From Gracilibacillus suaedae (GTDB lineage Bacteria > Bacillota > Bacilli > Bacillales > Amphibacillaceae), in assembly GCF_017599345.1 (NCBI RefSeq), contig NZ_JAGFVL010000029.1, forward strand, positions 1 to 64,000: a stretch of 64,000 nt of DNA. The letters are read 5' to 3'. The notes beneath the pieces are model-generated. The model did not search any database, was not told where the DNA came from, and saw only the letters and a program-made list of their open reading frames with translations. Shown piece by piece: positions 1 to 64,000 of the stretch (positions are counted from its first letter, which is position 1; every line of letters starts with the position of its first letter). The translations under genes were made by a program, and so were the position numbers.

Positions 1-28
1 GGGAGTATAAATTATTTTGTGTAAATGG
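1..28. repeat. Left terminal inverted repeat of the IS256-type element
   Basis: Matches the reverse complement of 1438-1465, with a continuous 14-base inner core (TTTTGTGTAAATGG) and scattered outer identity. It lies at the transposase 3' side. Confidence 0.75.
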
Positions 29-53
29 GAATTGCACTCAACTAACATCTAAA

Positions 54-170
54 GGCTTTACGTGGAGAGGCGGGCGTGATACACTCATCTTTTCCGTTGG
101 CGATAGCTTTGTTTTTTAAAGGTATCTCCATCGCCAAACCATCACGCCCGCAGAGGCTCCATGTCAAGCC
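54..170. repeat. Structured hairpin repeat, copy A
   Basis: Three nested inverted repeats: outer arms GGCTTTACGTGGAG / CTCCATGTCAAGCC, a perfect 11-bp middle arm GCGGGCGTGAT / ATCACGCCCGC, and an inner TTGGCGAT / ATCGCCAA. A second copy lies at 62326-62433; the two share the 20-base right end CAGAGGCTCCATGTCAAGCC but differ in the middle arm in a pairing-preserving way. It lies inside the IS, downstream of the transposase. It could be a non-autonomous mobile element or a structured RNA. Confidence 0.75.
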
Positions 171-186
171 GGCACTCTACTAGAGG

Positions 187-1407
187 TCATAGTGACAGCT
201 CCGATTCTAGCCTCTCTCCAAAATAGATGGCAAGTTGTGATATACATTCTGTCCATCCTCTTATCGGCATAGTCCATTTTTTAGAAATTGCCATCGTAGT
301 AAGGTAAATCATTTTGCGCAAAGCTTCATCTGATGGAAAGGCTGATTTTGTTTTTGTTACTTTTCGCAGTTGGCGATGATAGCCTTCTACGATATTAGTT
401 GTATAAATCGCTCTCCGTATTTCGTGTGGATACTGAAAATATGTCGTTAATTCTAACCAGTTTTGTTCCCAAGAGCGTATGATGATAGGGTGCTTTTTGC
501 CCCAAGTTTCTTTGAATGTCGCAAACTCCATTTCTGCTTCTTCTAAAGTGAGCGCTTGATAAACCTTCTTCAAGTCTTTCATCACCACTTTTTGTTCTTT
601 GTAGGAAACGTATTTCATGGAATTTCTGATTTGATGAATCACACAAAGTTGTATCTCTGTGCGTGGAAAGACTGAGTTTATAGCTTCAGAAAAACCAGAA
701 AGCCCGTCTTTACAAGCAATTAAGATATCTTCCACCCCTCTATTTTTTAGATCGGTACATACACCAAGCCAAAAGCTAGAACTTTCACTTTCGCCAATCC
801 AGATACCTAAAATCTCCTTCTGGCCCTCCATATTAATCGCTAATACCGTATAAGCTGCTTTATTGACAATTCGATTTTCTTTCCGAACCTTGAAGTGAAT
901 CGCATCTAAGAAAACAATCGGATAAACACGATTTAGCGGTCGATTTTGCCATTCGGTCACCAGAGGCATGATTTTATCGGTAACTTTACTAACCAATGTA
1001 GGAGAAATGTCGATGCCATACACATCTCTCATTTGATCTTCAATATCTCTTGTGGACATCCCTTTGGCATATAACCCTAATATTTGTTCTTCAATTCCGT
1101 TTACCGTCTTTTCGTGTTTCTTAACAATTTTCGGTTCATAATCGCCATTTCGATCTCTTGGAATATGAAGATCTACTTTTCCAAACTTTGATTGGATCCC
1201 TTTCTTACTGTACCCATTTCGACTATTACCTGTGTTATTTCCTTTTATACTGTGTTTCTGGTAGCCTAATTCTTCTTCTAATTCGGCTTCAAATACCTGT
1301 TGAAGCGTGTCTTTAAACAATTGCTTCATCATCTCCTGAACATCCTCTACTGTACGACAATCCTTCGTTAGTTCTTTAATCGTTTTGTCATAAAAAAAGT
1401 CTTGCAT
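187..1407 (-). CDS. IS256-family (Mutator-type) transposase
   Basis: DDE transposase of 406 aa that would move the surrounding element by cut-and-paste or copy-out. The sequence has the family's N-terminal helical region, a first catalytic Asp in 'FLDAIHFKVR' (about residue 168), a second in 'CKDGLSGF', the 'LCVIHQIRNSMKYVSYK' segment and 'TTNIVEGYHRQLRK' near the C-terminus holding the Glu. Full length for the family with no stop or frameshift, so potentially active. The start is ATG behind a good AAGGAG site. The promoter would lie at the element's right end near 1438-1465. Known for the family: nucleus of resistance transposons in Firmicutes; no cargo is seen here. Confidence 0.95.
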   Translation of the reverse strand: MQDFFYDKTIKELTKDCRTVEDVQEMMKQLFKDTLQQVFEAELEEELGYQKHSIKGNNTGNSRNGYSKKGIQSKFGKVDLHIPRDRNGDYEPKIVKKHEKTVNGIEEQILGLYAKGMSTRDIEDQMRDVYGIDISPTLVSKVTDKIMPLVTEWQNRPLNRVYPIVFLDAIHFKVRKENRIVNKAAYTVLAINMEGQKEILGIWIGESESSSFWLGVCTDLKNRGVEDILIACKDGLSGFSEAINSVFPRTEIQLCVIHQIRNSMKYVSYKEQKVVMKDLKKVYQALTLEEAEMEFATFKETWGKKHPIIIRSWEQNWLELTTYFQYPHEIRRAIYTTNIVEGYHRQLRKVTKTKSAFPSDEALRKMIYLTTMAISKKWTMPIRGWTECISQLAIYFGERLESELSL

Positions 1408-1437
1408 AAATGATCATCTCCTTTTTGGTAAGTATAA

Positions 1438-1465
1438 CCATTTACACAAAACTTTTTACGCTCTC
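1438..1465. repeat. Right terminal inverted repeat of the IS256-type element
   Basis: Partner of 1-28. It lies 30 bp upstream of the transposase start and marks the right boundary of the element. Confidence 0.75.
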
Positions 1466-1472
1466 TTTTTAC

Positions 1473-1504
1473 GCAGGGTATCAATTTTGATATCCTGCCT
1501 TTAT
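1473..1504. terminator. Hairpin just outside the IS right end
   Basis: GCAGGGTATCA / TGATATCCTGC (one mismatch) separated by four bases, followed by CTTTATT. It may be an intrinsic terminator for a gene displaced by the IS insertion. No gene ends into it now. Confidence 0.4.
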
Positions 1505-1537
1505 TAATCTAAATCATATTCTGTTCGCACCATTTTG

Positions 1538-1645
1538 TTAAACAACTTTCATCTCAACTGACTCAAAATAATCCTCCAATATCAAAAGAACCTTCTTCCT
1601 TATAGCCGGATTAAAATAATTCCGTTTTTCCTTTGTATTGAAAAA
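1538..1645 (-). pseudogene. 3' fragment of an unidentified gene (tail 1)
   Basis: The minus strand is open for about 36 codons up to a stop at 1538-1540 and reads 'NPAIRKKVLLILEDYFES'. A second, diverged copy of the same tail lies at 4994-5080 ('NPAIRKKVHLIIEELF'). No start codon or upstream body is present, so it is a gene remnant. I do not recognise the family. It overlaps the terminator of the neighbouring lipoprotein gene. Confidence 0.45.
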
Positions 1646-1670
1646 GCCCTGGCGTGAAAAACCAGGGCTT
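1641..1670 (-). terminator. Intrinsic terminator after the lipoprotein gene
   Basis: On the minus strand AGCCCTGG / CCAGGGCT closes a stem directly after the stop of the 1676-2257 gene, followed by a T tract. Confidence 0.8.
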
Positions 1671-1675
1671 AATCT

Positions 1676-2257
1676 TTATTCAAATGTCACGCTAACCTCT
1701 GCTTGTTCTTCATAATCCATGTTGTCCCAACTAAATACATTTAATAGCATTTCGAAATCTTCTTCCATTGCTGGAAGTTCTCCACCTTCATAATCTTGAA
1801 TAGTAAGAACTGCATCTGCTGATTTGCCACTTGATACTTCGGTGCTCATCATAAGTAAGCTTTCATCAACCATCTTTCCATCAATTGAAACTTCACGTGC
1901 TTGGAATTCTATAGTTTCATCACGCTTATTTTCAACTTCAAAGGTAACATCGATTTTTTCTTCGTCAAAAGTTTCGTCATAGATTCTTTCGATACTAACT
2001 AAAGTCGCTTTAAAATTATCGTTGTCTTCAATCTCTTCGTTTATTTCGATAAGCTTATTATCAGACGTTTTTTCCTCTTCTTCTGTAGCTTCAGCTTCTT
2101 CACTTCCATCACTTGCTTCTTCTTCACCCGATGCTTGCTCAGTATTTTCTTCTGTTGACTGATTGTCCTCAGATGTACCAGCGTCTTCGCCATCTCCACA
2201 CGCTACCAGTAGTCCTGCTAGTACAATAGAGAATAGTAAAAGTAATGCTTTTTTCAT
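1676..2257 (-). CDS. Secreted lipoprotein with acidic linker and DUF4352-like domain
   Basis: A 193-aa exported lipoprotein. The signal peptide 'MKKALLLLFSIVLAGLLVAC' ends in a lipobox (LVAC) whose Cys would be diacylated by Lgt and anchored on the outer membrane face. A strongly Glu/Asp/Ser-rich linker follows (about residues 22-65), then a beta-rich domain resembling the DUF4352/telokin-like Ig fold found in many Bacillus lipoproteins. The start is the ATG at 2257 behind GGGAGG; a further in-frame Met upstream lacks a site. The gene is monocistronic with its own terminator. Function unknown. The acidic linker is typical of surface proteins in halotolerant Bacilli (inference). Confidence 0.8.
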   Translation of the reverse strand: MKKALLLLFSIVLAGLLVACGDGEDAGTSEDNQSTEENTEQASGEEEASDGSEEAEATEEEEKTSDNKLIEINEEIEDNDNFKATLVSIERIYDETFDEEKIDVTFEVENKRDETIEFQAREVSIDGKMVDESLLMMSTEVSSGKSADAVLTIQDYEGGELPAMEEDFEMLLNVFSWDNMDYEEQAEVSVTFE

Positions 2258-2332
2258 GGTATGTATTTCCTCCCTTTTAATTATCAATGAATAATATACC
2301 ATAAATGGAAAATTAATTAAAGAAAAATCAGT

Positions 2333-2357
2333 ACCTACGAAATAAGTAGGTTCTTAA
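2333..2357. terminator. Small terminator-like hairpin
   Basis: ACCTAC / GTAGGT with loop GAAATAA, followed by TCTTAAA. A close relative with the same loop pattern is at 6803-6834, downstream of another gene fragment. Probably a leftover of a duplicated gene end. Confidence 0.4.
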
Positions 2358-2466
2358 AATGTATGTGATACTATAAATGATACAGTTTTAACCTAAAAAT
2401 AGTTTTATTTTAATTTTCGCCAAACCTCAAAAATGCTGTTATATAGGCGTTTTATTATATTTTTAA

Positions 2467-2742
2467 AATTATGTTTTTAGCAAACGCGGAAAGTTACTTA
2501 TTCTGGTAGTGATCATCTTGGCCAACGTAGTAGATCAAATATTAGGTTTAAATGGTGCAGCGACTGTGCTTTTTTATATTGCCAATGAAGGTTTGAGTAT
2601 TATCGAAAATCTTGCTGAAGTTGATGTTGTCGTTCCTAAAAACTTAGCTAAGAGAATTCGATCAATGATGGATCAAGAGGGAAATAGTCAAAGAATAACA
2701 GAAGAAATCCGCAATGAATTTAATGATAAGGAGGGAAAATAA
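2467..2742 (+). pseudogene. Truncated phage holin (class IV / BlyA-type), C-terminal half
   Basis: Residues such as 'ILANVVDQILGLNGAATVLFYIANEGLSIIENLAEVDVVVPKNL' match the C-terminal half of toxin-secretion/phage-lysis holins, which are about 130-140 aa. The frame is open only from 2467 and a stop lies just upstream, so the first membrane helices are lost. A GTG at 2509 would give a 77-aa product with one hydrophobic stretch. It ends 1 bp before the amidase gene, the usual holin-endolysin order. Probably non-functional as a holin. Confidence 0.75.
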
Positions 2743-2743
2743 G

Positions 2744-3670
2744 ATGGTAAAAATCTTTTTAGATCCTGGACATGGTGGTCAAGATCCAGGAGCAGTTGCA
2801 AATGGCTTGCAAGAAAAAGTACTTGTATTAGACATTGCAAAACGAATCGAGAAGAAACTAAAGGGTTATCCAGGAATACAAGTTAAACTTAGTCGTACTA
2901 CAGACAAGTTTCTTTCTTTATCAGAACGTGCGAATCTTGCAAATAGCTGGGGAGCAGATTACTTTATCAGTGTGCACATTAATGCTGGTGGTGGAGATGG
3001 TTATGAAGACTTTATTTATAACCGAACTTCTTCAGAGGCTACGAAGGCAAACCAAAACATTATGAATACTGAAGTTGTTAAAGAAACAAGCTTCGACAAT
3101 CGAGGCAAAAAACAAGCTAACTTTGCAGTGTTACGGTTGACGAGCCTGCCAGCAATACTAACAGAGAATGGTTTTATTGATGACAAATCAGATGCTAATA
3201 AATTGAAGTCAGCAAACTTCCGTGACAGGGTAGCACACGGGCATGTAAATGCGATTGTTAAAGTTTTTGGGCTTAATAAGTCTAAAAAACCTGCAAAACC
3301 TATCCAATCAAAAAGTAAACAAAAAGAAAAAGAGTTTCTTACTGTTGATGGTAAGTGGGGTACTGAGACAACTTACGAGTTACAAAAAGCGTTGGGTACT
3401 ATTGCCGATGGTATTATCAGTGACCAATTACGTAATACAATCACCGAAGCTTTATACGGATCCACTATTGATTTTGGCAATGGTAAAAAGGGTAGCTTAG
3501 CCATTAAAGCACTGCAAAGCAAGATTGGTGCTAACGTGGATGGTTTACTAGGTCCTAATACGATTGGAAGGTTACAGAAGTATTTAGGTACCGTTTATGA
3601 TAAGAAATTAAGCCGTCCGTCTCTTGTGGTTAAAGAGTTGCAACGTCGTTTGAATAAAGGTACATTTTAA
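2744..3670 (+). CDS. N-acetylmuramoyl-L-alanine amidase (prophage endolysin type)
   Basis: A 308-aa Zn-dependent amidase that cuts the MurNAc-L-Ala bond of peptidoglycan. The Amidase_3 domain (about residues 1-175) shows the zinc-ligand motifs 'LDPGHGGQDPGA', the Glu in 'GLQEKVLVLDIA' and 'SVHINAGGG', and the catalytic Glu in 'AILTENGFID'. The C-terminal part (about 205-308) looks like peptidoglycan-binding repeats ('VDGKWGTETTYELQ', 'NVDGLLGPNTIGRLQ'). It has no signal peptide, consistent with holin-dependent release. The start is ATG 2744 behind AAGGAGGG, directly after the holin remnant. It appears intact although the phage around it is gone, and may now be domesticated or silent. Confidence 0.9.
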   Translation: MVKIFLDPGHGGQDPGAVANGLQEKVLVLDIAKRIEKKLKGYPGIQVKLSRTTDKFLSLSERANLANSWGADYFISVHINAGGGDGYEDFIYNRTSSEATKANQNIMNTEVVKETSFDNRGKKQANFAVLRLTSLPAILTENGFIDDKSDANKLKSANFRDRVAHGHVNAIVKVFGLNKSKKPAKPIQSKSKQKEKEFLTVDGKWGTETTYELQKALGTIADGIISDQLRNTITEALYGSTIDFGNGKKGSLAIKALQSKIGANVDGLLGPNTIGRLQKYLGTVYDKKLSRPSLVVKELQRRLNKGTF

Positions 3671-3710
3671 TTAAGTCGTGAATACAATATAATCTATGTC
3701 GTTAACAATT

Positions 3711-3745
3711 GCCCAGGTGTGGAAAGCCTGGGCTTAAATTTTTAA
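3711..3745 (+). terminator. Terminator after the amidase
   Basis: GCCCAGG / CCTGGGC stem followed by TTAAATTTTT, 40 bp after the amidase stop. Confidence 0.75.
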
Positions 3746-3806
3746 TATATACTTCTGCTTATTTCGAAAAAAGTATCCATTAATTAAAGAAGAAATTATC
3801 AAAGTT

Positions 3807-4289
3807 TTAGTTTATACCTTTATTACTTTGTTTGCCTTCTTCATACCAAATCTGAAAAAGGTATATTAAAAGGGCTACGCCTATCATCGTTAAATAGGTA
3901 ATATGCGGTGACATTTCACCGGTGGCTAAGCCAAGTTTTTGTTGAATTGGATACCATAAATATATGTATGCACCATCTAATATAAGAATTGTTATTATAT
4001 ATGCAATAAATTTTCCATAGGTAAACTTAAATATCCATATTGTTGCTACTAAATAAGCACTATAGACCCAAGGAATATTTGCGACTTTATCCCAGGCAAA
4101 CAGCCCAGGCTCTCTCCACCAATTATAATGATATGCAGCTTGGTAAATAAGAGTGTTGATTACAGTAACAAACAAAGCAACCGGAAGAAATCTTTTAAAA
4201 GTCTTATCTCCAACTAGCACTAGTGATGCGATAGGAATTAGAAACATCCCCCATAGTATTATTTGGTTCACATTAATTCTCCTTAACAT
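3807..4289 (-). CDS. CBO0543-like multi-pass membrane protein
   Basis: A 160-aa protein with about five hydrophobic segments ('IILWGMFLIPIASLVLV', 'FLPVALFVTVINTLIYQAAY', 'VYSAYLVATIWIFKFTYG', 'FIAYIITILILDGAYIYLW', 'ITYLTMIGVALLIYLFQIW'). The pattern, with 'YNWW.EPGL' between the second and third helices, resembles the CBO0543 family of small Firmicute membrane proteins of unknown function. The ribosome site is weak (AAGGAGAA two codons into the gene), so the start could be slightly downstream. It is alone between the amidase and ynfA. No function can be inferred. Confidence 0.65.
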   Translation of the reverse strand: MLRRINVNQIILWGMFLIPIASLVLVGDKTFKRFLPVALFVTVINTLIYQAAYHYNWWREPGLFAWDKVANIPWVYSAYLVATIWIFKFTYGKFIAYIITILILDGAYIYLWYPIQQKLGLATGEMSPHITYLTMIGVALLIYLFQIWYEEGKQSNKGIN

Positions 4290-4599
4290 ATAAAAATTTA
4301 CTTTTATTTAAATTACCCATTTGTTTAAATTAAATGTATTAATTAGATAAAGGATTAAAGAACACCCAACAAAATTCCTGCAAAAACATCATAATTTTTA
4401 TCATTTTATCCATACTAAAAAAGCAGTGCCGTAATGCAAACACTAACACTGCATTCCCCTCAACGCCCATCACTAATAAGTGGTGGTTTTTTCCCTTTTA
4501 TCTTAAAATATCGAAAGTTCTCCCTTCTCACATTGAGTTCAGTCCTTACCCTTTACCACACACCGCTAAACTCCGTATCTCGGGTAAGGATTTTTTATA
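4290..4599. other. Intergenic stretch with two hairpins
   Basis: No convincing gene. A GCAGTG / CACTGC hairpin lies near 4422-4452, and a long-loop stem TCCTTACCC / GGGTAAGGA near 4542-4590 is followed by TTTTTTAT, giving a plus-strand terminator shape with no plus-strand gene leading to it. The open frame across this part has atypical composition and no ribosome site. Confidence 0.4.
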
Positions 4600-4947
4600 T
4601 TAGTTACGCGGTGCAAATAACATGATGGAAACCCCTATAAGGCAAATGCTTGCACCGAGCCAATCATATAAATCAGGTGTTTTTCGATCAACACCCCATC
4701 CCCAAAGAACGGATAGTATAATAAATACACCTCCGTATGCAGCGTACACACGACCAAAAGATGGAAAGGATTGAAAGGTAGCAATTACTCCATAAAGTGC
4801 TAATCCTAATCCTCCACCGATTCCCCAATAATAGGGTTTACCTTCACGTAACCAGAGCCAAATTAAATAACCACCACCAATTTCAAATAAGCCAGCGAGT
4901 ATAAACAGTGCAATAGTGTAAAGAATATGAATCACTTCCCATAGCAT
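4600..4947 (-). CDS. ynfA: YnfA-type small multidrug-transporter-like membrane protein (UPF0060)
   Basis: A protein of about 115 aa with four hydrophobic helices and the UPF0060 signature '[17 protein letters not shown]' plus '[19 protein letters not shown]'. The family resembles SMR efflux proteins, but its substrate is not settled. An in-frame ATG at 4962 lies directly inside a TATAAT hexamer, so the ATG at 4947 ('MLWEV') is the likelier start; it also matches the length of B. subtilis YnfA better. No clear ribosome site is seen for either start. Single gene in the accessory patch. Confidence 0.8.
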
Positions 4948-4993
4948 AAATAATAACCGCATTATACCAGATGATTCATATTTTGTTTACTGC

Positions 4994-5080
4994 TTATATG
5001 GCTACCCTCCCAAACAACTCCTCAATTATCAAATGCACTTTCTTCCTTATAGCCGGATTAAATTTTTTTGTATTAAAAGA
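4994..5080 (-). pseudogene. 3' fragment of an unidentified gene (tail 2)
   Basis: The minus strand encodes 'FNTKKFNPAIRKKVHLII' and stops at 4994-4996. It is the same family tail as 1538-1645. No 5' part is present, so it is a remnant. Its presence twice within 3.5 kb points to past duplication or repeated integration here. Confidence 0.45.
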
Positions 5081-5207
5081 GCCCTAGTGTTGAAGGCTAC
5101 ATAATTTTTCATCCATATTTTCCGTACGTAGAGTGTACTGTATTATAATAAAAGTGGAGTAGTTTGTCGAATTAAAGGTGATTCTACTAAATGCAGTTTT
5201 AAGTATG

Positions 5208-5236
5208 TAAAAAGCACCAGTTCTCCCACTGGTGCT
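5208..5236 (-). terminator. Terminator after the MCP-like gene
   Basis: AGCACCAGT / ACTGGTGCT stem; on the minus strand it follows the stop at 5253 and runs into a short T-rich tract. Confidence 0.8.
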
Positions 5237-5252
5237 AAAAAAGTACGAATAG

Positions 5253-6509
5253 TTATTTATCTAAAAAGGATTCTCTGAGTGAATGGATTTCTTCTTGCAT
5301 TTCTTTGGTATCTTCTAATTGATGCTCTAAAGAGTTAGTGACTTCAACAATATGATTATTTGTTTTTTCTGTATTAGATGTTAAATTATCCATCGTTGTT
5401 GTAATTTCAGAACTTGATTCTGCGATAGACTGTGTATCTTTATTGATTTTCTTTGTATGCTCAATGTTTTGAACGATACTGTCAATAATGTCTTTGAAAC
5501 TATCATTTAAATTTAATATACTATTCGCTTCTTTATTAATGCTATCAGCTCTATTTTTAGATTGATTTGAAATATTATCGACATCATATAAAATTCGTTC
5601 CACAGTTTCTGTAATTTGTTCTGTAGCTTCAACAGAACCTTCTGCCAATTTCCGAACTTCTTCGGCCACAATTGAGAAACCTTTTCCATGTTCTCCTGCA
5701 CGTGCAGCTTCGATGGAAGCATTTAACGCTAACAAGTTCGTCTGTTCAGAAATATCATTAATTAAGGTAACAACTTCTTTTATTTTTATTATTTCATCTG
5801 AAAGTGTAACAATGGAATTTTTTGTTTGTTCAGATTTTTTTGCGATTTCCGCCATGATTTCAGATGAGTTTTCGATTTGAGAAACACCAGTTTCTGCGCG
5901 TTTTTGCATGTTTTTAAAGCTTTCAGTTACTTCTTTTAATTCAATTGCAATGGATTGTATAGTGTCATTCATATTCTCATTTATAGAGGTTGTTTCCTCA
6001 AACGCACTTACATTATCATTCGAATAAATAGTAATGCTTTCCTGATGTTCTTTCAACTTAGACAGTGAATCCGTAATCTGATTTACCTTTTTTAAGATGC
6101 TTTGCGATTTAGATTCTACAATATCATTTTGCCTTTGTTGATTCGCTTGAAAGGTTGAGATCTGTTCAAATAAATGATTTAATTGTAAACCAAAAAAAGA
6201 TATTTCACTTTTGAAGTTTTTTTCTTTAAAACGTACTTCATACTCGCCGCTTTCGAATTGTCTTAGCATTTTTTCCATCTTAAAAATAGGCTTTAAAATT
6301 AAAAATCTTAAAAGTAAACTAATCAAAATAGTTGCTACGATAATATTCATAAAATTATTTAACCATATACCAATTACGCCTAGGTCAAATCCAGTCATGT
6401 CAATCAACGTAATAATAAAATTAGAGATAATGGAGTTTAACAATAATACAATAACAAGAGCCAATGTAATAGTAAACTGTAGTCTTTGCCATATTGGTAG
6501 TTTCTTCAT
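5253..6509 (-). CDS. Methyl-accepting chemotaxis-like transducer without a large sensor domain
   Basis: A 418-aa membrane signal transducer. Two hydrophobic segments lie close together near the N-terminus (about residues 12-34 and 44-65), then a HAMP-like linker ('[22 protein letters not shown]') and a long coiled coil carrying the conserved MCP tip ('[37 protein letters not shown]') that contacts CheA/CheW. The spacing leaves almost no extracellular ligand domain, so it may sense membrane state, pH or an intracellular cue. Start chosen at the second ATG (6509), nine bases after AAAGG; the ATG at 6518 abuts the ribosome site. No che genes nearby. Confidence 0.85.
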
Positions 6510-6653
6510 AGATGTCATCCTTTCAGTTGTTTTTATAATTCTTATATATATATATATAAGAAAAAAGAACTATAAATTATTCAGAATCATATTTAAAACT
6601 ATATCAAATTTCCTATGATAATAAAAGAAATATGAACAATCACATGTATTTTT

Positions 6654-6782
6654 TTTAATAAATTTTATCTAAGTTTTGATGAAAACGGCCAAACTTTTGT
6701 TTACTATGAAGATGAAGTAAAAAACTTAATCAATAGAGATCTACACCCGATGAAACACCATCTTCGTAAAAGATGCATCTGA
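6654..6782 (+). pseudogene. 3' fragment of an unidentified gene (tail 3)
   Basis: An open frame ending at 6780-6782 reads 'FYLSFDENGQTFVYYEDEVK' and continues 'NLINRDLHPMKHHLRKRCI'. It lacks a start codon and ribosome site and is followed by a terminator hairpin, so it looks like the last ~40 codons of a lost gene. Family not recognised. Confidence 0.4.
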
Positions 6783-6802
6783 TCAAACATGGAGCATATG
6801 AC

Positions 6803-6834
6803 AAGGCACCTACCGAATAAGTAGGTGCTTAATT
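6803..6834 (+). terminator. Terminator after gene fragment
   Basis: GCACCTAC / GTAGGTGC stem followed by TTAATTTAT. It shares stem and loop sequence with 2333-2357. Confidence 0.6.
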
Positions 6835-7100
6835 TATCCCTTATTATCATCTACCCACGTATTATTTTCAGTCCAAAACAGCCCCAAAAATAGCCCCAGA
6901 AACTCTCAATAGTATACACCAATTTGCATTTGCGTTTTATACTGATTAATAGTAAAGTGTTGATATGATAGAGTTTTAAGTTTTTAAAGATGCACTTTGC
7001 GTTTCAGAAATCATAATAGAAGTAATATACATAATTTTCACCAAGATAGATAAGTGGAACTCATTTTTGCCACATTAAGAATCGGCGAAAGACGTTTGTT
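6835..7100. other. Intergenic, no gene seen
   Basis: An AT-rich stretch with a short direct repeat (AGCCCCAAAAATAGCCCC near 6883) and no open frame with a ribosome site. The minJ promoter is presumably near its right end, but no convincing -35/-10 pair is visible. Confidence 0.4.
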
Positions 7101-7118
7101 GGGGAGGGGTTGTTTGGG

Positions 7119-8318
7119 ATGGATTGGTTGATTGAGTTTGGCGGGGTTATCGCACGTGTTTTTATGCAGCCGTTTATCTATTTATTTGTACTGCTCCTAT
7201 TGCTGAGCGGTTATTGGCGCATTAAAAAGGATCGTCAAAACTTTGGAACAAAAGTATATCCATATTTTCATGAGGCAAAACATACATGGTCGATATCGAT
7301 CATGATAGGCTTGATCCTATCGATATTAGCGATTGCGTTTGGTTTTGTGATTTCCATACCATTTGCTCTATTATTAGGTCTCGTTATGTTAATCGTTGCA
7401 ATTGGTAACCGATTTAGTTGGCTTTCGGCAGGATACACGTTAGCCATTGTGTCCGCAATGATGTATTTTCTCAACATATATGGGCAGGATTATCTACCAA
7501 GCACTTGGCTCGACTTATTAGATGCAACAGATTTATTTTATATACCTTTTATTATTGGTATTCTGTTACTAACAGAAATATGGTTCTTAGCAAAAGTACA
7601 GCATGATGATACGTATCCGGAACTTGTAAAAAGCAGTCGCGGTAAATATTTAGGTCAGCATCGAATCAAAAAATTGACCATTATCCCATTTATTGCTTTA
7701 GTACCTGGTGGGTGGATAGAGCCTTTTGCGGAGTGGCCGTTATTAGAGATTTCTGGCGAGTCTTTTGGAGTGATGATTTTACCATATGTTTTCGGTTTTG
7801 AATATATCGTGAAGTCACGATTGCCACGTGATGCAGCCAAATGGCTATCCAAAAGGGTTGCATTACTAGCGATATTGACTTTACTAATTGCAGCAGGCAG
7901 TTACTTCATGCCATTTTTAACAGTTGTTGCGCTTGTTGTAGCATTCTTAGGAAAAGAGTTAATACAGATTGTTTACCGCTTAGCAGAAGAGCGGCATACA
8001 CCGTATTTCCGTCCTGCCAAAGAAGGCCTGTTAGTACTTGGAACATTGCCAGATACGCCAGCTGTTGATTTAGGTTTAATTCCAGGGGAAAGAATTGTGA
8101 AAGTGAACGAAATAACAGTAGAAAATGAAGAAACCTTTTATCAAGCAGTGAATCAAAATCGAGCTTTTTGTAAATTAAGTGTGAAAGACTTAAACGGTGA
8201 AATCCGCTTTGCGCAACGAGCATTATATGAAGGCGAGCATCACAAACTGGGAATATTGTTTGTGAAAGAAAATGATAGCTATGTACAAGAAACCATATTA
8301 GAAAAACAAGAGAGCTGA
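7119..8318 (+). CDS. minJ: MinJ cell-division topology protein (PDZ, multi-pass)
   Basis: A 399-aa membrane protein. In B. subtilis MinJ bridges DivIVA to MinD, placing the MinCD division inhibitor at poles and septa. About seven or eight hydrophobic helices span residues ~10-300 and a C-terminal PDZ domain occupies ~310-385 ('GTLPDTPAVDLGLIPGERIVKVNEITVENEE'). Length matches the 397-aa B. subtilis protein. A TTG at 7110 touches the GGGGAGGGG site, so the ATG at 7119, nine bases away, is preferred. Position upstream of uvrBA matches B. subtilis order. The last 18 bases form half of a 39-bp palindrome shared with the convergent helicase gene. Confidence 0.9.
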   Translation: MDWLIEFGGVIARVFMQPFIYLFVLLLLLSGYWRIKKDRQNFGTKVYPYFHEAKHTWSISIMIGLILSILAIAFGFVISIPFALLLGLVMLIVAIGNRFSWLSAGYTLAIVSAMMYFLNIYGQDYLPSTWLDLLDATDLFYIPFIIGILLLTEIWFLAKVQHDDTYPELVKSSRGKYLGQHRIKKLTIIPFIALVPGGWIEPFAEWPLLEISGESFGVMILPYVFGFEYIVKSRLPRDAAKWLSKRVALLAILTLLIAAGSYFMPFLTVVALVVAFLGKELIQIVYRLAEERHTPYFRPAKEGLLVLGTLPDTPAVDLGLIPGERIVKVNEITVENEETFYQAVNQNRAFCKLSVKDLNGEIRFAQRALYEGEHHKLGILFVKENDSYVQETILEKQES

Positions 8319-8339
8319 TCATCAGCTCTCTTGTTTTTC
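8301..8339. terminator. Bidirectional terminator palindrome built from two gene ends
   Basis: Perfect inverted repeat: 19-base arms (8301-8319 and 8321-8339) around C8320. Each arm contains the last five codons and stop of one convergent gene, so minJ and the SNF2 gene both end in EKQES. Runs of A/T at both ends make it a terminator on either strand. Confidence 0.85.
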
Positions 8340-11300
8340 ATTAAATTGCAACAGTTCGCGAATCTCTTCTTCTGATAATTTAGATAGTAACGTTTCGCCT
8401 GGCTGAATTATTTGATCGACAAGTTCGCGTTTCTTTTGTTGCAGTTGATAAATTTTTTCTTCAATTGTTCCCTCGGTAATAAATCGAATTACTTGTACCA
8501 CGTTTTTCTGACCGATTCGATGCGCTCTTCCTGCTGCCTGTTCCTCCACTGCTGGATTCCACCATAGATCATATAAAATCACAGTATCAGCACCTGTTAG
8601 GTTAAGGCCTGTTCCACCAGCTTTGAGAGAAATGAGGAAAAATCCTTTTTCTCCTTCATTAAATGCTTCGACCATCTTCATTCGTTGTTCAGAAGGAGTG
8701 GAACCATCCAAATAAAATACTTCCTGACCGTTAGCTTCTAATGTATCACGAATAATTTCCAGCATGCTGGAAAATTGTGAAAAAATCAATGTTCGTTTGC
8801 CATTTGCTTCTAATTCAGTCGTTAACTCCATCAGCTGATCAAGCTTTCCTGACTTCCCACTATAATTTTCCAAAAACAAACTCGGATGGCAACAGATTTG
8901 CCGTAGTCGGGTAAGTCCTGCTAAGATTTGCAGCTTTCCACGATCAAAACCTTTTTCTTCAATGGTTTCATCTAGTTCATTTTGAATCCGTTGTAAGTAT
9001 CCAATATAAACTTCTTTTTGTTCCTTCGTTAGTTCGGAATATTGAACCGACTCAATTTTGTCTGGAAGTTCATCCAGTACTTCTTTTTTTACTCGTCGTA
9101 AAATGAATGGTCTGGTAATCTTGGCGATATAATCCGTATCCAGGTTACTAAATGCTTTTTTGCTACCGAAAAGCCCAGGTGATATTGTATAAAAAATCGA
9201 CCATAATTCATCCAAAGTATTTTCGATAGGTGTACCACTCAGTGCGAAAAATTGTTTCGCCTGTAATGATCGAACCGCTTTTGCTGTTAAGGTTAAATGA
9301 TTTTTGATCGCCTGTGCTTCGTCTAAAATAATGCAATCAAACAAGTGATGTTCATACAAATCCTGGTCTTTGCGTAGCGTCGGATAGGATGTAATAAGGA
9401 TATTGGTATCTTGATGCTGCTGCAACAATTCTCGTCGATCCTGTTTAGGTCCGATAATGACACCCGCAGTCAGTGTTGGTGCGAATTTTTCAACTTCTTT
9501 TTTCCAATTGTATAACAGTGATGCAGGTGCAATGACAAGTGCTTGATAGTGACCAGTTTTACCATTTGCTTCTGACAGAATATAACTGATCGTCTGTAAT
9601 GTTTTGCCTAACCCCATATCGTCCGCTAAAATGCCGCCTAAATGATAATGCGATAATGCTTTCATCCATTGAAATCCAGTGACTTGGTAGTCGCGGACAT
9701 CCGCATCGAGTTGCTCTGGTAATTCAAATTGTAGCTGCTCTGGATGTTTTAACTGCTCGAGCATTTGCTGGAATGATTCACTATAGCGGTGATCTGTCTT
9801 ATTCAATGCCTCTTCGACCTGGAAACTCTTAGCAGCTGGAATTGAGATTTTGCCATCTTCCATCTGCTTTTTGGTCAAGTCTAGTGTCCTTTGCAGCCTT
9901 TGAAAGGAAGAAAAGTCATCTGATTCTAGATGGATTAGTGCTCCGTTTGGGATTCGATAATATCGCTTTTTTTCAACTAAAGCTTGCAAGATGTTTGCGA
10001 CATTTTCGTCGGAAATACCTTCCAAGTCAAATTCAATATCTAGCATTCCTTCAGATGGGCGGTAATCGACATTGGATTGTAAGGTAATCTGATCGATGCC
10101 TGCCAGCATTTGTTTCACACTTCTTGATAGGAAGACAGACGCTACAGTTTCCATTTGATAGACACCTTCATGGATGAACGAATAAATCGCATCATCATTA
10201 AACAAATAAAACGCCTGGTTCATTTCAATAAATGCTTCATCACGAAGCAATTGCAGTGTTTCCTGCTCCTTGTGTGTTTCGCGTTTGACAATTGTTTCCC
10301 CTGATCCTTGTTCGGAGAAAGGGGTGAATACGGATTCGCCATAGTGATATTCCACTTCAGCTTTTAAGGCTCCATCTATTTCGTCGACATAGATTTTTGT
10401 CTGTAATGGCGCCGTGTTGATCTGCTTTTCCATTTTTTCCGTCATATTTAATGTACCAACCTGTTCAAATTGCGGCATGACATTTTTGACGAAGATATCC
10501 ATTTCATTTGGCGAAATCATTTGTTTTTTCTTATTTTGAAAAGGGATGACACGGAACAATTTTTCTAAAATCATTTTCTGTTGATACGTTATTTTGTAGA
10601 AGTGATGTTCATGGATTACGTATCGATAACTATCTAAAAAGTAATATTCAGATAGATCGGTCATCTCTAATGTATAATTATTGGACTGTTGATAATCGAG
10701 ATGGAACTGTAGCTGATCAGCCAGTTCGCACACTTCTATTGCTTGATATTCCTTATTGTGTTGATGTCGAAATACATAGTCCATTTCCGTTAGTTGATCT
10801 AACAATTGGTCAATTAAACTTGGAGGAATATAAATACTTCTAGGTTGCTCCAATTTCAAAACATAGCTATTTCCGAATAGACGCTCCTGCTCATAACAGG
10901 TCAAAAGCATTTCGATCATTTTTTGATCTTTTGATGTAAAGTAATGAATCGATGGATAAAAAGTAAAACTTTGATTTACTTTATAGGATTCACCGCTACT
11001 CAACGCTTTTAAAAATCCGCGAATATCTCGAATTACATACGGTCTTTTATCCCCGATTTTTACCTCAATACTAAGGGCATACTGAGAGTTTTTGTTTGCC
11101 TTCGTTAAAGACAAAAGGTATTCCGTCTCAATCACTAGCGGTGTCTCTGTCTGTTCTTTTTTATCACGAAATGTATGTAATAGTTGTTTAGCGAACAAAT
11201 CGGTATCCTGTGTAGGTGCCTGTTGTGCACCACGATCCACTGCGAATTTTCTGCGATTAGATTGCGCATCCTGCGTAATGGCTAATAGCACCGCGGCAAC

Positions 11301-11582
11301 ATGTTTACATGTACCATGTGTCTCAAAGGCAGGACAGTTGCATATCGTATCAACTTTCATCTCGTCCGTAAAATAAATGCGAACGGTATAAATTTTCGTT
11401 CCTTTCACAAGTCCACGCCAAGAGTTGGATTCCGGATTATAGGAAAGCCCGTATACTTTTCCTGTTTGATAATATTGATAACCTCGCTTATAGAAACGTT
11501 CACCAGTAAGCTGGCGGATCGATTGTTCTGTCATTTGAATTTGTTGCAAATTGATCCCATCCTTATTTAAAGAATCCATCAT
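8322..11582 (-). CDS. ywqA: SNF2-family DNA-dependent ATPase with SWIM zinc finger
   Basis: A 1086-aa Swi2/Snf2 translocase. A SWIM finger (CxC...CxH in 'CNCPAFETHGTCKH', about residue 80) opens the protein, followed by a long SNF2-associated region. The helicase core has Walker A 'DDMGLGKTLQT' (~655), DEAQ box ('IILDEAQAIKN') and the C-terminal RecA lobe ending 'QAAGRAHRIGQKN'. In B. subtilis SWIM protein YwqB is encoded next to YwqA; here both parts are in one chain. The role of bacterial members is poorly defined (RNA polymerase recycling or repair suggested). The start is uncertain: ATG 11582 overlaps an extended -10 hexamer, whereas TTG 11549 follows AAGGATGGG. Confidence 0.9.
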   Translation of the reverse strand: MMDSLNKDGINLQQIQMTEQSIRQLTGERFYKRGYQYYQTGKVYGLSYNPESNSWRGLVKGTKIYTVRIYFTDEMKVDTICNCPAFETHGTCKHVAAVLLAITQDAQSNRRKFAVDRGAQQAPTQDTDLFAKQLLHTFRDKKEQTETPLVIETEYLLSLTKANKNSQYALSIEVKIGDKRPYVIRDIRGFLKALSSGESYKVNQSFTFYPSIHYFTSKDQKMIEMLLTCYEQERLFGNSYVLKLEQPRSIYIPPSLIDQLLDQLTEMDYVFRHQHNKEYQAIEVCELADQLQFHLDYQQSNNYTLEMTDLSEYYFLDSYRYVIHEHHFYKITYQQKMILEKLFRVIPFQNKKKQMISPNEMDIFVKNVMPQFEQVGTLNMTEKMEKQINTAPLQTKIYVDEIDGALKAEVEYHYGESVFTPFSEQGSGETIVKRETHKEQETLQLLRDEAFIEMNQAFYLFNDDAIYSFIHEGVYQMETVASVFLSRSVKQMLAGIDQITLQSNVDYRPSEGMLDIEFDLEGISDENVANILQALVEKKRYYRIPNGALIHLESDDFSSFQRLQRTLDLTKKQMEDGKISIPAAKSFQVEEALNKTDHRYSESFQQMLEQLKHPEQLQFELPEQLDADVRDYQVTGFQWMKALSHYHLGGILADDMGLGKTLQTISYILSEANGKTGHYQALVIAPASLLYNWKKEVEKFAPTLTAGVIIGPKQDRRELLQQHQDTNILITSYPTLRKDQDLYEHHLFDCIILDEAQAIKNHLTLTAKAVRSLQAKQFFALSGTPIENTLDELWSIFYTISPGLFGSKKAFSNLDTDYIAKITRPFILRRVKKEVLDELPDKIESVQYSELTKEQKEVYIGYLQRIQNELDETIEEKGFDRGKLQILAGLTRLRQICCHPSLFLENYSGKSGKLDQLMELTTELEANGKRTLIFSQFSSMLEIIRDTLEANGQEVFYLDGSTPSEQRMKMVEAFNEGEKGFFLISLKAGGTGLNLTGADTVILYDLWWNPAVEEQAAGRAHRIGQKNVVQVIRFITEGTIEEKIYQLQQKKRELVDQIIQPGETLLSKLSEEEIRELLQFNEKQES

Positions 11583-11585
11583 TAT

Positions 11586-11594
11586 ATTATATCA
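11586..11594 (-). promoter_or_regulatory. Extended -10 promoter at the SNF2 gene start
   Basis: TGATATAAT (TGnTATAAT) on the minus strand ends 3 bp before the first ATG. No good -35 is visible, as is common with extended -10 promoters. Transcription would begin at about 11579, inside the first codons. Confidence 0.55.
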
Positions 11595-11702
11595 GATTCT
11601 GTTTTTGATGCCATCCAGATGATATTTTTATTTTATCTCTGTTTGATAAGTGGTAAAATAGGAGAGGTTAAAAGGTACGTTTAGCAGAAAGTAGGTAACA
11701 AT

Positions 11703-13283
11703 ATGGAATTACAAGAAGAAGTGCAAAAAAGAAAAACATTTGCGATTATTTCTCACCCTGATGCAGGGAAAACAACGATGACAGAAAAGCTATTGTTGTT
11801 TGGAAATTTAATCCGCTCGGCAGGTACTGTCAAAGGGAAGAAGTCTGGAAAATTTGCGACATCGGACTGGATGGAGATTGAGAAGCAACGTGGGATTTCG
11901 GTCACTTCCAGTGTGATGAACTTTGATTATAAAGGGCATAAAGTTAATATTCTCGACACACCTGGTCACGAAGATTTTAGTGAAGATACCTATCGAACCT
12001 TAACAGCTGTCGATAGTGTAGTCATGATCATTGATGCAACCAAAGGGATCGAAGCCCAAACGATCAAGCTGTTTAAAGTTTGTAAAATGCGTGGGATACC
12101 GATCTTCACGTTTATTAATAAATTAGACCGGGAAGGACGCGAACCGTTAGAGTTATTAGACCAAATCGAGGATGTCCTAAATATTGAAACCTATCCTATG
12201 AATTGGCCGGTCGGCATGGGGAAACGTTTCTTAGGTATATTAGATCGTTACCATGATCAATTTATCCGTTTTAATGGTAACGAAGAAGAAACCTATATAC
12301 CTATGACTGAGATGGAAAAAGAGGAAGATATTTATAATCATCCGACCTATCAGGATACGGTGGAAGAATTGGAATTGCTGGATGAAGCTGGTGATCAATT
12401 TTCGTTAGACCGTGTATTAGCTGGCGAGCAAACACCGGTATTTTTCGGTAGTGCGCTCGCTCCATTCGGGGTCCAGACTTTTTTTGATACGTTCATCGAC
12501 ATGGCTCCTGCACCAGGACCGCGTCGTACAGAAGAAGAAGTCATCAGTCCTGATTATCCTGATTTTTCCGGATTCATTTTCAAAATTCAAGCAAACATGA
12601 ATCCACAGCACCGTGACCGGATTGCCTTTTTACGTGTCTGCTCTGGCCGTTTTGAGCGTGGTATGAATGTAATGCTTGCTCGTACAGGGAAAAGTATTCG
12701 CCTGGGGCAGACGCAACAATTTGTTGCTTCATCACGTGATACGGTAGAAGAAGCCTATGCCGGTGATATTATCGGTGTCTACGATCCAGGATCATACCGA
12801 ATTGGCGACACAATGATCGAGGGGAAGAAGTCATTTGAATATGATGAACTGCCACAATTCCCACCTGAAATGTTTCAGCGCGTAACGGCAAAGAATGTGA
12901 TGAAGGCGAAGCAGTTTAGAAAAGGGATCGAGCAACTCGTACAGGAGGGGGCGATCCAATTGTTCCGCGGTTATCCAACCGACTCGATGATCATCGGTGC
13001 TGTAGGACAGCTGCAATATGAAGTGTTCCAGCATCGGATGAAAAATGAGTATAACGTAGAAGTGATGCTCGAATCAATTGGTGACCGTATTCCCCGTTGG
13101 CTTAAAAAAGAACAAGTCGATCCAACATTATTTGATGAACGCAACCTGTTAGTGAAAGACCGTGAAGGCGAATTCCTCGTGTTGTTTAAAAACGATTTCG
13201 CCTTAAGATGGTTCATTGATAAACATCCAGAGATCGACCTTATTGATTTATATGAAGTAAACCAATACGATCAAACCATATGA
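11703..13283 (+). CDS. prfC: Peptide chain release factor 3
   Basis: A 526-aa translational GTPase that removes RF1/RF2 from the ribosome after peptide release. G motifs: '[13 protein letters not shown]' (~18-30), the switch I region with '[10 protein letters not shown]', '[16 protein letters not shown]' (~88) and '[10 protein letters not shown]' (~144). C-terminal beta-barrel and EF-G-like domains follow, to the usual length of about 525. The start is ATG 11703 with AGTAGGTAAC upstream, a modest site. It is divergent from the SNF2 gene and ends at a strong terminator, so it is monocistronic. prfC is present in only part of the Bacilli; B. subtilis 168 is thought to lack a typical copy. Confidence 0.97.
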
Positions 13284-13288
13284 TGAGA

Positions 13289-13321
13289 AAAGCCACAGCA
13301 ATGAATAGCTGTGGTTTTTTT
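13289..13321 (+). terminator. Terminator after prfC
   Basis: CCACAGC / GCTGTGG stem followed by seven T. Confidence 0.9.
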
Positions 13322-13344
13322 GTAAGTACAGAAAGTATAAAATC

Positions 13345-13760
13345 AGTGCAATGACTGCATTAAGCGAAGTAGTTATTTTGAAATGTTTGATGTATTTTCG
13401 CAACGCTCCGACTAATTACTTCGCTTTCCATGGGCACGGCCTCAACTAACTTTGCAAAGTGGATTTTCGGCTCGTGCAATTCTCACAGGAGTCTTCGTAA
13501 TTAGTCTCCGCTATGAGGAGGTGCAACAATTCTTGTCAGAAGTAATAGATTGATTTTTTACAATAGGTTAAAAATAGTTATTTGTGAGTAAAAACAACCC
13601 TGTTACCTCATGCTAGCGTTGTAGAGCATGATAATAGCGCAGGCCGCCGGAGTGGTGGTCAAGCAGTTGATATAATGCCATAATGGGCACTAGAGGAAGC
13701 GTGAATCTTGAGCATTTATGATAAGGACTGAGCGAATTTTGCTCGGTTTTTCTTACTGTG
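13345..13760. repeat. Long dispersed intergenic repeat, copy 1
   Basis: About 400 bp without a gene. Segments TTCGCTTTCCA, GGAGTCT and GTAGAGCA...GGCCGCC recur in the same order at 20820-21205. The motif 'CGCTTTCC...CAGGAGTCT' resembles an interspersed repeat common in Bacillaceae genomes. It ends with a TGAGCGAATTTTGCTCG hairpin and TTTTT near 13730-13752, a possible terminator. Confidence 0.65.
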
Positions 13761-13777
13761 TTTGATTGATGATTGAA

Positions 13778-13834
13778 GGTTGATAGTAAATCTCAAAAGT
13801 TGATAGTAAAATCCCCAAAGTTGATAGTAACCCC
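13778..13834. repeat. Three copies of a GTTGATAGTAA tandem repeat
   Basis: GTTGATAGTAAA recurs about every 21 bases, followed by TC- or CCCC-rich spacers. It is the same design as the seven-copy GTTGCCAGTAAA array after clpP (32559-32696). Confidence 0.75.
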
Positions 13835-13936
13835 TAACATAGCTCCGTGATCCACTACTATCCCTCCATTACATCATATCTTTTTATCATCCCGACACCT
13901 TTGGTTATAATGTAGAAAGAGAATCAAAAAGCAAAA

Positions 13937-13950
13937 CGAATATTTGTTCG
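13937..13950. promoter_or_regulatory. LexA (Din) box upstream of uvrBA
   Basis: CGAATATTTGTTCG fits the Gram-positive LexA operator CGAACNNNNGTTCG with one half-site change. It lies about 20 bp upstream of a TATAAT hexamer and 60 bp before uvrB, so SOS control is expected. Confidence 0.75.
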
Positions 13951-13976
13951 CTTTTTAATGGAATATAGTGTATAAT
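13947..13976 (+). promoter_or_regulatory. uvrBA promoter
   Basis: TATAAT at 13971-13976. The -35 element is poor (TTCGCT at 13947, 18-bp spacer) and overlaps the LexA box. Confidence 0.55.
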
Positions 13977-14008
13977 ATAAAAAGTAGTATGAGAACGGAG
14001 GTATCAAG

Positions 14009-15994
14009 GTGGAAGAACAAACTTTTTCATTACAAGCACCTTATCAGCCACAAGGGGACCAGCCTAAAGCGATTAAGGAGCTGGTAACAGGCATTGAGAA
14101 AAAGAAACGTCACCAGACCTTGCTCGGAGCAACTGGGACTGGGAAGACGTTTACCATCAGTAATGTGGTCAAAGAGATTAATCGGCCAACATTAGTTATT
14201 GCACATAACAAGACGTTAGCGGGGCAGCTTTACAGTGAATTTAAAGAATTTTTCCCAAACAATGCGGTTGAATATTTTGTCAGTTACTATGATTATTATC
14301 AACCAGAAGCATATGTCCCATCTACAGATACGTTTATTGAAAAAGATGCGAGCATCAATGACGAAATTGATAAACTGCGACACTCAGCAACGTCCGCACT
14401 GTTTGAACGTAGTGATGTCTTAATCGTTGCTAGTGTATCTTGTATTTATGGTTTAGGTTCGCCGGAAGAATATCGCAGCCAAGTGTTATCCTTGAGAGTA
14501 GGTATGGAGAAAGACCGAGATGAATTATTAAGAGGTCTCGTCGATATTCAATATGCTCGAAATGATATTGACTTTCAACGCGGTACATTCCGTGTGCGTG
14601 GTGATTCAGTCGAAATTATTCCAGCATCAAGAGAAGAGCATTGTATCCGTGTTGAATTTTTCGGTGATGAAATCGATCGAATCCGTGAAGTAGATGCGTT
14701 AACAGGTGAAATCATCGGTGATCGTGAGCACATTGCGATTTTTCCTGCATCACACTTCGTTACCCGAGAAGAAAAATTAAAAGTAGCAATGGAAAACATC
14801 AAAAAAGAATTACAGCAACAACTAGAAAAGTTTCGTGAAGAAGATAAATTATTAGAAGCACAACGTTTGGAACAACGAACCAATTATGACCTGGAAATGA
14901 TGGAGGAGATGGGATTTTGCTCAGGAATCGAAAATTATTCCCGTCATCTTACATTAAGAGAACCTGGTTCGACTCCCTATACATTAATTGATTATTTTCC
15001 GGATGATTCCCTCATAGTCATTGATGAATCTCATGTTACCTTACCGCAAATTCGCGGGATGTATAACGGAGACCAGGCACGGAAACAGGTATTAGTAGAC
15101 CACGGTTTCCGTTTACCGTCTGCTTTAGATAACCGTCCATTGACATTTGAAGAATTTGAGAAAAAAGCAAACCAACTGATCTATGTATCTGCAACACCAG
15201 GACCATATGAACTAGAACATACACCTCAGATGACAGAGCAAATAATCCGTCCGACAGGTTTATTAGATCCAGAAGTGGATGTTCGACCTATCGATGGTCA
15301 AGTAGATGATTTAATCGGTGAAATCAACAAAAGAGTCGATCGCAATGAGCGAGTGTTAGTAACAACACTTACGAAAAAAATGTCAGAGGATTTAACGGAT
15401 TATCTAAAAGAAGTTGGGCTAAAAGTTGCTTACTTACATTCTGAAATTAAAACATTAGAACGAATCGAAGTCATTCGTGATTTACGAGTAGGTAAATATG
15501 ATGTCTTAGTCGGTATTAACCTGTTACGGGAAGGATTGGATATTCCAGAAGTATCGCTCGTAGCGATTTTGGATGCTGATAAAGAAGGTTTCTTACGTTC
15601 TGAACGTTCCTTAATCCAAACGATGGGGCGTGCGGCTCGTAATGAAAATGGTAGGGTTATTATGTATGCTGACAGAATTACAGATTCGATGCAAACCGCT
15701 ATCGACGAAACATATCGACGTCGAGAAAAACAACAGACCTATAATGAAAAGCATGGTATCATACCGCAAACGATCAATAAGGGAGTTCGCGATGTGATCC
15801 GTGCAACTATGGCGGCAGAAGATGAAGAACAATATGATAGCACAGCAAAACAAGTAAGTGAAATGACGAAGAAGGAAAAGCAGGATTTAATCGAGAAAAT
15901 GGAAAACGAAATGAAACAAGCGGCTCGCGAGCTCGATTTCGAACGAGCAGCAGAGCTTCGTGATCTTGTTTTAGAATTGAAAGCAGAAGGGTGA
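14009..15994 (+). CDS. uvrB: Excinuclease ABC subunit B
   Basis: A 661-aa damage-recognition helicase of nucleotide excision repair. It loads from UvrA2 onto lesions and recruits UvrC. Walker A '[10 protein letters not shown]' (~39), beta-hairpin '[12 protein letters not shown]' (~93) used to probe the strand, 'VIDESH' (~338), the helicase C motifs '[16 protein letters not shown]' and '[12 protein letters not shown]', and the C-terminal UVR motif ('[14 protein letters not shown]'), which binds UvrC. GTG start at 14009 behind CGGAGG. First gene of uvrBA, five bases from uvrA. SOS-regulated through the LexA box. Usual length (B. subtilis 661 aa). Confidence 0.98.
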
Positions 15995-15999
15995 AATAA

Positions 16000-18855
16000 A
16001 TGGCTAAAAAATCCATTTCGATAAAAGGAGCACGTGCTCATAATTTGAAAAATGTATCCATTGATATTCCAAAGGATAAGTTAGTTGTTTTAACAGGATT
16101 ATCTGGTTCAGGTAAATCATCATTAGCTTTTGATACGATCTATGCTGAAGGACAACGACGATATGTCGAATCACTCTCGGCATATGCTCGTCAATTTTTA
16201 GGACAAATGGACAAACCGGATGTTGATTCTATCGAAGGCTTGTCGCCCGCGATCTCGATCGATCAGAAAACGACAAGCCGAAATCCGCGTTCCACGGTTG
16301 GCACCGTAACAGAAATCTATGACTATATGCGTTTACTATTTGCCAGGATTGGACATCCGATTTGTCCAATTCATGGTGAGGAAATTACTTCTCAAACTGT
16401 TGAGCAAATGGTCGATCGCATTATGGATTATCCCGAACGAACGAAATTACAAATCCTTGCCCCGGTCATTTCTGGTCGTAAAGGAACACATGTAAAAGTG
16501 TTAGAGGACTTACAAAAAGAAGGATATATCCGTTTGCGTATCGACGGAGAAATGCGGGAAATTAGTGATGATATTCAATTAGATAAAAATAAGAAACATT
16601 CGATTGAAGTAGTGATCGATCGGATTGTAGTCAAAGACGGTATCACAGGTCGACTATCTGATTCCTTGGAAACAGCCTTAAAATTAGGCGATGGTAAAGT
16701 TATCGTCGATGTTATTGATGATGAAGAACTATTATTTAGCGAAAATCATGCCTGTCCAATTTGCGGATTTTCCATCGATGAATTGGAACCAAGGCTATTC
16801 TCTTTTAACAGTCCTTGGGGAGCTTGTAAAACTTGTGATGGTCTCGGTTCACAATTGGAAGTAGACATTGACCTGGTGATCCCGAACAAGGACTTAACCC
16901 TTAACCAAGGGGCTATTGCTGCATGGGAGCCGACAAGTTCACAATACTATCCGCAATTACTGAAAAGTGTTTGTAAACACTATGGAATAGATATGGATGT
17001 ACCGGTGAAAAAACTGCCAAAAAAACAATTAGAGAAGATTTTGTATGGTAGTGGGAAAGAAAAAATCTATTTTCGTTATGAAAATGATTATGGCATGCTT
17101 CGTGAAAATGATATTTATTTTGAAGGAGTATTAAATAATATTGCTCGTCGTTACCGTGAAACGTCATCAGATTTTATCCGTGAGCAAATGGGAAAATATA
17201 TGACAACGAAAGCCTGCCCGTCATGTGAAGGTTACCGTTTAAACGAGGAAGCACTTGCCGTTAAAGTAAATGACTTGCATATTGGTCAAGTCACAGCACT
17301 ATCTGTGACAGAAGCACATCACTTTTTTACATCACTCAAATTATCTGAAAAAGATAAACAAATCGCACATATGATCATTAATGAATTAGATGATCGCTTA
17401 ACATTCTTAAAAAATGTTGGTCTAGAATATCTCACTTTATCCCGTTCTGCTGGTTCGTTATCAGGTGGGGAAGCACAGCGTATTCGTCTAGCAACACAAA
17501 TCGGTTCCGCATTAACCGGTGTGCTCTACGTATTAGATGAACCATCAATTGGGTTACACCAACGAGATAATGATCGATTGATCCAGACATTGGAACGTAT
17601 GCGCGATCTTGGTAATACACTGATTGTTGTGGAACATGATGAAGATACGATGTTAGCGGCTGATTATTTAATTGATATTGGTCCAGGTGCAGGGGAACAT
17701 GGCGGAGAAGTTGTAGCACAGGGAACTCCAAACCAAGTGATGAAAAAGAAAAAATCATTAACTGGTCAGTATTTATCCGGAGATAAGTTCATCCCAGTCC
17801 CTGCTAAACGCTCTGCTCCTGATGAACGGTTTATCGAAATCATAGGAGCTGAAGAAAACAATTTAAAAAATGTCGATGTCAAGATTCCAATCGGTATTTA
17901 TACAGCAGTTACTGGTGTTTCTGGATCAGGAAAAAGCTCTTTAATCAATGAGATATTACACAAAAGTCTTTCGGCGCAACTGCATCGTGGGAAACAAAAA
18001 CCTGGTAAGCATAAAGAAATTAGAGGAATCGAATATTTAGAAAAAGTTATCGATATTGATCAATCACCAATTGGCAGAACACCTCGATCCAATCCGGCAA
18101 CTTATACAGGTGCATTTGATGATATTCGTGATGTTTTTGCCCGAACGAATGAAGCAAAAATCCGGGGTTATAAAAAAGGACGTTTCAGTTTCAATGTCAA
18201 AGGCGGTCGTTGTGAAGCCTGTCGTGGTGATGGAATAATAAAAATCGAAATGCACTTTTTACCGGATGTCTATGTTCCTTGTGAAGTCTGTGAAGGCAAA
18301 CGATATAATCGCGAAACATTAGAGGTGAAATATAAAGGGAAAAATATTGCTGATGTTTTAGATATGACAATCGAAGAAGCAATGAAATTCTTTGAAAATA
18401 TTCCGAAGATCAAACGAAAATTAGAAACCATTTATGATGTTGGGTTAGGATATATCCGTCTCGGACAACCAGCAACCACATTGTCAGGTGGTGAAGCACA
18501 GCGTGTAAAATTGGCAAGTGAATTACATCGCCGTTCAAACGGAAAATCACTGTATATTTTGGATGAGCCGACAACAGGCTTGCATATCGATGATATCTCG
18601 CGTCTGTTAGCGGTAATCGAGCGTCTAGTTGAAAATGGAGATACCGTTATTATTATCGAGCATAATTTAGATGTGATTAAAGCAGCAGACCATATTATTG
18701 ACCTCGGTCCAGAAGGCGGCGATGGTGGTGGAACGATTGTCGCAACTGGCACACCAGAGAAAATCGCAGAAGTTGAGGAATCCCACACCGGAAGGTATTT
18801 AAAACCTATTTTAGAGAGAGACAAAGCTAGAATGGAAGCGAAGATAGGTAGTTAA
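16000..18855 (+). CDS. uvrA: Excinuclease ABC subunit A
   Basis: A 951-aa ABC-type ATPase dimer that finds bulky DNA lesions and hands them to UvrB. It has two ATPase modules: Walker A '[12 protein letters not shown]' (~33) with signature '[12 protein letters not shown]' (~487), and Walker A '[12 protein letters not shown]' (~640) with '[12 protein letters not shown]' (~828). Zinc modules are visible as 'CPICGF...CKTCDGLG' (~250) and 'CEACRGDG...CEVCEGKR' (~738). Full length. Translationally linked to uvrB, with a terminator 6 bp after the stop. Confidence 0.98.
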
Positions 18856-18860
18856 GCATC

Positions 18861-18892
18861 AATGGCTGTCCCCATAAGGGCAGTCATTATTT
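18861..18892 (+). terminator. Terminator after uvrA
   Basis: AATGGCTGTCCC / GGGCAGTCATT with G-T wobbles, followed by ATTTCT. Confidence 0.65.
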
Positions 18893-19008
18893 CTACTCCA
18901 AGTTACTTACTTATTATCAGAAAAATCTTGCAATTCTGAGACAAGAACTTCTGCTGATACTATGCTAAAATAGAGGCAGAATGTTGGAAGAGGAGGAGTC
19001 CATTTTCT

Positions 19009-19362
19009 ATGGAACCAATCGAAATCAATCAACTACAAGAATATATTGATAGTTTTGCAAATAAAGAAGTATATGTTCACTTGGAAACGACCAATGGAGC
19101 ATATGCAAGCCATTTTAACCAAGATGCCTATAATGTAGGGGCATTTATTCGTAATGCTAAAGTAACATATCAGAGAGGAAAGGTAGTAGGAGCAGGAGCT
19201 ACATATCGTGTTGGACTAAAGCTGGATATTGGCTGGATATATGCAGAAGGTGTTAACCAGTTCGAAGTGGATATGCAAAAGCGCCTTTTAATGGCAGGTC
19301 ATGATCGTGAAGGAAGATTAATGGTTGCTTTACAAATAAGTGAATCACCATTTCAGTATTAA
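19009..19362 (+). CDS. yojF: YojF family protein (DUF1806)
   Basis: A 117-aa small soluble protein with conserved 'VYVHLETTNGAYASH', 'NAKVTYQRGKVVGAG' and 'GWIYAEGVNQFE' blocks. In B. subtilis yojF precedes yojG/bshB2 and the pair is kept together across Bacilli, so a supporting role in bacillithiol synthesis or conjugate handling is inferred from context; no activity is established. ATG start with GAGGAGGAG upstream. The next gene starts 18 bp later, so the two form an operon. Confidence 0.88.
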   Translation: MEPIEINQLQEYIDSFANKEVYVHLETTNGAYASHFNQDAYNVGAFIRNAKVTYQRGKVVGAGATYRVGLKLDIGWIYAEGVNQFEVDMQKRLLMAGHDREGRLMVALQISESPFQY

Positions 19363-19380
19363 CGAAGAGGGGGAATTATT

Positions 19381-20037
19381 GTGTCAGAACACGTTGTAGT
19401 TATTTATCCACATCCCGATGATGAAGCATTTGGTGCATCTGGAACGATCACAACTTTTCGAGAAAAAGGGGTTCCTGTCACCTATTTGTGTGGAACATTA
19501 GGTGAAATGGGAAGAAATATGGGGAATCCTACTTTTGCTACAAGAGAAACTTTACCTGAAATTAGAAAAAACGAATTAATCAAAGCATGTGAAGTTCTAG
19601 ACATTAACTTAGAGATGCTGGGATATCGAGATAAAACTTTAGAATTTGAATCTACCGAGGAAGTAGCAGAACATCTTTTTTCTTATTTAGATAAAATTAA
19701 GCCATCATTAGTTATAACGCACTATCCGGGACATGCTGTACACCCTGACCATGATGCATTCGGTGCAGCGGCAATTAAAGCAGTAGAAAAGTTCTCTGAA
19801 AATGAACGCCCTACTGTTTGGGCACAAGCAATCAGCCGTAATCATTTGGAAGAACTAGGTGAGCCAGATATCCAGAATGATGTAAGTGAAGTGTTCACTA
19901 AAAAATTTGAAACAATCCAAGCGCATCAATCACAGGCTGATGGTATGCTCTCCAAGGTCAGAAACGAAGCTGATGATATTGTAGAAGCAACCAAACAATG
20001 GTTAGGTGTAGAATCTTTTTATACTTGGAAATTTTAA
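19381..20037 (+). CDS. bshB2: Bacillithiol biosynthesis deacetylase BshB2
   Basis: A 218-aa LmbE/PIG-L-type zinc hydrolase that removes acetyl from GlcNAc-malate in bacillithiol synthesis or from bacillithiol conjugates. Zinc-binding 'PHPDDEAFGASG' at ~11-22 and 'HPDHDAFG' (~121) are intact. Start GTG 19381 with GAGGGGGA upstream. Length equals B. subtilis BshB2 (221 aa). Presence implies a bacillithiol-based thiol system, compatible with the glutaredoxin-like protein at 42 kb. Second gene of yojF-bshB2. Confidence 0.93.
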   Translation: MSEHVVVIYPHPDDEAFGASGTITTFREKGVPVTYLCGTLGEMGRNMGNPTFATRETLPEIRKNELIKACEVLDINLEMLGYRDKTLEFESTEEVAEHLFSYLDKIKPSLVITHYPGHAVHPDHDAFGAAAIKAVEKFSENERPTVWAQAISRNHLEELGEPDIQNDVSEVFTKKFETIQAHQSQADGMLSKVRNEADDIVEATKQWLGVESFYTWKF

Positions 20038-20137
20038 GCAAATTTCTTAGAAAAAATCATAGTATAATAACAAGGTTTAATTTGTCTCAAAGTGTGGAAT
20101 TGTAATAATACGAAACTGACCTAGGAGGACTAACGAT

Positions 20138-20335
20138 ATGAATAATAAATTGTATCGTTCCGAAACTAACAAGATGGTAGCAGGAGTATTAGGAGGCATT
20201 GCAGAAGCGTCTAATTTAGATGCGACAATATTACGCTTGTTATATATTATATTGCTGATTTTTACAGCTGGATTCCCACTATTTATTTTGTATATAGCAG
20301 CAGCGTTCATCATACCTAAGAGAGGTGATTCTTAA
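20138..20335 (+). CDS. yvlC: PspC-domain small membrane protein
   Basis: A 65-aa protein with an N-terminal 'LYRSETNKMVAGVLGGIAEASNLDATILRLLYIIL' PspC signature and one transmembrane helix ('IILLIFTAGFPLFILYIAAAFII'). PspC proteins act in envelope-stress sensing. In B. subtilis yvlC belongs to a SigW-controlled yvlABCD operon; here only the C and D parts are seen. ATG start after a strong CTAGGAGGA. Two bases separate it from the next gene. A TATAAT-like hexamer lies about 70 bp upstream; no SigW-type promoter was found by eye. Confidence 0.85.
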   Translation: MNNKLYRSETNKMVAGVLGGIAEASNLDATILRLLYIILLIFTAGFPLFILYIAAAFIIPKRGDS

Positions 20336-20337
20336 GC

Positions 20338-20679
20338 ATGCGCTGGATTTTATCACTTGTATTTAATGCATTAGCCTTAATGTTAATTGACTATTTATTT
20401 GAAGGCTTTATCATTGAGGGTTTTGTTGTTGCTTTGATTGCTAGTGTTATTCTTGCTATATTGAACGCTATTGTAAAACCAATTTTAGTTATACTAACGT
20501 TACCTATCACGATTATAACCTTAGGGTTATTTTTATTGGTAATCAATGCGATCACTTTATGGCTCACTCAAGCATTATTAGGTAGTAATTTCATTATCGA
20601 CGGATTTGGCACTACCTTTATAGCAGCCATACTTTTCTCGATTATGAATTTAGTCATTAATAAGATAGTAAAAGATTAA
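20338..20679 (+). CDS. yvlD: YvlD-type four-helix membrane protein (phage-holin-like superfamily)
   Basis: A 113-aa protein with four hydrophobic helices, including 'AILNAIVKPILVILTLPITIITLGLFLLVINAITLWL', the characteristic block of the 'mycobacterial 4 TMS holin' family (YvlD in B. subtilis). Despite the family name no lysis role is known; it is linked to envelope stress with PspC proteins. Start ATG 20338 overlaps the ribosome site within the end of yvlC (AGAGGTGA). Ends at a strong terminator. Confidence 0.88.
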   Translation: MRWILSLVFNALALMLIDYLFEGFIIEGFVVALIASVILAILNAIVKPILVILTLPITIITLGLFLLVINAITLWLTQALLGSNFIIDGFGTTFIAAILFSIMNLVINKIVKD

Positions 20680-20708
20680 CCGTTATGTGGTCACATAGCG
20701 GTTTTTTT
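20679..20708 (+). terminator. Terminator after yvlD
   Basis: ACCGTTATGTG / CACATAGCGGT with one wobble, followed by seven T. Confidence 0.9.
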
Positions 20709-20819
20709 CTGCGGAATTAAGAAAGTACATTCCTGTGCCATTGCTGCATTTTAAATGAGTAAAGCGCGCTGTGAAACAGTTGGGTGTAAAGTATGATAGG
20801 TACTAGTTATTTATCCAAG

Positions 20820-21205
20820 TAACCATTTTGAAATTTAGTGACTGCTAGAAGAAGCTCCGGAAAAATGTTTCGCTTTCCACTGGCATGGCTTCAGCTAATT
20901 TCGTGAAGAAAATTAAATTTTCTTCACGAAATGGATCTTCAGCTCATGCTATTCCAGTAGGAGTCTACACATTTTTCCTCCGCTTTAAAATATGTTCAAC
21001 AACGCTTAATACAGCTAGCATAATGGATTATTACCAGATTCAAAAGATAGACAATCAAGTAACTTGCTAATTACGTTATAGAGCAAATATTAATGAAGGC
21101 CGCCTGCTTCAACTCGAGTTCACTGTAAAAGTGTGTGAACAAAAAAGAAATAAATGCTCCAATAAAAGCAGCGTTGAGACCAAGCAATGAGCGCTTTTTT
21201 GCTCA
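20820..21205. repeat. Long dispersed intergenic repeat, copy 2
   Basis: Same ordered motifs as 13345-13760 (CATTTTGAAAT, GCTCCG, TTCGCTTTCCACTGGCA, GGAGTCT, TTATAGAGCA, AGGCCGCC, and a TGAGCGCTTTTTTGCTCA hairpin). No gene. It carries an extra 35-bp perfect palindrome at 20898-20932 absent from copy 1. The stretch to hprK (21206-21479) has another TTCGGTGT-type GC-richer segment and no gene. Confidence 0.65.
20898..20932. repeat. 35-bp perfect palindrome inside repeat copy 2
   Basis: 17-base arms ATTTCGTGAAGAAAATT and its exact complement around a single A. It replaces the shorter CTTTGCAAAG segment present at the same place in copy 1. Confidence 0.85.
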
Positions 21206-21433
21206 TGAGGAGGCTAAACCGGAGCTCACGGAAAGCGAAGTGTGCAGTCGGAGTGTGGGTGTGACTGCCACATTGAAGTTAGCGAACTTCATACACCGAA
21301 TTTGACTGAGATGCGCAGTATTTACCTTATGCAATTAAGACATACGCTCGAATTTTTTCGAATAAATCTGTACTATATCTTTGAAAAAGTGCTACAATAG
21401 TTACATCATGGAATAAAAAAGAGATGAAAGAAT

Positions 21434-21452
21434 GGGACAAGGACACTGTCCC
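21434..21452. promoter_or_regulatory. GGGACA/TGTCCC hairpin ahead of hprK
   Basis: GGGACA at 21434 pairs with TGTCCC at 21447, and GGACA/TGTCC nests within it. It ends 14 bases before the ribosome site of hprK, so it could be an operator or a leader hairpin. No regulator can be assigned. Confidence 0.4.
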
Positions 21453-21479
21453 TATGTTCCGAGATAAGGGGGCTTTTGT

Positions 21480-22442
21480 ATGGCAAAGGTGCGTACACAG
21501 GATTTGTTGGATCGCTTTAAGATTGAACTGATTGCTGGTGCGGAGGGAGTTCATCGTGAGATTTTTATGAGTGAAGTTTCTCGACCGGGGATTGAGTTGA
21601 CGGGTTATTTTAAATATTATCCAAAAGATCGGTTGCAATTATTAGGGAAAACGGAATTATCATATTTTTCAGAATTAACACAAGAGGAAAAAAAGGACCG
21701 TTCTTATCGTCTATGTACGGATATTACACCGGGCATTGTCGTAACAAGAGATATGGCTGTCCCAGTTGAGTTAGTGGAAGCTTGTGAAGCATCAGGTGTA
21801 CCTTTGATGCGTTCACCATATAAAACAACACGTGTTATCAGTCGTATTACAAACTTTTTAGAGGCGAAATTTGCCCCTTTTACAGCAGTTCATGGTGTTT
21901 TAGTTGATATCTACGGGATTGGTGTACTGATTACTGGACAAAGTGGAGTCGGTAAAAGTGAAACAGCACTGGAATTAGTCAAAAGAGGACATCGACTTGT
22001 AGCTGATGATAGTGTCGAAATTCGCCAAGAGGACTATGACCGGTTAATTGGATCATCCCCTCCGTTAATTGAACACTTACTGGAGATAAGAGGATTAGGT
22101 ATTATTAATGTCATGACATTATTTGGTGCGGGATCGGTTCGCTCTCATAAACGAATATCATTGGTTATTAATCTGGAAACATGGGATCAAAAGAAACAAT
22201 ATGACCGACTAGGATTAGAAGAAGAAACGATGCAAATTATTGATGTTAAAATTCCAAAAGCAACACTTCCTGTTCGACCTGGTCGTAACTTAGCTGTTAT
22301 TATAGAGGTGGCTGCGATGAATTTCCGCCTGAAACGAATGGGCGTCAATGCAGCAGAAGAGTTTTCCCAGCGATTATCGAAGATGATTCAAAATGGGGAG
22401 CAAGAGGTTTCAGAATTTGATACAGATCTAGATATGGATTAA
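21480..22442 (+). CDS. hprK: HPr kinase/phosphorylase
   Basis: A 320-aa bifunctional sensor enzyme that phosphorylates HPr and Crh on Ser46, and dephosphorylates them, in response to glycolytic metabolites; this drives CcpA-dependent catabolite repression. An N-terminal domain (1-130) precedes the kinase core with Walker A '[27 protein letters not shown]' (P-loop at ~152) and the HprK signature '[13 protein letters not shown]' (~197). ATG 21480 after AAGGGGG. Leads the hprK-lgt-ppaX-yvoF operon. Its substrates are in the window: Crh (31.0 kb) and HPr (55.1 kb). Confidence 0.97.
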
Positions 22443-22465
22443 TTAATGAATGGAGGAGATCAACT

Positions 22466-23311
22466 TTGGCATGTGAAGCTCCTGCACTTGATCCTGTTTT
22501 CCTGCAATTAGGCCCATTTTCTATCTATTGGTACGGGGTGATTATCGCATCTGGTGTCTTTTTGGCATTATGGATCGCGACAAAGGAAGCAGACCGATTA
22601 GGTGTAAAAAAGGATTATATTGTCGATTTAGTAGTATTTGCCATACCAATTGCTATTATATCTGCACGTGCATACTATGTTATTTTTGAATGGGATCGCT
22701 ATGTGGAGGAACCTTGGTGGAAAGTGTTTGCAATTTGGGAAGGTGGTATTGCCATACATGGTGCATTAATTGGTGCTGTGTTAACGGCTATCCTTTATAC
22801 ACGAGTGAAAAAGCTATCTTTTTGGCAAATTGCCGATATCGTTGCGCCAAGTATTATACTAGGACAAGCAATTGGTCGCTGGGGCAATTTTATGAACCAA
22901 GAAGCACACGGTGGACCTATTTCAGAAGCTACATATCAAAATTTTCATCAATACTTACCAGATTTTATTATGAATCAAATGTGTATTGACGGTACGATGT
23001 ATCATCCAACCTTTTTATATGAATCGGTTTGGAATATCATTGTTTTCATTTTATTAATAATCTTGCGCAAGTACCCATTGCGTCGTGGCGAAATGTTCTT
23101 GACTTATGTCATTTCGTATTCAATCGGACGTTTCTTCATTGAAGGGATGAGAACCGATAGTTTATATATTGTTGGTGATCTAAGGACAGCGCAGTTTATT
23201 TCGATTATGTTAATTGTGGGTGCAGTGCTTTTAGTACTTTACCGTCGCAAGAAAGGCTTAGCCGATAGAACGTATCAAGGTAAAAAAATAACACAAGATA
23301 AGAAGAAATAA
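22466..23311 (+). CDS. lgt: Prolipoprotein diacylglyceryl transferase
   Basis: A 281-aa integral membrane enzyme that transfers diacylglycerol from phosphatidylglycerol to the lipobox Cys of lipoproteins (such as those at 2.0, 35.5 and 50.3 kb). About seven membrane helices; signature '[15 protein letters not shown]' (~137) and conserved '[12 protein letters not shown]' and 'LYESVWN'. The start is TTG 22466, seven bases after GGAGGAG; no ATG fits. Length near the usual 270-280. The gap to ppaX holds a perfect 10-bp hairpin. Confidence 0.96.
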
Positions 23312-23319
23312 GGAACGTT

Positions 23320-23348
23320 GAGCTTTTGCTATGTTCAAGCAAAAGCTC
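23320..23348 (+). other. Perfect hairpin between lgt and ppaX
   Basis: GAGCTTTTGC / GCAAAAGCTC, 9-base loop, 8 bp after the lgt stop and 27 bp before the ppaX start. It is followed by GTTTCTCGTC rather than a clean T run, so it may be a weak or partial terminator or an RNA-processing site tuning the operon. Confidence 0.55.
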
Positions 23349-23374
23349 GTTTCTCGTCATTTGGAGGTAAAAGC

Positions 23375-24016
23375 ATGAAAGTAGAAACGATTTTATTCGA
23401 TTTAGATGGAACGTTAATTAATACGAATGAATTGATTATCGCTTCCTTTAGTCACACTCTGGAGAAATACGGAGATCGCACATATACGCGAGAAGAAATC
23501 CTCGATTTTATCGGACCGCCATTAGTGGATAGTATGAAAAAAGTTAACCAAGAAAAAGTAGAAGAAATGATGAAGACTTATCGGGAGCATAATTATGCCA
23601 ACCATGAAAAATATGTAGAAGCGTATCCAACTGTAGTCGGTACGATCAAAAAATTGAAGGAATCAGGAGTCAAATTAGCAATTGTTACAACAAAACTGAG
23701 TGATACTGCTAAATTAGGTTTGAAGATCACCGGAATGGATCAACTTTTTGATGTGTTAATCGGACTTGATGATGTCGATAATGCCAAACCACATCCGGAA
23801 CCTATTTTAAAAGCTATTGATGAATTAAAAGCAAATCCGATGACAACGATGATGGTCGGAGATAACTACCATGACATCGAAGCAGGTCATAATGCTGGTG
23901 TTCAAACGGCAGGTGTTGCCTGGACGATAAAAGGAAGAAAAGTATTAGAGGCCCATAATCCGGATTATATGTTAGAAGAAATGAGTGATCTATTACAAAT
24001 CGTTGGAGTGGAATAA
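23375..24016 (+). CDS. ppaX: Pyrophosphatase PpaX (HAD superfamily)
   Basis: A 213-aa HAD hydrolase that hydrolyses the pyrophosphate produced by HprK/P when it dephosphorylates P-Ser-HPr by phosphorolysis. Motif I 'LFDLDGTLINT' (~8), motif II 'VTTK', motif III Lys in 'NAKPHPEP', motif IV 'MVGDNYHDIEAG'. The start is ATG 23375 behind TTGGAGG; an upstream TTG at 23318 would run through the hairpin and is rejected. Four bases separate it from yvoF. Confidence 0.93.
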   Translation: MKVETILFDLDGTLINTNELIIASFSHTLEKYGDRTYTREEILDFIGPPLVDSMKKVNQEKVEEMMKTYREHNYANHEKYVEAYPTVVGTIKKLKESGVKLAIVTTKLSDTAKLGLKITGMDQLFDVLIGLDDVDNAKPHPEPILKAIDELKANPMTTMMVGDNYHDIEAGHNAGVQTAGVAWTIKGRKVLEAHNPDYMLEEMSDLLQIVGVE

Positions 24017-24018
24017 AT

Positions 24019-24558
24019 ATGCGCAAAACAGATCGATATCGTGTTCATGGAGCCAATAGTTTATGGCATGTCTATAAGACCGTTCCTTTCTGGAAAGTAA
24101 TCAAAAATTTTATTGTAATTCAGCTTGCTAGATACACCCCTTTTTTAAAATTAAAAAATGCGATGTATCGTACTTTTTTGAGGATGGATGTCGGGAATGA
24201 AACTGCTTTTGCACTAATGGTCATGTTAGATATTATGTTCCCAGAAAAAATTCACGTCGGGAAAAATACGGTAATCGGTTATAACACCACGATTTTAGCT
24301 CATGAATACTTAATTGAAGAATATCGTTTAGGTGATGTTTTTATTGGACAAGAAGTAATGATTGGAGCCAATAGCACCATCTTACCTGGCGTGACAATAG
24401 GTGATAGCGCAATTGTCGCGGCAGGTACAGTTGTACATAAAGATGTTGAAGCGGGCACGTTTGTTGCTGGTAATCCAATGCATGTAATTTATACAAAAGA
24501 AGAAATGCAAGAACGTAAACAAAAGGATATCTTTTTTCAAAAAGCTGATGATCAATAA
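24019..24558 (+). CDS. yvoF: YvoF-type acyltransferase with left-handed beta helix
   Basis: A 179-aa protein with hexapeptide repeats in the second half ('HVGKNTVIGYNTTILAHEY', 'VFIGQEVMIGANSTILPGVTIGDSAIVAAGTVVHKDVEAGTFVAGNP'), as in CysE/LacA-type O-acetyltransferases. Substrate unknown. The gene closes hprK-lgt-ppaX-yvoF as in B. subtilis. ATG 24019; the stop lies inside the terminator stem. Confidence 0.88.
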   Translation: MRKTDRYRVHGANSLWHVYKTVPFWKVIKNFIVIQLARYTPFLKLKNAMYRTFLRMDVGNETAFALMVMLDIMFPEKIHVGKNTVIGYNTTILAHEYLIEEYRLGDVFIGQEVMIGANSTILPGVTIGDSAIVAAGTVVHKDVEAGTFVAGNPMHVIYTKEEMQERKQKDIFFQKADDQ

Positions 24559-24575
24559 TGTGATCATCAGCTTTT
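24541..24575 (+). terminator. Terminator overlapping the yvoF stop
   Basis: AAAGCTGATGATCA / TGATCATCAGCTTT stem and TTTT; the left arm encodes the last codons of yvoF. Confidence 0.85.
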
Positions 24576-24631
24576 GATTGGTGCTCTGCGCTTTTATAAA
24601 GCTGGAGTGGTGTTCAGCAGGTCGATATATT

Positions 24632-25558
24632 TCATATTGGCCTTCTTTTTGATATCTGCGCTTTTAAAACTCCATAAATGGTTTTTAAATGGGGAATATC
24701 AAGTTGATGTTTGTTTGCTAACTCAATAGCCGTACCTTGTAAATGTTCTAATTCCACACGGAGTCCTTTGCGATAATCCTGGTGCATCGAAGAAGTCGCG
24801 TTGGTAGGTAAACTGTACAATGTTTTCCAAGCTTTTTCTAGATGTTGATCAGTCAGATCTACCTTTTCACAAGCAGCAATCTGCCTCATTTCGTGAAACA
24901 GCTGGTGAATAATATCCTTCGTTTCCTGATGTGTAAGAAGGTCACCTATCTCCATGTTACTGACGGTAGTGATTCCCGAAAATGCTGTAATAAACATATA
25001 CTTATACCATATATCCGTTAAAATCTTATTACTATACTTGGAAGTCATGTTGGCGGTAGCTGAAATTTCGGCTAGTTGTTCGCAAATTTTAAACTGCCCT
25101 TCATCTAGAGGACCGAATCGAATTTCATCGATCTTGCTTGTATGTGTTACATGTCCCTTGTCATCTAATGTCGCGATAATATTGGCTAAACCTCCAAGTA
25201 CTTTTTCCTTGCCAAAATGAACAGTTAACATGTCGTAATGCTTAACACCGTTGAGAATAGGTAATATATATGTATGTGGACTAACTAACTTTTTAAGTGT
25301 ATCGATCACGCTTTCTAAGTGATACCCTTTTACTGACACAACGATAATATCAGTAGGTGCTGCTTGAGTTGGGTCGGTAATGATCACAGGCCTTTCGATT
25401 TGATCATCGCCGTTAATACTATTGATTTTAAGCCCATTTTCTTTTAATTGGGCAGCACGCTTGTTACGAACCACAAATTGCACATTAGCACCAGCTTTAC
25501 TCCAACGAGTACCAAAATAACTTCCTAAAGCACCTGCACCAACAATTGAAATGTTCAT
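24632..25558 (-). CDS. panE: Ketopantoate reductase family protein
   Basis: A 308-aa NADPH-dependent 2-dehydropantoate 2-reductase-like enzyme (pantothenate/CoA pathway). N-terminal Rossmann motif 'IVGAGALGSYFG' (~5), conserved 'LPILNGVKHYD' with the Asn of the family, and Lys in 'DIWYKYMFITAFSG' (~186), the usual catalytic Lys-Tyr-Lys segment. Paralogues in Bacilli vary in substrate, so the pantothenate role is likely, not proven. Start ATG 25558 behind AAGGTGGAGATG. It is inserted on the opposite strand between yvoF and yvcD, which are transcribed rightward. Confidence 0.85.
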   Translation of the reverse strand: MNISIVGAGALGSYFGTRWSKAGANVQFVVRNKRAAQLKENGLKINSINGDDQIERPVIITDPTQAAPTDIIVVSVKGYHLESVIDTLKKLVSPHTYILPILNGVKHYDMLTVHFGKEKVLGGLANIIATLDDKGHVTHTSKIDEIRFGPLDEGQFKICEQLAEISATANMTSKYSNKILTDIWYKYMFITAFSGITTVSNMEIGDLLTHQETKDIIHQLFHEMRQIAACEKVDLTDQHLEKAWKTLYSLPTNATSSMHQDYRKGLRVELEHLQGTAIELANKHQLDIPHLKTIYGVLKAQISKRRPI

Positions 25559-25736
25559 ATCATCTCCACCTTTCTATCTTCATGATACTATAACTCACTT
25601 TTTTTACACGAATGATACATTTGAAAAAAATCTTTCAATGTGGCAAAAGTGTGTTATAATGCTAAAGTCATTATATTTAAAAATGAAGGAACAATCATAT
25701 AGAAAATATCGTTGGAATGGGAGGGGAATACTAAGC

Positions 25737-26735
25737 GTGTCTAATCCATATCAAATAGAAGGAAACATCATACCTTTCATACCAGAAGGGGATTTTTATT
25801 TTTCAAAGGGAGTTGAAGCCTTTCAAAAACGGAAATTTGACATCTCCTTAAAATGGTTTAAGAAGGCAATTGCTGATAAGCCGGATAACCCGCTTTATCA
25901 ATGCCAGGCATCGATTGTCTATACGGAAATGGGCTCCTATCATTTAGCTAATCAAATATTAACAAAAGTACTGTCTACACACGGTGAAGATTATGTTGAT
26001 TGCTATTATTTAATTGCTAATAATTATGCGCATTTAGGTCTCCTTCAGGATGCAGTTAAATATGCTGAATTGTATATCGAAAAAGCACCAGATGGTGAAT
26101 TTACGGAGGGAGCATATTCCTTACTTGATGTATTAGATTTTAGTGAAGTGGAAGAAGACGACGATGATGAGTGGATGCTAGAGCAAGAAGATGATCTGTT
26201 AATGTATCAGGAAACAGCTTTTTATCACTTGGAACGCGAAGAATGGGAGGAAGCAATCGCCATTTTAGAAGAAATGATTGCATTGTTTCCTGAGTTTTCA
26301 CAGGCAAGACATGAATATCACTATGCACTATTTTTTGCTGGTGAACGAGAAACAGCTATTACGATGGAAGAAAAATATTTAAAAGACCATCCTGATGAAT
26401 TGTTCAGTTGTATGAATTTAGCTTGTTTTTATGGACACGAAGCCAATGAGGATAGGTTACAGCATTATACGGAACTGCTTGATAATATTTATCCGATTCA
26501 TGAACAGCAAAAACTAAGAATTGCGGTAACATTCACTCAAATCGGACTGTACGAAAAAGCATTAAATCGATTCAAATTATTGCATAAATCAAAGCTAAAA
26601 GGCCATCCTTCCTATTATAGATGGTATAGTACTTGTCAGTATTATTTAGGAATGAAGGAAATGGCGCAACATTTATGGAATGAAGGCTGTAAGCAACATA
26701 ATATCCTAGCATTGCAGACACCTCCATGGAAATGA
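25737..26735 (+). CDS. yvcD: Tetratricopeptide-repeat protein (YvcD-like)
   Basis: A 332-aa soluble protein. N-terminal TPR units ('GVEAFQKRKFDISLKWFKKAIADKPDNPLYQCQASIVYTEMGSYHLANQIL'), an acidic break ('EVEEDDDDEWMLEQEDD', ~138), then further TPR units to the end. The start is GTG 25737 after GGGAGGGG; the open frame extends upstream to 25551 but has no site there. It sits directly upstream of trxB as B. subtilis yvcD does. No enzymatic motif; probably a protein-interaction scaffold. Confidence 0.85.
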   Translation: MSNPYQIEGNIIPFIPEGDFYFSKGVEAFQKRKFDISLKWFKKAIADKPDNPLYQCQASIVYTEMGSYHLANQILTKVLSTHGEDYVDCYYLIANNYAHLGLLQDAVKYAELYIEKAPDGEFTEGAYSLLDVLDFSEVEEDDDDEWMLEQEDDLLMYQETAFYHLEREEWEEAIAILEEMIALFPEFSQARHEYHYALFFAGERETAITMEEKYLKDHPDELFSCMNLACFYGHEANEDRLQHYTELLDNIYPIHEQQKLRIAVTFTQIGLYEKALNRFKLLHKSKLKGHPSYYRWYSTCQYYLGMKEMAQHLWNEGCKQHNILALQTPPWK

Positions 26736-26776
26736 AAGAAGTGAGCAGAATAGTAGACCTTTTATATCGAGCGTAG

Positions 26777-27766
<990 letters not shown>

Positions 27767-27891
27767 TATTTGTAATCTTTTCGACATAAATACGTAATTG
27801 GAAATTAACGTGGCTGTAACACGCACGAAATATTAATTAGATATAATGTAATTAACTAATTGACCCCCTTTTTAATAAATATAAACTTGAA

Positions 27892-27925
27892 GGCATAGGT
27901 TTACATACCTATGCCCATTTTTTTT
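27892..27925 (+). terminator. Terminator downstream of trxB
   Basis: GGCATAGGT / ACCTATGCC stem followed by CATTTTTTTT. The rest of 27767-28105 shows no gene; a TATAAT at 28038 may serve rapZ. Confidence 0.9.
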
Positions 27926-28105
27926 GTGGATGAAAATTGCTCATTATTGGAATATGCAGAAAAAACTACAATAACGACTACTAATAGACATATTCTTATT
28001 AAGTATTTTGGTGGTAGAGGGCATTTACTCCGTGTATAATAGAGGTATAAATATATGTAGTATCGTTAGTTACATAAATTTCTGAAAGAGAGGAGTGTTT
28101 AACCC

Positions 28106-28987
28106 ATGGGGAGACAATCTGAGGAAACAAAGCTCGTTATTATCACAGGAATGTCAGGTGCCGGTAAAACAGTAGCCGTGCAAAGTTTCGAGGATCTCGG
28201 TTATTATTGTGTTGATAACCTTCCGCCAGCTCTCCTGCCTAAATTCCTTGAACTCATGAAAGACGCCACTAATAATATCCAAAAAGTAGCACTAGTAATG
28301 GACTTACGTGGTAGAGAATTTTTTGATACACTATTTGAAGCATTAGACACACTCGGACAAGAAGAATGGCTAGAAGAACATATTTTGTTTTTAGATGCTA
28401 ATGACCATGTTCTTGTATCTCGATATAAAGAAACACGCCGTTCTCATCCATTAGCACATGACGGACTACCACTTGAAGGAATTCACGCTGAACGAAAAAT
28501 ATTGGACGAATTGCGTGGCCGCGCACAACATTTCATTGACACATCTAAATTAAAACCAAAGGAATTACGTGAAGAAATTGTACAACGCTATAGTAAAAAG
28601 GACCAAGAAATTTTTTCTGTCCATACTGTTTCTTTTGGATTTAAGTATGGTTTGCCGATAGATGCAGACTTGGTATTTGATGTCCGTTTCTTACCGAATC
28701 CACATTACGTCGAGCAAATGCGTCCGCTCACTGGTTTAAATACGGAAGTTTCTTCTTATGTATTTAAATGGTCTGATACACAGAAATTTTTAGAGAAAAC
28801 GATCGACTTATTGCAATTTATGCTTCCGCAATATAAGCGTGAGGGGAAAAGCCAGCTCGTTATAGCGATTGGATGTACAGGTGGACAACACCGATCTGTT
28901 GCGATTGCAGAGCATTTGGCAAAGCATTTTCAAAAAAATTATGTCACACATGTTAGTCATCGTGATATAGAGAAACGAAAGGGATAA
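28106..28987 (+). CDS. rapZ: RapZ/YvcJ family nucleotide-binding protein
   Basis: A 293-aa P-loop protein with '[28 protein letters not shown]' (Walker A ~14-21) and the C-terminal signature '[21 protein letters not shown]'. E. coli RapZ is an RNA adaptor controlling GlmS via RNase E; B. subtilis YvcJ binds and hydrolyses ATP/GTP and affects competence, without a shown RNA role. ATG 28106 after GAGAGGAG. First of rapZ-yvcK-whiA, with 2-bp spacing to yvcK. Confidence 0.95.
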
Positions 28988-28989
28988 AA

Positions 28990-29943
28990 ATGTCACAATC
29001 TGACCTAAAAAAAGTAGTGGTCATCGGTGGTGGAACTGGTATGCCGGTTCTGCTACGAGGGCTAAAGGAACAACCAATTGATTTATCCGCAATTGTAACT
29101 GTTGCTGATGATGGCGGCAGTTCTGGACGCTTACGATCTGAAATGGAAATGCCTGCACCAGGAGATATTCGTAACGTTATCGCCGCACTTTCTGACGTTG
29201 AGCCAATGTTGATGGAATTATTTCAACACCGATTTACAAAAGGAAATGGTCTCTCTGGACACTCGATGGGGAATCTCTTATTAGCAGCTATGACTTCTGT
29301 TACCGGAGACTTTTACAACGGAATAAAAGAGATTTCACGCGTGTTAAATGTAAAAGGGAACATTTACCCGATTGCTAATCAAAACATGTTTCTCCATGCA
29401 GAATATGAAGATGGTGAAATAGTAGTTGGGGAATCCAATATACCGAAAGCTAATAAACGGATTAAACGTGTCTTTTTAAAGCCAAACCCGGTATTGCCAT
29501 TACCGGAAGCAGTCTCGGCTATTCAAGAAGCAGACTTGGTCGTGATTGCACCAGGAAGTTTATATACAAGCACATTACCTAACCTGATTGTTCCACAAAT
29601 TGGTGAGGCTTTACGCAATACGAAAGCAAAAGTTGTCTATGTATGTAATGTTATGACGCAAGCTGGTGAAACGAATCATTATACTGCATCCGATCATGTA
29701 CAGGCAATCATGGATCATATAGGTACAGGATGTCTGCAATCTGTCATTGTTCATAATAAAACAATCGCTCGTGATGTCCAAATGGTTTATGCTGAAGAAA
29801 ATGCAGAACCGGTAAAATATGATTTCGATAAATTACGTCAGTTTGGCTTGGAAATTATTGAAGAAGATATTGTCAAAGAATTAAATCATTCCTTACGGCA
29901 CGATACGGACAAAGTGGCGAAAGTGTTGTGTTCGTTAATGTAG
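28990..29943 (+). CDS. yvcK: Gluconeogenesis factor YvcK (CofD-like)
   Basis: A 317-aa UDP-sugar-binding protein of the CofD/UPF0052 fold. In B. subtilis it is needed for growth on gluconeogenic carbon and for PBP1/MreB positioning. Motifs: 'VVIGGGTGMPVLLRGLKE' (~10), 'VTVADDGGSSGRLR' (~37), 'PAPGDIRNVIAALS' and 'NLLLAAMT'. Length 317 as in B. subtilis. Middle gene of the conserved three-gene operon. Confidence 0.96.
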   Translation: MSQSDLKKVVVIGGGTGMPVLLRGLKEQPIDLSAIVTVADDGGSSGRLRSEMEMPAPGDIRNVIAALSDVEPMLMELFQHRFTKGNGLSGHSMGNLLLAAMTSVTGDFYNGIKEISRVLNVKGNIYPIANQNMFLHAEYEDGEIVVGESNIPKANKRIKRVFLKPNPVLPLPEAVSAIQEADLVVIAPGSLYTSTLPNLIVPQIGEALRNTKAKVVYVCNVMTQAGETNHYTASDHVQAIMDHIGTGCLQSVIVHNKTIARDVQMVYAEENAEPVKYDFDKLRQFGLEIIEEDIVKELNHSLRHDTDKVAKVLCSLM

Positions 29944-29977
29944 GGGTTAGCAGTTGGCAAAGAGGGGAGGGAGAAAG

Positions 29978-30925
29978 TTGTCGTTTGCAGCAGATATAAA
30001 AAAAGAGTTAACGAAAATCGAAAGTGATGATTGTTGCGAACAAGCAGAATTAGCAGCATTGATTCGGATGAATGGTGCGCTCTCTTTTTCAAAAAATCAT
30101 TATTCCTTAGATGTGCAAACGGAGAATGCAGCAATCGCACGTCGTATTTATACGTTAATTAAATCGATCTATCAAATACCGGTAGAATTATTAGTACGTA
30201 AAAAAATGAAATTAAAAAAAAATAACGTCTACATCGTTCGGATGAATGAAGGCGTGAAAGAAATGCTCCAAGACATGGAGATTTTAGCAGAACCATTACA
30301 ATTTATTCGTACGATCTCTAAGAAGTATACGAAAAAGCAATGTTGCCGAAGAGCATATTTGCGAGGCGCATTTTTAGCTGGTGGATCCGTTAATAATCCA
30401 GAAACTTCTTCCTATCATTTAGAAATATATAATTTTCATGAAGAACACAATCAATCATTGTGTGATTTGTTGAATGAATATGAACTTCATGCACGCATTT
30501 TGGAACGTAAAAAAGGGTTTATAACATATATTAAAGAAGCAGAAAAAATTACCGAGTTTTTAAATTATATTGGCGCACATCAAGCATTATTTAAATTCGA
30601 GGATGTAAGAATTGTTCGGGATATGAGAAATTCTGTCAATCGCTTGGTGAATTGTGAAACAGCCAACTTGAATAAAACAATTGGTGCCGCATTCCGACAG
30701 GTTGAAAATATCCGTTTTATTGATAAGACGGTCGGATTGGATGCATTACCAGATAAATTACAGGAAATTGCCAAACTAAGAATGGAACATCAAGATGTAT
30801 CATTAAAAGAATTAGGTGAAATGGTCTCAGGTGGTAAGATTAGTAAATCTGGCATTAACCACCGATTGAAAAAAATCGATCAATTTGCAGATCAATTACG
30901 AAAAGAAGAGTTATCCATGAAATAA
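29978..30925 (+). CDS. whiA: WhiA sporulation/cell-division DNA-binding protein
   Basis: A 315-aa protein with an N-terminal LAGLIDADG-type fold ('[29 protein letters not shown]', ~115-145) and a C-terminal helix-turn-helix ('[27 protein letters not shown]'). In B. subtilis it binds the nucleoid and affects FtsZ assembly and chromosome segregation; in actinomycetes it is a sporulation regulator. Start is TTG 29978 behind GGGGAGGG; this matches the known N-terminus 'SFA..KKELT'. An earlier TTG at 29954 precedes that site and is rejected. Confidence 0.95.
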
Positions 30926-30927
30926 CA

Positions 30928-30955
30928 AGAGGAGGATTTTCCCTCCTCTACAATA
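30928..30955 (+). terminator. Terminator after whiA
   Basis: AGAGGAGG / CCTCCTCT stem three bases after the whiA stop; the T tract is weak (ACAATATT). Confidence 0.65.
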
Positions 30956-31025
30956 TTATAAGAATAAGATGAGCTATCCATTAGTAGAATGGAATGATAG
31001 CGCTTACTAAACGGGAGGGGTTAGC

Positions 31026-31283
31026 ATGTTAGAGAAAGAAGTTGTTATTGCAGTAGATCCTGGGTTACAAGCAAGACCAGCGGCTCAATTTGTACAAAAG
31101 GCAAACAGTTTTACGTCGGAAATTTTTATTGAAAAAGACAATAAGCGGATCAATGCTAAAAGTATTATGGGATTAATGAGTCTGGCATTGGCCAAAGGGA
31201 ATACAATAAAAATTATTACAGATGGAAGTGATGACAAGGAAGCATTAGACGAACTAGTGGCTTTTGTTGAAGGAAAAAAATAA
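31026..31283 (+). CDS. crh: Crh, catabolite-repression HPr-like protein
   Basis: An 85-aa HPr paralogue that cannot take part in sugar phosphotransfer because the catalytic His15 is Gln ('GLQARPA', Q15), but keeps Ser46 ('NAKSIMGLMSLA') for phosphorylation by HprK. P-Ser-Crh is a CcpA corepressor and binds glycolytic/methylglyoxal enzymes in B. subtilis. ATG 31026 with GGGAGGGG upstream. Separated from whiA by a terminator, so probably its own transcript. Compare the true HPr at 54849-55118, which has His. Confidence 0.97.
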   Translation: MLEKEVVIAVDPGLQARPAAQFVQKANSFTSEIFIEKDNKRINAKSIMGLMSLALAKGNTIKIITDGSDDKEALDELVAFVEGKK

Positions 31284-31293
31284 AGATGTGTAT

Positions 31294-31320
31294 AACACTG
31301 CTTTTCTGCAGTGTTTTTTG
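31294..31320 (+). terminator. Terminator after crh
   Basis: AACACTGC / GCAGTGTT stem followed by TTTTTTG. Confidence 0.9.
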
Positions 31321-31473
31321 TCGAGAAAATATATGATTGGAATAATAACAGAAACATAGTAAGTAGCAACAGAATGAGCTGCATATCGACTATATATGGA
31401 ATGATGTTGATGCAGATCGTAAAGGAAGGATGGGGAAAATGTTGCTTAAATAACAGGACTGGGAAATAAATCT

Positions 31474-31521
31474 ACATAGAAAAGCACTTCTCCAATCCAT
31501 ATTGGATGTGAGAAGTGCTTT
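31474..31521 (-). terminator. Terminator of the tRNA-Arg gene
   Basis: On the minus strand AAAGCACTTCTC / GAGAAGTGCTTT with an inner ATCCAATATGGAT stem, then TTCTATG. Confidence 0.8.
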
Positions 31522-31547
31522 GGTTGGCGTTTACTTGTTATAAAAAG

Positions 31548-31620
31548 CGCGCCCGGAGGGATTCGAACCCCCGACACATGGTACCGGAAACCATTGCTCT
31601 ATCCCCTGAGCTACGGGCGC
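31548..31620 (-). tRNA. tRNA-Arg (anticodon CCG)
   Basis: Minus-strand cloverleaf: acceptor GCGCCCG/CGGGCGC, D arm GCTC...GAGC, anticodon arm ATGGT-TTCCGGT-ACCAT with CCG anticodon, and T arm GGGGGTTCGAATCCCTCC. Discriminator G; the 3' CCA is not encoded. It decodes CGG, a rare codon in this low-GC background. It lies between crh and clpP as in B. subtilis. Confidence 0.96.
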
Positions 31621-31708
31621 ATGGATCAATCAATGGAACGGGTTAATGTTCATTGTTATCACTTTCTTGAATTGGCGATTAGCGTCGTGATAAAATGCGA
31701 CAAGAATA

Positions 31709-31737
31709 ATTATAGCGAATCGTTAGTATAATTTCAA
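31709..31737 (-). promoter_or_regulatory. tRNA-Arg promoter
   Basis: TTGAAA, 17-bp spacer, TATAAT on the minus strand, about 90 bp upstream of the tRNA. Confidence 0.85.
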
Positions 31738-31821
31738 TACATATAGCAAACTTTGATGATTTGATCTTAGAGGTTTAAATCGTTACAGTTAAGGGTAGGA
31801 TGAAGTTAGAAAATCAAATCG

Positions 31822-31838
31822 TTTGACCTTTTTTGACC
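31822..31838. promoter_or_regulatory. CtsR operator before clpP
   Basis: TTTGACC-TTT-TTTGACC is the exact reverse complement of the CtsR heptad consensus GGTCAAA-N3-GGTCAAA. It overlaps the -35 box of the clpP promoter, so repression is released on heat or protein stress. Confidence 0.93.
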
Positions 31839-31851
31839 ATTCCGTTAAGAT
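31823..31851 (+). promoter_or_regulatory. clpP SigA promoter
   Basis: TTGACC (31823-31828), 17-bp spacer, TAAGAT (31846-31851); the -35 lies within the CtsR operator. Confidence 0.8.
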
Positions 31852-31909
31852 GAAAATAGTTAGATTTCATGAATGAAAAAAAGCAAGTGTTAAAAGGAGG
31901 AAATTTTTC

Positions 31910-32506
31910 ATGAACTTAATCCCTACAGTTATTGAACAAACAAACCGAGGAGAACGTGCATATGATATTTATTCACGCCTTTTAAAAGACCGAATTATTA
32001 TGTTAGGTAGTGGCATTGACGATAATGTAGCAAACAGTGTTGTAGCGCAAATGCTATTTTTAACAGCTGAAGATCCCGATAAAGATATTTCCCTATACAT
32101 CAACTCACCTGGTGGTTCGATTACTGCTGGTATGGCTATTTATGATACGATGCAGTTCATCCAACCGAATGTTTCAACAATCTGTATTGGTATGGCAGCA
32201 TCTATGGGTGCATTCCTTTTAGCTGCTGGCGAGCCTGGTAAACGATATGCATTACCAAATAGTGAAGTAATGATTCACCAACCACTAGGTGGTACACAAG
32301 GTCAAGCGTCTGACATTCAAATTCACGCTAACCGTATTATTGAAATGCGTAAAAAATTAAACCAAATTCTAGCAGACCGTACTGGTCAACCACTAGAAGT
32401 AGTTGAAAAAGACACAGATCGTGACAACTTTATGTCAGCTGAAAAAGCTAAAGACTATGGTCTCATCGATCAGGTAATGGAAAAGAAATCATCAGACTTA
32501 AACTAA
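31910..32506 (+). CDS. clpP: ATP-dependent Clp protease proteolytic subunit
   Basis: A 198-aa serine peptidase forming a 14-mer that degrades substrates unfolded by ClpX, ClpC or ClpE. Catalytic Ser98 ('GMAASMGAF') and His123 ('MIHQPLGG') are clear; the Asp lies in '[24 protein letters not shown]' (~172). Usual length (B. subtilis 197). ATG 31910 after AAGGAGG. Monocistronic with CtsR-controlled promoter and strong terminator. Confidence 0.98.
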
Positions 32507-32513
32507 AGAAGCA

Positions 32514-32547
32514 AAAGCGACGGTATTAACGAACCGTCGCTTTTTTC
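32514..32547 (+). terminator. Terminator after clpP
   Basis: AGCGACGGT / ACCGTCGCT stem followed by TTTTT. Confidence 0.92.
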
Positions 32548-32558
32548 GTAGAAGGAAA

Positions 32559-32696
32559 AGTTGCCAGTAAACCCCCCGAAGTTGCCAGTAAAATCGGAAA
32601 GTTGCCAGTAAACCCCCCGAAGTTGCCAGTAAAATCGGAAAGTTGCCAGTAAACCCCCCGAAGTTGCCAGTAATAATCAAAAAGTTGGTAGTAAAC
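32559..32696. repeat. Seven-copy GTTGCCAGTAAA tandem array
   Basis: Units alternate between AGTTGCCAGTAAACCCCCCGA (21 bases) and AGTTGCCAGTAAAATCGGAA (20 bases), so the true period is a 41-bp pair. The last copy is degenerate (GTTGGTAGTAAAC). It begins 12 bp after the clpP terminator. A three-copy relative is at 13778-13834. Open frames across it are low-complexity and not credible genes. Confidence 0.92.
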
Positions 32697-32818
32697 AACA
32701 GTCACTGTCGCATTTTATCTGAAATAATTTTCAGAAAACATATTGACATCATTTTGACGCCATGCTAAAGTATTAAATAACGAAAGTGAAAAGCAAGTAA
32801 ACAACTCGGAATTCTATA

Positions 32819-32936
32819 CTTCTTATCGAGAGAGGTGGAGGGATTGGCCCTATGAAGCCTCGGCAACCATTAAGTGAATCGTCCTTAATACAGGTGCCAA
32901 TTCCACTAAGCGTATATGGCTTAGAGAGATAAGAGA
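32819..32936 (+). ncRNA. SAM-I (S-box) riboswitch, first of a tandem pair
   Basis: Conserved core AGAGGTGGAGGGA...TGGCCC.ATGA.GCC.CGGCAACC...AGGTGCCAATTCC, closed by P1 stem CTTATC/GATAAG. Binding S-adenosylmethionine frees the downstream terminator and stops transcription. It is followed by its own terminator and then a second aptamer, with no gene between. Confidence 0.95.
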
Positions 32937-32955
32937 GCGAATATATTTATTCAAG

Positions 32956-32990
32956 TCTCTCTATCTTTAGGATAGGGAGATTTTTTAATG
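32956..32990 (+). terminator. Expression-platform terminator of SAM riboswitch 1
   Basis: TCTCTCTATC / GATAGGGAGA (one wobble) and TTTTTT. The left arm can pair with the P1 3' strand (GAGAGATAAGAGAG) as antiterminator. Confidence 0.85.
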
Positions 32991-33005
32991 ACCAACTAAA
33001 TAACA

Positions 33006-33118
33006 TCACTCTTATCCAGAGAGGCAGAGGGACTGGCCCGATGACGCCCAGCAACCATTAAGCAATGGCTTAAAAGGTGCTAATTCCTGCAGGATACTTA
33101 TCCTGATAGATAAGAGGA
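33006..33118 (+). ncRNA. SAM-I (S-box) riboswitch, second of a tandem pair
   Basis: Core AGAGGCAGAGGGACTGGCCC, GATGACGCCCAGCAACC and AAGGTGCTAATTCCTGC, closed by P1 CTCTTATC/GATAAGAG. Complete aptamer with a second independent terminator before the sulfhydrylase gene. Confidence 0.95.
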
Positions 33119-33143
33119 AGACTACTACTGTTATGTCAGTTAA

Positions 33144-35006
<1,863 letters not shown>

Positions 35007-35034
35007 AAAAAAATATGAGGGGGATGTATCTATC

Positions 35035-36042
35035 ATGAAAAGAGTACCATTAATTGATTTAAGAAGTTTTCTTGCAATTGCAGCATTTGGAATTATTATT
35101 ATTTTAGCAGTTGGCTGTTCATCCGACAGCCAAGCGGACGAAGGAAAACCATCTGAAATTCGTTTAGACTATGCTTATTATTCACCTACAAGTCTTGTAT
35201 TAAAAGAATTTGGCTGGGCAGAAGAAGTATTCGGTGAAGAAGATATTGATGTAAAGTGGAAACTAAGTCAAGGGAGTAACAAAGCAATCGAATTTTTAAA
35301 TAGTGACAGTGTTGATTTTGGCTCGACAGCAGGTGCAGCAGCACTTATCGCCAAATCAAATGATGTACCATTGGAAAATGTCTATATTTATTCTCAACCA
35401 GAATGGACAGCACTGGTGACTAATGAAGGCTCCGGAATTGAGTCAATTGAAGACCTGGAAGGTAAAAAAGTAGCAGCAACTTTTGGTACTGATCCATATA
35501 TTTTCTTAGTTAGAGCATTAGATTCAAAAGGATTAACAATCGATGATATTGAAATAGTGAACTTACAACATGCTGATGGTGGTAATACACTTGTTAATGG
35601 TGATGTTGATGCATGGGCAGGACTTGACCCACATATGGCAAAACATGAATTAGAATCAGGAGCAGAGCTTTTTTATAGAGATATTAATCTAAATACGTAT
35701 GGATTTTTAAATGTTCGTGAGGAATTTGCTGATCAACATCCAGAATATGTTGAAAAAGTAATTGAATTATATGAAAGAGCGCGTCAATGGATATTAGACA
35801 ATCCGGAAGAGGCTGCAGAATTATTGGCAGAAGAAGCTGATATTAGTATAGATGTGGCAAAAATTCAGTTAGTAGAAAGAACTGATTTGTCTAATCCAAT
35901 ACCTGGAGATGAACATATTGAATCTATCCAAGCAGCTGGTAATGTGTTGAAAAATGCTGGAGACTTGGAAGCAGGCGATGATGTCGAAGCATTAACGAAT
36001 GAACTAATCAATCCAGAATATGCAGAAGCGGTAATCGAATAA
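35035..36042 (+). CDS. ssuA: Sulfonate/taurine-type ABC transporter substrate-binding lipoprotein
   Basis: A 335-aa SsuA/TauA/NrtA-family binding protein. It has a signal anchor with lipobox 'ILAVGC' (Cys ~28) and the family features 'FGSTAGAAALIAKSNDVPL', 'DLEGKKVAATFGTDPYIFLVRAL' and 'GDVDAWAGLDPHMAK'. It would capture an organosulfur ligand such as an alkanesulfonate; specificity cannot be read from sequence. The start is ATG 35035 after GAGGGGGATG, 28 bp past the sulfhydrylase stop. No SsuD/TauD desulfonating enzyme is seen in the operon. Confidence 0.85.
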   Translation: MKRVPLIDLRSFLAIAAFGIIIILAVGCSSDSQADEGKPSEIRLDYAYYSPTSLVLKEFGWAEEVFGEEDIDVKWKLSQGSNKAIEFLNSDSVDFGSTAGAAALIAKSNDVPLENVYIYSQPEWTALVTNEGSGIESIEDLEGKKVAATFGTDPYIFLVRALDSKGLTIDDIEIVNLQHADGGNTLVNGDVDAWAGLDPHMAKHELESGAELFYRDINLNTYGFLNVREEFADQHPEYVEKVIELYERARQWILDNPEEAAELLAEEADISIDVAKIQLVERTDLSNPIPGDEHIESIQAAGNVLKNAGDLEAGDDVEALTNELINPEYAEAVIE

Positions 36043-36100
36043 AGTAAGATTTCCATTAGTGAGGGCTTGCGAAGTTTTAGGGATTTAGGAGGGGCAAAAA

Positions 36101-36958
36101 ATGGCTGAGCAACAAAATAACGTAACGGCTGGCTATGTTAAACCAGCACCATCAGAAGTGAGAGGGAAAAAAGCATCCATTAAGAAGAAAAAAGATTCAC
36201 TGGTAAAAACCGTATTTATGGGTAGCATCATTCCTGTCCTTTTAATTATCATATGGGAGATTTTATGTCGTGCTGGTGTTGTCCCTTCTAATCAACTACC
36301 AGCACCAAGTACCATAGTTGAAAAAATTATAAGTATGGCACAGGATGGATCTCTTTGGGGGCATGTTTGGATCACAACCTATCGAGTACTTGTTGGGTTT
36401 GTTATCGGGACAGTTGCTGCGATTGTTCTCGGATCATTTGTCGGTTTTTATAAAAAGGCAGAGCAGCTTTTTGATCCGATGATTCAGGCGTTTCGCTCGA
36501 TCCCATCGCTAGCATGGGTACCATTGTTTATTTTATGGCTGGGTATTGGTGAAACATCAAAAGTTACCATGATTGCAGTTGGGGTATTTTTCCCTGTCTA
36601 TTTAAATATTGTTAGCGGTATATTAGGCGTAGACCGTAAATTAATTGAAGTAGGAAAAATGTACGGATTAAATACTTTACAATTGGTGAAACGAATTATT
36701 TTGCCGGCTTCGTTACCGTCCTTTTTGGTAGGGATGCGTAGTGGCTTAGGGCTTGGTTGGATGTTTGTAGTGGCAGCAGAACTGATGGGGGCAAGTCAAG
36801 GGTTAGGATTTTTACTTGTCTTTGGTCAGAATATGTCAAGTCCTGAAACTATTTTGGCAAGTATTATTCTATTTGCGATTATCGGTAAAATCACCGACTG
36901 GATTTTAAAGCTAGTAGAAGATCGTTCCTTGCATTGGCAGGATCGTTTGGAGAAATAG
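36101..36958 (+). CDS. ssuC: ABC transporter permease (SsuC type)
   Basis: A 285-aa inner-membrane permease with a charged N-terminal tail (~1-40), about six helices and the EAA-like loop 'VDRKLIEVGKMYGLNTLQLVKRIILPASLPSFLVGMRSGLGLGWMFVVAAE' that docks on the ATPase. 'FRSIPSLAWVPLFILWLGIGE' is typical of SsuC/TauC. ATG after GGAGGGG. Third gene of the SAM-riboswitch operon, 16 bp before the ATPase gene. Confidence 0.9.
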   Translation: MAEQQNNVTAGYVKPAPSEVRGKKASIKKKKDSLVKTVFMGSIIPVLLIIIWEILCRAGVVPSNQLPAPSTIVEKIISMAQDGSLWGHVWITTYRVLVGFVIGTVAAIVLGSFVGFYKKAEQLFDPMIQAFRSIPSLAWVPLFILWLGIGETSKVTMIAVGVFFPVYLNIVSGILGVDRKLIEVGKMYGLNTLQLVKRIILPASLPSFLVGMRSGLGLGWMFVVAAELMGASQGLGFLLVFGQNMSSPETILASIILFAIIGKITDWILKLVEDRSLHWQDRLEK

Positions 36959-36973
36959 GAAGGAGTATTTAAT

Positions 36974-37702
36974 ATGAGTCTAGCATTAAGAGATGTCAGC
37001 CGTACATTTAATGGTACTACTGCTGTACAAAATGTTAATTTAGAAGTGCAACCGGGAGAAATTATCGGTTTGCTTGGAACTAGTGGATGTGGGAAAAGTA
37101 CCTTATTAAGAGCGATATCAGGGCTAGATCCTGAATACGATGGTGAAATTGAAATTAACGGAACCGTATCTAAAGAAATTCATGATACAACAGGCTTTAT
37201 TTTCCAAGAGCCAAGACTTCTACCATGGTTAAATGTGTTAGATAATGTAACATTCGGATTGACAGGCAGCCGTAAAGACAAAGAAAATAGAGCTATTGAT
37301 TACTTAGAAAGCGTAGGTTTAAGGGGAAAGGAAAAGCTGTATCCTCGTGAGTTATCAGGAGGTATGGCTCAACGTGTAGCCATTGCGCGGGCATTGGTAA
37401 CATCACCTGAAATTCTTCTTTTAGATGAACCGTTTAGTGCTTTAGATGCTTTCACCAAAATGCAATTACAGGATTTATTATTAGATGTTTGGAAAAAATA
37501 TCAATCTACTATCGTATTAGTAACGCACGATATAGATGAAGCAACCTATTTATGTGACCGTGTTGTTATTTTAAGAGGGCAACCAGGAGAGGTAGAGAAA
37601 GAGGTTACGATAGAGCAAGAGCGACCAAGGGATCGTGGAAGTGAAGAGTTAGCACATTTAAAATCAGAAATTTTAGAATCTTTAGACTTGAGCAAACAGT
37701 AA
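36974..37702 (+). CDS. ssuB: ABC transporter ATP-binding protein (SsuB type)
   Basis: A 242-aa ATPase with Walker A 'GTSGCGKSTLLRAISGL' (~38), Q-loop 'FQEPRLLPW', signature 'LSGGMAQRVAIARAL' (~133), Walker B 'ILLLDEPFSALD' and H-loop His in 'VTHDIDEA'. The LSGGMAQR variant and 'EPRLLPW' are typical of SsuB/TauB. ATG after AGGAAGGAG. Powers import through the 36.1-kb permease. Confidence 0.92.
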   Translation: MSLALRDVSRTFNGTTAVQNVNLEVQPGEIIGLLGTSGCGKSTLLRAISGLDPEYDGEIEINGTVSKEIHDTTGFIFQEPRLLPWLNVLDNVTFGLTGSRKDKENRAIDYLESVGLRGKEKLYPRELSGGMAQRVAIARALVTSPEILLLDEPFSALDAFTKMQLQDLLLDVWKKYQSTIVLVTHDIDEATYLCDRVVILRGQPGEVEKEVTIEQERPRDRGSEELAHLKSEILESLDLSKQ

Positions 37703-37726
37703 CCGGTCTTCAAGGGGGAACATCAG

Positions 37727-39415
37727 ATGACGCAACATGCAACAACACACATTGCAACAATAGAAGGCGATTATAATCTTAGCAACTATGAGGAAAAAAG
37801 AGCAAATTTTGATTGGTCAGATGCAAAAGCATTATTATCTGCTGCGAAGACAGGAAAGATAAATGCAGCATATGAAACCATTGGTCGTCACGTAGCAGAG
37901 GGATATGGAGATAAGATTGCTCTCCATTATATTAATGAGAACGAAAGGCGATCGTACACGTTTAAAGAAATAAAGGATCAAACTGACCATTATGCTCGCA
38001 TATTAAAAGAGCATGGAGTAACGAAAGGGGATCGTGTCTTTGTATTTCTTCCTAAAACACCTGAATGCTATATTGCGATATTAGCAGCTATTAAAGTAGG
38101 GGCAATTGCTGGTCCTTTATTTGAAGCATTTATGGAAGAAGCAGTGAGAGACCGTATCAATGATTGTGCTGGTACTTTGCTGATTACTGATCAGGAGTTA
38201 GTCAAACGTGTACCGAAGACGGATATTCCTTCACTAGAAACGATTCTTTTTGTGGAGGATATCGAGAAAGAACCGTTACAACCTGTTGATGGTGATCAGT
38301 ATGTGGAGTGGGTAGACTGGGAGGATGGTTTAATCATCCATTATACAAGTGGCTCTACTGGTAAACCAAAAGGCGTACTACATGCTCATCGTGCAGTACA
38401 ACATCATATCGTGACAGGAAAATGGGTACTAGATATTAAAGATGATGATGTTTATTGGTGTACGTCACACCCAGGCTGGGTAACAGGCAGTGTATATGGC
38501 TTGTTTGCTCCACTATTGAATAGAGCAACTGTTGTGATCCAAGGTGGACGCTTCAGTGCAGAGAATTGGTATTCCTTAATTGAGGAATTAGGAGTAACGA
38601 TTTGGTATAGTGCACCGACAGCTTTCCGTATGCTCCTGTCAAAAGGTGACCTCTATAAACAATATGATTTATCTTCTGTACGGCATGTCTTAAGTGTAGG
38701 GGAACCTTTAAACCCTGAAGTAATCCAATGGGCATGGAACAGTTTACATGTTCGTATCCATGATACATGGTGGATGACAGAGACAGGTGGGCATTTAATT
38801 GTCAACCTTCCTGCTGAAAAAATTAAACCCGGTTCCATGGGGAGACCTTTTCCTGGCGTACAGGTGGGTATTTTGGATGAAGAAGGTAATGAACTACCTC
38901 ACGGTGAAGTTGGACAACTAGCGGTACGTACACCTTGGCCAGGACTTATGAAAGAAATTTGGGGAAACCAAGATAAGTTCCAATCTTATTTCCAATATGA
39001 GGGCTGGTATATTTCAGGAGATCTAGCATTACAGGATGAGGAAGGATATGTCTTCTTCCAAGGGCGAAATGACGATATGATCAATTCTGCTGGTGAGCGT
39101 ATTGGTCCCTTTGAAGTGGAAAGTAAGTTAATCGAACACCCCGCTGTAGAAGAAGCTGGTGTTATCGGTAAACCGGATGAATTACGCGGGGAATTAGTCA
39201 AAGCCTTTATTACGTTAAGAGCAGGCTATCGACAATCAGATCAATTACTAGAAGACATTCGAATATATGTGAGAAAAAATCTTTCCGCACATGCTGCTCC
39301 TAGAGAAATTGAAGTAATGGATGAATTACCAAAAACCAAGATCAGCGGAAAGATTTTAAGAAGACAATTAAAAGCACTAGAAATCGAAAGAGCTAAGAAA
39401 GTGAGATTTTCATAA
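37727..39415 (+). CDS. AcsA-like AMP-forming acyl-CoA synthetase
   Basis: A 562-aa adenylate-forming ligase close to acetyl-CoA synthetase AcsA of Bacilli. It has the P-loop-like 'IHYTSGSTGKPKGVLH' (~208), 'DDVYWCTSHPGWVTGSVYG', 'IHDTWWMTETGGHLI' (A5, ~345) and 'GRNDDMINSAGERIGPFEVES' (A8). The catalytic-lysine motif reads 'LPKTKISGKILRR', one residue longer than the usual LPKTRSGK. It would activate acetate or another short carboxylate. Last gene of the operon, under SAM riboswitch control, where an Acs is unexpected; it may recycle acetate released by the sulfhydrylase or activate an imported sulfur acid. ATG after AAGGGGG. Confidence 0.87.
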   Translation: MTQHATTHIATIEGDYNLSNYEEKRANFDWSDAKALLSAAKTGKINAAYETIGRHVAEGYGDKIALHYINENERRSYTFKEIKDQTDHYARILKEHGVTKGDRVFVFLPKTPECYIAILAAIKVGAIAGPLFEAFMEEAVRDRINDCAGTLLITDQELVKRVPKTDIPSLETILFVEDIEKEPLQPVDGDQYVEWVDWEDGLIIHYTSGSTGKPKGVLHAHRAVQHHIVTGKWVLDIKDDDVYWCTSHPGWVTGSVYGLFAPLLNRATVVIQGGRFSAENWYSLIEELGVTIWYSAPTAFRMLLSKGDLYKQYDLSSVRHVLSVGEPLNPEVIQWAWNSLHVRIHDTWWMTETGGHLIVNLPAEKIKPGSMGRPFPGVQVGILDEEGNELPHGEVGQLAVRTPWPGLMKEIWGNQDKFQSYFQYEGWYISGDLALQDEEGYVFFQGRNDDMINSAGERIGPFEVESKLIEHPAVEEAGVIGKPDELRGELVKAFITLRAGYRQSDQLLEDIRIYVRKNLSAHAAPREIEVMDELPKTKISGKILRRQLKALEIERAKKVRFS

Positions 39416-39492
39416 GTGGGAATCCCCACTTACGGTTAGCAAAACTTATCAAGGTTATAACCGTGATAAAATTAAAAACTAAAACATATAGA

Positions 39493-39604
39493 TACTCTTA
39501 TGAAGAGCGGTGGAGGGACTGGCCTGATGAAACCCGGCAACCTTAAGCTATTAATGCTTAAAAGGTGCTAAATCCTGCAAACTTTAGTTTGAAAAATAAG
39601 AGGG
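39493..39604 (+). ncRNA. SAM-I (S-box) riboswitch 3
   Basis: Core AGAGCGGTGGAGGGACTGG, CTGATGAAACCCGGCAACC and AAGGTGCTAAATCCTGC, with P1 CTCTTAT/ATAAGAG. Located between the acyl-CoA synthetase and the hydroxyacid-dehydrogenase-like gene. Confidence 0.95.
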
Positions 39605-39616
39605 AGATAATAGCTT

Positions 39617-39649
39617 TAGTCTCTCTTGTTTATCAAGAGGGGCTTTTTT
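39617..39649 (+). terminator. Expression-platform terminator of SAM riboswitch 3
   Basis: GTCTCTCTTG / CAAGAGGGGC with wobbles, followed by TTTTTTG. Confidence 0.85.
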
Positions 39650-39679
39650 GTTTCCCTAAATTATTAGGAGGCATATAAC

Positions 39680-40597
39680 ATGGTAAAAACAAAAGTGAAG
39701 GGAAATTTTATAGCTGATTTAGAGGAAGTAGCTGAAAAACAATTATCTGAAACAGCTAAATTATATTTAGATCAAGTAACATCCAAGAAAGGAAATGCTA
39801 CATCATTTATACTTAATAGTAATTCACCATCTAAACTGAAAATTTCTCCTCTATTGTTAGGTGCGGTTGGTGCGCAGACATATTTTCATGAAGATGGAGA
39901 ACTAGCAACGGCCAAAGCTGCCAGTAAGCAGGGGGTACCTTTTATTGTTAGCAGTCATTCATCCTATAGCATTGAAGAAATTAGTGATGCTGTTCCAGAT
40001 AGTGAACTTTGGTTCCAAGCTCACATTTTTCAAGATTTAGAACTTACTAAACATTTTGTCCAGCGTGCCGAATTAGCCGGTTATCAGGCAATTATTTTGT
40101 CCATAGCTAAAGATGAAATTCATTGGAAAGCAGATCAATTAGTGAAAGGAACTACCAATTTTGTTGTCGATCCAATTTTTGCCAAGAAAAATTATGCGAA
40201 TAAAAGCCCGCTGGCAGAACAGGTGGCAAATGAATATCAAAAACGGTACATTAATTGGGAAGAGATTCAATATATAAAACAGTTTACGACATTACCAATC
40301 TTTGTTTATGGAGACTTGTCATTAGATGATGTTCGTTCAAGTATAGAACAGCAAGTTGATGGGATTATTTTGTCCAATATTAATGAGTCTAATCTTGATT
40401 TACTGGAACAGATCAATATAATAATAAGTGAAAGGTTAACCGTTGTTGTAGAGGCGGAAGTGAAGTTGAAAGATGAATTAAACCACTATTTACAACAAGG
40501 TGCTGATGCAATTTCGATACGAAAAAGTTATATTTATGGATTATCGACTTCGGGTGTTTTAGGCGCAGAAGAAGTCATTGCTCAATTATTCACATAA
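39680..40597 (+). CDS. Catalytically degenerate FMN-dependent hydroxyacid dehydrogenase homologue
   Basis: A 305-aa protein that lines up with the TIM barrel of lactate oxidase/glycolate oxidase: 'KISPLLLGAVGAQTYFHEDGELATAKAASKQGVPFIVSS', 'QAHIFQD', 'YINWEEIQYIKQF', 'PIFVYGDLS', 'VDGIILSN' and 'GADAISIRKSYIYGL'. Where the family has the active-site Tyr (QIY), Thr (ILT), Lys (FVKG), His (SNHG) and Arg (SGVRRG), it has His, Ser, Tyr, Ile and Lys-Leu (EAEVKLKD). It is also about 60 aa shorter than lactate oxidase. Probably not a hydroxyacid oxidase; it may bind a ligand or flavin differently. SAM riboswitch control ties it to methionine/sulfur supply. ATG after TTAGGAGG. Confidence 0.75.
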   Translation: MVKTKVKGNFIADLEEVAEKQLSETAKLYLDQVTSKKGNATSFILNSNSPSKLKISPLLLGAVGAQTYFHEDGELATAKAASKQGVPFIVSSHSSYSIEEISDAVPDSELWFQAHIFQDLELTKHFVQRAELAGYQAIILSIAKDEIHWKADQLVKGTTNFVVDPIFAKKNYANKSPLAEQVANEYQKRYINWEEIQYIKQFTTLPIFVYGDLSLDDVRSSIEQQVDGIILSNINESNLDLLEQINIIISERLTVVVEAEVKLKDELNHYLQQGADAISIRKSYIYGLSTSGVLGAEEVIAQLFT

Positions 40598-40626
40598 TTT
40601 TCAGATATCATTGTTTCATAAGTAGC

Positions 40627-40661
40627 AAAAATGGGATATAGTATAACTATATCCCATTTTT
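40627..40661 (+). terminator. Terminator before ldh
   Basis: TGGGATATAG / CTATATCCCA stem followed by TTTTTCG; it insulates ldh from the riboswitch transcript. Confidence 0.85.
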
Positions 40662-40682
40662 CGATGGAAGGAATGGTTATTT

Positions 40683-41645
40683 GTGACAATACGCAAAACA
40701 AAATTAAGAAAAGTAGTCATTATTGGAACAGGTTTAGTCGGTACTAGTTATGCTTATGCGTTATTAAATCAAGGCGTTGTCAATGAATTAGTCCTAATTG
40801 ATTTGGATCAAGCGAAAGCGGAAGGAGAAGCACGTGATTTGAATCATGGCATGGCATTTGGTAATCCGATGCGTATTAAAGCAGGTGATTATGAAGAATG
40901 CCATAATGCAGATTTAGTTGTCATTACAGCAGGTGCCAATCAAAAACCGGGTGAAACTAGATTGGATCTTGTCACGAAAAATGCCAAAATATTTAAAGGT
41001 ATTGTCGAGAAAGTCATGGGCGTTGACTTCCAAGGTATTTTTGTTGTAGCTACCAATCCGGTTGATATTTTAACACATCTGACAAGGGAAATTTCAGGTT
41101 TATCGAAGGAACGTGTCATTGGTTCTGGAACGATTCTGGACACTGCGCGTTTCCGTTATTTATTAGGAGAACACTTTGAGGTCGACCCACGAAATGTACA
41201 TGCTTATATCATTGGTGAACACGGTGATTCAGAATTGCCGGTATGGAGTCATGTGCAAATTGGTGGTGTACCTTTAACTCAATATGCAGGTATCGATAAC
41301 TTTTATCAAAATGAAGCCATGACAGAGATATTTGAGAATGTACGAGATGCGGCATATCATATCATTGAACGAAAAGGAGCAACCTATTACGGGATCGGCC
41401 TAGGGTTAGTTCGATTAACAAAAGCCATATTAAATAATGAAAATGCGATTTTAACTGTTTCCGCAAAATTAGAGGGACAATACGGATTGAATGATCTCTA
41501 TCTAGGTGTGCCAGTACTGCTAAACGAAAACGGCATCCGTGAAGTAATCGAATTAGAACTGACAGAAAAAGAAAAACAACAACTTCACCAATCATCAGAA
41601 GTGATTCAAGAAATGATCGACACAGGAACGAAAGCAATAAAATAA
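40683..41645 (+). CDS. ldh: L-lactate dehydrogenase
   Basis: A 320-aa NAD-dependent enzyme that reduces pyruvate to L-lactate. NAD motif '[17 protein letters not shown]' (~12), active-site loop '[12 protein letters not shown]' with the catalytic-loop Arg, and '[13 protein letters not shown]' with the catalytic His (~180). Start GTG 40683 after GGAAGGA; no ATG fits the frame. About 20 bp after a terminator with no obvious promoter, so transcription start is unclear. No Rex-type operator was recognised. Confidence 0.95.
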
Positions 41646-41646
41646 A

Positions 41647-41690
41647 ACTATGATCGGTAGGGGCTTACAGCCGATTAGCACCGTGATAAT
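41647..41690. repeat. Short repeat directly after ldh, copy 1
   Basis: ACTATGATCGGTAGGGGCTTACAG, continuing CCGATTAGCA. It begins 1 bp after the ldh stop. Copy 2 (52893-52936) overlaps the stop of the iron permease gene. Confidence 0.7.
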
Positions 41691-41725
41691 GTAGCCATAG
41701 ATTCAAACTGGAATACGGACTGAGT

Positions 41726-41907
41726 GCGGACATTTGTTCCGTTATTTATGACAAAATGGTCGTTTTTAGGCTATATGTGGACAACTATTCCGCTATTGAT
41801 CGAAAATTGTGCTCATGTAAGCTGAAATGAACTGAATAAGGGATTCAATGTCCGCCAACATCAAAAAAAACTACGTTATTCCACCAAATAACGTACTAAA
41901 TGTCCGC
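41726..41907. repeat. 180-bp GCGGACATTT palindromic element, copy 1
   Basis: Outer inverted ends GCGGACATTTGTTCCGTTATTT / AATAACGTACTAAATGTCCGC (imperfect), with an inner GTGGAC..CTATTCCGCTATTGAT arm opposed by GGATTCAATGTCCGCC. About 80% like copy 2 at 56218-56397 by eye. The gap 41646-42034 has no gene. Confidence 0.85.
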
Positions 41908-42034
41908 TCAACAAACTCGGTGTGGGGTCCTCACTGATCATTAGTTTTCTCGTGATACTTGAAGAGTGGGACATACAGACGTTTCGTTCAGCAGGTTTTG
42001 TTGAGGTTTGTAATCAAGTCAAAGGGTGAGAATG

Positions 42035-42289
42035 ATGAAATTAAAACTTTATGGAAAAGAAAATTGTAGTCTTTGTGATCAAGCAAAAGTGACGCTGGAA
42101 ATGTTGCAACAAGACTATTTATTTGAAATTGAAGAAATTAATATTTATAATGATGATGTACTGCTAGAAGCTTATCATCTCATGATCCCTGTCATTCAAC
42201 ATGAAGACACGATTGTCGATAGTGAACTAATCGACATGGAAAAGATCGAAAACTATCTAAAGAAGAAAAATAATTCAGAAAATAGTTGA
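42035..42289 (+). CDS. Glutaredoxin-like thiol-disulfide protein
   Basis: An 84-aa thioredoxin-fold protein of the glutaredoxin/DUF836 type with redox motif 'CSLC' ('YGKENCSLCDQAK') and a cis-Pro in 'MIPVIQH'. It may act on bacillithiol mixed disulfides or similar, given bshB2 at 19.4 kb (inference). The start is ATG 42035, with ATG 42032 equally possible, after AAAGGGTGAG. The -35 of the cggR promoter lies in its last codons. Homologues occur just upstream of cggR in other Bacilli. Confidence 0.82.
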   Translation: MKLKLYGKENCSLCDQAKVTLEMLQQDYLFEIEEINIYNDDVLLEAYHLMIPVIQHEDTIVDSELIDMEKIENYLKKKNNSENS

Positions 42290-42314
42290 GAGATGTTAAG
42301 CCATTTGATACAAT
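42285..42314 (+). promoter_or_regulatory. cggR-gapA operon promoter
   Basis: TTGAGA (42285-42290), 18-bp spacer, TACAAT (42309-42314); the -35 overlaps the stop codon of the glutaredoxin-like gene. Confidence 0.7.
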
Positions 42315-42344
42315 AATTTATGGAAGTTATTTTTTTGTTCTAAG

Positions 42345-42380
42345 TGGGACGAAATGCGACTAGGAGGGACAAAAATTCCC
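42345..42380. promoter_or_regulatory. CggR operator
   Basis: Two direct half-sites, GGGACgaaatgCGAC and GGGACaaaaatTCCC, spaced as in the B. subtilis CggR operator (CGGGACN6TGTCN4 repeated). It lies downstream of the promoter, where the tetramer would block transcription until fructose-1,6-bisphosphate binds. Confidence 0.8.
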
Positions 42381-42407
42381 CGGAAAATGATAAAGGAGCG
42401 TTTCCGA

Positions 42408-44482
<2,075 letters not shown>

Positions 44483-44494
44483 GCGTAACAAATG

Positions 44495-44527
44495 AACGGG
44501 AGGGGGATTGATCCTCCTCCCGTTTTT
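44495..44527 (+). terminator. Terminator between gapA and pgk
   Basis: AACGGGAGG / CCTCCCGTT core stem followed by TTTTT, 13 bp after the gapA stop. It probably attenuates rather than ends the operon. Confidence 0.85.
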
Positions 44528-44632
44528 GCCTGAAGTTCATACTAGGTTAAACTATTGGTGGTGGAATGTAAGTGTGTCCACACATCCCATCATCACATTG
44601 CAATATCCAAGTCCTTAAGGAGGTTCATACGA

Positions 44633-45814
44633 ATGAACAAACAAACAATTAAAGACATTGACGTTAATGGTAAAAAGGTATTCTGCCGTGTTGACTTTAA
44701 CGTGCCAATGAAAGACGGCGAAATTACAGATGACACACGTATTAAAGCAGCATTACCAACAATTAAATACTTATCAGAACAAGGTGCAAAGGTTATCCTT
44801 GCCAGTCACTTAGGTCGTCCGGGTGGAGAAGTAGTAGAAGAACTTCGCATGGATGCAGTTGCTAAACGTCTAAGCGACTTAAGTAACAAATCCGTTATTA
44901 AAACTGATGAAGTATATGGCGATGAAGTCAACCAAGCGGTTAGCCAACTAGGAGACGGTGACCTCTTGTTAATTGAAAATGTACGTTTTGAACCTGGTGA
45001 AACAAAAAATGACCCAGCTCTAGCAAAAGAATTCGCGAGCCTTGCAGACTACTTCGTAAACGATGCATTTGGTGCTGCACACCGTGCACATGCTTCAACA
45101 GCAGGTATTGCAGAACATATTCCATCTGCAGCAGGATTCCTTTTAGAAAGAGAATTAGAAGTATTGGGAAAAGCATTGTCTGATCCAGATCGTCCATTTA
45201 CAGCAATTATCGGTGGTGCAAAAGTAAAAGATAAAATCGGTGTGATCGATAATTTATTAGATAAAGTTGATAATTTGATCATCGGTGGTGGTCTTGCCTA
45301 TACGTTTGTTAAAGCATTAGGACATGAAATTGGTAAATCACTATTAGAAGAAGATAAAATTGAATTAGCAAAAGAGTATATGCAAAAAGCTAAAGAAAAA
45401 GGTGTAAATTTTGTTATGCCTGAAGATGTTATTGTTGCAGATGACTTTTCTAATGATGCGAATACGCAAATCGTTGATATTGATTCGATCCCAGCTGATT
45501 TAGAAGCATTGGATATCGGACCAAAAACCCGCGAAAAATATGCAGATATTGTTAGCGATTCTAAGCTTGTTATTTGGAACGGACCAATGGGTGTATTTGA
45601 ATTAGAAACATTTGCTAATGGTACAAAAGCTGTCGCAGATGCACTAAGTAAAACAGAAGGTTATACTGTAATTGGTGGTGGAGATTCTGCAGCAGCAGTT
45701 GAGAAATTTAACTACGCAGAGCAAATGGACCACATCTCAACTGGTGGCGGTGCTTCCTTAGAATTTATGGAAGGTAAAGAACTGCCTGGTGTTAGTGTAC
45801 TAACCGACAAGTAA
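44633..45814 (+). CDS. pgk: Phosphoglycerate kinase
   Basis: A 393-aa ATP-forming glycolytic kinase. N-terminal '[15 protein letters not shown]' (substrate-binding RVDFNVP), 'HLGRPGG', and the C-terminal nucleotide motif '[14 protein letters not shown]'. Start ATG 44633 behind TTAAGGAGG; the open frame upstream to 44555 lacks a site. 20 bp before tpiA. Confidence 0.98.
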
Positions 45815-45834
45815 TCAAAGGAGAGGTGAAGAAT

Positions 45835-46593
45835 ATGCGTAAAAAAGTAATTGCAGGTAACTGGAAAATGAATAAACTACTAGGTGAAGCTGTACAATTT
45901 GTCGAAGATACCAAAGACAAAGTAGCTAGCAATGACAAGGTAGAATCTGTAGTTTGTGCACCTTTTCCTTACTTACCAACATTAGTAGAAAAAACAAAAG
46001 GAACCGACCTAGAGGTTGCAGCACAAAACATGCATTTTGAAGAAAGTGGGGCATTTACTGGCGAGGTAAGCCCAAGTATGCTTGCTGACATTGGTGTAAC
46101 ATACGTAGTGCTAGGACACTCTGAGCGTCGTGAAATGTTTGCTGAAACAGATGAAACAGTAAACAAAAAAGCTCATGCTGCCTTTGCTCATAACTTAGTA
46201 CCAATTGTTTGTGTTGGTGAAACACTAGAACAACGTGAAGCAAATCAAACGATGACTGTTGTGGAAGAGCAAGTAAAAGCAGCACTTGCAGGACTTTCAG
46301 AAGGACAAGTGAAAGAAACGATTATTGCTTATGAGCCAATCTGGGCAATTGGAACAGGAAAAACAGCTACTTCTGAACAAGCTAATGAAGTATGTACCCA
46401 TATCCGTAAAGTCGTAGCAGATGCGGTTTCTGCTGCAGCAGCTGATGCTGTTCGTATTCAATACGGTGGAAGTGTCAAACCAGCTAATGTGAACGAATTA
46501 TTAGCACAATCTGATATCGATGGCGCATTAGTAGGTGGTGCAAGTCTTGAGGCTGATTCCTTCTTACAGTTAGTGGAGGCTGGTACAAAATGA
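45835..46593 (+). CDS. tpiA: Triosephosphate isomerase
   Basis: A 252-aa TIM barrel interconverting DHAP and glyceraldehyde-3-phosphate. 'AGNWKMNK' (Lys13 region), catalytic His in 'LGHSERR' (~95), catalytic Glu in '[11 protein letters not shown]' (~167) and phosphate loop 'YGGSVKPAN'. Start ATG 45835 after AAAGGAGAGG; a GTG at 45826 is within that site. Its stop overlaps the gpmI start by 4 bp (ATGA). Confidence 0.98.
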
Positions 46594-48128
46594 GCCAGAA
46601 TAAACTAGCAGCACTCATCATTCTTGATGGTTATGCATTAAGGGATGAAGAAAAAGGAAATGCAGTAAAACAAGCTAATACACCAAACTTTGATCGTTAC
46701 TGGAACCAATATCCAACAAGTCAATTAACTGCCTGTGGTGAAGCGGTTGGCCTTCCAGAGGGACAGATGGGTAACTCAGAAGTTGGCCACCTAAATATTG
46801 GTGCCGGTCGTATCGTGTATCAAAGCTTAACTCGTGTTAACTTATCGATCAAAGATGGCGACTTTTTTGACAATCAAGTATTACTAAATGCAGTAGAACA
46901 TGCGAAAAAGAATGATAAAGCACTCCACGTTTTCGGATTGTTGTCAGATGGTGGTGTACATAGTCATATTGAGCATATGTATGCAGTATTAAAGCTTGCT
47001 GCCGACAAAGGTCTTAAAAAAGTATATGTACATGCCTTTTTAGACGGTCGTGATGTCGATCAAAAATCAGCTAAAATCTATATTGAGCAAGCTTTAGAGA
47101 AAATGAAAGAATATGGTGTTGGAGAATTTGCCACAATTTCCGGACGCTATTATTCCATGGATCGTGACAAGCGTTGGGATCGTGTTAAAAAGTCTTACGA
47201 TGCGATGGTATACGGAGAAGGCCCTAAATATACCGATCCATTCGAAGTTGTAGAAGATTCTTACAAAAATGAAATCTATGATGAATTCGTAATCCCGTCT
47301 GTCATTACAGATAAGAATGGGGAACCAAGAGCTACGATTCAGGATGAAGATGCGGTGATTTTCTATAATTTCCGTCCAGACCGTGCCATCCAAATATCAC
47401 GTACGTTTGCAAATGAAGATTTCCGTGATTTTGACCGTGGCGACAAAGCACCAAAAAATATCCACTTCGTATGTCTCACAAACTTTAGTGAAACAGTCGA
47501 CGGTTATGTAGCTTATGAACCAGTCAACTTAGATAATACAGTAGGAGAAGTTTTAGCACAAAATGATCTAAAACAACTACGTATTGCAGAAACGGAAAAG
47601 TATCCCCACGTTACCTTCTTCATGAGTGGGGGACGTGAGCAAGAGTTCCCTGGTGAAAAGCGTATACTGATCGATTCACCGAAAGTGGCAACATATGACT
47701 TGAAGCCAGAAATGAGTGCATATGAAGTTACAGATGCATTATTAGAAGAGTTAGATAAAGATGAACAAAATGCGATCATCTTAAACTTTGCTAACCCAGA
47801 TATGGTCGGTCACTCAGGTATGCTGGAGCCGACAATTAAGGCAATCGAAACCGTTGATGAATGTCTAGGAAAAGTGGTTGACAAAATCATCGAAAAAGGT
47901 GGTCAAGCGATTATTACAGCAGACCATGGTAATTCAGACGAAGTAGTTACGCTTGATGGTGATCCGATGACTGCTCATACAACGAATCCGGTGCCAGTCA
48001 TCGTGACAAAAGATGGTGTCGAGTTGCGTGAGGGTGGTATTTTAGCTGATCTGGCGCCTACATTATTAGATTTATTACAAGTAGAAAAACCAAAAGAGAT
48101 GACAGGCGAAAGCCTTATTCAAAAATAA
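46590..48128 (+). CDS. gpmI: 2,3-bisphosphoglycerate-independent phosphoglycerate mutase
   Basis: A 512-aa Mn-dependent mutase of the alkaline-phosphatase superfamily converting 3-PGA to 2-PGA. '[18 protein letters not shown]' with the first metal Asp, the phospho-serine in '[14 protein letters not shown]' (Ser ~62), 'GVHSHIEHM', 'DGRDVD' and '[10 protein letters not shown]'. Position 13 is Tyr where most homologues have Trp/Phe, a minor change. Translationally coupled to tpiA. Length as in B. subtilis (511). Confidence 0.97.
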
Positions 48129-48134
48129 TCTTAA

Positions 48135-49439
<1,305 letters not shown>

Positions 49440-49455
49440 GCTATAGCATAATTAA

Positions 49456-49488
49456 AACAGCACCCCAATAGGAGGGTGCTGTTTTTCG
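49456..49488 (+). terminator. Terminator after eno
   Basis: AACAGCACCC / GGGTGCTGTT stem followed by TTTTCG. Confidence 0.92.
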
Positions 49489-49534
49489 TTATATGTAAAA
49501 ATATATACCTCAGCGAGAAGATGTGTTGATGTGA

Positions 49535-49652
49535 ACACAAATCCAAGAGGAGAACGAAAAGATTTGTGGAATAAATCAAGATAATCAACAAATCCAAGAG
49601 GAGAGCAAAGAGATTTGTTGAATAAACCAAGGTTTACAACAAATCCAACGTG
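49535..49652. repeat. 51-bp tandem repeat with internal hairpins
   Basis: ACAAATCCAAGAGGAGA begins at 49537 and 49588; a partial third ACAAATCCAA begins at 49639, period 51. Each full unit can fold as ACAAATC...GATTTGT. Both strands are open across it in places because 51 is a multiple of three, but there is no ribosome site. No gene in 49440-49839. Confidence 0.85.
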
Positions 49653-49744
49653 AAGATAAGATTTAAAAGCTAGATAAACAAGCAAGTAAAAACAATGATT
49701 TTACCGATGACAACTAATTCTTTGATTAGCAGTTCTAATTCTAC

Positions 49745-49773
49745 TTGACAGTTTACTGACGGAAGTGTAATAT
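49745..49773 (+). promoter_or_regulatory. Promoter of the iron transport pair
   Basis: TTGACA (49745-49750), 17-bp spacer, TAATAT (49768-49773): near-consensus SigA. Confidence 0.85.
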
Positions 49774-49787
49774 GAATATGTTATAAA

Positions 49788-49802
49788 TGATAATCTTTTT
49801 CA
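49788..49802. promoter_or_regulatory. Fur box
   Basis: TGATAATCTTTTTCA matches 13 of 15 positions of TGATAATNATTATCA. It sits at about +8 to +22 of the strong promoter, so iron-dependent repression is expected. Confidence 0.7.
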
Positions 49803-49839
49803 ATTAGAATAAATACATAAGAGAGGGGACAATCTTTTT

Positions 49840-50859
49840 ATGAAAAAGGGACTATTACTATTAATGATAGGATTGCTCGTTAGTATCTTTGCTGTTGCTT
49901 GTGGAAGTGACAACAGTGAGACTGAAGAAGAGCAAAATCAAGAAGAAACAGATACAGAAGATGAAGCAGCAGCAGAGAGTGGTGCTATTACTGTCTCAGA
50001 CATTGATGGAGAGCATACATTTGATGAAGTGCCTGAACGTATTGTTGTATTAGAGTGGGTTTATGCAGAAGATTTATTAGCGCTTGGTGTACAACCAGTT
50101 GGTATGGCTGATATTGAAGGATACCATTCATGGGTAAACATAGAAGCTGAATTAGGTGAAGAAGTAGAAGATGTAGGTACTCGCCAAGAGCCAAATTTGG
50201 AAGCTATACATGCATTAGATCCAGATGTTATTATAACTGCTAATTATCGTCATGAAGCGATTATGGACAGTTTAGAAGAGATTGCACCAACATTGGCCTA
50301 TAATTCCTATCCTGAAGAAGAAGAAGGTACGCAATATGAAGAAATGGAAGCTACCTTCAAAGAAATGGCTAAACTTGTTCAAAAAGAAGAGCAAGCAGAC
50401 GAAATTTTAACAGAGTTGGATCAAAGCTATCAGGATATCGAAGCAGAAATTGCTGAAGCAGGTATTGACAATACAGACTTTGTATTATCACAGGCATTTA
50501 GCTCTGATAGTTCTCCTGTTATTAGATTATTTAAAGATAATGCGATGGCAACAGAGATTATGACTAAAATCGGCTTGGACAATGCCTATCAGTCAGAAGG
50601 ATTCCAAGTTTACGGTTTTGATGAAACTAGTGTAGAATCATTACAGACAGCCCAGGATGCTCATTTCTTCTATATTGTGCAGGAAGATGATAATGTATTT
50701 ACCAATCAATTGGCAGGTAATCCTGCATGGGAAGAACTCTCATTTGTGAAAGAAGGTAGAACATATCAATTGCCAGGTGATACATGGACATTTGGTGGTC
50801 CATTATCTGCCGAAGTTTTTGCAAATCAGATTAAGGAAGCATTAATACAAGAGAAGTGA
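49840..50859 (+). CDS. Iron-siderophore ABC transporter substrate-binding lipoprotein
   Basis: A 339-aa FecB/FhuD-type periplasmic-binding lipoprotein. Signal peptide 'MKKGLLLLMIGLLVSIFAVAC' with lipobox Cys21, an acidic Glu/Asp/Gln linker (~25-48) and the helical-backbone PBP fold ('ERIVVLEWVYAEDLLALGVQPVGMADIEGYHSW', 'EPNLEAIHALDPDVIITANYRHE', 'LPGDTWTFGGPLSAEVFANQI'). It resembles ferric-citrate or hydroxamate binders; the ligand cannot be decided. ATG 49840 after GAGAGGGG. Six bases before the permease gene. Fur box upstream. Confidence 0.9.
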   Translation: MKKGLLLLMIGLLVSIFAVACGSDNSETEEEQNQEETDTEDEAAAESGAITVSDIDGEHTFDEVPERIVVLEWVYAEDLLALGVQPVGMADIEGYHSWVNIEAELGEEVEDVGTRQEPNLEAIHALDPDVIITANYRHEAIMDSLEEIAPTLAYNSYPEEEEGTQYEEMEATFKEMAKLVQKEEQADEILTELDQSYQDIEAEIAEAGIDNTDFVLSQAFSSDSSPVIRLFKDNAMATEIMTKIGLDNAYQSEGFQVYGFDETSVESLQTAQDAHFFYIVQEDDNVFTNQLAGNPAWEELSFVKEGRTYQLPGDTWTFGGPLSAEVFANQIKEALIQEK

Positions 50860-50865
50860 TAATTG

Positions 50866-52899
50866 ATGTCAAAACAGAGTTATATAGCAAGAGCGGTTCT
50901 GACCTTTGGGGGCGGAGCCGTCCTTTTGCTTTTCCTATTATTTATACATATGAATCAAGGTAGTGTCTCGATTGCACCCTCTGCTATTTTTAATGCGATT
51001 TTTAGGCCAGAAGATCAGTTGGAACACCATACCATTCGTTTTCTACGCATGCCACGAGCAGTTATTGGTATCTTGGCTGGTGGCGCTTTAGCAGTATCTG
51101 GAGTGCTTTTGCAAACGATAACGAAAAATCCGTTAGCATCTGCCAGTACTTTGGGGATACATTCTGGCTCTTATTTTGCGGTTGTATTTGCTAGTGTATT
51201 TATTTCTGCAACAAGTGGCTGGAGTGGCTTATTAGTTGCTTTTCTTGGCGGTATTTTAACAGCAGTCCTCGTATATACGTTGGCAGGAGTGGCCAATGCA
51301 AATCCTGTCAAAATGGTATTAGCGGGTATGGTTGTTACAATGATGTTCTCCGCTTTTACTTCGCTATTACAGATCTTTTTTGAGAATGAAACTGCTGGTC
51401 TATTTTTATGGGGAGCGGGTACACTGGTGCAAAACAACTGGCAAGGCGTACAATTTGCCTTACCTTTTATCATAATCGGACTCATTGGCTCTATATTGAT
51501 TGCGAAATCATTAGACTTGTTTCAATTGGGAGAAGAAGTGGCGACTGGATTAGGACAAAAAGTACAACGAATAAGAATTATTACGGTAATAATTGCTGTT
51601 TTTCTTACCTCTGTAACCGTTAGTGTGGTGGGACCGATTGGGTTTGTCGGGTTGATTGCTCCTCATCTTATTAAATTATTAGGTTTTCAAAAGCATCATA
51701 TAGTCATTTTAGCTTCTTTTTTATGGGGAGCTATTGTCTTAATAGGTGCGGATGTTCTTGCTAGAATATTAGATCCATCTTTTTCCGAGTTACCTGTAGG
51801 GGCTATTACAGCGTTTATCGGTGCACCATGGTTAATCTGGCTAATAATGAATAAACAAAACAAGAAATATAGTAGCAAGGATACAGGCATATTAGCAGGG
51901 CAAAATAATTCGCTAGCTATACAAAAATGGATAATTCTCTTTCTTAGTTTGGTCGCAGTGGCGGTACTATTTGTCGGTATTTCTACTGGAAACAACGGAA
52001 TCCAATTAGTTCAAACCTTTCAGGCACTCTTTTTAAATAATGATGAATTTATTAAAAGTATGGTGCTAGATTTGCGGCTACCAAGGTTATTAGTTGCTGC
52101 AGCAAGTGGTGTGTTGTTAGCGATTAGTGGCTATATTTTTCAGGGAGTATTACGTAATCCATTAGCAGACCCATCTGTAATCGGTATTACATCAGGTGCT
52201 GGTGTTGGAGCGTTAATTTTCCTATATATTGGTTCTATTTCGGCCGTATGGGTTCCGTTAGGTGCGTTTATTGGTGCGCTTGTAGCCTTTATAGTTGTAA
52301 TGGCGCTTGCTTATCGTGCGGAATTTCAGCCGACTTTGCTAGCATTACTTGGTATCGGTATCTCTGCGTTTGGATCAGCAGTGATTCAAATTATGGTAGT
52401 TCGTTCAGATATGGCAGTAGCTTCTGCATTAACTTGGTTATCTGGTACGACCTATGCGAAAAGTTGGACGGAACTAGTATATTATTTGGTTGGACCACTT
52501 CTTATTCTCGTTCCAATAGTCTATTTAGTCAGTGATCGGATTCATACATTGGCACTGGGAGATGATACAGCGAAAGGGTTAGGGTTATCGGTAATGAAGA
52601 CGAGGTTTTATTTAGCCTTATTAGCTTCTGTTGTAGCGGCTGCAAGTGTTGCAACGGTTGGTACAATAGGGTTTGTTGGATTGATTGCACCGCATGTTGC
52701 CCGTTTGCTGTTAGGACCGGCTCACAAGCATTTGTTTTTTACTACAGCATTGTTAGGTGGTGTCACCCTTATGGTTGCTGACGTATTAAGTAGAACACTC
52801 TTAGTGCCAAAAGAAATCCCTTCAGGAATCATCGTGGCGATCATCGGAGCCCCTTATTTCCTATGGTTAATGAATCGATCAAATAAAGTGAGACTATGA
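50866..52899 (+). CDS. Fused FecCD-type iron-siderophore ABC permease
   Basis: A 677-aa membrane protein made of two FecCD permease halves in one chain: residues ~1-330 ('RMPRAVIGILAGGALAVSGVLLQTITKNPLA', 'GPIGFVGLIAPHLIK') and ~345-677 ('RLPRLLVAAASGVLLAISGYIFQGVLRNPLADPSVIG', 'GTIGFVGLIAPHVARLLLGP'). About 18-20 helices. Most Bacilli encode the halves separately; the fusion is like E. coli FhuB. The ATG at 50866 is preferred to the TTG at 50863. No ATPase gene follows, so a shared FhuC/YusV-type ATPase must be encoded elsewhere. Confidence 0.93.
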   Translation: MSKQSYIARAVLTFGGGAVLLLFLLFIHMNQGSVSIAPSAIFNAIFRPEDQLEHHTIRFLRMPRAVIGILAGGALAVSGVLLQTITKNPLASASTLGIHSGSYFAVVFASVFISATSGWSGLLVAFLGGILTAVLVYTLAGVANANPVKMVLAGMVVTMMFSAFTSLLQIFFENETAGLFLWGAGTLVQNNWQGVQFALPFIIIGLIGSILIAKSLDLFQLGEEVATGLGQKVQRIRIITVIIAVFLTSVTVSVVGPIGFVGLIAPHLIKLLGFQKHHIVILASFLWGAIVLIGADVLARILDPSFSELPVGAITAFIGAPWLIWLIMNKQNKKYSSKDTGILAGQNNSLAIQKWIILFLSLVAVAVLFVGISTGNNGIQLVQTFQALFLNNDEFIKSMVLDLRLPRLLVAAASGVLLAISGYIFQGVLRNPLADPSVIGITSGAGVGALIFLYIGSISAVWVPLGAFIGALVAFIVVMALAYRAEFQPTLLALLGIGISAFGSAVIQIMVVRSDMAVASALTWLSGTTYAKSWTELVYYLVGPLLILVPIVYLVSDRIHTLALGDDTAKGLGLSVMKTRFYLALLASVVAAASVATVGTIGFVGLIAPHVARLLLGPAHKHLFFTTALLGGVTLMVADVLSRTLLVPKEIPSGIIVAIIGAPYFLWLMNRSNKVRL

Positions 52900-52936
52900 T
52901 CAGTGAGGGGCTTACAGACGGAATAGCATCAAAATG
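52893..52936. repeat. Short repeat overlapping the permease stop, copy 2
   Basis: ACTATGATCAGTGAGGGGCTTACAG, continuing ACGGAATAGCA; parallels 41647-41690. The TGA stop of the permease lies within ACTATGATC. Confidence 0.7.
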
Positions 52937-52944
52937 TAAATAAA

Positions 52945-53001
52945 TAGCCTGTGGGCAGGGGAACGTCCGTTGATTTGCTGGGTACCCTTGCCCTCAGGCT
53001 A
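52945..53001. terminator. Long hairpin between convergent genes
   Basis: 20-bp arms TAGCCTGTGGGCAGGGGAAC and GTACCCTTGCCCTCAGGCTA with few mismatches. It lies between the iron permease (plus) and ptsI (minus). It is probably a terminator or part of the adjacent repeat; it lacks a long T run. Confidence 0.55.
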
Positions 53002-53084
53002 AATTATTGCAATCATAATTGTTTCATATTAAAATGTTGAATGAGTTTTCATGTATGCGCTTTATTACAAAAGCAAGAGTACAC

Positions 53085-53119
53085 AGAAAAACGACCCAGA
53101 ATAAATTCCGAGTCGTTTT
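53085..53119 (-). terminator. Terminator after ptsI
   Basis: AAAACGAC / GTCGTTTT with extended wobble pairs; the minus strand ends in TTTTTCTG. Confidence 0.75.
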
Positions 53120-53125
53120 GAGAGT

Positions 53126-54841
53126 TTATTGATTTGTTTTTTCTCGGACAAACGCTTCTACTTCGTCTGCTGTATCCATGCTGAGGAGCTGTTCCTTATA
53201 GGAAGCTAATTCTTCTTTTGATAGGTCTTTAATTTGTGTACGAGCAGGCAAAATTGACGTTGCACTCATACTAAATTCATCAAGACCTAATCCAAGTAGA
53301 ATCGGAATTGCGATCGAATCACCAGCCATTTCTCCACACATTCCAGCCCATTTACCTTCTGCATGTGCTGCTTCAATCACATTGTTGACAAGGTTAAGGA
53401 TTGCTGGGTGATATGGTTGGTATAAGTAGCTTACTCGTTCATTCATACGGTCAGCTGCTAATGTATACTGAATTAAGTCATTTGTTCCAATACTGAAAAA
53501 GTCAACTTCTTTCGCAAATTGACGAGCAATAACTGCAGTGGAAGGAATTTCAACCATAATACCAATTTCGATACTATCAGATACTTCGGTTCCTTCATTC
53601 GTCAAGTTTTCCTTTTCTTCCAGTAGGATGGCTTTCGCTTGACGGAATTCGTCCAGTGTTGCAATCATCGGGAACATAATTTTTAAATTTCCGTATGTAC
53701 TTGCACGAAGTAATGCACGTAGTTGTGTACGGAAAATATCATCACGTTCTAGACAAAGACGAATAGCACGATAGCCAAGGAACGGGTTCATTTCTTCCGG
53801 TAATTCTAAATAGGGAAGTTCTTTATCTCCACCGATGTCGAGTGTACGAACGACTACAGGCTTGTCTCCCATTTGTTCCAATACCGATTTATAAGCTTCA
53901 AATTGCTCATCTTCTGTTGGAAGTTCATTTTTACCCATGTATAGGAATTCGGTACGATATAAACCTACACCTTCACCACCATTGTTGATAACACCTTCTA
54001 CATCATTTGGTGTACCAATGTTAGCAACTAATTCAACATGTGTACCGTCTTTAGAAACAGTAGGTTCATCCTTCAGTTTAGCCCATTCTTGCTTTTGTTT
54101 TTCAAAATTCTCTTGTTTCTTTTGATATTCGTTAATTTCGTCTTCTGTTGGATTGATAATGACATCACCATCAATACCGTCAACAATTAAGATGTCGCCT
54201 TCTTTTGCTTGCTCTGTAATTGTCTTGGTTCCAACAACTGCTGGAATTTCTAAAGAGCGTGCCATAATAGCGGAGTGAGAAGTACGACCACCAATATTTG
54301 TTGTAAAACCTTGTACAAATTGTTTGTTTAATTGTGCAGTATCTGATGGAGTTAAGTCCTCAGCAATGACAATTACTTCTTCATCTATTAAGGCAGGATT
54401 TGGGAAGGAAACCGCTAATAAATGTGCCATTACTCGTTTCGTAACATCCTTGATATCTGCAGCACGTTCTCTCATGTATTCATTATCCATATTTTCGAAC
54501 ATGTCAATAAACATTTGTGCTGTTTCATCTAATGCAAATTCTGCATTGACTTGTTCTGACTCAATTTTATCCTTGATCGGATTAATGAGTTCAGGATCAC
54601 CTAGTACTAGTAAATGAGCAGAAAAAATTTCCGCATGCTCGTCGCCTAAGGAGGTACGAGCATGCTCTTTGATTTTTTCCAATTCTGATTTAGAAATTTC
54701 CAACGCTTTCGTTAAACGTTCGACTTCAGTTGATGTATCATCTACTTTCTTTTTATCAAAAGAAAGGTCTGGAATAGCGAGTTTATACGCTTTTGCAATC
54801 GCTATTCCATTTGATGCTGCTATACCTGTTAATTGACTCAT
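53126..54841 (-). CDS. ptsI: PTS enzyme I (phosphoenolpyruvate-protein phosphotransferase)
   Basis: A 571-aa general PTS enzyme passing phosphate from PEP to HPr. The phospho-His is in '[21 protein letters not shown]' (~189); the PEP-binding barrel shows '[10 protein letters not shown]', '[14 protein letters not shown]', '[18 protein letters not shown]' and the catalytic Cys in '[11 protein letters not shown]' (~502). Usual length. ATG 54841, eight bases after the ptsH stop; operon ptsH-ptsI. No glucose EII gene is adjacent, unlike B. subtilis ptsGHI. Confidence 0.98.
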
Positions 54842-54848
54842 GTATGAA

Positions 54849-55118
54849 TTACTCTCCTAGACCTTCTGATTTGATTACCTCAACCACTGCATCTAGTGCT
54901 TCTTGTTCATCAGAACCATCAGCAATGATTTTGATTTCAGCACCTTGAGGAATACCTAGAGACATAACACCCATAATAGATTTTAAGTTGATGGATTTCC
55001 CGTTATATTCTAAATTCATATCAGATGCAAAGCTACCTGCTTTATTCACTAGTACTGTTGCTGGACGTGCGTGAACTCCTGTTTCATCTGTGATTGTTAC
55101 TGTTTTTTCTACTGCCAT
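54849..55118 (-). CDS. ptsH: Phosphocarrier protein HPr
   Basis: An 89-aa PTS carrier. The catalytic His is in 'TGVHARPAT' (His15 by the usual numbering) and the regulatory Ser in '[12 protein letters not shown]' (Ser46), target of HprK at 21.5 kb. P-Ser-HPr with CcpA drives catabolite repression. Start ATG behind TAGGAGG. Full family length. Contrast Crh at 31.0 kb, with Gln in place of His. Confidence 0.98.
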
Positions 55119-55165
55119 AAGAAAAACCTCCTAATAAAATTATATTTAGATAGTACTACAACCTA

Positions 55166-55195
55166 ATTTTACTCTTTCTATAGGTTATATTTCAA
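55166..55195 (-). promoter_or_regulatory. ptsHI promoter
   Basis: TTGAAA, 18-bp spacer, TAAAAT on the minus strand, 48 bp before ptsH. Confidence 0.65.
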
Positions 55196-55220
55196 GGAAA
55201 ATTATAAAGTAACATGCTTA

Positions 55221-56168
55221 TTATAAAGATTGTGTTAAGTTGTGACAAGTCATTTGCTCTTCAATCCATGTGACAATATCGTGAAATATCTCTGTTTTGT
55301 TGGTTTCATTTAAAATTTCGTGTCTTCCATTCTCATATAAATGATAGTCAACATGTTCCAAACCTAAAGAACGGTAAAATGCAACTGCTTTTAGTACACC
55401 TTGTCCATATTGTCCAACAGGGTCTTCTTTTCCGCTTACAAAATATAAAGGAATACCTTTTGGAATGGTATCGGTCGTATCCTTAGATTGAATTAATTGT
55501 AATCCAGTATACAAATCGTAGAAAAATTGGTTGCTCGGTATAAAACCACACCATTTATCTTGTTGATATTTTTCTACTTCATTTTGATCTGAACATATCC
55601 AATCAAAAGCCGTTTGATTATCCGTATTTTTGTTATAGCCGAAAAAGGTAAGTTTATTCATTAATTTAGCTTCTGTTTTCTTTCCTTTGAGGTGACCGAC
55701 TACTTTTGTGAGTTGTTTGGCGATTTTTAATAAACTGTTTGGTTGGAATCCTGTACCAACGAGAATAACTCCTGCTAAGTGTTCAGGTGCTAACATGAGA
55801 TATCTTCTACTAATAAAGGATCCCATACTGTGTCCTAGGAGGAAAATAGGGATTCGTGGATGTTTTATTTCAATCATCTCAGTCAATTCGATGCAATCTT
55901 GTACGACACGGTCAAACCCGTTTTCCTCAGCAAAATAGCCAAGTGCGTTTACATTAGTACCAGTTTGACCATGTCCACGATGATCATGTCCATAGACAGT
56001 AAATCCATGTGACGCTAAGAATGTTGCAAAGGACTGGTATCGTTCGATATGTTCCACCATGCCATGAGCAATTTGAATAATTGCTTTTGGTGAAGAACTG
56101 CTTTGCCAGCGCTTAACGAAAAGTTCATGATCATCAGTCGTACGAAACCAAAAAGAATCAGCCTTCAT
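55221..56168 (-). CDS. Alpha/beta hydrolase, monoacylglycerol lipase/lysophospholipase-like
   Basis: A 315-aa Hydrolase_4 family protein. 'QIAHGMVEHIERYQSFATFLASHGFTVYGHDHRGHGQT' is typical of lysophospholipase L2/YtpA-type enzymes; nucleophile Ser in 'LGHSMGSFISR' (~115), Asp in 'SGKEDPVG' (~250) and His in 'GRHEILNE' (~283). It has no signal peptide, so it is cytoplasmic or peripheral. Start ATG 56168, ten bases after AAGGAG; GTG 56177 is too near that site. Divergent from secG, with a 180-bp repeat between. Confidence 0.88.
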   Translation of the reverse strand: MKADSFWFRTTDDHELFVKRWQSSSSPKAIIQIAHGMVEHIERYQSFATFLASHGFTVYGHDHRGHGQTGTNVNALGYFAEENGFDRVVQDCIELTEMIEIKHPRIPIFLLGHSMGSFISRRYLMLAPEHLAGVILVGTGFQPNSLLKIAKQLTKVVGHLKGKKTEAKLMNKLTFFGYNKNTDNQTAFDWICSDQNEVEKYQQDKWCGFIPSNQFFYDLYTGLQLIQSKDTTDTIPKGIPLYFVSGKEDPVGQYGQGVLKAVAFYRSLGLEHVDYHLYENGRHEILNETNKTEIFHDIVTWIEEQMTCHNLTQSL

Positions 56169-56217
56169 CTTGTTCACGCTCCTTTTCTATAGCTGGTTCG
56201 ATAAATTCGAGTGGAAT

Positions 56218-56397
56218 GCGGACATTTAGTACGTTATTTGTGACAAAATTACCGTTTTTAGGGTGCATGCGGACATCTATTCCGCTATTGATTGAAAATA
56301 ACGCAAATTAAGCCGAAATGAAACGAATAAAGGATTAAATGTCCACCAACAGTGAAAAAGGGTAATTATTTCAGCAAGTAACGTACTAAATGTCCGC
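56218..56397. repeat. 180-bp GCGGACATTT palindromic element, copy 2
   Basis: Terminal inverted repeats GCGGACATTTAGTACGTTA / TAACGTACTAAATGTCCGC (perfect over 19 bases) with an inner GCGGACATCTATTCCGCTATTGATTG arm. Partner of 41726-41907. No gene in 56169-56566. Confidence 0.88.
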
Positions 56398-56566
56398 TTA
56401 CAAACATTATTGCCTAGAGAGATACAATCGCCGTTTGTTGCTTTTACTATTTCATATTCTATCTTATCATATCACTAGGGGATAATTAGTAGAAACTTCT
56501 TGCTATTTGATATACTTTTTGCTACATTGTAGATATGTATTTGTACGTCTAAGGGGGGTTTGCAAC

Positions 56567-56797
56567 ATGTTAACCGTTGCAATGACTTTGTTAATTATTG
56601 ATGCCATCGTATTAATCGTATTTGTATTATTACAGTCCGGTAAGAGTGCAGGACTATCTGGAGCTATTTCAGGTGGCGCTGAGCAATTATTTGGTAAGCA
56701 AAAAGCAAGAGGTGTCGATGCAGTGTTACACCGTGGGACAGTCATCACGGGTGTACTACTATTTGTTCTTACTTTTGCTATTGCTTATCTATTATAA
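56567..56797 (+). CDS. secG: Preprotein translocase subunit SecG
   Basis: A 76-aa membrane subunit of SecYEG with two helices ('[25 protein letters not shown]' and '[15 protein letters not shown]') and the conserved '[30 protein letters not shown]' loop. ATG 56567 after AAGGGGGG. Length equals B. subtilis SecG (76). secG-est-rnr-smpB-ssrA order matches B. subtilis. Confidence 0.96.
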
Positions 56798-56829
56798 TCA
56801 ATAAAAGGACAAATTAATATAGCATCAAT

Positions 56830-56866
56830 AAAACATCCTTTGCAAAAATGCAGAGGATGTTTTTGT
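56830..56866 (+). terminator. Terminator after secG
   Basis: AACATCCTTTGC / GCAGAGGATGTT (imperfect at one base) followed by TTTTG. Confidence 0.85.
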
Positions 56867-56899
56867 TTCAAAGCTAAGAAAGTATAAAGTTTGGGTATC

Positions 56900-57042
56900 T
56901 GTCCACGCAAGCGCCAGAAACTAGGCGACTTCACGAATTGCCTACGATAAGTCATCATCGGTTCGCTTTTTACCGTGATTTCTTTATCTCAGTTAATTCG
57001 CTCCAGTCGCTACGTTCTTTAGCGGGCGCTCTGTGCTTTTCT
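56900..57042. repeat. GC-richer interspersed repeat remnant
   Basis: GTCCACGCAAGCGCCAG at the left and CGGGCGCTCTGTGCTTTT at the right resemble a common Bacillaceae interspersed repeat whose ends carry AAGCGCC/GGGCGCTT. Single copy in this window. No gene in 56798-57140. Confidence 0.45.
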
Positions 57043-57140
57043 TTAACATAAAAAGAATGTGAAAAAGATTAAAGGGAAATATACATTAATAGGATGTAGG
57101 CAGTCCGACTGTCTTGCTTTATGAAAGGAGTCTACATAGA

Positions 57141-57884
57141 ATGAAGATGAAAAAACCAGAACCATTTATGTTTGAAGGAGACGAACGTGCGGTATTATTA
57201 TTACATGGTTTTACTGGTCATTCAGCAGATATGAGAATGCTTGGAAGATATTTAAATGGTGAAGGCTATACCTGTTATGCACCGATCTATCGAGGCCATG
57301 GCAAGTCTCCGGAAGAATTAATAGGTGTTACTGCTGAAGAATGGTGGGAAGATGTTCAACAAGCTTATCAACATCTTAAAGATAATGGCCATCAAAAAAT
57401 TGCAGTTATAGGTTTATCGCTTGGAGGAGTATTAGCGTTACGGCTAGCAGGGAATACACCACTGCAAGGAGTAGTAACGATGTGTTCTCCGATGTACTTT
57501 GACAATGAGCAGCAATTAACGATCGGTTTCCGGAAATTTGCGAAAGAGTATAAACAATTAGAAGGAAAAGATGATGAAAAAATCGAAGAAGAAGTAGAGC
57601 AATTATTAGAAGAGTCCAAAGAACTTTTTCGAGAAATTGAAACGTCGATTACACGTGTTAAGGAAAATGTAGATATGATTTACACGCCGACTTTCGTAGT
57701 ACAAGCAACAAACGATGAAATGATTAATCCGGAAAGTGCGAATTATATTTATGAAAATGTAGAATCTGATAATAAGCAGATTAAATGGTATGAGAATGCA
57801 GGACATGCAATTACATTTAGCAAGGATAAAGAACAATTACATGAAGATGTGGCTACATTTTTAGAATCACTGGACTGGTCATAG
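57141..57884 (+). CDS. est: Carboxylesterase Est/YvaK
   Basis: A 247-aa alpha/beta hydrolase of the Est30 type. 'LLLHGFTGHSADMRMLGRYLNGEGYTCYAPIYRGHG' with oxyanion region, nucleophile Ser in 'IGLSLGGVLAL' (~94), Asp in 'QATNDEMINPESA' (~193) and His in 'ENAGHAITFSKD' (~223). Length equals the characterised Geobacillus esterase (247). Start ATG 57141 after GAAAGGAG; upstream frame to 57114 rejected. Located before rnr as in B. subtilis. Confidence 0.93.
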   Translation: MKMKKPEPFMFEGDERAVLLLHGFTGHSADMRMLGRYLNGEGYTCYAPIYRGHGKSPEELIGVTAEEWWEDVQQAYQHLKDNGHQKIAVIGLSLGGVLALRLAGNTPLQGVVTMCSPMYFDNEQQLTIGFRKFAKEYKQLEGKDDEKIEEEVEQLLEESKELFREIETSITRVKENVDMIYTPTFVVQATNDEMINPESANYIYENVESDNKQIKWYENAGHAITFSKDKEQLHEDVATFLESLDWS

Positions 57885-57968
57885 CCATACGATAAGAAAA
57901 ACAACTGGAACTAGACATCTCTGTATATACTTCGTTGTAAAGCAGAAAATAGAGAAAGAGGTGACGAT

Positions 57969-60248
57969 ATGGAATCATTACAACAACAAATACTAAACTT
58001 TTTTAATGAAAATGCTACAAAGCCTCTGTCGGTACAGGAAATAGAAGAGGTTTTAGAATTGGAAGACGCGGATCAATTTACAGAATTAATGAAAGCTTTA
58101 AACGCTCTGGAGGAATCAGGTGAACTTATCCGAACACGAAAAAATCGTTATGGCTTACCGGAGAAAATGAATTTAATTCGTGGAACGATTCAAATGCATG
58201 CGAAAGGGTTTGCCTTCTTAATCCCAGAGGATGAAGGAATGGAAGATGTTTATATTAATCATGCCGACTTAGCATCTGCTATGAATGGAGATAAGGTTTT
58301 TGTCCGTGTCGATCGACGTGATGATGACGGAAAAAGAGCAGAAGGTGTCGTCGTAAGGATTATAGAACGTTTTACGAAGGAAATTATCGGTACGTATGAA
58401 GATAATGGTGCATTTGGTTTTGTAATAGCAGACGATAAACGAATACCAAATGATATCTTTGTACCGAAAGGAGAAACAAAAGGTGCTGTAGATGGACACA
58501 AAGTGATTGTAGAAATTACTAAATATCCTGAAGGGAGAATGAGTGCTGAAGGAAGTGTGGTGGAAATCCTTGGGCATAAGAATGATCCTGGTATGGATAT
58601 TTTATCGATCATCTATAAAAATGGTATATCGATCGATTTTCCACCAGAAGTACTAGAACAAGCGGAAAATATTTCCGAGGAAATAAGCGAAGAAGATGTA
58701 CAAGGGCGTCGTGACTTAAGAGATGAAACAATTGTTACCATTGATGGAGCAGATGCGAAGGATTTAGATGATGCGGTAACAGTTAAAAGGCTAGACAATG
58801 GTAATTATAAATTAGGAGTCTATATTGCCGACGTGACTCATTATGTAAAAGAAGATTCGCCTATTGATAAGGAAGCGTTTGAGCGGGGTACAAGTGTCTA
58901 TCTAGTTGACCGAGTTATTCCAATGATCCCACACCGTTTATCTAATGGTATTTGCTCATTAAATCCACAGATTGATCGTCTTGTATTAGGATGTGATATG
59001 GAAATTAGTTCGAAAGGTGAAGTAGTCAATCACGAGATATTCCAGGCAGTCATTAAAACAAAAGAAAGAATGACTTATAAAGCGGTCAATCAAATATTAG
59101 TGGATAATGATCAGGAAATGATCGATCGTTATGAAGCATTAGTGCCTATGTTTAAGGATATGGAAGATTTAGCCGAGATATTACGAGGAAAACGATTTGG
59201 GCGTGGTGCAATTGACTTTGATTTTAAAGAAGCACAAGTATTAGTGAACGGAGAAGGAAAAGCTCAGGACGTTGTGATTCGAGAGCGTTCAGTAGGGGAA
59301 CGTTTAATTGAAGAGTTTATGCTATGTGCCAATGAAACAATAGCAGAGCATTTTCACTGGATGGATGTTCCTTTTATTCATCGTATTCATGAAGATCCAG
59401 ACCCATCTAAATTGCAAACATTCTTTGAATTTATCGCAAGGTTTGGTTATGTCGTGAAAGGAACTTCGAATGAAATTCATCCGCAAGCATTACAAAATGT
59501 TCTAGACGAAGTAGCGGGAACAGAGGAAGATATGATTATTTCCAAACTGATGTTACGTTCGATGAAACAAGCGAAATATGATCCACAGGGGATCGGACAT
59601 TTTGGGTTAGCAACCGAGTTTTATACCCATTTCACTTCACCGATCCGACGATATCCTGACTTAATTGTTCATCGCTTGATCAGGACTTATCTTATCGAAA
59701 ACAAATTAGATGAACAAACAAGACAACGCTGGAAAGATAAGATGCCAGTCATTGCCAAACAAGCCTCATTAAAAGAAAGAGCTGCAGTGGATGCTGAACG
59801 TGAAGTAGATGACTTGAAAAAGGCAGAATACATGCAAGATAAGATAGGTGAAGAGTATGAAGGAGTCATTAGTTCTGTTACAAACTTTGGTCTGTTTGTA
59901 GAACTGCCAAATACTGTGGAAGGTCTTGTGCATGTAAGCTATTTAACTGATGATTATTATCATTTTGACGAGCGGGCTTACGCAATGATCGGAGAAAGAA
60001 CCGGTAATGTATTTCAAGTAGGTGATGCAATCACGATAAAAGTTGCTCAAGTCAATCTAGATGAACGAGCTGTTGACTTTGAAATTGTTGGGATGTTGCC
60101 GAGAAAAAAGAAGTCTTCTAAAGAAGGAAAAGTCATCAATGCCAAGCGTGGTAATGGTGAATTAAAGAAGACAGCAAAAAAATCCCAAAAATCAGGAGCA
60201 AATGGCAAGAAAAAGAAAAAAGCACGTAAAAAGAAGAAAAATAAATAA
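57969..60248 (+). CDS. rnr: Ribonuclease R
   Basis: A 759-aa 3'-5' exoribonuclease for structured RNA, partner of SmpB/tmRNA in non-stop mRNA decay. N-terminal winged helix (~1-60), cold-shock domains (~70-230), RNB catalytic core with '[14 protein letters not shown]' and '[14 protein letters not shown]' (~260-300) and '[18 protein letters not shown]', S1 domain (~620-705) and a Lys-rich tail of about 45 residues. Length as in B. subtilis (779) or slightly shorter. ATG after GAGGTG. A weak CAGCTGGGA/TTCCAGCTG hairpin follows. Confidence 0.97.
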
Positions 60249-60401
60249 TTAACTTTACCGATGCAGCTGGGACCTTGCTTATTCCAGCTGCTGAAGGGTT
60301 GTGAAAGGATCAACCTTTCTTAGAAAATTTCAACTAACCATTCGCACGTTTCTCGATTTTTTGTTAAAATAGGCTTTACGTAGCAATAGGAGGAACGGAT
60401 T

Positions 60402-60866
60402 ATGGGAAAAAATGATGGAAGAGTAATTGCACAAAATAAAAAAGCAAATCATGATTATTTTATAGAAGAAACATATGAAGCTGGTCTTGTCCTCCAAGGA
60501 ACGGAGATAAAGTCGATCAGAGCAGGACGAGTTAACCTAAAAGATAGTTTTGCAACGATTAAACAAGGGGAAGCATATATTAACAATATGCACATTTCCC
60601 CGTATGAGCAGGGGAATCGTTATAATCATGAGCCTACTCGTGCTCGAAAATTATTATTACATCGTAAGCAAATCGATAAATTAATCGGAGAAAGTCAGCA
60701 AGCAGGGTATTCGATTATACCATTGAAGGTTTATATTAAAAATGGTTTTGCCAAAGTCCTAATTGGTTTAGGTAAAGGGAAAAAGAAATATGACAAACGA
60801 GAAGATTTAAAACAGAAACAGGCCAAACGTGATATGGACCGAGCAATCAAAGATCGTTTGAACTAA
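60402..60866 (+). CDS. smpB: SsrA-binding protein SmpB
   Basis: A 154-aa RNA-binding protein that fits tmRNA into stalled ribosomes. '[32 protein letters not shown]'-type core (here '[14 protein letters not shown]'), '[11 protein letters not shown]', '[10 protein letters not shown]' and the basic C-terminal tail '[25 protein letters not shown]', which reads the empty A site. ATG 60402 after AGGAGG. Its RNA partner lies 130 bp downstream. Confidence 0.98.
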
Positions 60867-60886
60867 AATTTACCAAGTGGGATATC

Positions 60887-60914
60887 TTGAATTCCATATA
60901 ATTTATGGTATAAT
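60887..60914 (+). promoter_or_regulatory. ssrA promoter
   Basis: TTGAAT, 16-bp spacer, TATAAT (60909-60914), about 80 bp before the mature tmRNA 5' end. Confidence 0.75.
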
Positions 60915-60993
60915 AAAAATATCGGCAGGACATCTATAATTGAATAAGAGCGAGTAAAAAATGCTCTTGTCCGTGGGCCCTTATATTTTATAT

Positions 60994-61356
60994 GGGGACG
61001 TTACGGATTCGACAGGGGTAGATCGAGCTCAGGTTGCGCGTCGAGGTTACGTCTCGTAAAACGTTAACGCCAATAATAACTGGCAAAGAAAACAATTACT
61101 CTTTAGCAGCTGCGTAAGCACTGTTAAAGGATCCTTCCTATCATCGCCCATGTGGTAGATTGAAGGGTCTCACTTATTAGTGGGCTACGCTGCCATCCTC
61201 CGTCTGTGGATCGGTAGAAGAGACTAATCAGACTAGCTATTCGGACGCCTGTTGGTAGGCAGAAGAGCTAGCGAATGCGTAATATACCAACTATGCGTGT
61301 AGACGCCTGAGTGACGATATCCTTGGACGTGGGTTCGACTCCCACCGTCTCCACCA
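60994..61356 (+). ncRNA. ssrA: Transfer-messenger RNA (tmRNA)
   Basis: 363-nt one-piece tmRNA. The 5' GGGGACGTTACGGATTCGAC and 3' GGGTTCGACTCCCACC...CCA ends form the alanyl tRNA-like domain (GGGGACG/CGTCTCC). The tag frame opens after AATAATAACT with GGC AAA GAA AAC and encodes GKENNYSLAAA before TAA, giving the tag (A)GKENNYSLAAA. CCA is encoded. Confidence 0.97.
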
Positions 61357-61378
61357 ATACATAATTGGTGGTTTTTTT
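61351..61378 (+). terminator. tmRNA terminator
   Basis: CCACCAAT / ATTGGTGG stem and TTTTTTT; the left arm includes the encoded CCA. Confidence 0.9.
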
Positions 61379-62325
61379 ATGTGATAATTTGTTACTTCAA
61401 GCATAAATTTTCATAAAATGAAAGCTTATGCTTGAATATACTTTATGCAATCTTATGCTTGATAATTTATTGTGAACTACCATAATAAATTCAAATAAGC
61501 ATAAACTATTGCTACAACGAAAATCCACAAACTTTTGGTGGTTCAATATTGTTTATTTAAATAAATTCGGGTTTTTTTAAAAGTATTCCATCTTTAAATG
61601 TATCGCACAAAATCAATCTTTTTCTTTGAAAGAGAGAAAGATGATTTAGAATCGACACAATTTAATTGGAAATTAGTCGAATAAAGATGGAAAAAGAAAA
61701 ACTTGATACATTAAAATTAAGAACGTTTGGATAGGCTGGGAGATTAAAGAGTTTCTTTTTTCTTTCAGTCTTTGTTTATTGGCCCCAGAATATATGTCGG
61801 GGTAAATAAAGCGTTTTCGATACTTTTATTACTAAGTATATTGTTGCAATATTAATAAATTTATATCACATAAATCTCCAAATATTCTTACATCTATAGG
61901 GAACTGGATTTAAATTCCTATTTTGTTAACTTTTTAATAAATCATAATCGCAGTGTTGACTTTAGGATATTGTTGAACACTAAAAGAGAACAACAAGGAG
62001 TAACATCGGTTTAATACGACCACTGAAATGTACCACCTCTGGCATAGTTTTTTACCACAAAATGACCCAAAGTGTACCAAAGAACTACAGACTGTTTACC
62101 ACTGCGGTTTCTCTGGTGATAAAAGATTTAATATTTTATAATCAGTTTTTACACATGGCTCAGCTTAACTCTTGTATTACGTAGTAGACTTAATACTACG
62201 CAACAAACATCTTCGTTTTTAGAAGAATTAATGAACTTGGAGACATAAATGTAAACTTTCACTTTATTTCAGATTGTGAATTTCAGATTAATTCAGCACC
62301 CAATCTCTTATAAAGATACAAGCAC
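61379..62325. other. Gene-poor AT-rich tract downstream of tmRNA
   Basis: No credible gene. It holds an AAGCATAA.../...TTATGCTT inverted repeat with further TATGCTTGA copies (61398-61455). Near 62018-62125 several TGTACC/TTACCAC motifs are arranged like the multiple terminal repeats of an IS21-type end (AATGTACCACC, GTGTACCAAAG, TTTACCAC twice). The downstream side of tmRNA is a common integration site, so decayed mobile DNA is likely. Confidence 0.4.
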
Positions 62326-62433
62326 GGCTTTACATGGAGTGGTGGGCATGATAGCCTCGTCGGAGAAGTCAGTCCCTGAAACTGCTGGCTTCCTGGTGTG
62401 AGAATCATGCGCACAGAGGCTCCATGTCAAGCC
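62326..62433. repeat. Structured hairpin repeat, copy B
   Basis: Outer arms GGCTTTACATGGAG / CTCCATGTCAAGCC, middle arm GTGGGCATGAT / ATCATGCGCAC and an inner GAAGTCAGT / ACTGCTGGCTTC. Compared with copy A (54-170) the base pair GCGTGAT/ATCACGC has become GCATGAT/ATCATGC, changing both sides. No transposase nearby. Confidence 0.75.
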
Positions 62434-62787
62434 ATTTTCGGTATAATTATTTATAATTGATTGAGAATATACAAAAAATGTTTGTGAAAAAATCCGTCTC
62501 AATTTGATAAAAAGTGGCTGTTTTGTGCAGAAATATTGTGCCCGTTTACAACATAAACACAGAATTAGAAAAAGACAATAAAAAGTTTTAAATGATGAAG
62601 ATTGTAGCGTTAAAGGTACGTTACTTTAACATCCAGCTGCCAATTAAGCTATTCTTACTTTAACTAACCCATTACTTAAATAAGACTAATAGTTGTATTG
62701 GGTTCATAACCCGATTTGCTAAATCTTTATAAACTCTTCTTATTGGATTATAATACAATCTAAGGTGAGAATTTAGGGGGGAAATAA
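62434..62787. other. Intergenic upstream of the AraC-type gene
   Basis: No gene seen. AT-rich; the promoter for the regulator is likely the TTGGAT...TATAAT pair around 62733-62752, which is poorly spaced. GGGGGG ribosome site at 62776. Confidence 0.35.
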
Positions 62788-63522
62788 ATGAACAATGTAA
62801 ACCATATAACATGTGAGAAAAGATCCTATACTAGAGAGTTTAGATCTCATCATCATGAGTATGGACAACTTATTTTTCCCTTGAAAGGATCCTTAGATAT
62901 ACAATTGATGTGGCAAGAAATCAAACTTAACTCAGAATATTGTTTGTATATTCCTCCCAAGGTAGAACATAACTACCGTTCTATGGATAGAAATGAATTC
63001 TTGGTCTTAGATATTCCAATACAATATTTACCTGAGGATACAAGTCAAATGAATATACAATTGGATAAACAATGGGCTTCAATCCGTTATTTGCTATTGG
63101 AAGAGGCTAGAAATCAAGAGAACATATCTTCTTTAATAAATTTAACTAGATATGTGACTAACAAAATTCAAATCTCTAAACCTCCTTCTATAGAATACAT
63201 TCATAAAAATTACAAAGAGTCAATTAGATTGGAAACTTTAGCAGAAATAGAGCATTACCATCCAGTGTACTATTCATCATGGTTTAAGAAAAAAACCGGA
63301 AAAAGCCCAAAAGTATATATATCAGAACTTCGTTTAAAAGAAGCTAAACATTTAATAATTTCAACACAGTGGTCCATGTCAAAGATCAGTGAGGAATTAG
63401 GTTTTGAAAATTCTTCATCTTTTACAAGTGGTTTGTTGGTTTTGAGGGAATACCTCCACAAAAATATAGAATTCTTAATAATTGATAAAAAGGATATTAA
63501 ACTTGGTAAAGAAAGTTTTTGA
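62788..63522 (+). CDS. AraC-family regulator with C-terminal frameshift
   Basis: The N-terminal half is a cupin ligand domain ('HHHEYGQLIFPLKGSLDIQ', 'YCLYIPPKVEHNYRS'); the C-terminal half is an AraC double helix-turn-helix ('IRLETLAEIEHYHPVYYSSWFKKKTGKSPKVYISELRLKEAKHLI', then 'MSKISEELGFENSSSF'). After residue ~211 the frame gives an unrelated tail. One extra T in the T-run at 63420-63423 would restore 'YKWFVGFEGIPPQKYRIL' and stop at 63485, the family's standard ending. So the last helix is altered by a one-base deletion, real or a sequencing error. ATG after GGGGGGAAA. Target unknown. Confidence 0.8.
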   Translation: MNNVNHITCEKRSYTREFRSHHHEYGQLIFPLKGSLDIQLMWQEIKLNSEYCLYIPPKVEHNYRSMDRNEFLVLDIPIQYLPEDTSQMNIQLDKQWASIRYLLLEEARNQENISSLINLTRYVTNKIQISKPPSIEYIHKNYKESIRLETLAEIEHYHPVYYSSWFKKKTGKSPKVYISELRLKEAKHLIISTQWSMSKISEELGFENSSSFTSGLLVLREYLHKNIEFLIIDKKDIKLGKESF

Positions 63523-63581
63523 GAAATTTTCTATTATAAGTTTTAATATTCTTTTTATTTTTTTTCATTGAGGTGAGCAAA

Positions 63582-63689
63582 ATGAAGAAAAACTGTCTCT
63601 CTTTTGTGAAAAAATATATTTATAGCGAAAGAAACGTATTCATACTGTACAGATCACAGACAATTATAACGAGACTAAATAAGTCTTAA
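63582..63689 (+). CDS. Possible 35-codon leader peptide upstream of ilvB
   Basis: ATG 63582, eight bases after GAGGTGAG, encodes '[20 protein letters not shown]' and continues '[15 protein letters not shown]', stopping 13 bp before the ilvB start. About a quarter of the residues are Ile, Leu or Val, so a translation-coupled or attenuation role for the branched-chain amino acid gene is possible. It could also be a chance frame. No T-box motif is seen in this leader. Confidence 0.4.
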
Positions 63690-63702
63690 TAGGGGGATTA
63701 AA

Positions 63703-64000
63703 GTGGGAAGAACAAAAAACCAAGCTCAAGAAGTGCAGACAATGAATGAACCTAAAACTGGAGCAGATTTGCTTGTGGAGTCATTGATTAATGAAGAGGT
63801 TGAGACATTATTTGGCTATCCAGGTGGTGCAGTTCTATCTATCTTTGATGCCTTATATAAAGCTAAGGGTTATTTTAATCAAATCTTAGCGAGACATGAA
63901 CAAGGTTCGATTCATGCTGCTGAAGGATATGCGCGTGTTTCAGGAAAGCCAGGTGTTGTCATTGCAACTTCTGGGCCTGGTGCAACGAATCTCGTTACTG
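63703..64000 (+). CDS. ilvB: Acetolactate synthase large subunit (5' part)
   Basis: First 99 codons of a thiamine-diphosphate enzyme of valine/isoleucine synthesis; the gene runs off the window. '[36 protein letters not shown]', catalytic Glu in '[37 protein letters not shown]'. This matches IlvB rather than the catabolic AlsS by overall wording, but the cut prevents certainty. GTG start 63703 after AGGGGG; an ATG 13 codons in is possible. It is probably first in an ilv-leu operon beyond the edge. Confidence 0.9.

Follow-up and report, generated by a model that had tools for sequence, protein, structure and literature searches.

A SAM-I riboswitch-led gene in Gracilibacillus suaedae encodes a candidate pseudoenzyme of the FMN-dependent 2-hydroxyacid oxidase family

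In the window, the 64,000-nucleotide stretch of Gracilibacillus suaedae DNA that was analyzed, a SAM-I (S-box) riboswitch precedes a gene that, judged from its sequence, has lost the catalytic motif of the FMN-dependent 2-hydroxyacid oxidases and has nevertheless been kept by purifying selection, as is characteristic of a pseudoenzyme. We consider it reasonably probable that the encoded protein is a flavin-free pseudoenzyme that stems from the 2-hydroxyacid oxidase of a methionine operon and binds a partner through the beta1-beta4 side of its barrel. The case is traceable, with the intact enzyme, its operon, the riboswitch, and the disarmed descendant all visible in living relatives and both the intact and the degenerate form present in the genome from which the window derives.

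A degenerate oxidase gene behind an S-box

The leader, the gene, and the region immediately 3' of it comprise the following features:

39495..39602, + strand: SAM-I (S-box) riboswitch aptamer (RF00162, 86.9 bits, E 3.2e-19, gathering score 44.4)
39618..39651, + strand: intrinsic terminator belonging to the expression platform of the S-box (a hairpin at 39618-39644, then a T run)
39680..40597, + strand: degenerate FMN-dependent 2-hydroxyacid oxidase-like protein, 305 amino acids (ORF, profile, model, and alignment)
40627..40661, + strand: strong A/T-flanked hairpin 3' of the degenerate gene (fold z-score -5.73; the T run is the 3' arm)

The initial annotation had placed this gene under S-box control, and the aptamer upstream on the same strand, together with its terminator platform, bears this out and makes the window gene a predicted member of the SAM-I regulon. 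An S-box was likewise found upstream of the degenerate gene, on the same strand, in all 13 genomes carrying it (the window and each of the 12 relatives), the relatives having been scored for the aptamer and the terminator platform having been examined in the window only. The S-box of one relative (G013) lies ~490 bases from the gene; by eye, this gap (L048:8034-8524) contains repeated short motifs resembling an inserted intergenic repeat, and a search of it for metQNI remnants revealed nothing beyond chance (best tblastn E 0.59). The hairpin at 40627-40661, which was absent from the output of a simple terminator scan, is a possible terminator, and a stable hairpin in this position points to a possibly monocistronic S-box unit.

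The open reading frame starts with the ATG at 39680 behind GGAGG and is devoid of internal stops. Its product belongs to the FMN_dh family (Pfam PF01070; 127.2 bits, E 1e-36, curated cut-off 24.9) and scores far below the cut-off of the L-lactate oxidase equivalog TIGR02708 (92.9 vs 645.5 bits); sequence matches in the PDB were lactate oxidase and HAO1. The predicted structure (pLDDT 81.5, pTM 0.84) forms the full (beta/alpha)8 barrel of the family, with lactate monooxygenase as the best Foldseek match among the 1000 top chains (Z 30.9) and spinach glycolate oxidase at Z 30.1 (rmsd 2.4, 267 aligned), in agreement with the lactate-oxidase fold proposed beforehand. The nearest named relative found is G. 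lacisalsi, whose protein is 92% identical to that of the window.

The further proposal that the length of the frame is well kept did not hold, since 305 amino acids compare with 366-380 in the 12 nearest intact rows, a shortness that results from three internal deletions and the loss of the C-terminal tail. In one relative (L090, G033:C1:4688985-4689794), the FMN_dh profile match continues beyond the stop of the degenerate gene, with 2 TAA inside, and this part may represent a remnant of the lost C-terminus or an extension by chance.

Loss of the active site

Active-site positions, named by what we take to be the residue numbers of spinach glycolate oxidase, were compared in an alignment of 42 intact and 13 degenerate rows; L061 (220 amino acids, in-frame stop) was included in the tree described below and excluded from this alignment. 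Three replacements stand out:

40307..40309, + strand: Tyr210 replacing the FMN-binding Lys (K230; Lys in 42/42 intact and 1/13 degenerate rows, L014)
40379..40381, + strand: Ile234 replacing the catalytic His (H254; His in 42/42 intact and 0/13 degenerate rows), with the Arg257 loop after it deleted
40451..40453, + strand: Glu258 replacing the FMN-ribityl Asp (D285; Asp in 42/42 intact rows, Glu in 12/13 and Asp in 1/13 degenerate rows, L014)

The substitutions of Tyr, Thr, Lys, His, and Arg named in the initial annotation are real in the alignment of the window protein, in which Tyr129 is changed to His, Thr155 to Ser, Lys230 to Tyr, His254 to Ile, Asp285 to Glu, and Arg289 to Lys, Gly308-Arg309 reads Arg-Lys, and the Arg257 loop is deleted. 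This degeneracy is common to all 13 short forms. The catalytic His and the substrate Arg of the SNHGGRQ motif are each retained in 0/13, the Arg257 column being gapped throughout, and the Tyr129 column holds His in 10 rows, Asn in 2, and Asp in 1, with Ser, Asn, Ala, or Pro in the Thr155 column. The FMN site has fared similarly: the window protein keeps none of its five residues (Lys230, Asp285, Arg289, Gly308-Arg309), neither the FMN-phosphate Arg289 nor Gly308 is kept in any degenerate row, and the Arg309 column shows Arg in 2/13 and Lys in 7/13. In addition, all 13 rows have lost a segment of loop 4 along with the Arg257 loop and the C-terminal tail, and 12/13 have lost an N-terminal loop.

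The expectation that the active-site residues are gone thus stood for the named ones and failed for others, as the Tyr24 position is Tyr or Phe in 13/13 rows, Gln127 persists in 9/13, Ser106 in 11/13, and the window protein retains all three positions. The FMN contacts that are left (Gln127, Ser106, Arg309 in 2/13, and both Lys230 and Asp285 in L014) count against a flavin-free protein. They lead to the alternative that FMN or another flavin is still bound in an altered manner and takes part in a changed flavin reaction, for which Gln113 (9/13), Ser91 (11/13), Lys or Arg at position 282 (9/13, Arg in 2), and the FMN Lys and Asp kept in L014 can be adduced. Given that Arg289, Gly308, the catalytic His, and Arg257 are lost in 13/13 and the FMN Lys in 12/13, we hold this alternative to be very improbable.

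In comparison with the PF01070 enzymes (lactate oxidase, lactate monooxygenase, glycolate oxidase), the window protein therefore has the fold, the profile, and many structural residues in common but differs by the missing catalytic His and substrate Arg, the deleted loops, and the lost C-terminus. Pseudoenzymes in general, as described in the available part of PMC10211241, likewise combine a conserved enzyme-family fold with the lack of a catalytic motif. Among the literature matches listed, no title dealt with a pseudoenzyme from this family of oxidases or with one under an S-box.

Descent from an S-box metQNI-oxidase operon

Phylogeny and gene order support the descent of the degenerate protein from an FMN-dependent 2-hydroxyacid oxidase that was encoded in an S-box metQ-metN-metI operon. 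In a tree of 56 proteins, into which identical proteins were entered once, the 13 degenerate proteins form one branch (support 99/98), which joins 12 intact oxidases encoded adjacent to metN/metI at 100/99. The branches leading to L013 and L014 are long (2.36 and 1.87), and the composition of L013 is odd, so that their placement could be due to long-branch attraction, a point that counts against our reading. The deletions common to all 13 speak for a single origin, although repeated loss of useless loops may be an alternative source of them.

Of the 46 locus rows listed, some of which represent the same place twice, 25 have metI adjoining the oxidase, accompanied by all or part of metN wherever the flank extended far enough. 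Such metI-linked intact copies recur across several families of the order. An S-box precedes the metQNI-oxidase operon at all 7 places with enough upstream DNA (L049, L050, L098, L099, L101, L102, and L103), 6 of which are among the 12 nearest intact rows. For L052 and L058, there was too little upstream DNA for scoring, with no S-box in what was examined. In G009, the order is S-box-metQ-metN-metI-oxidase-metQ-enoyl-CoA hydratase-CoA transferase, and this intact operon sits between homoserine dehydrogenase and lactate dehydrogenase, the site occupied elsewhere by the degenerate gene. An intact S-box metQNI-oxidase operon is also present in the window genome, on a different contig. The coordinates of the two operons are L049:5050-8899 (window genome) and L050:2491-9361 (G009, including the second metQ, the enoyl-CoA hydratase, and the CoA transferase).

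The intact oxidases of these Bacillales operons (L049 and L050) thus share S-box control with the degenerate gene, are closest to it in the tree, and in G009 occupy the same site; they differ in their intact active site, in their length of 366-380 amino acids (12 nearest rows), and in being encoded beside a methionine-type ABC transporter. A conceivable substrate of the intact oxidase would be 2-hydroxy-4-methylthiobutyrate. Among the matches listed, literature searches returned nothing on point for a link between methionine hydroxy analogue and hydroxy acid oxidase, for an S-box- or metNPQ-linked oxidase, or for Gracilibacillus methionine/sulfur metabolism, and no paper among them was seen to deal with the degenerate gene or the intact S-box-linked oxidase; this is weak evidence, as subscription literature was little covered. 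The main text of PMC3766115 contains none of the terms "lactate", "oxidase", and "metQ".

As the simplest history, we infer that this site once held an S-box metQNI-oxidase operon whose transporter genes were lost, which would have left the S-box fronting the oxidase, and that the oxidase then lost its active site.

A full-length FMN_dh oxidase occurs alongside the degenerate protein in the window genome, G031, and G035. This co-occurrence would suit a subunit that forms mixed oligomers with the intact oxidase and tunes it, an idea that we find hardly credible, as only 3/13 genomes with the degenerate protein encode a full-length oxidase. Since no full-length oxidase of that type was seen in the other 10, mixed oligomers cannot be the general role and were rejected as such.

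Distribution and chromosomal site

The family was surveyed in 159 genomes, 65 of which had a match at E <=1e-30, a threshold at which weaker copies could be missed. The short degenerate form was found in 13 of the 159, namely 11 of the Gracilibacillus clade as well as G119 and G013, which belong to two other genera; all 13 ORFs are stop-free, and the other family matches listed have open frames of at least 374 amino acids. No new degenerate copies were found in 397 sampled genomes of the order (E up to 1e-40; other matches listed in frames of at least 360 amino acids) and none in 398 sampled genomes of the class (E up to 1e-55; matches listed in frames of at least 378 amino acids). Since these samples were drawn from larger groups, with at most 5 candidates scored per genome, degenerate copies may exist outside the family.

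The chromosomal site is largely constant. The degenerate gene follows an AcsA-like ligase in 12/13 genomes, with homoserine dehydrogenase in between in G013; the sole exception is G025, a genome that is 83% complete. L-lactate dehydrogenase is the next gene in 10/13, including the window (two frames in G025), and is not in G027, G024, and G035. Altogether, the degenerate gene is present in 12 of the 45 family genomes with an AcsA-like orthologue (E 1e-240). In G022 and G026, the same site has neither the gene nor its S-box, from which it follows that the gene is dispensable, and this also counts against our reading; in G022, the MetY and AcsA frames are broken as well, so this assembly may be poor. 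Downstream of the AcsA-like ligase in G011, G117, G118, G137, G121, G010, G083, and G109, neither an oxidase nor an S-box was found, and homoserine dehydrogenase is located there in 5 of these 8.

Purifying selection and moved constraint

dN/dS was calculated for 8 pairs drawn from 8 of the 13 sequences (L001, L003-L009), of which one pair was saturated and four more had dS >1. In the 7 unsaturated pairs, the values of 0.079-0.156 are far below neutral. The neighbors have values of 0.012-0.047 (MetY, 8 pairs), 0.026-0.087 (AcsA, 6 of 8 pairs), and 0.013-0.113 (SsuC, 7 of 8 pairs), and the dN of the degenerate gene exceeds that of all three in every matched pair, by 1.2 to ~19 times. The gene is thus constrained yet evolves faster than its neighbors, and this looseness is to be counted against a maintained function.

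A pseudogene was rejected on account of the purifying dN/dS and the absence of stops in the 13 ORFs. A slower decay is also conceivable, in which the gene is a relic of the oxidase that is harmless for now or is kept since the S-box leader matters. While the elevated dN, the empty site in G022 and G026, and the restriction to 13/159 family genomes would fit such a relic, we judge it quite improbable in view of the uninterrupted ORFs, the upper limit of 0.156 for dN/dS, and the clade-specific and regional conservation described next. The pattern of selection and losses is unexpected of a pseudogene, just as a working oxidase would not be expected to survive such losses. That the gene is maintained but inactivated under SAM control, as had been suggested, is supported by the shared degeneracy, the S-box in front of every copy, and the low dN/dS, and it gains further support from the descent from a metQNI-linked oxidase and from a shift of constraint off the pocket.

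This shift is apparent at 17 pocket positions. In the 12 nearest intact rows, which are those within the 100/99 branch shared with the degenerate clade, identity at these positions is 0.969 vs 0.665 for the barrel. The corresponding values are 0.438 vs 0.539 in all 13 degenerate rows and 0.548 vs 0.612 in the 11 rows of the Gracilibacillus clade, a pocket value that 82% of random sets equal or exceed. The old pocket has lost its special conservation, and constraint is now concentrated on the beta1-beta4 side and on one short loop:

39845..40099, + strand: codons 56-140 (beta1 to beta4), the long stretch under the strongest constraint among the degenerate proteins (dN and block conservation)
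40160..40189, + strand: codons 161-170 (FVVDPIF loop), conservation 0.79, compared with 0.55 for the nearest intact enzymes

Across five close pairs, codons 56-140 have a dN of 0.010-0.041 vs 0.032-0.191 in codons 171-230 and 231-305. dN/dS is lower in codons 56-140 than in 231-305 in 5/5 pairs, with a mixed segment dS (lower in 3/5, higher in 2/5). The constraint shift between halves is 0.299 and was reached in 0/20,000 permutations, a count that is descriptive only, because the halves were picked after the block-conservation result. The FVVDPIF loop is preceded by the loop-4 segment that all 13 proteins have lost. Furthermore, 13 positions are clade-specific, being kept in at least 12/13 degenerate rows and in at most one-third of the 12 nearest intact rows. 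D103, Q136, L132, F161, Q201, and E258 stand out most clearly, and the remainder includes Q128, V163, and I166. According to predicted secondary structure, D103, Q128, L132, Q136, and Q201 fall within helices 2, 3, and 4 or directly behind them, which suggests one patch at the side and bottom of the barrel. However, this helix conservation could merely mirror a homo-oligomer interface of the parent enzyme, on which the best 10 of 75 literature matches contained nothing usable.

TIM barrels often change their chemistry, and the protein could accordingly be a repurposed enzyme with a new, flavin-free active site at the barrel top that acts on a sulfur metabolite. Candidate residues of such a site in the Gracilibacillus clade include His115, Tyr210, Glu258, and Gln113, which are found in 10/13, 10/13, 12/13, and 9/13 rows, respectively. 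However, the pocket set is conserved no better than the barrel average, and L011, L013, and L014 deviate at both His115 and Tyr210; a new enzymatic activity is therefore unlikely in our estimation.

A putative binding role at low SAM

The preservation of the fold and of one face, behind a switch that is turned off by SAM, makes it most likely that the pseudoenzyme binds a partner, and a binding or scaffold protein made at low SAM is probably what the gene provides. We envisage that transcription would take place when SAM is low, that the protein would fold as a flavin-free TIM barrel, and that it would act without oxidase chemistry by binding something via the beta1-beta4 side. The likely surface would be formed by helices alpha1-alpha3, D103, Q128, L132, Q136, Q201, and the FVVDPIF loop. 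The partner could be the protein itself or a protein of methionine/sulfur uptake and synthesis, and none, nor any ligand, was identified in this computational analysis. A new function of binding or regulation within sulfur metabolism, as the initial annotation had put forward, would be compatible with this model; its more specific form, an oxidase-fold adaptor or sensor without flavin that is induced at low SAM and serves the machinery for methionine synthesis or uptake, is proposed here only tentatively. If true, an enzyme of a riboswitch-controlled methionine operon would have turned into a regulatory partner. The role of the riboswitch-controlled pseudoenzyme and the substrate of the intact oxidase are both directly testable.

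The sulfur-metabolism neighborhood

The neighborhood of the gene in the window is one of sulfur metabolism. Upstream of it are encoded MetY (O-acetylhomoserine sulfhydrylase) fused to a CoA-binding domain, an SsuA-type binding protein, an SsuC-type permease, an SsuB-type ATPase, and the AcsA-like ligase. This acyl-CoA ligase (37727-39415) is a recurrent member of the S-box MetY-Ssu cluster of the relatives. Two further S-boxes were detected in the window:

32820-32935 and 33009-33116: tandem S-boxes (RF00162) before the MetY-CoA-binding fusion

Tandem SAM-I pairs are also present in 8 of 11 loci of relatives holding this MetY (L037-L048).
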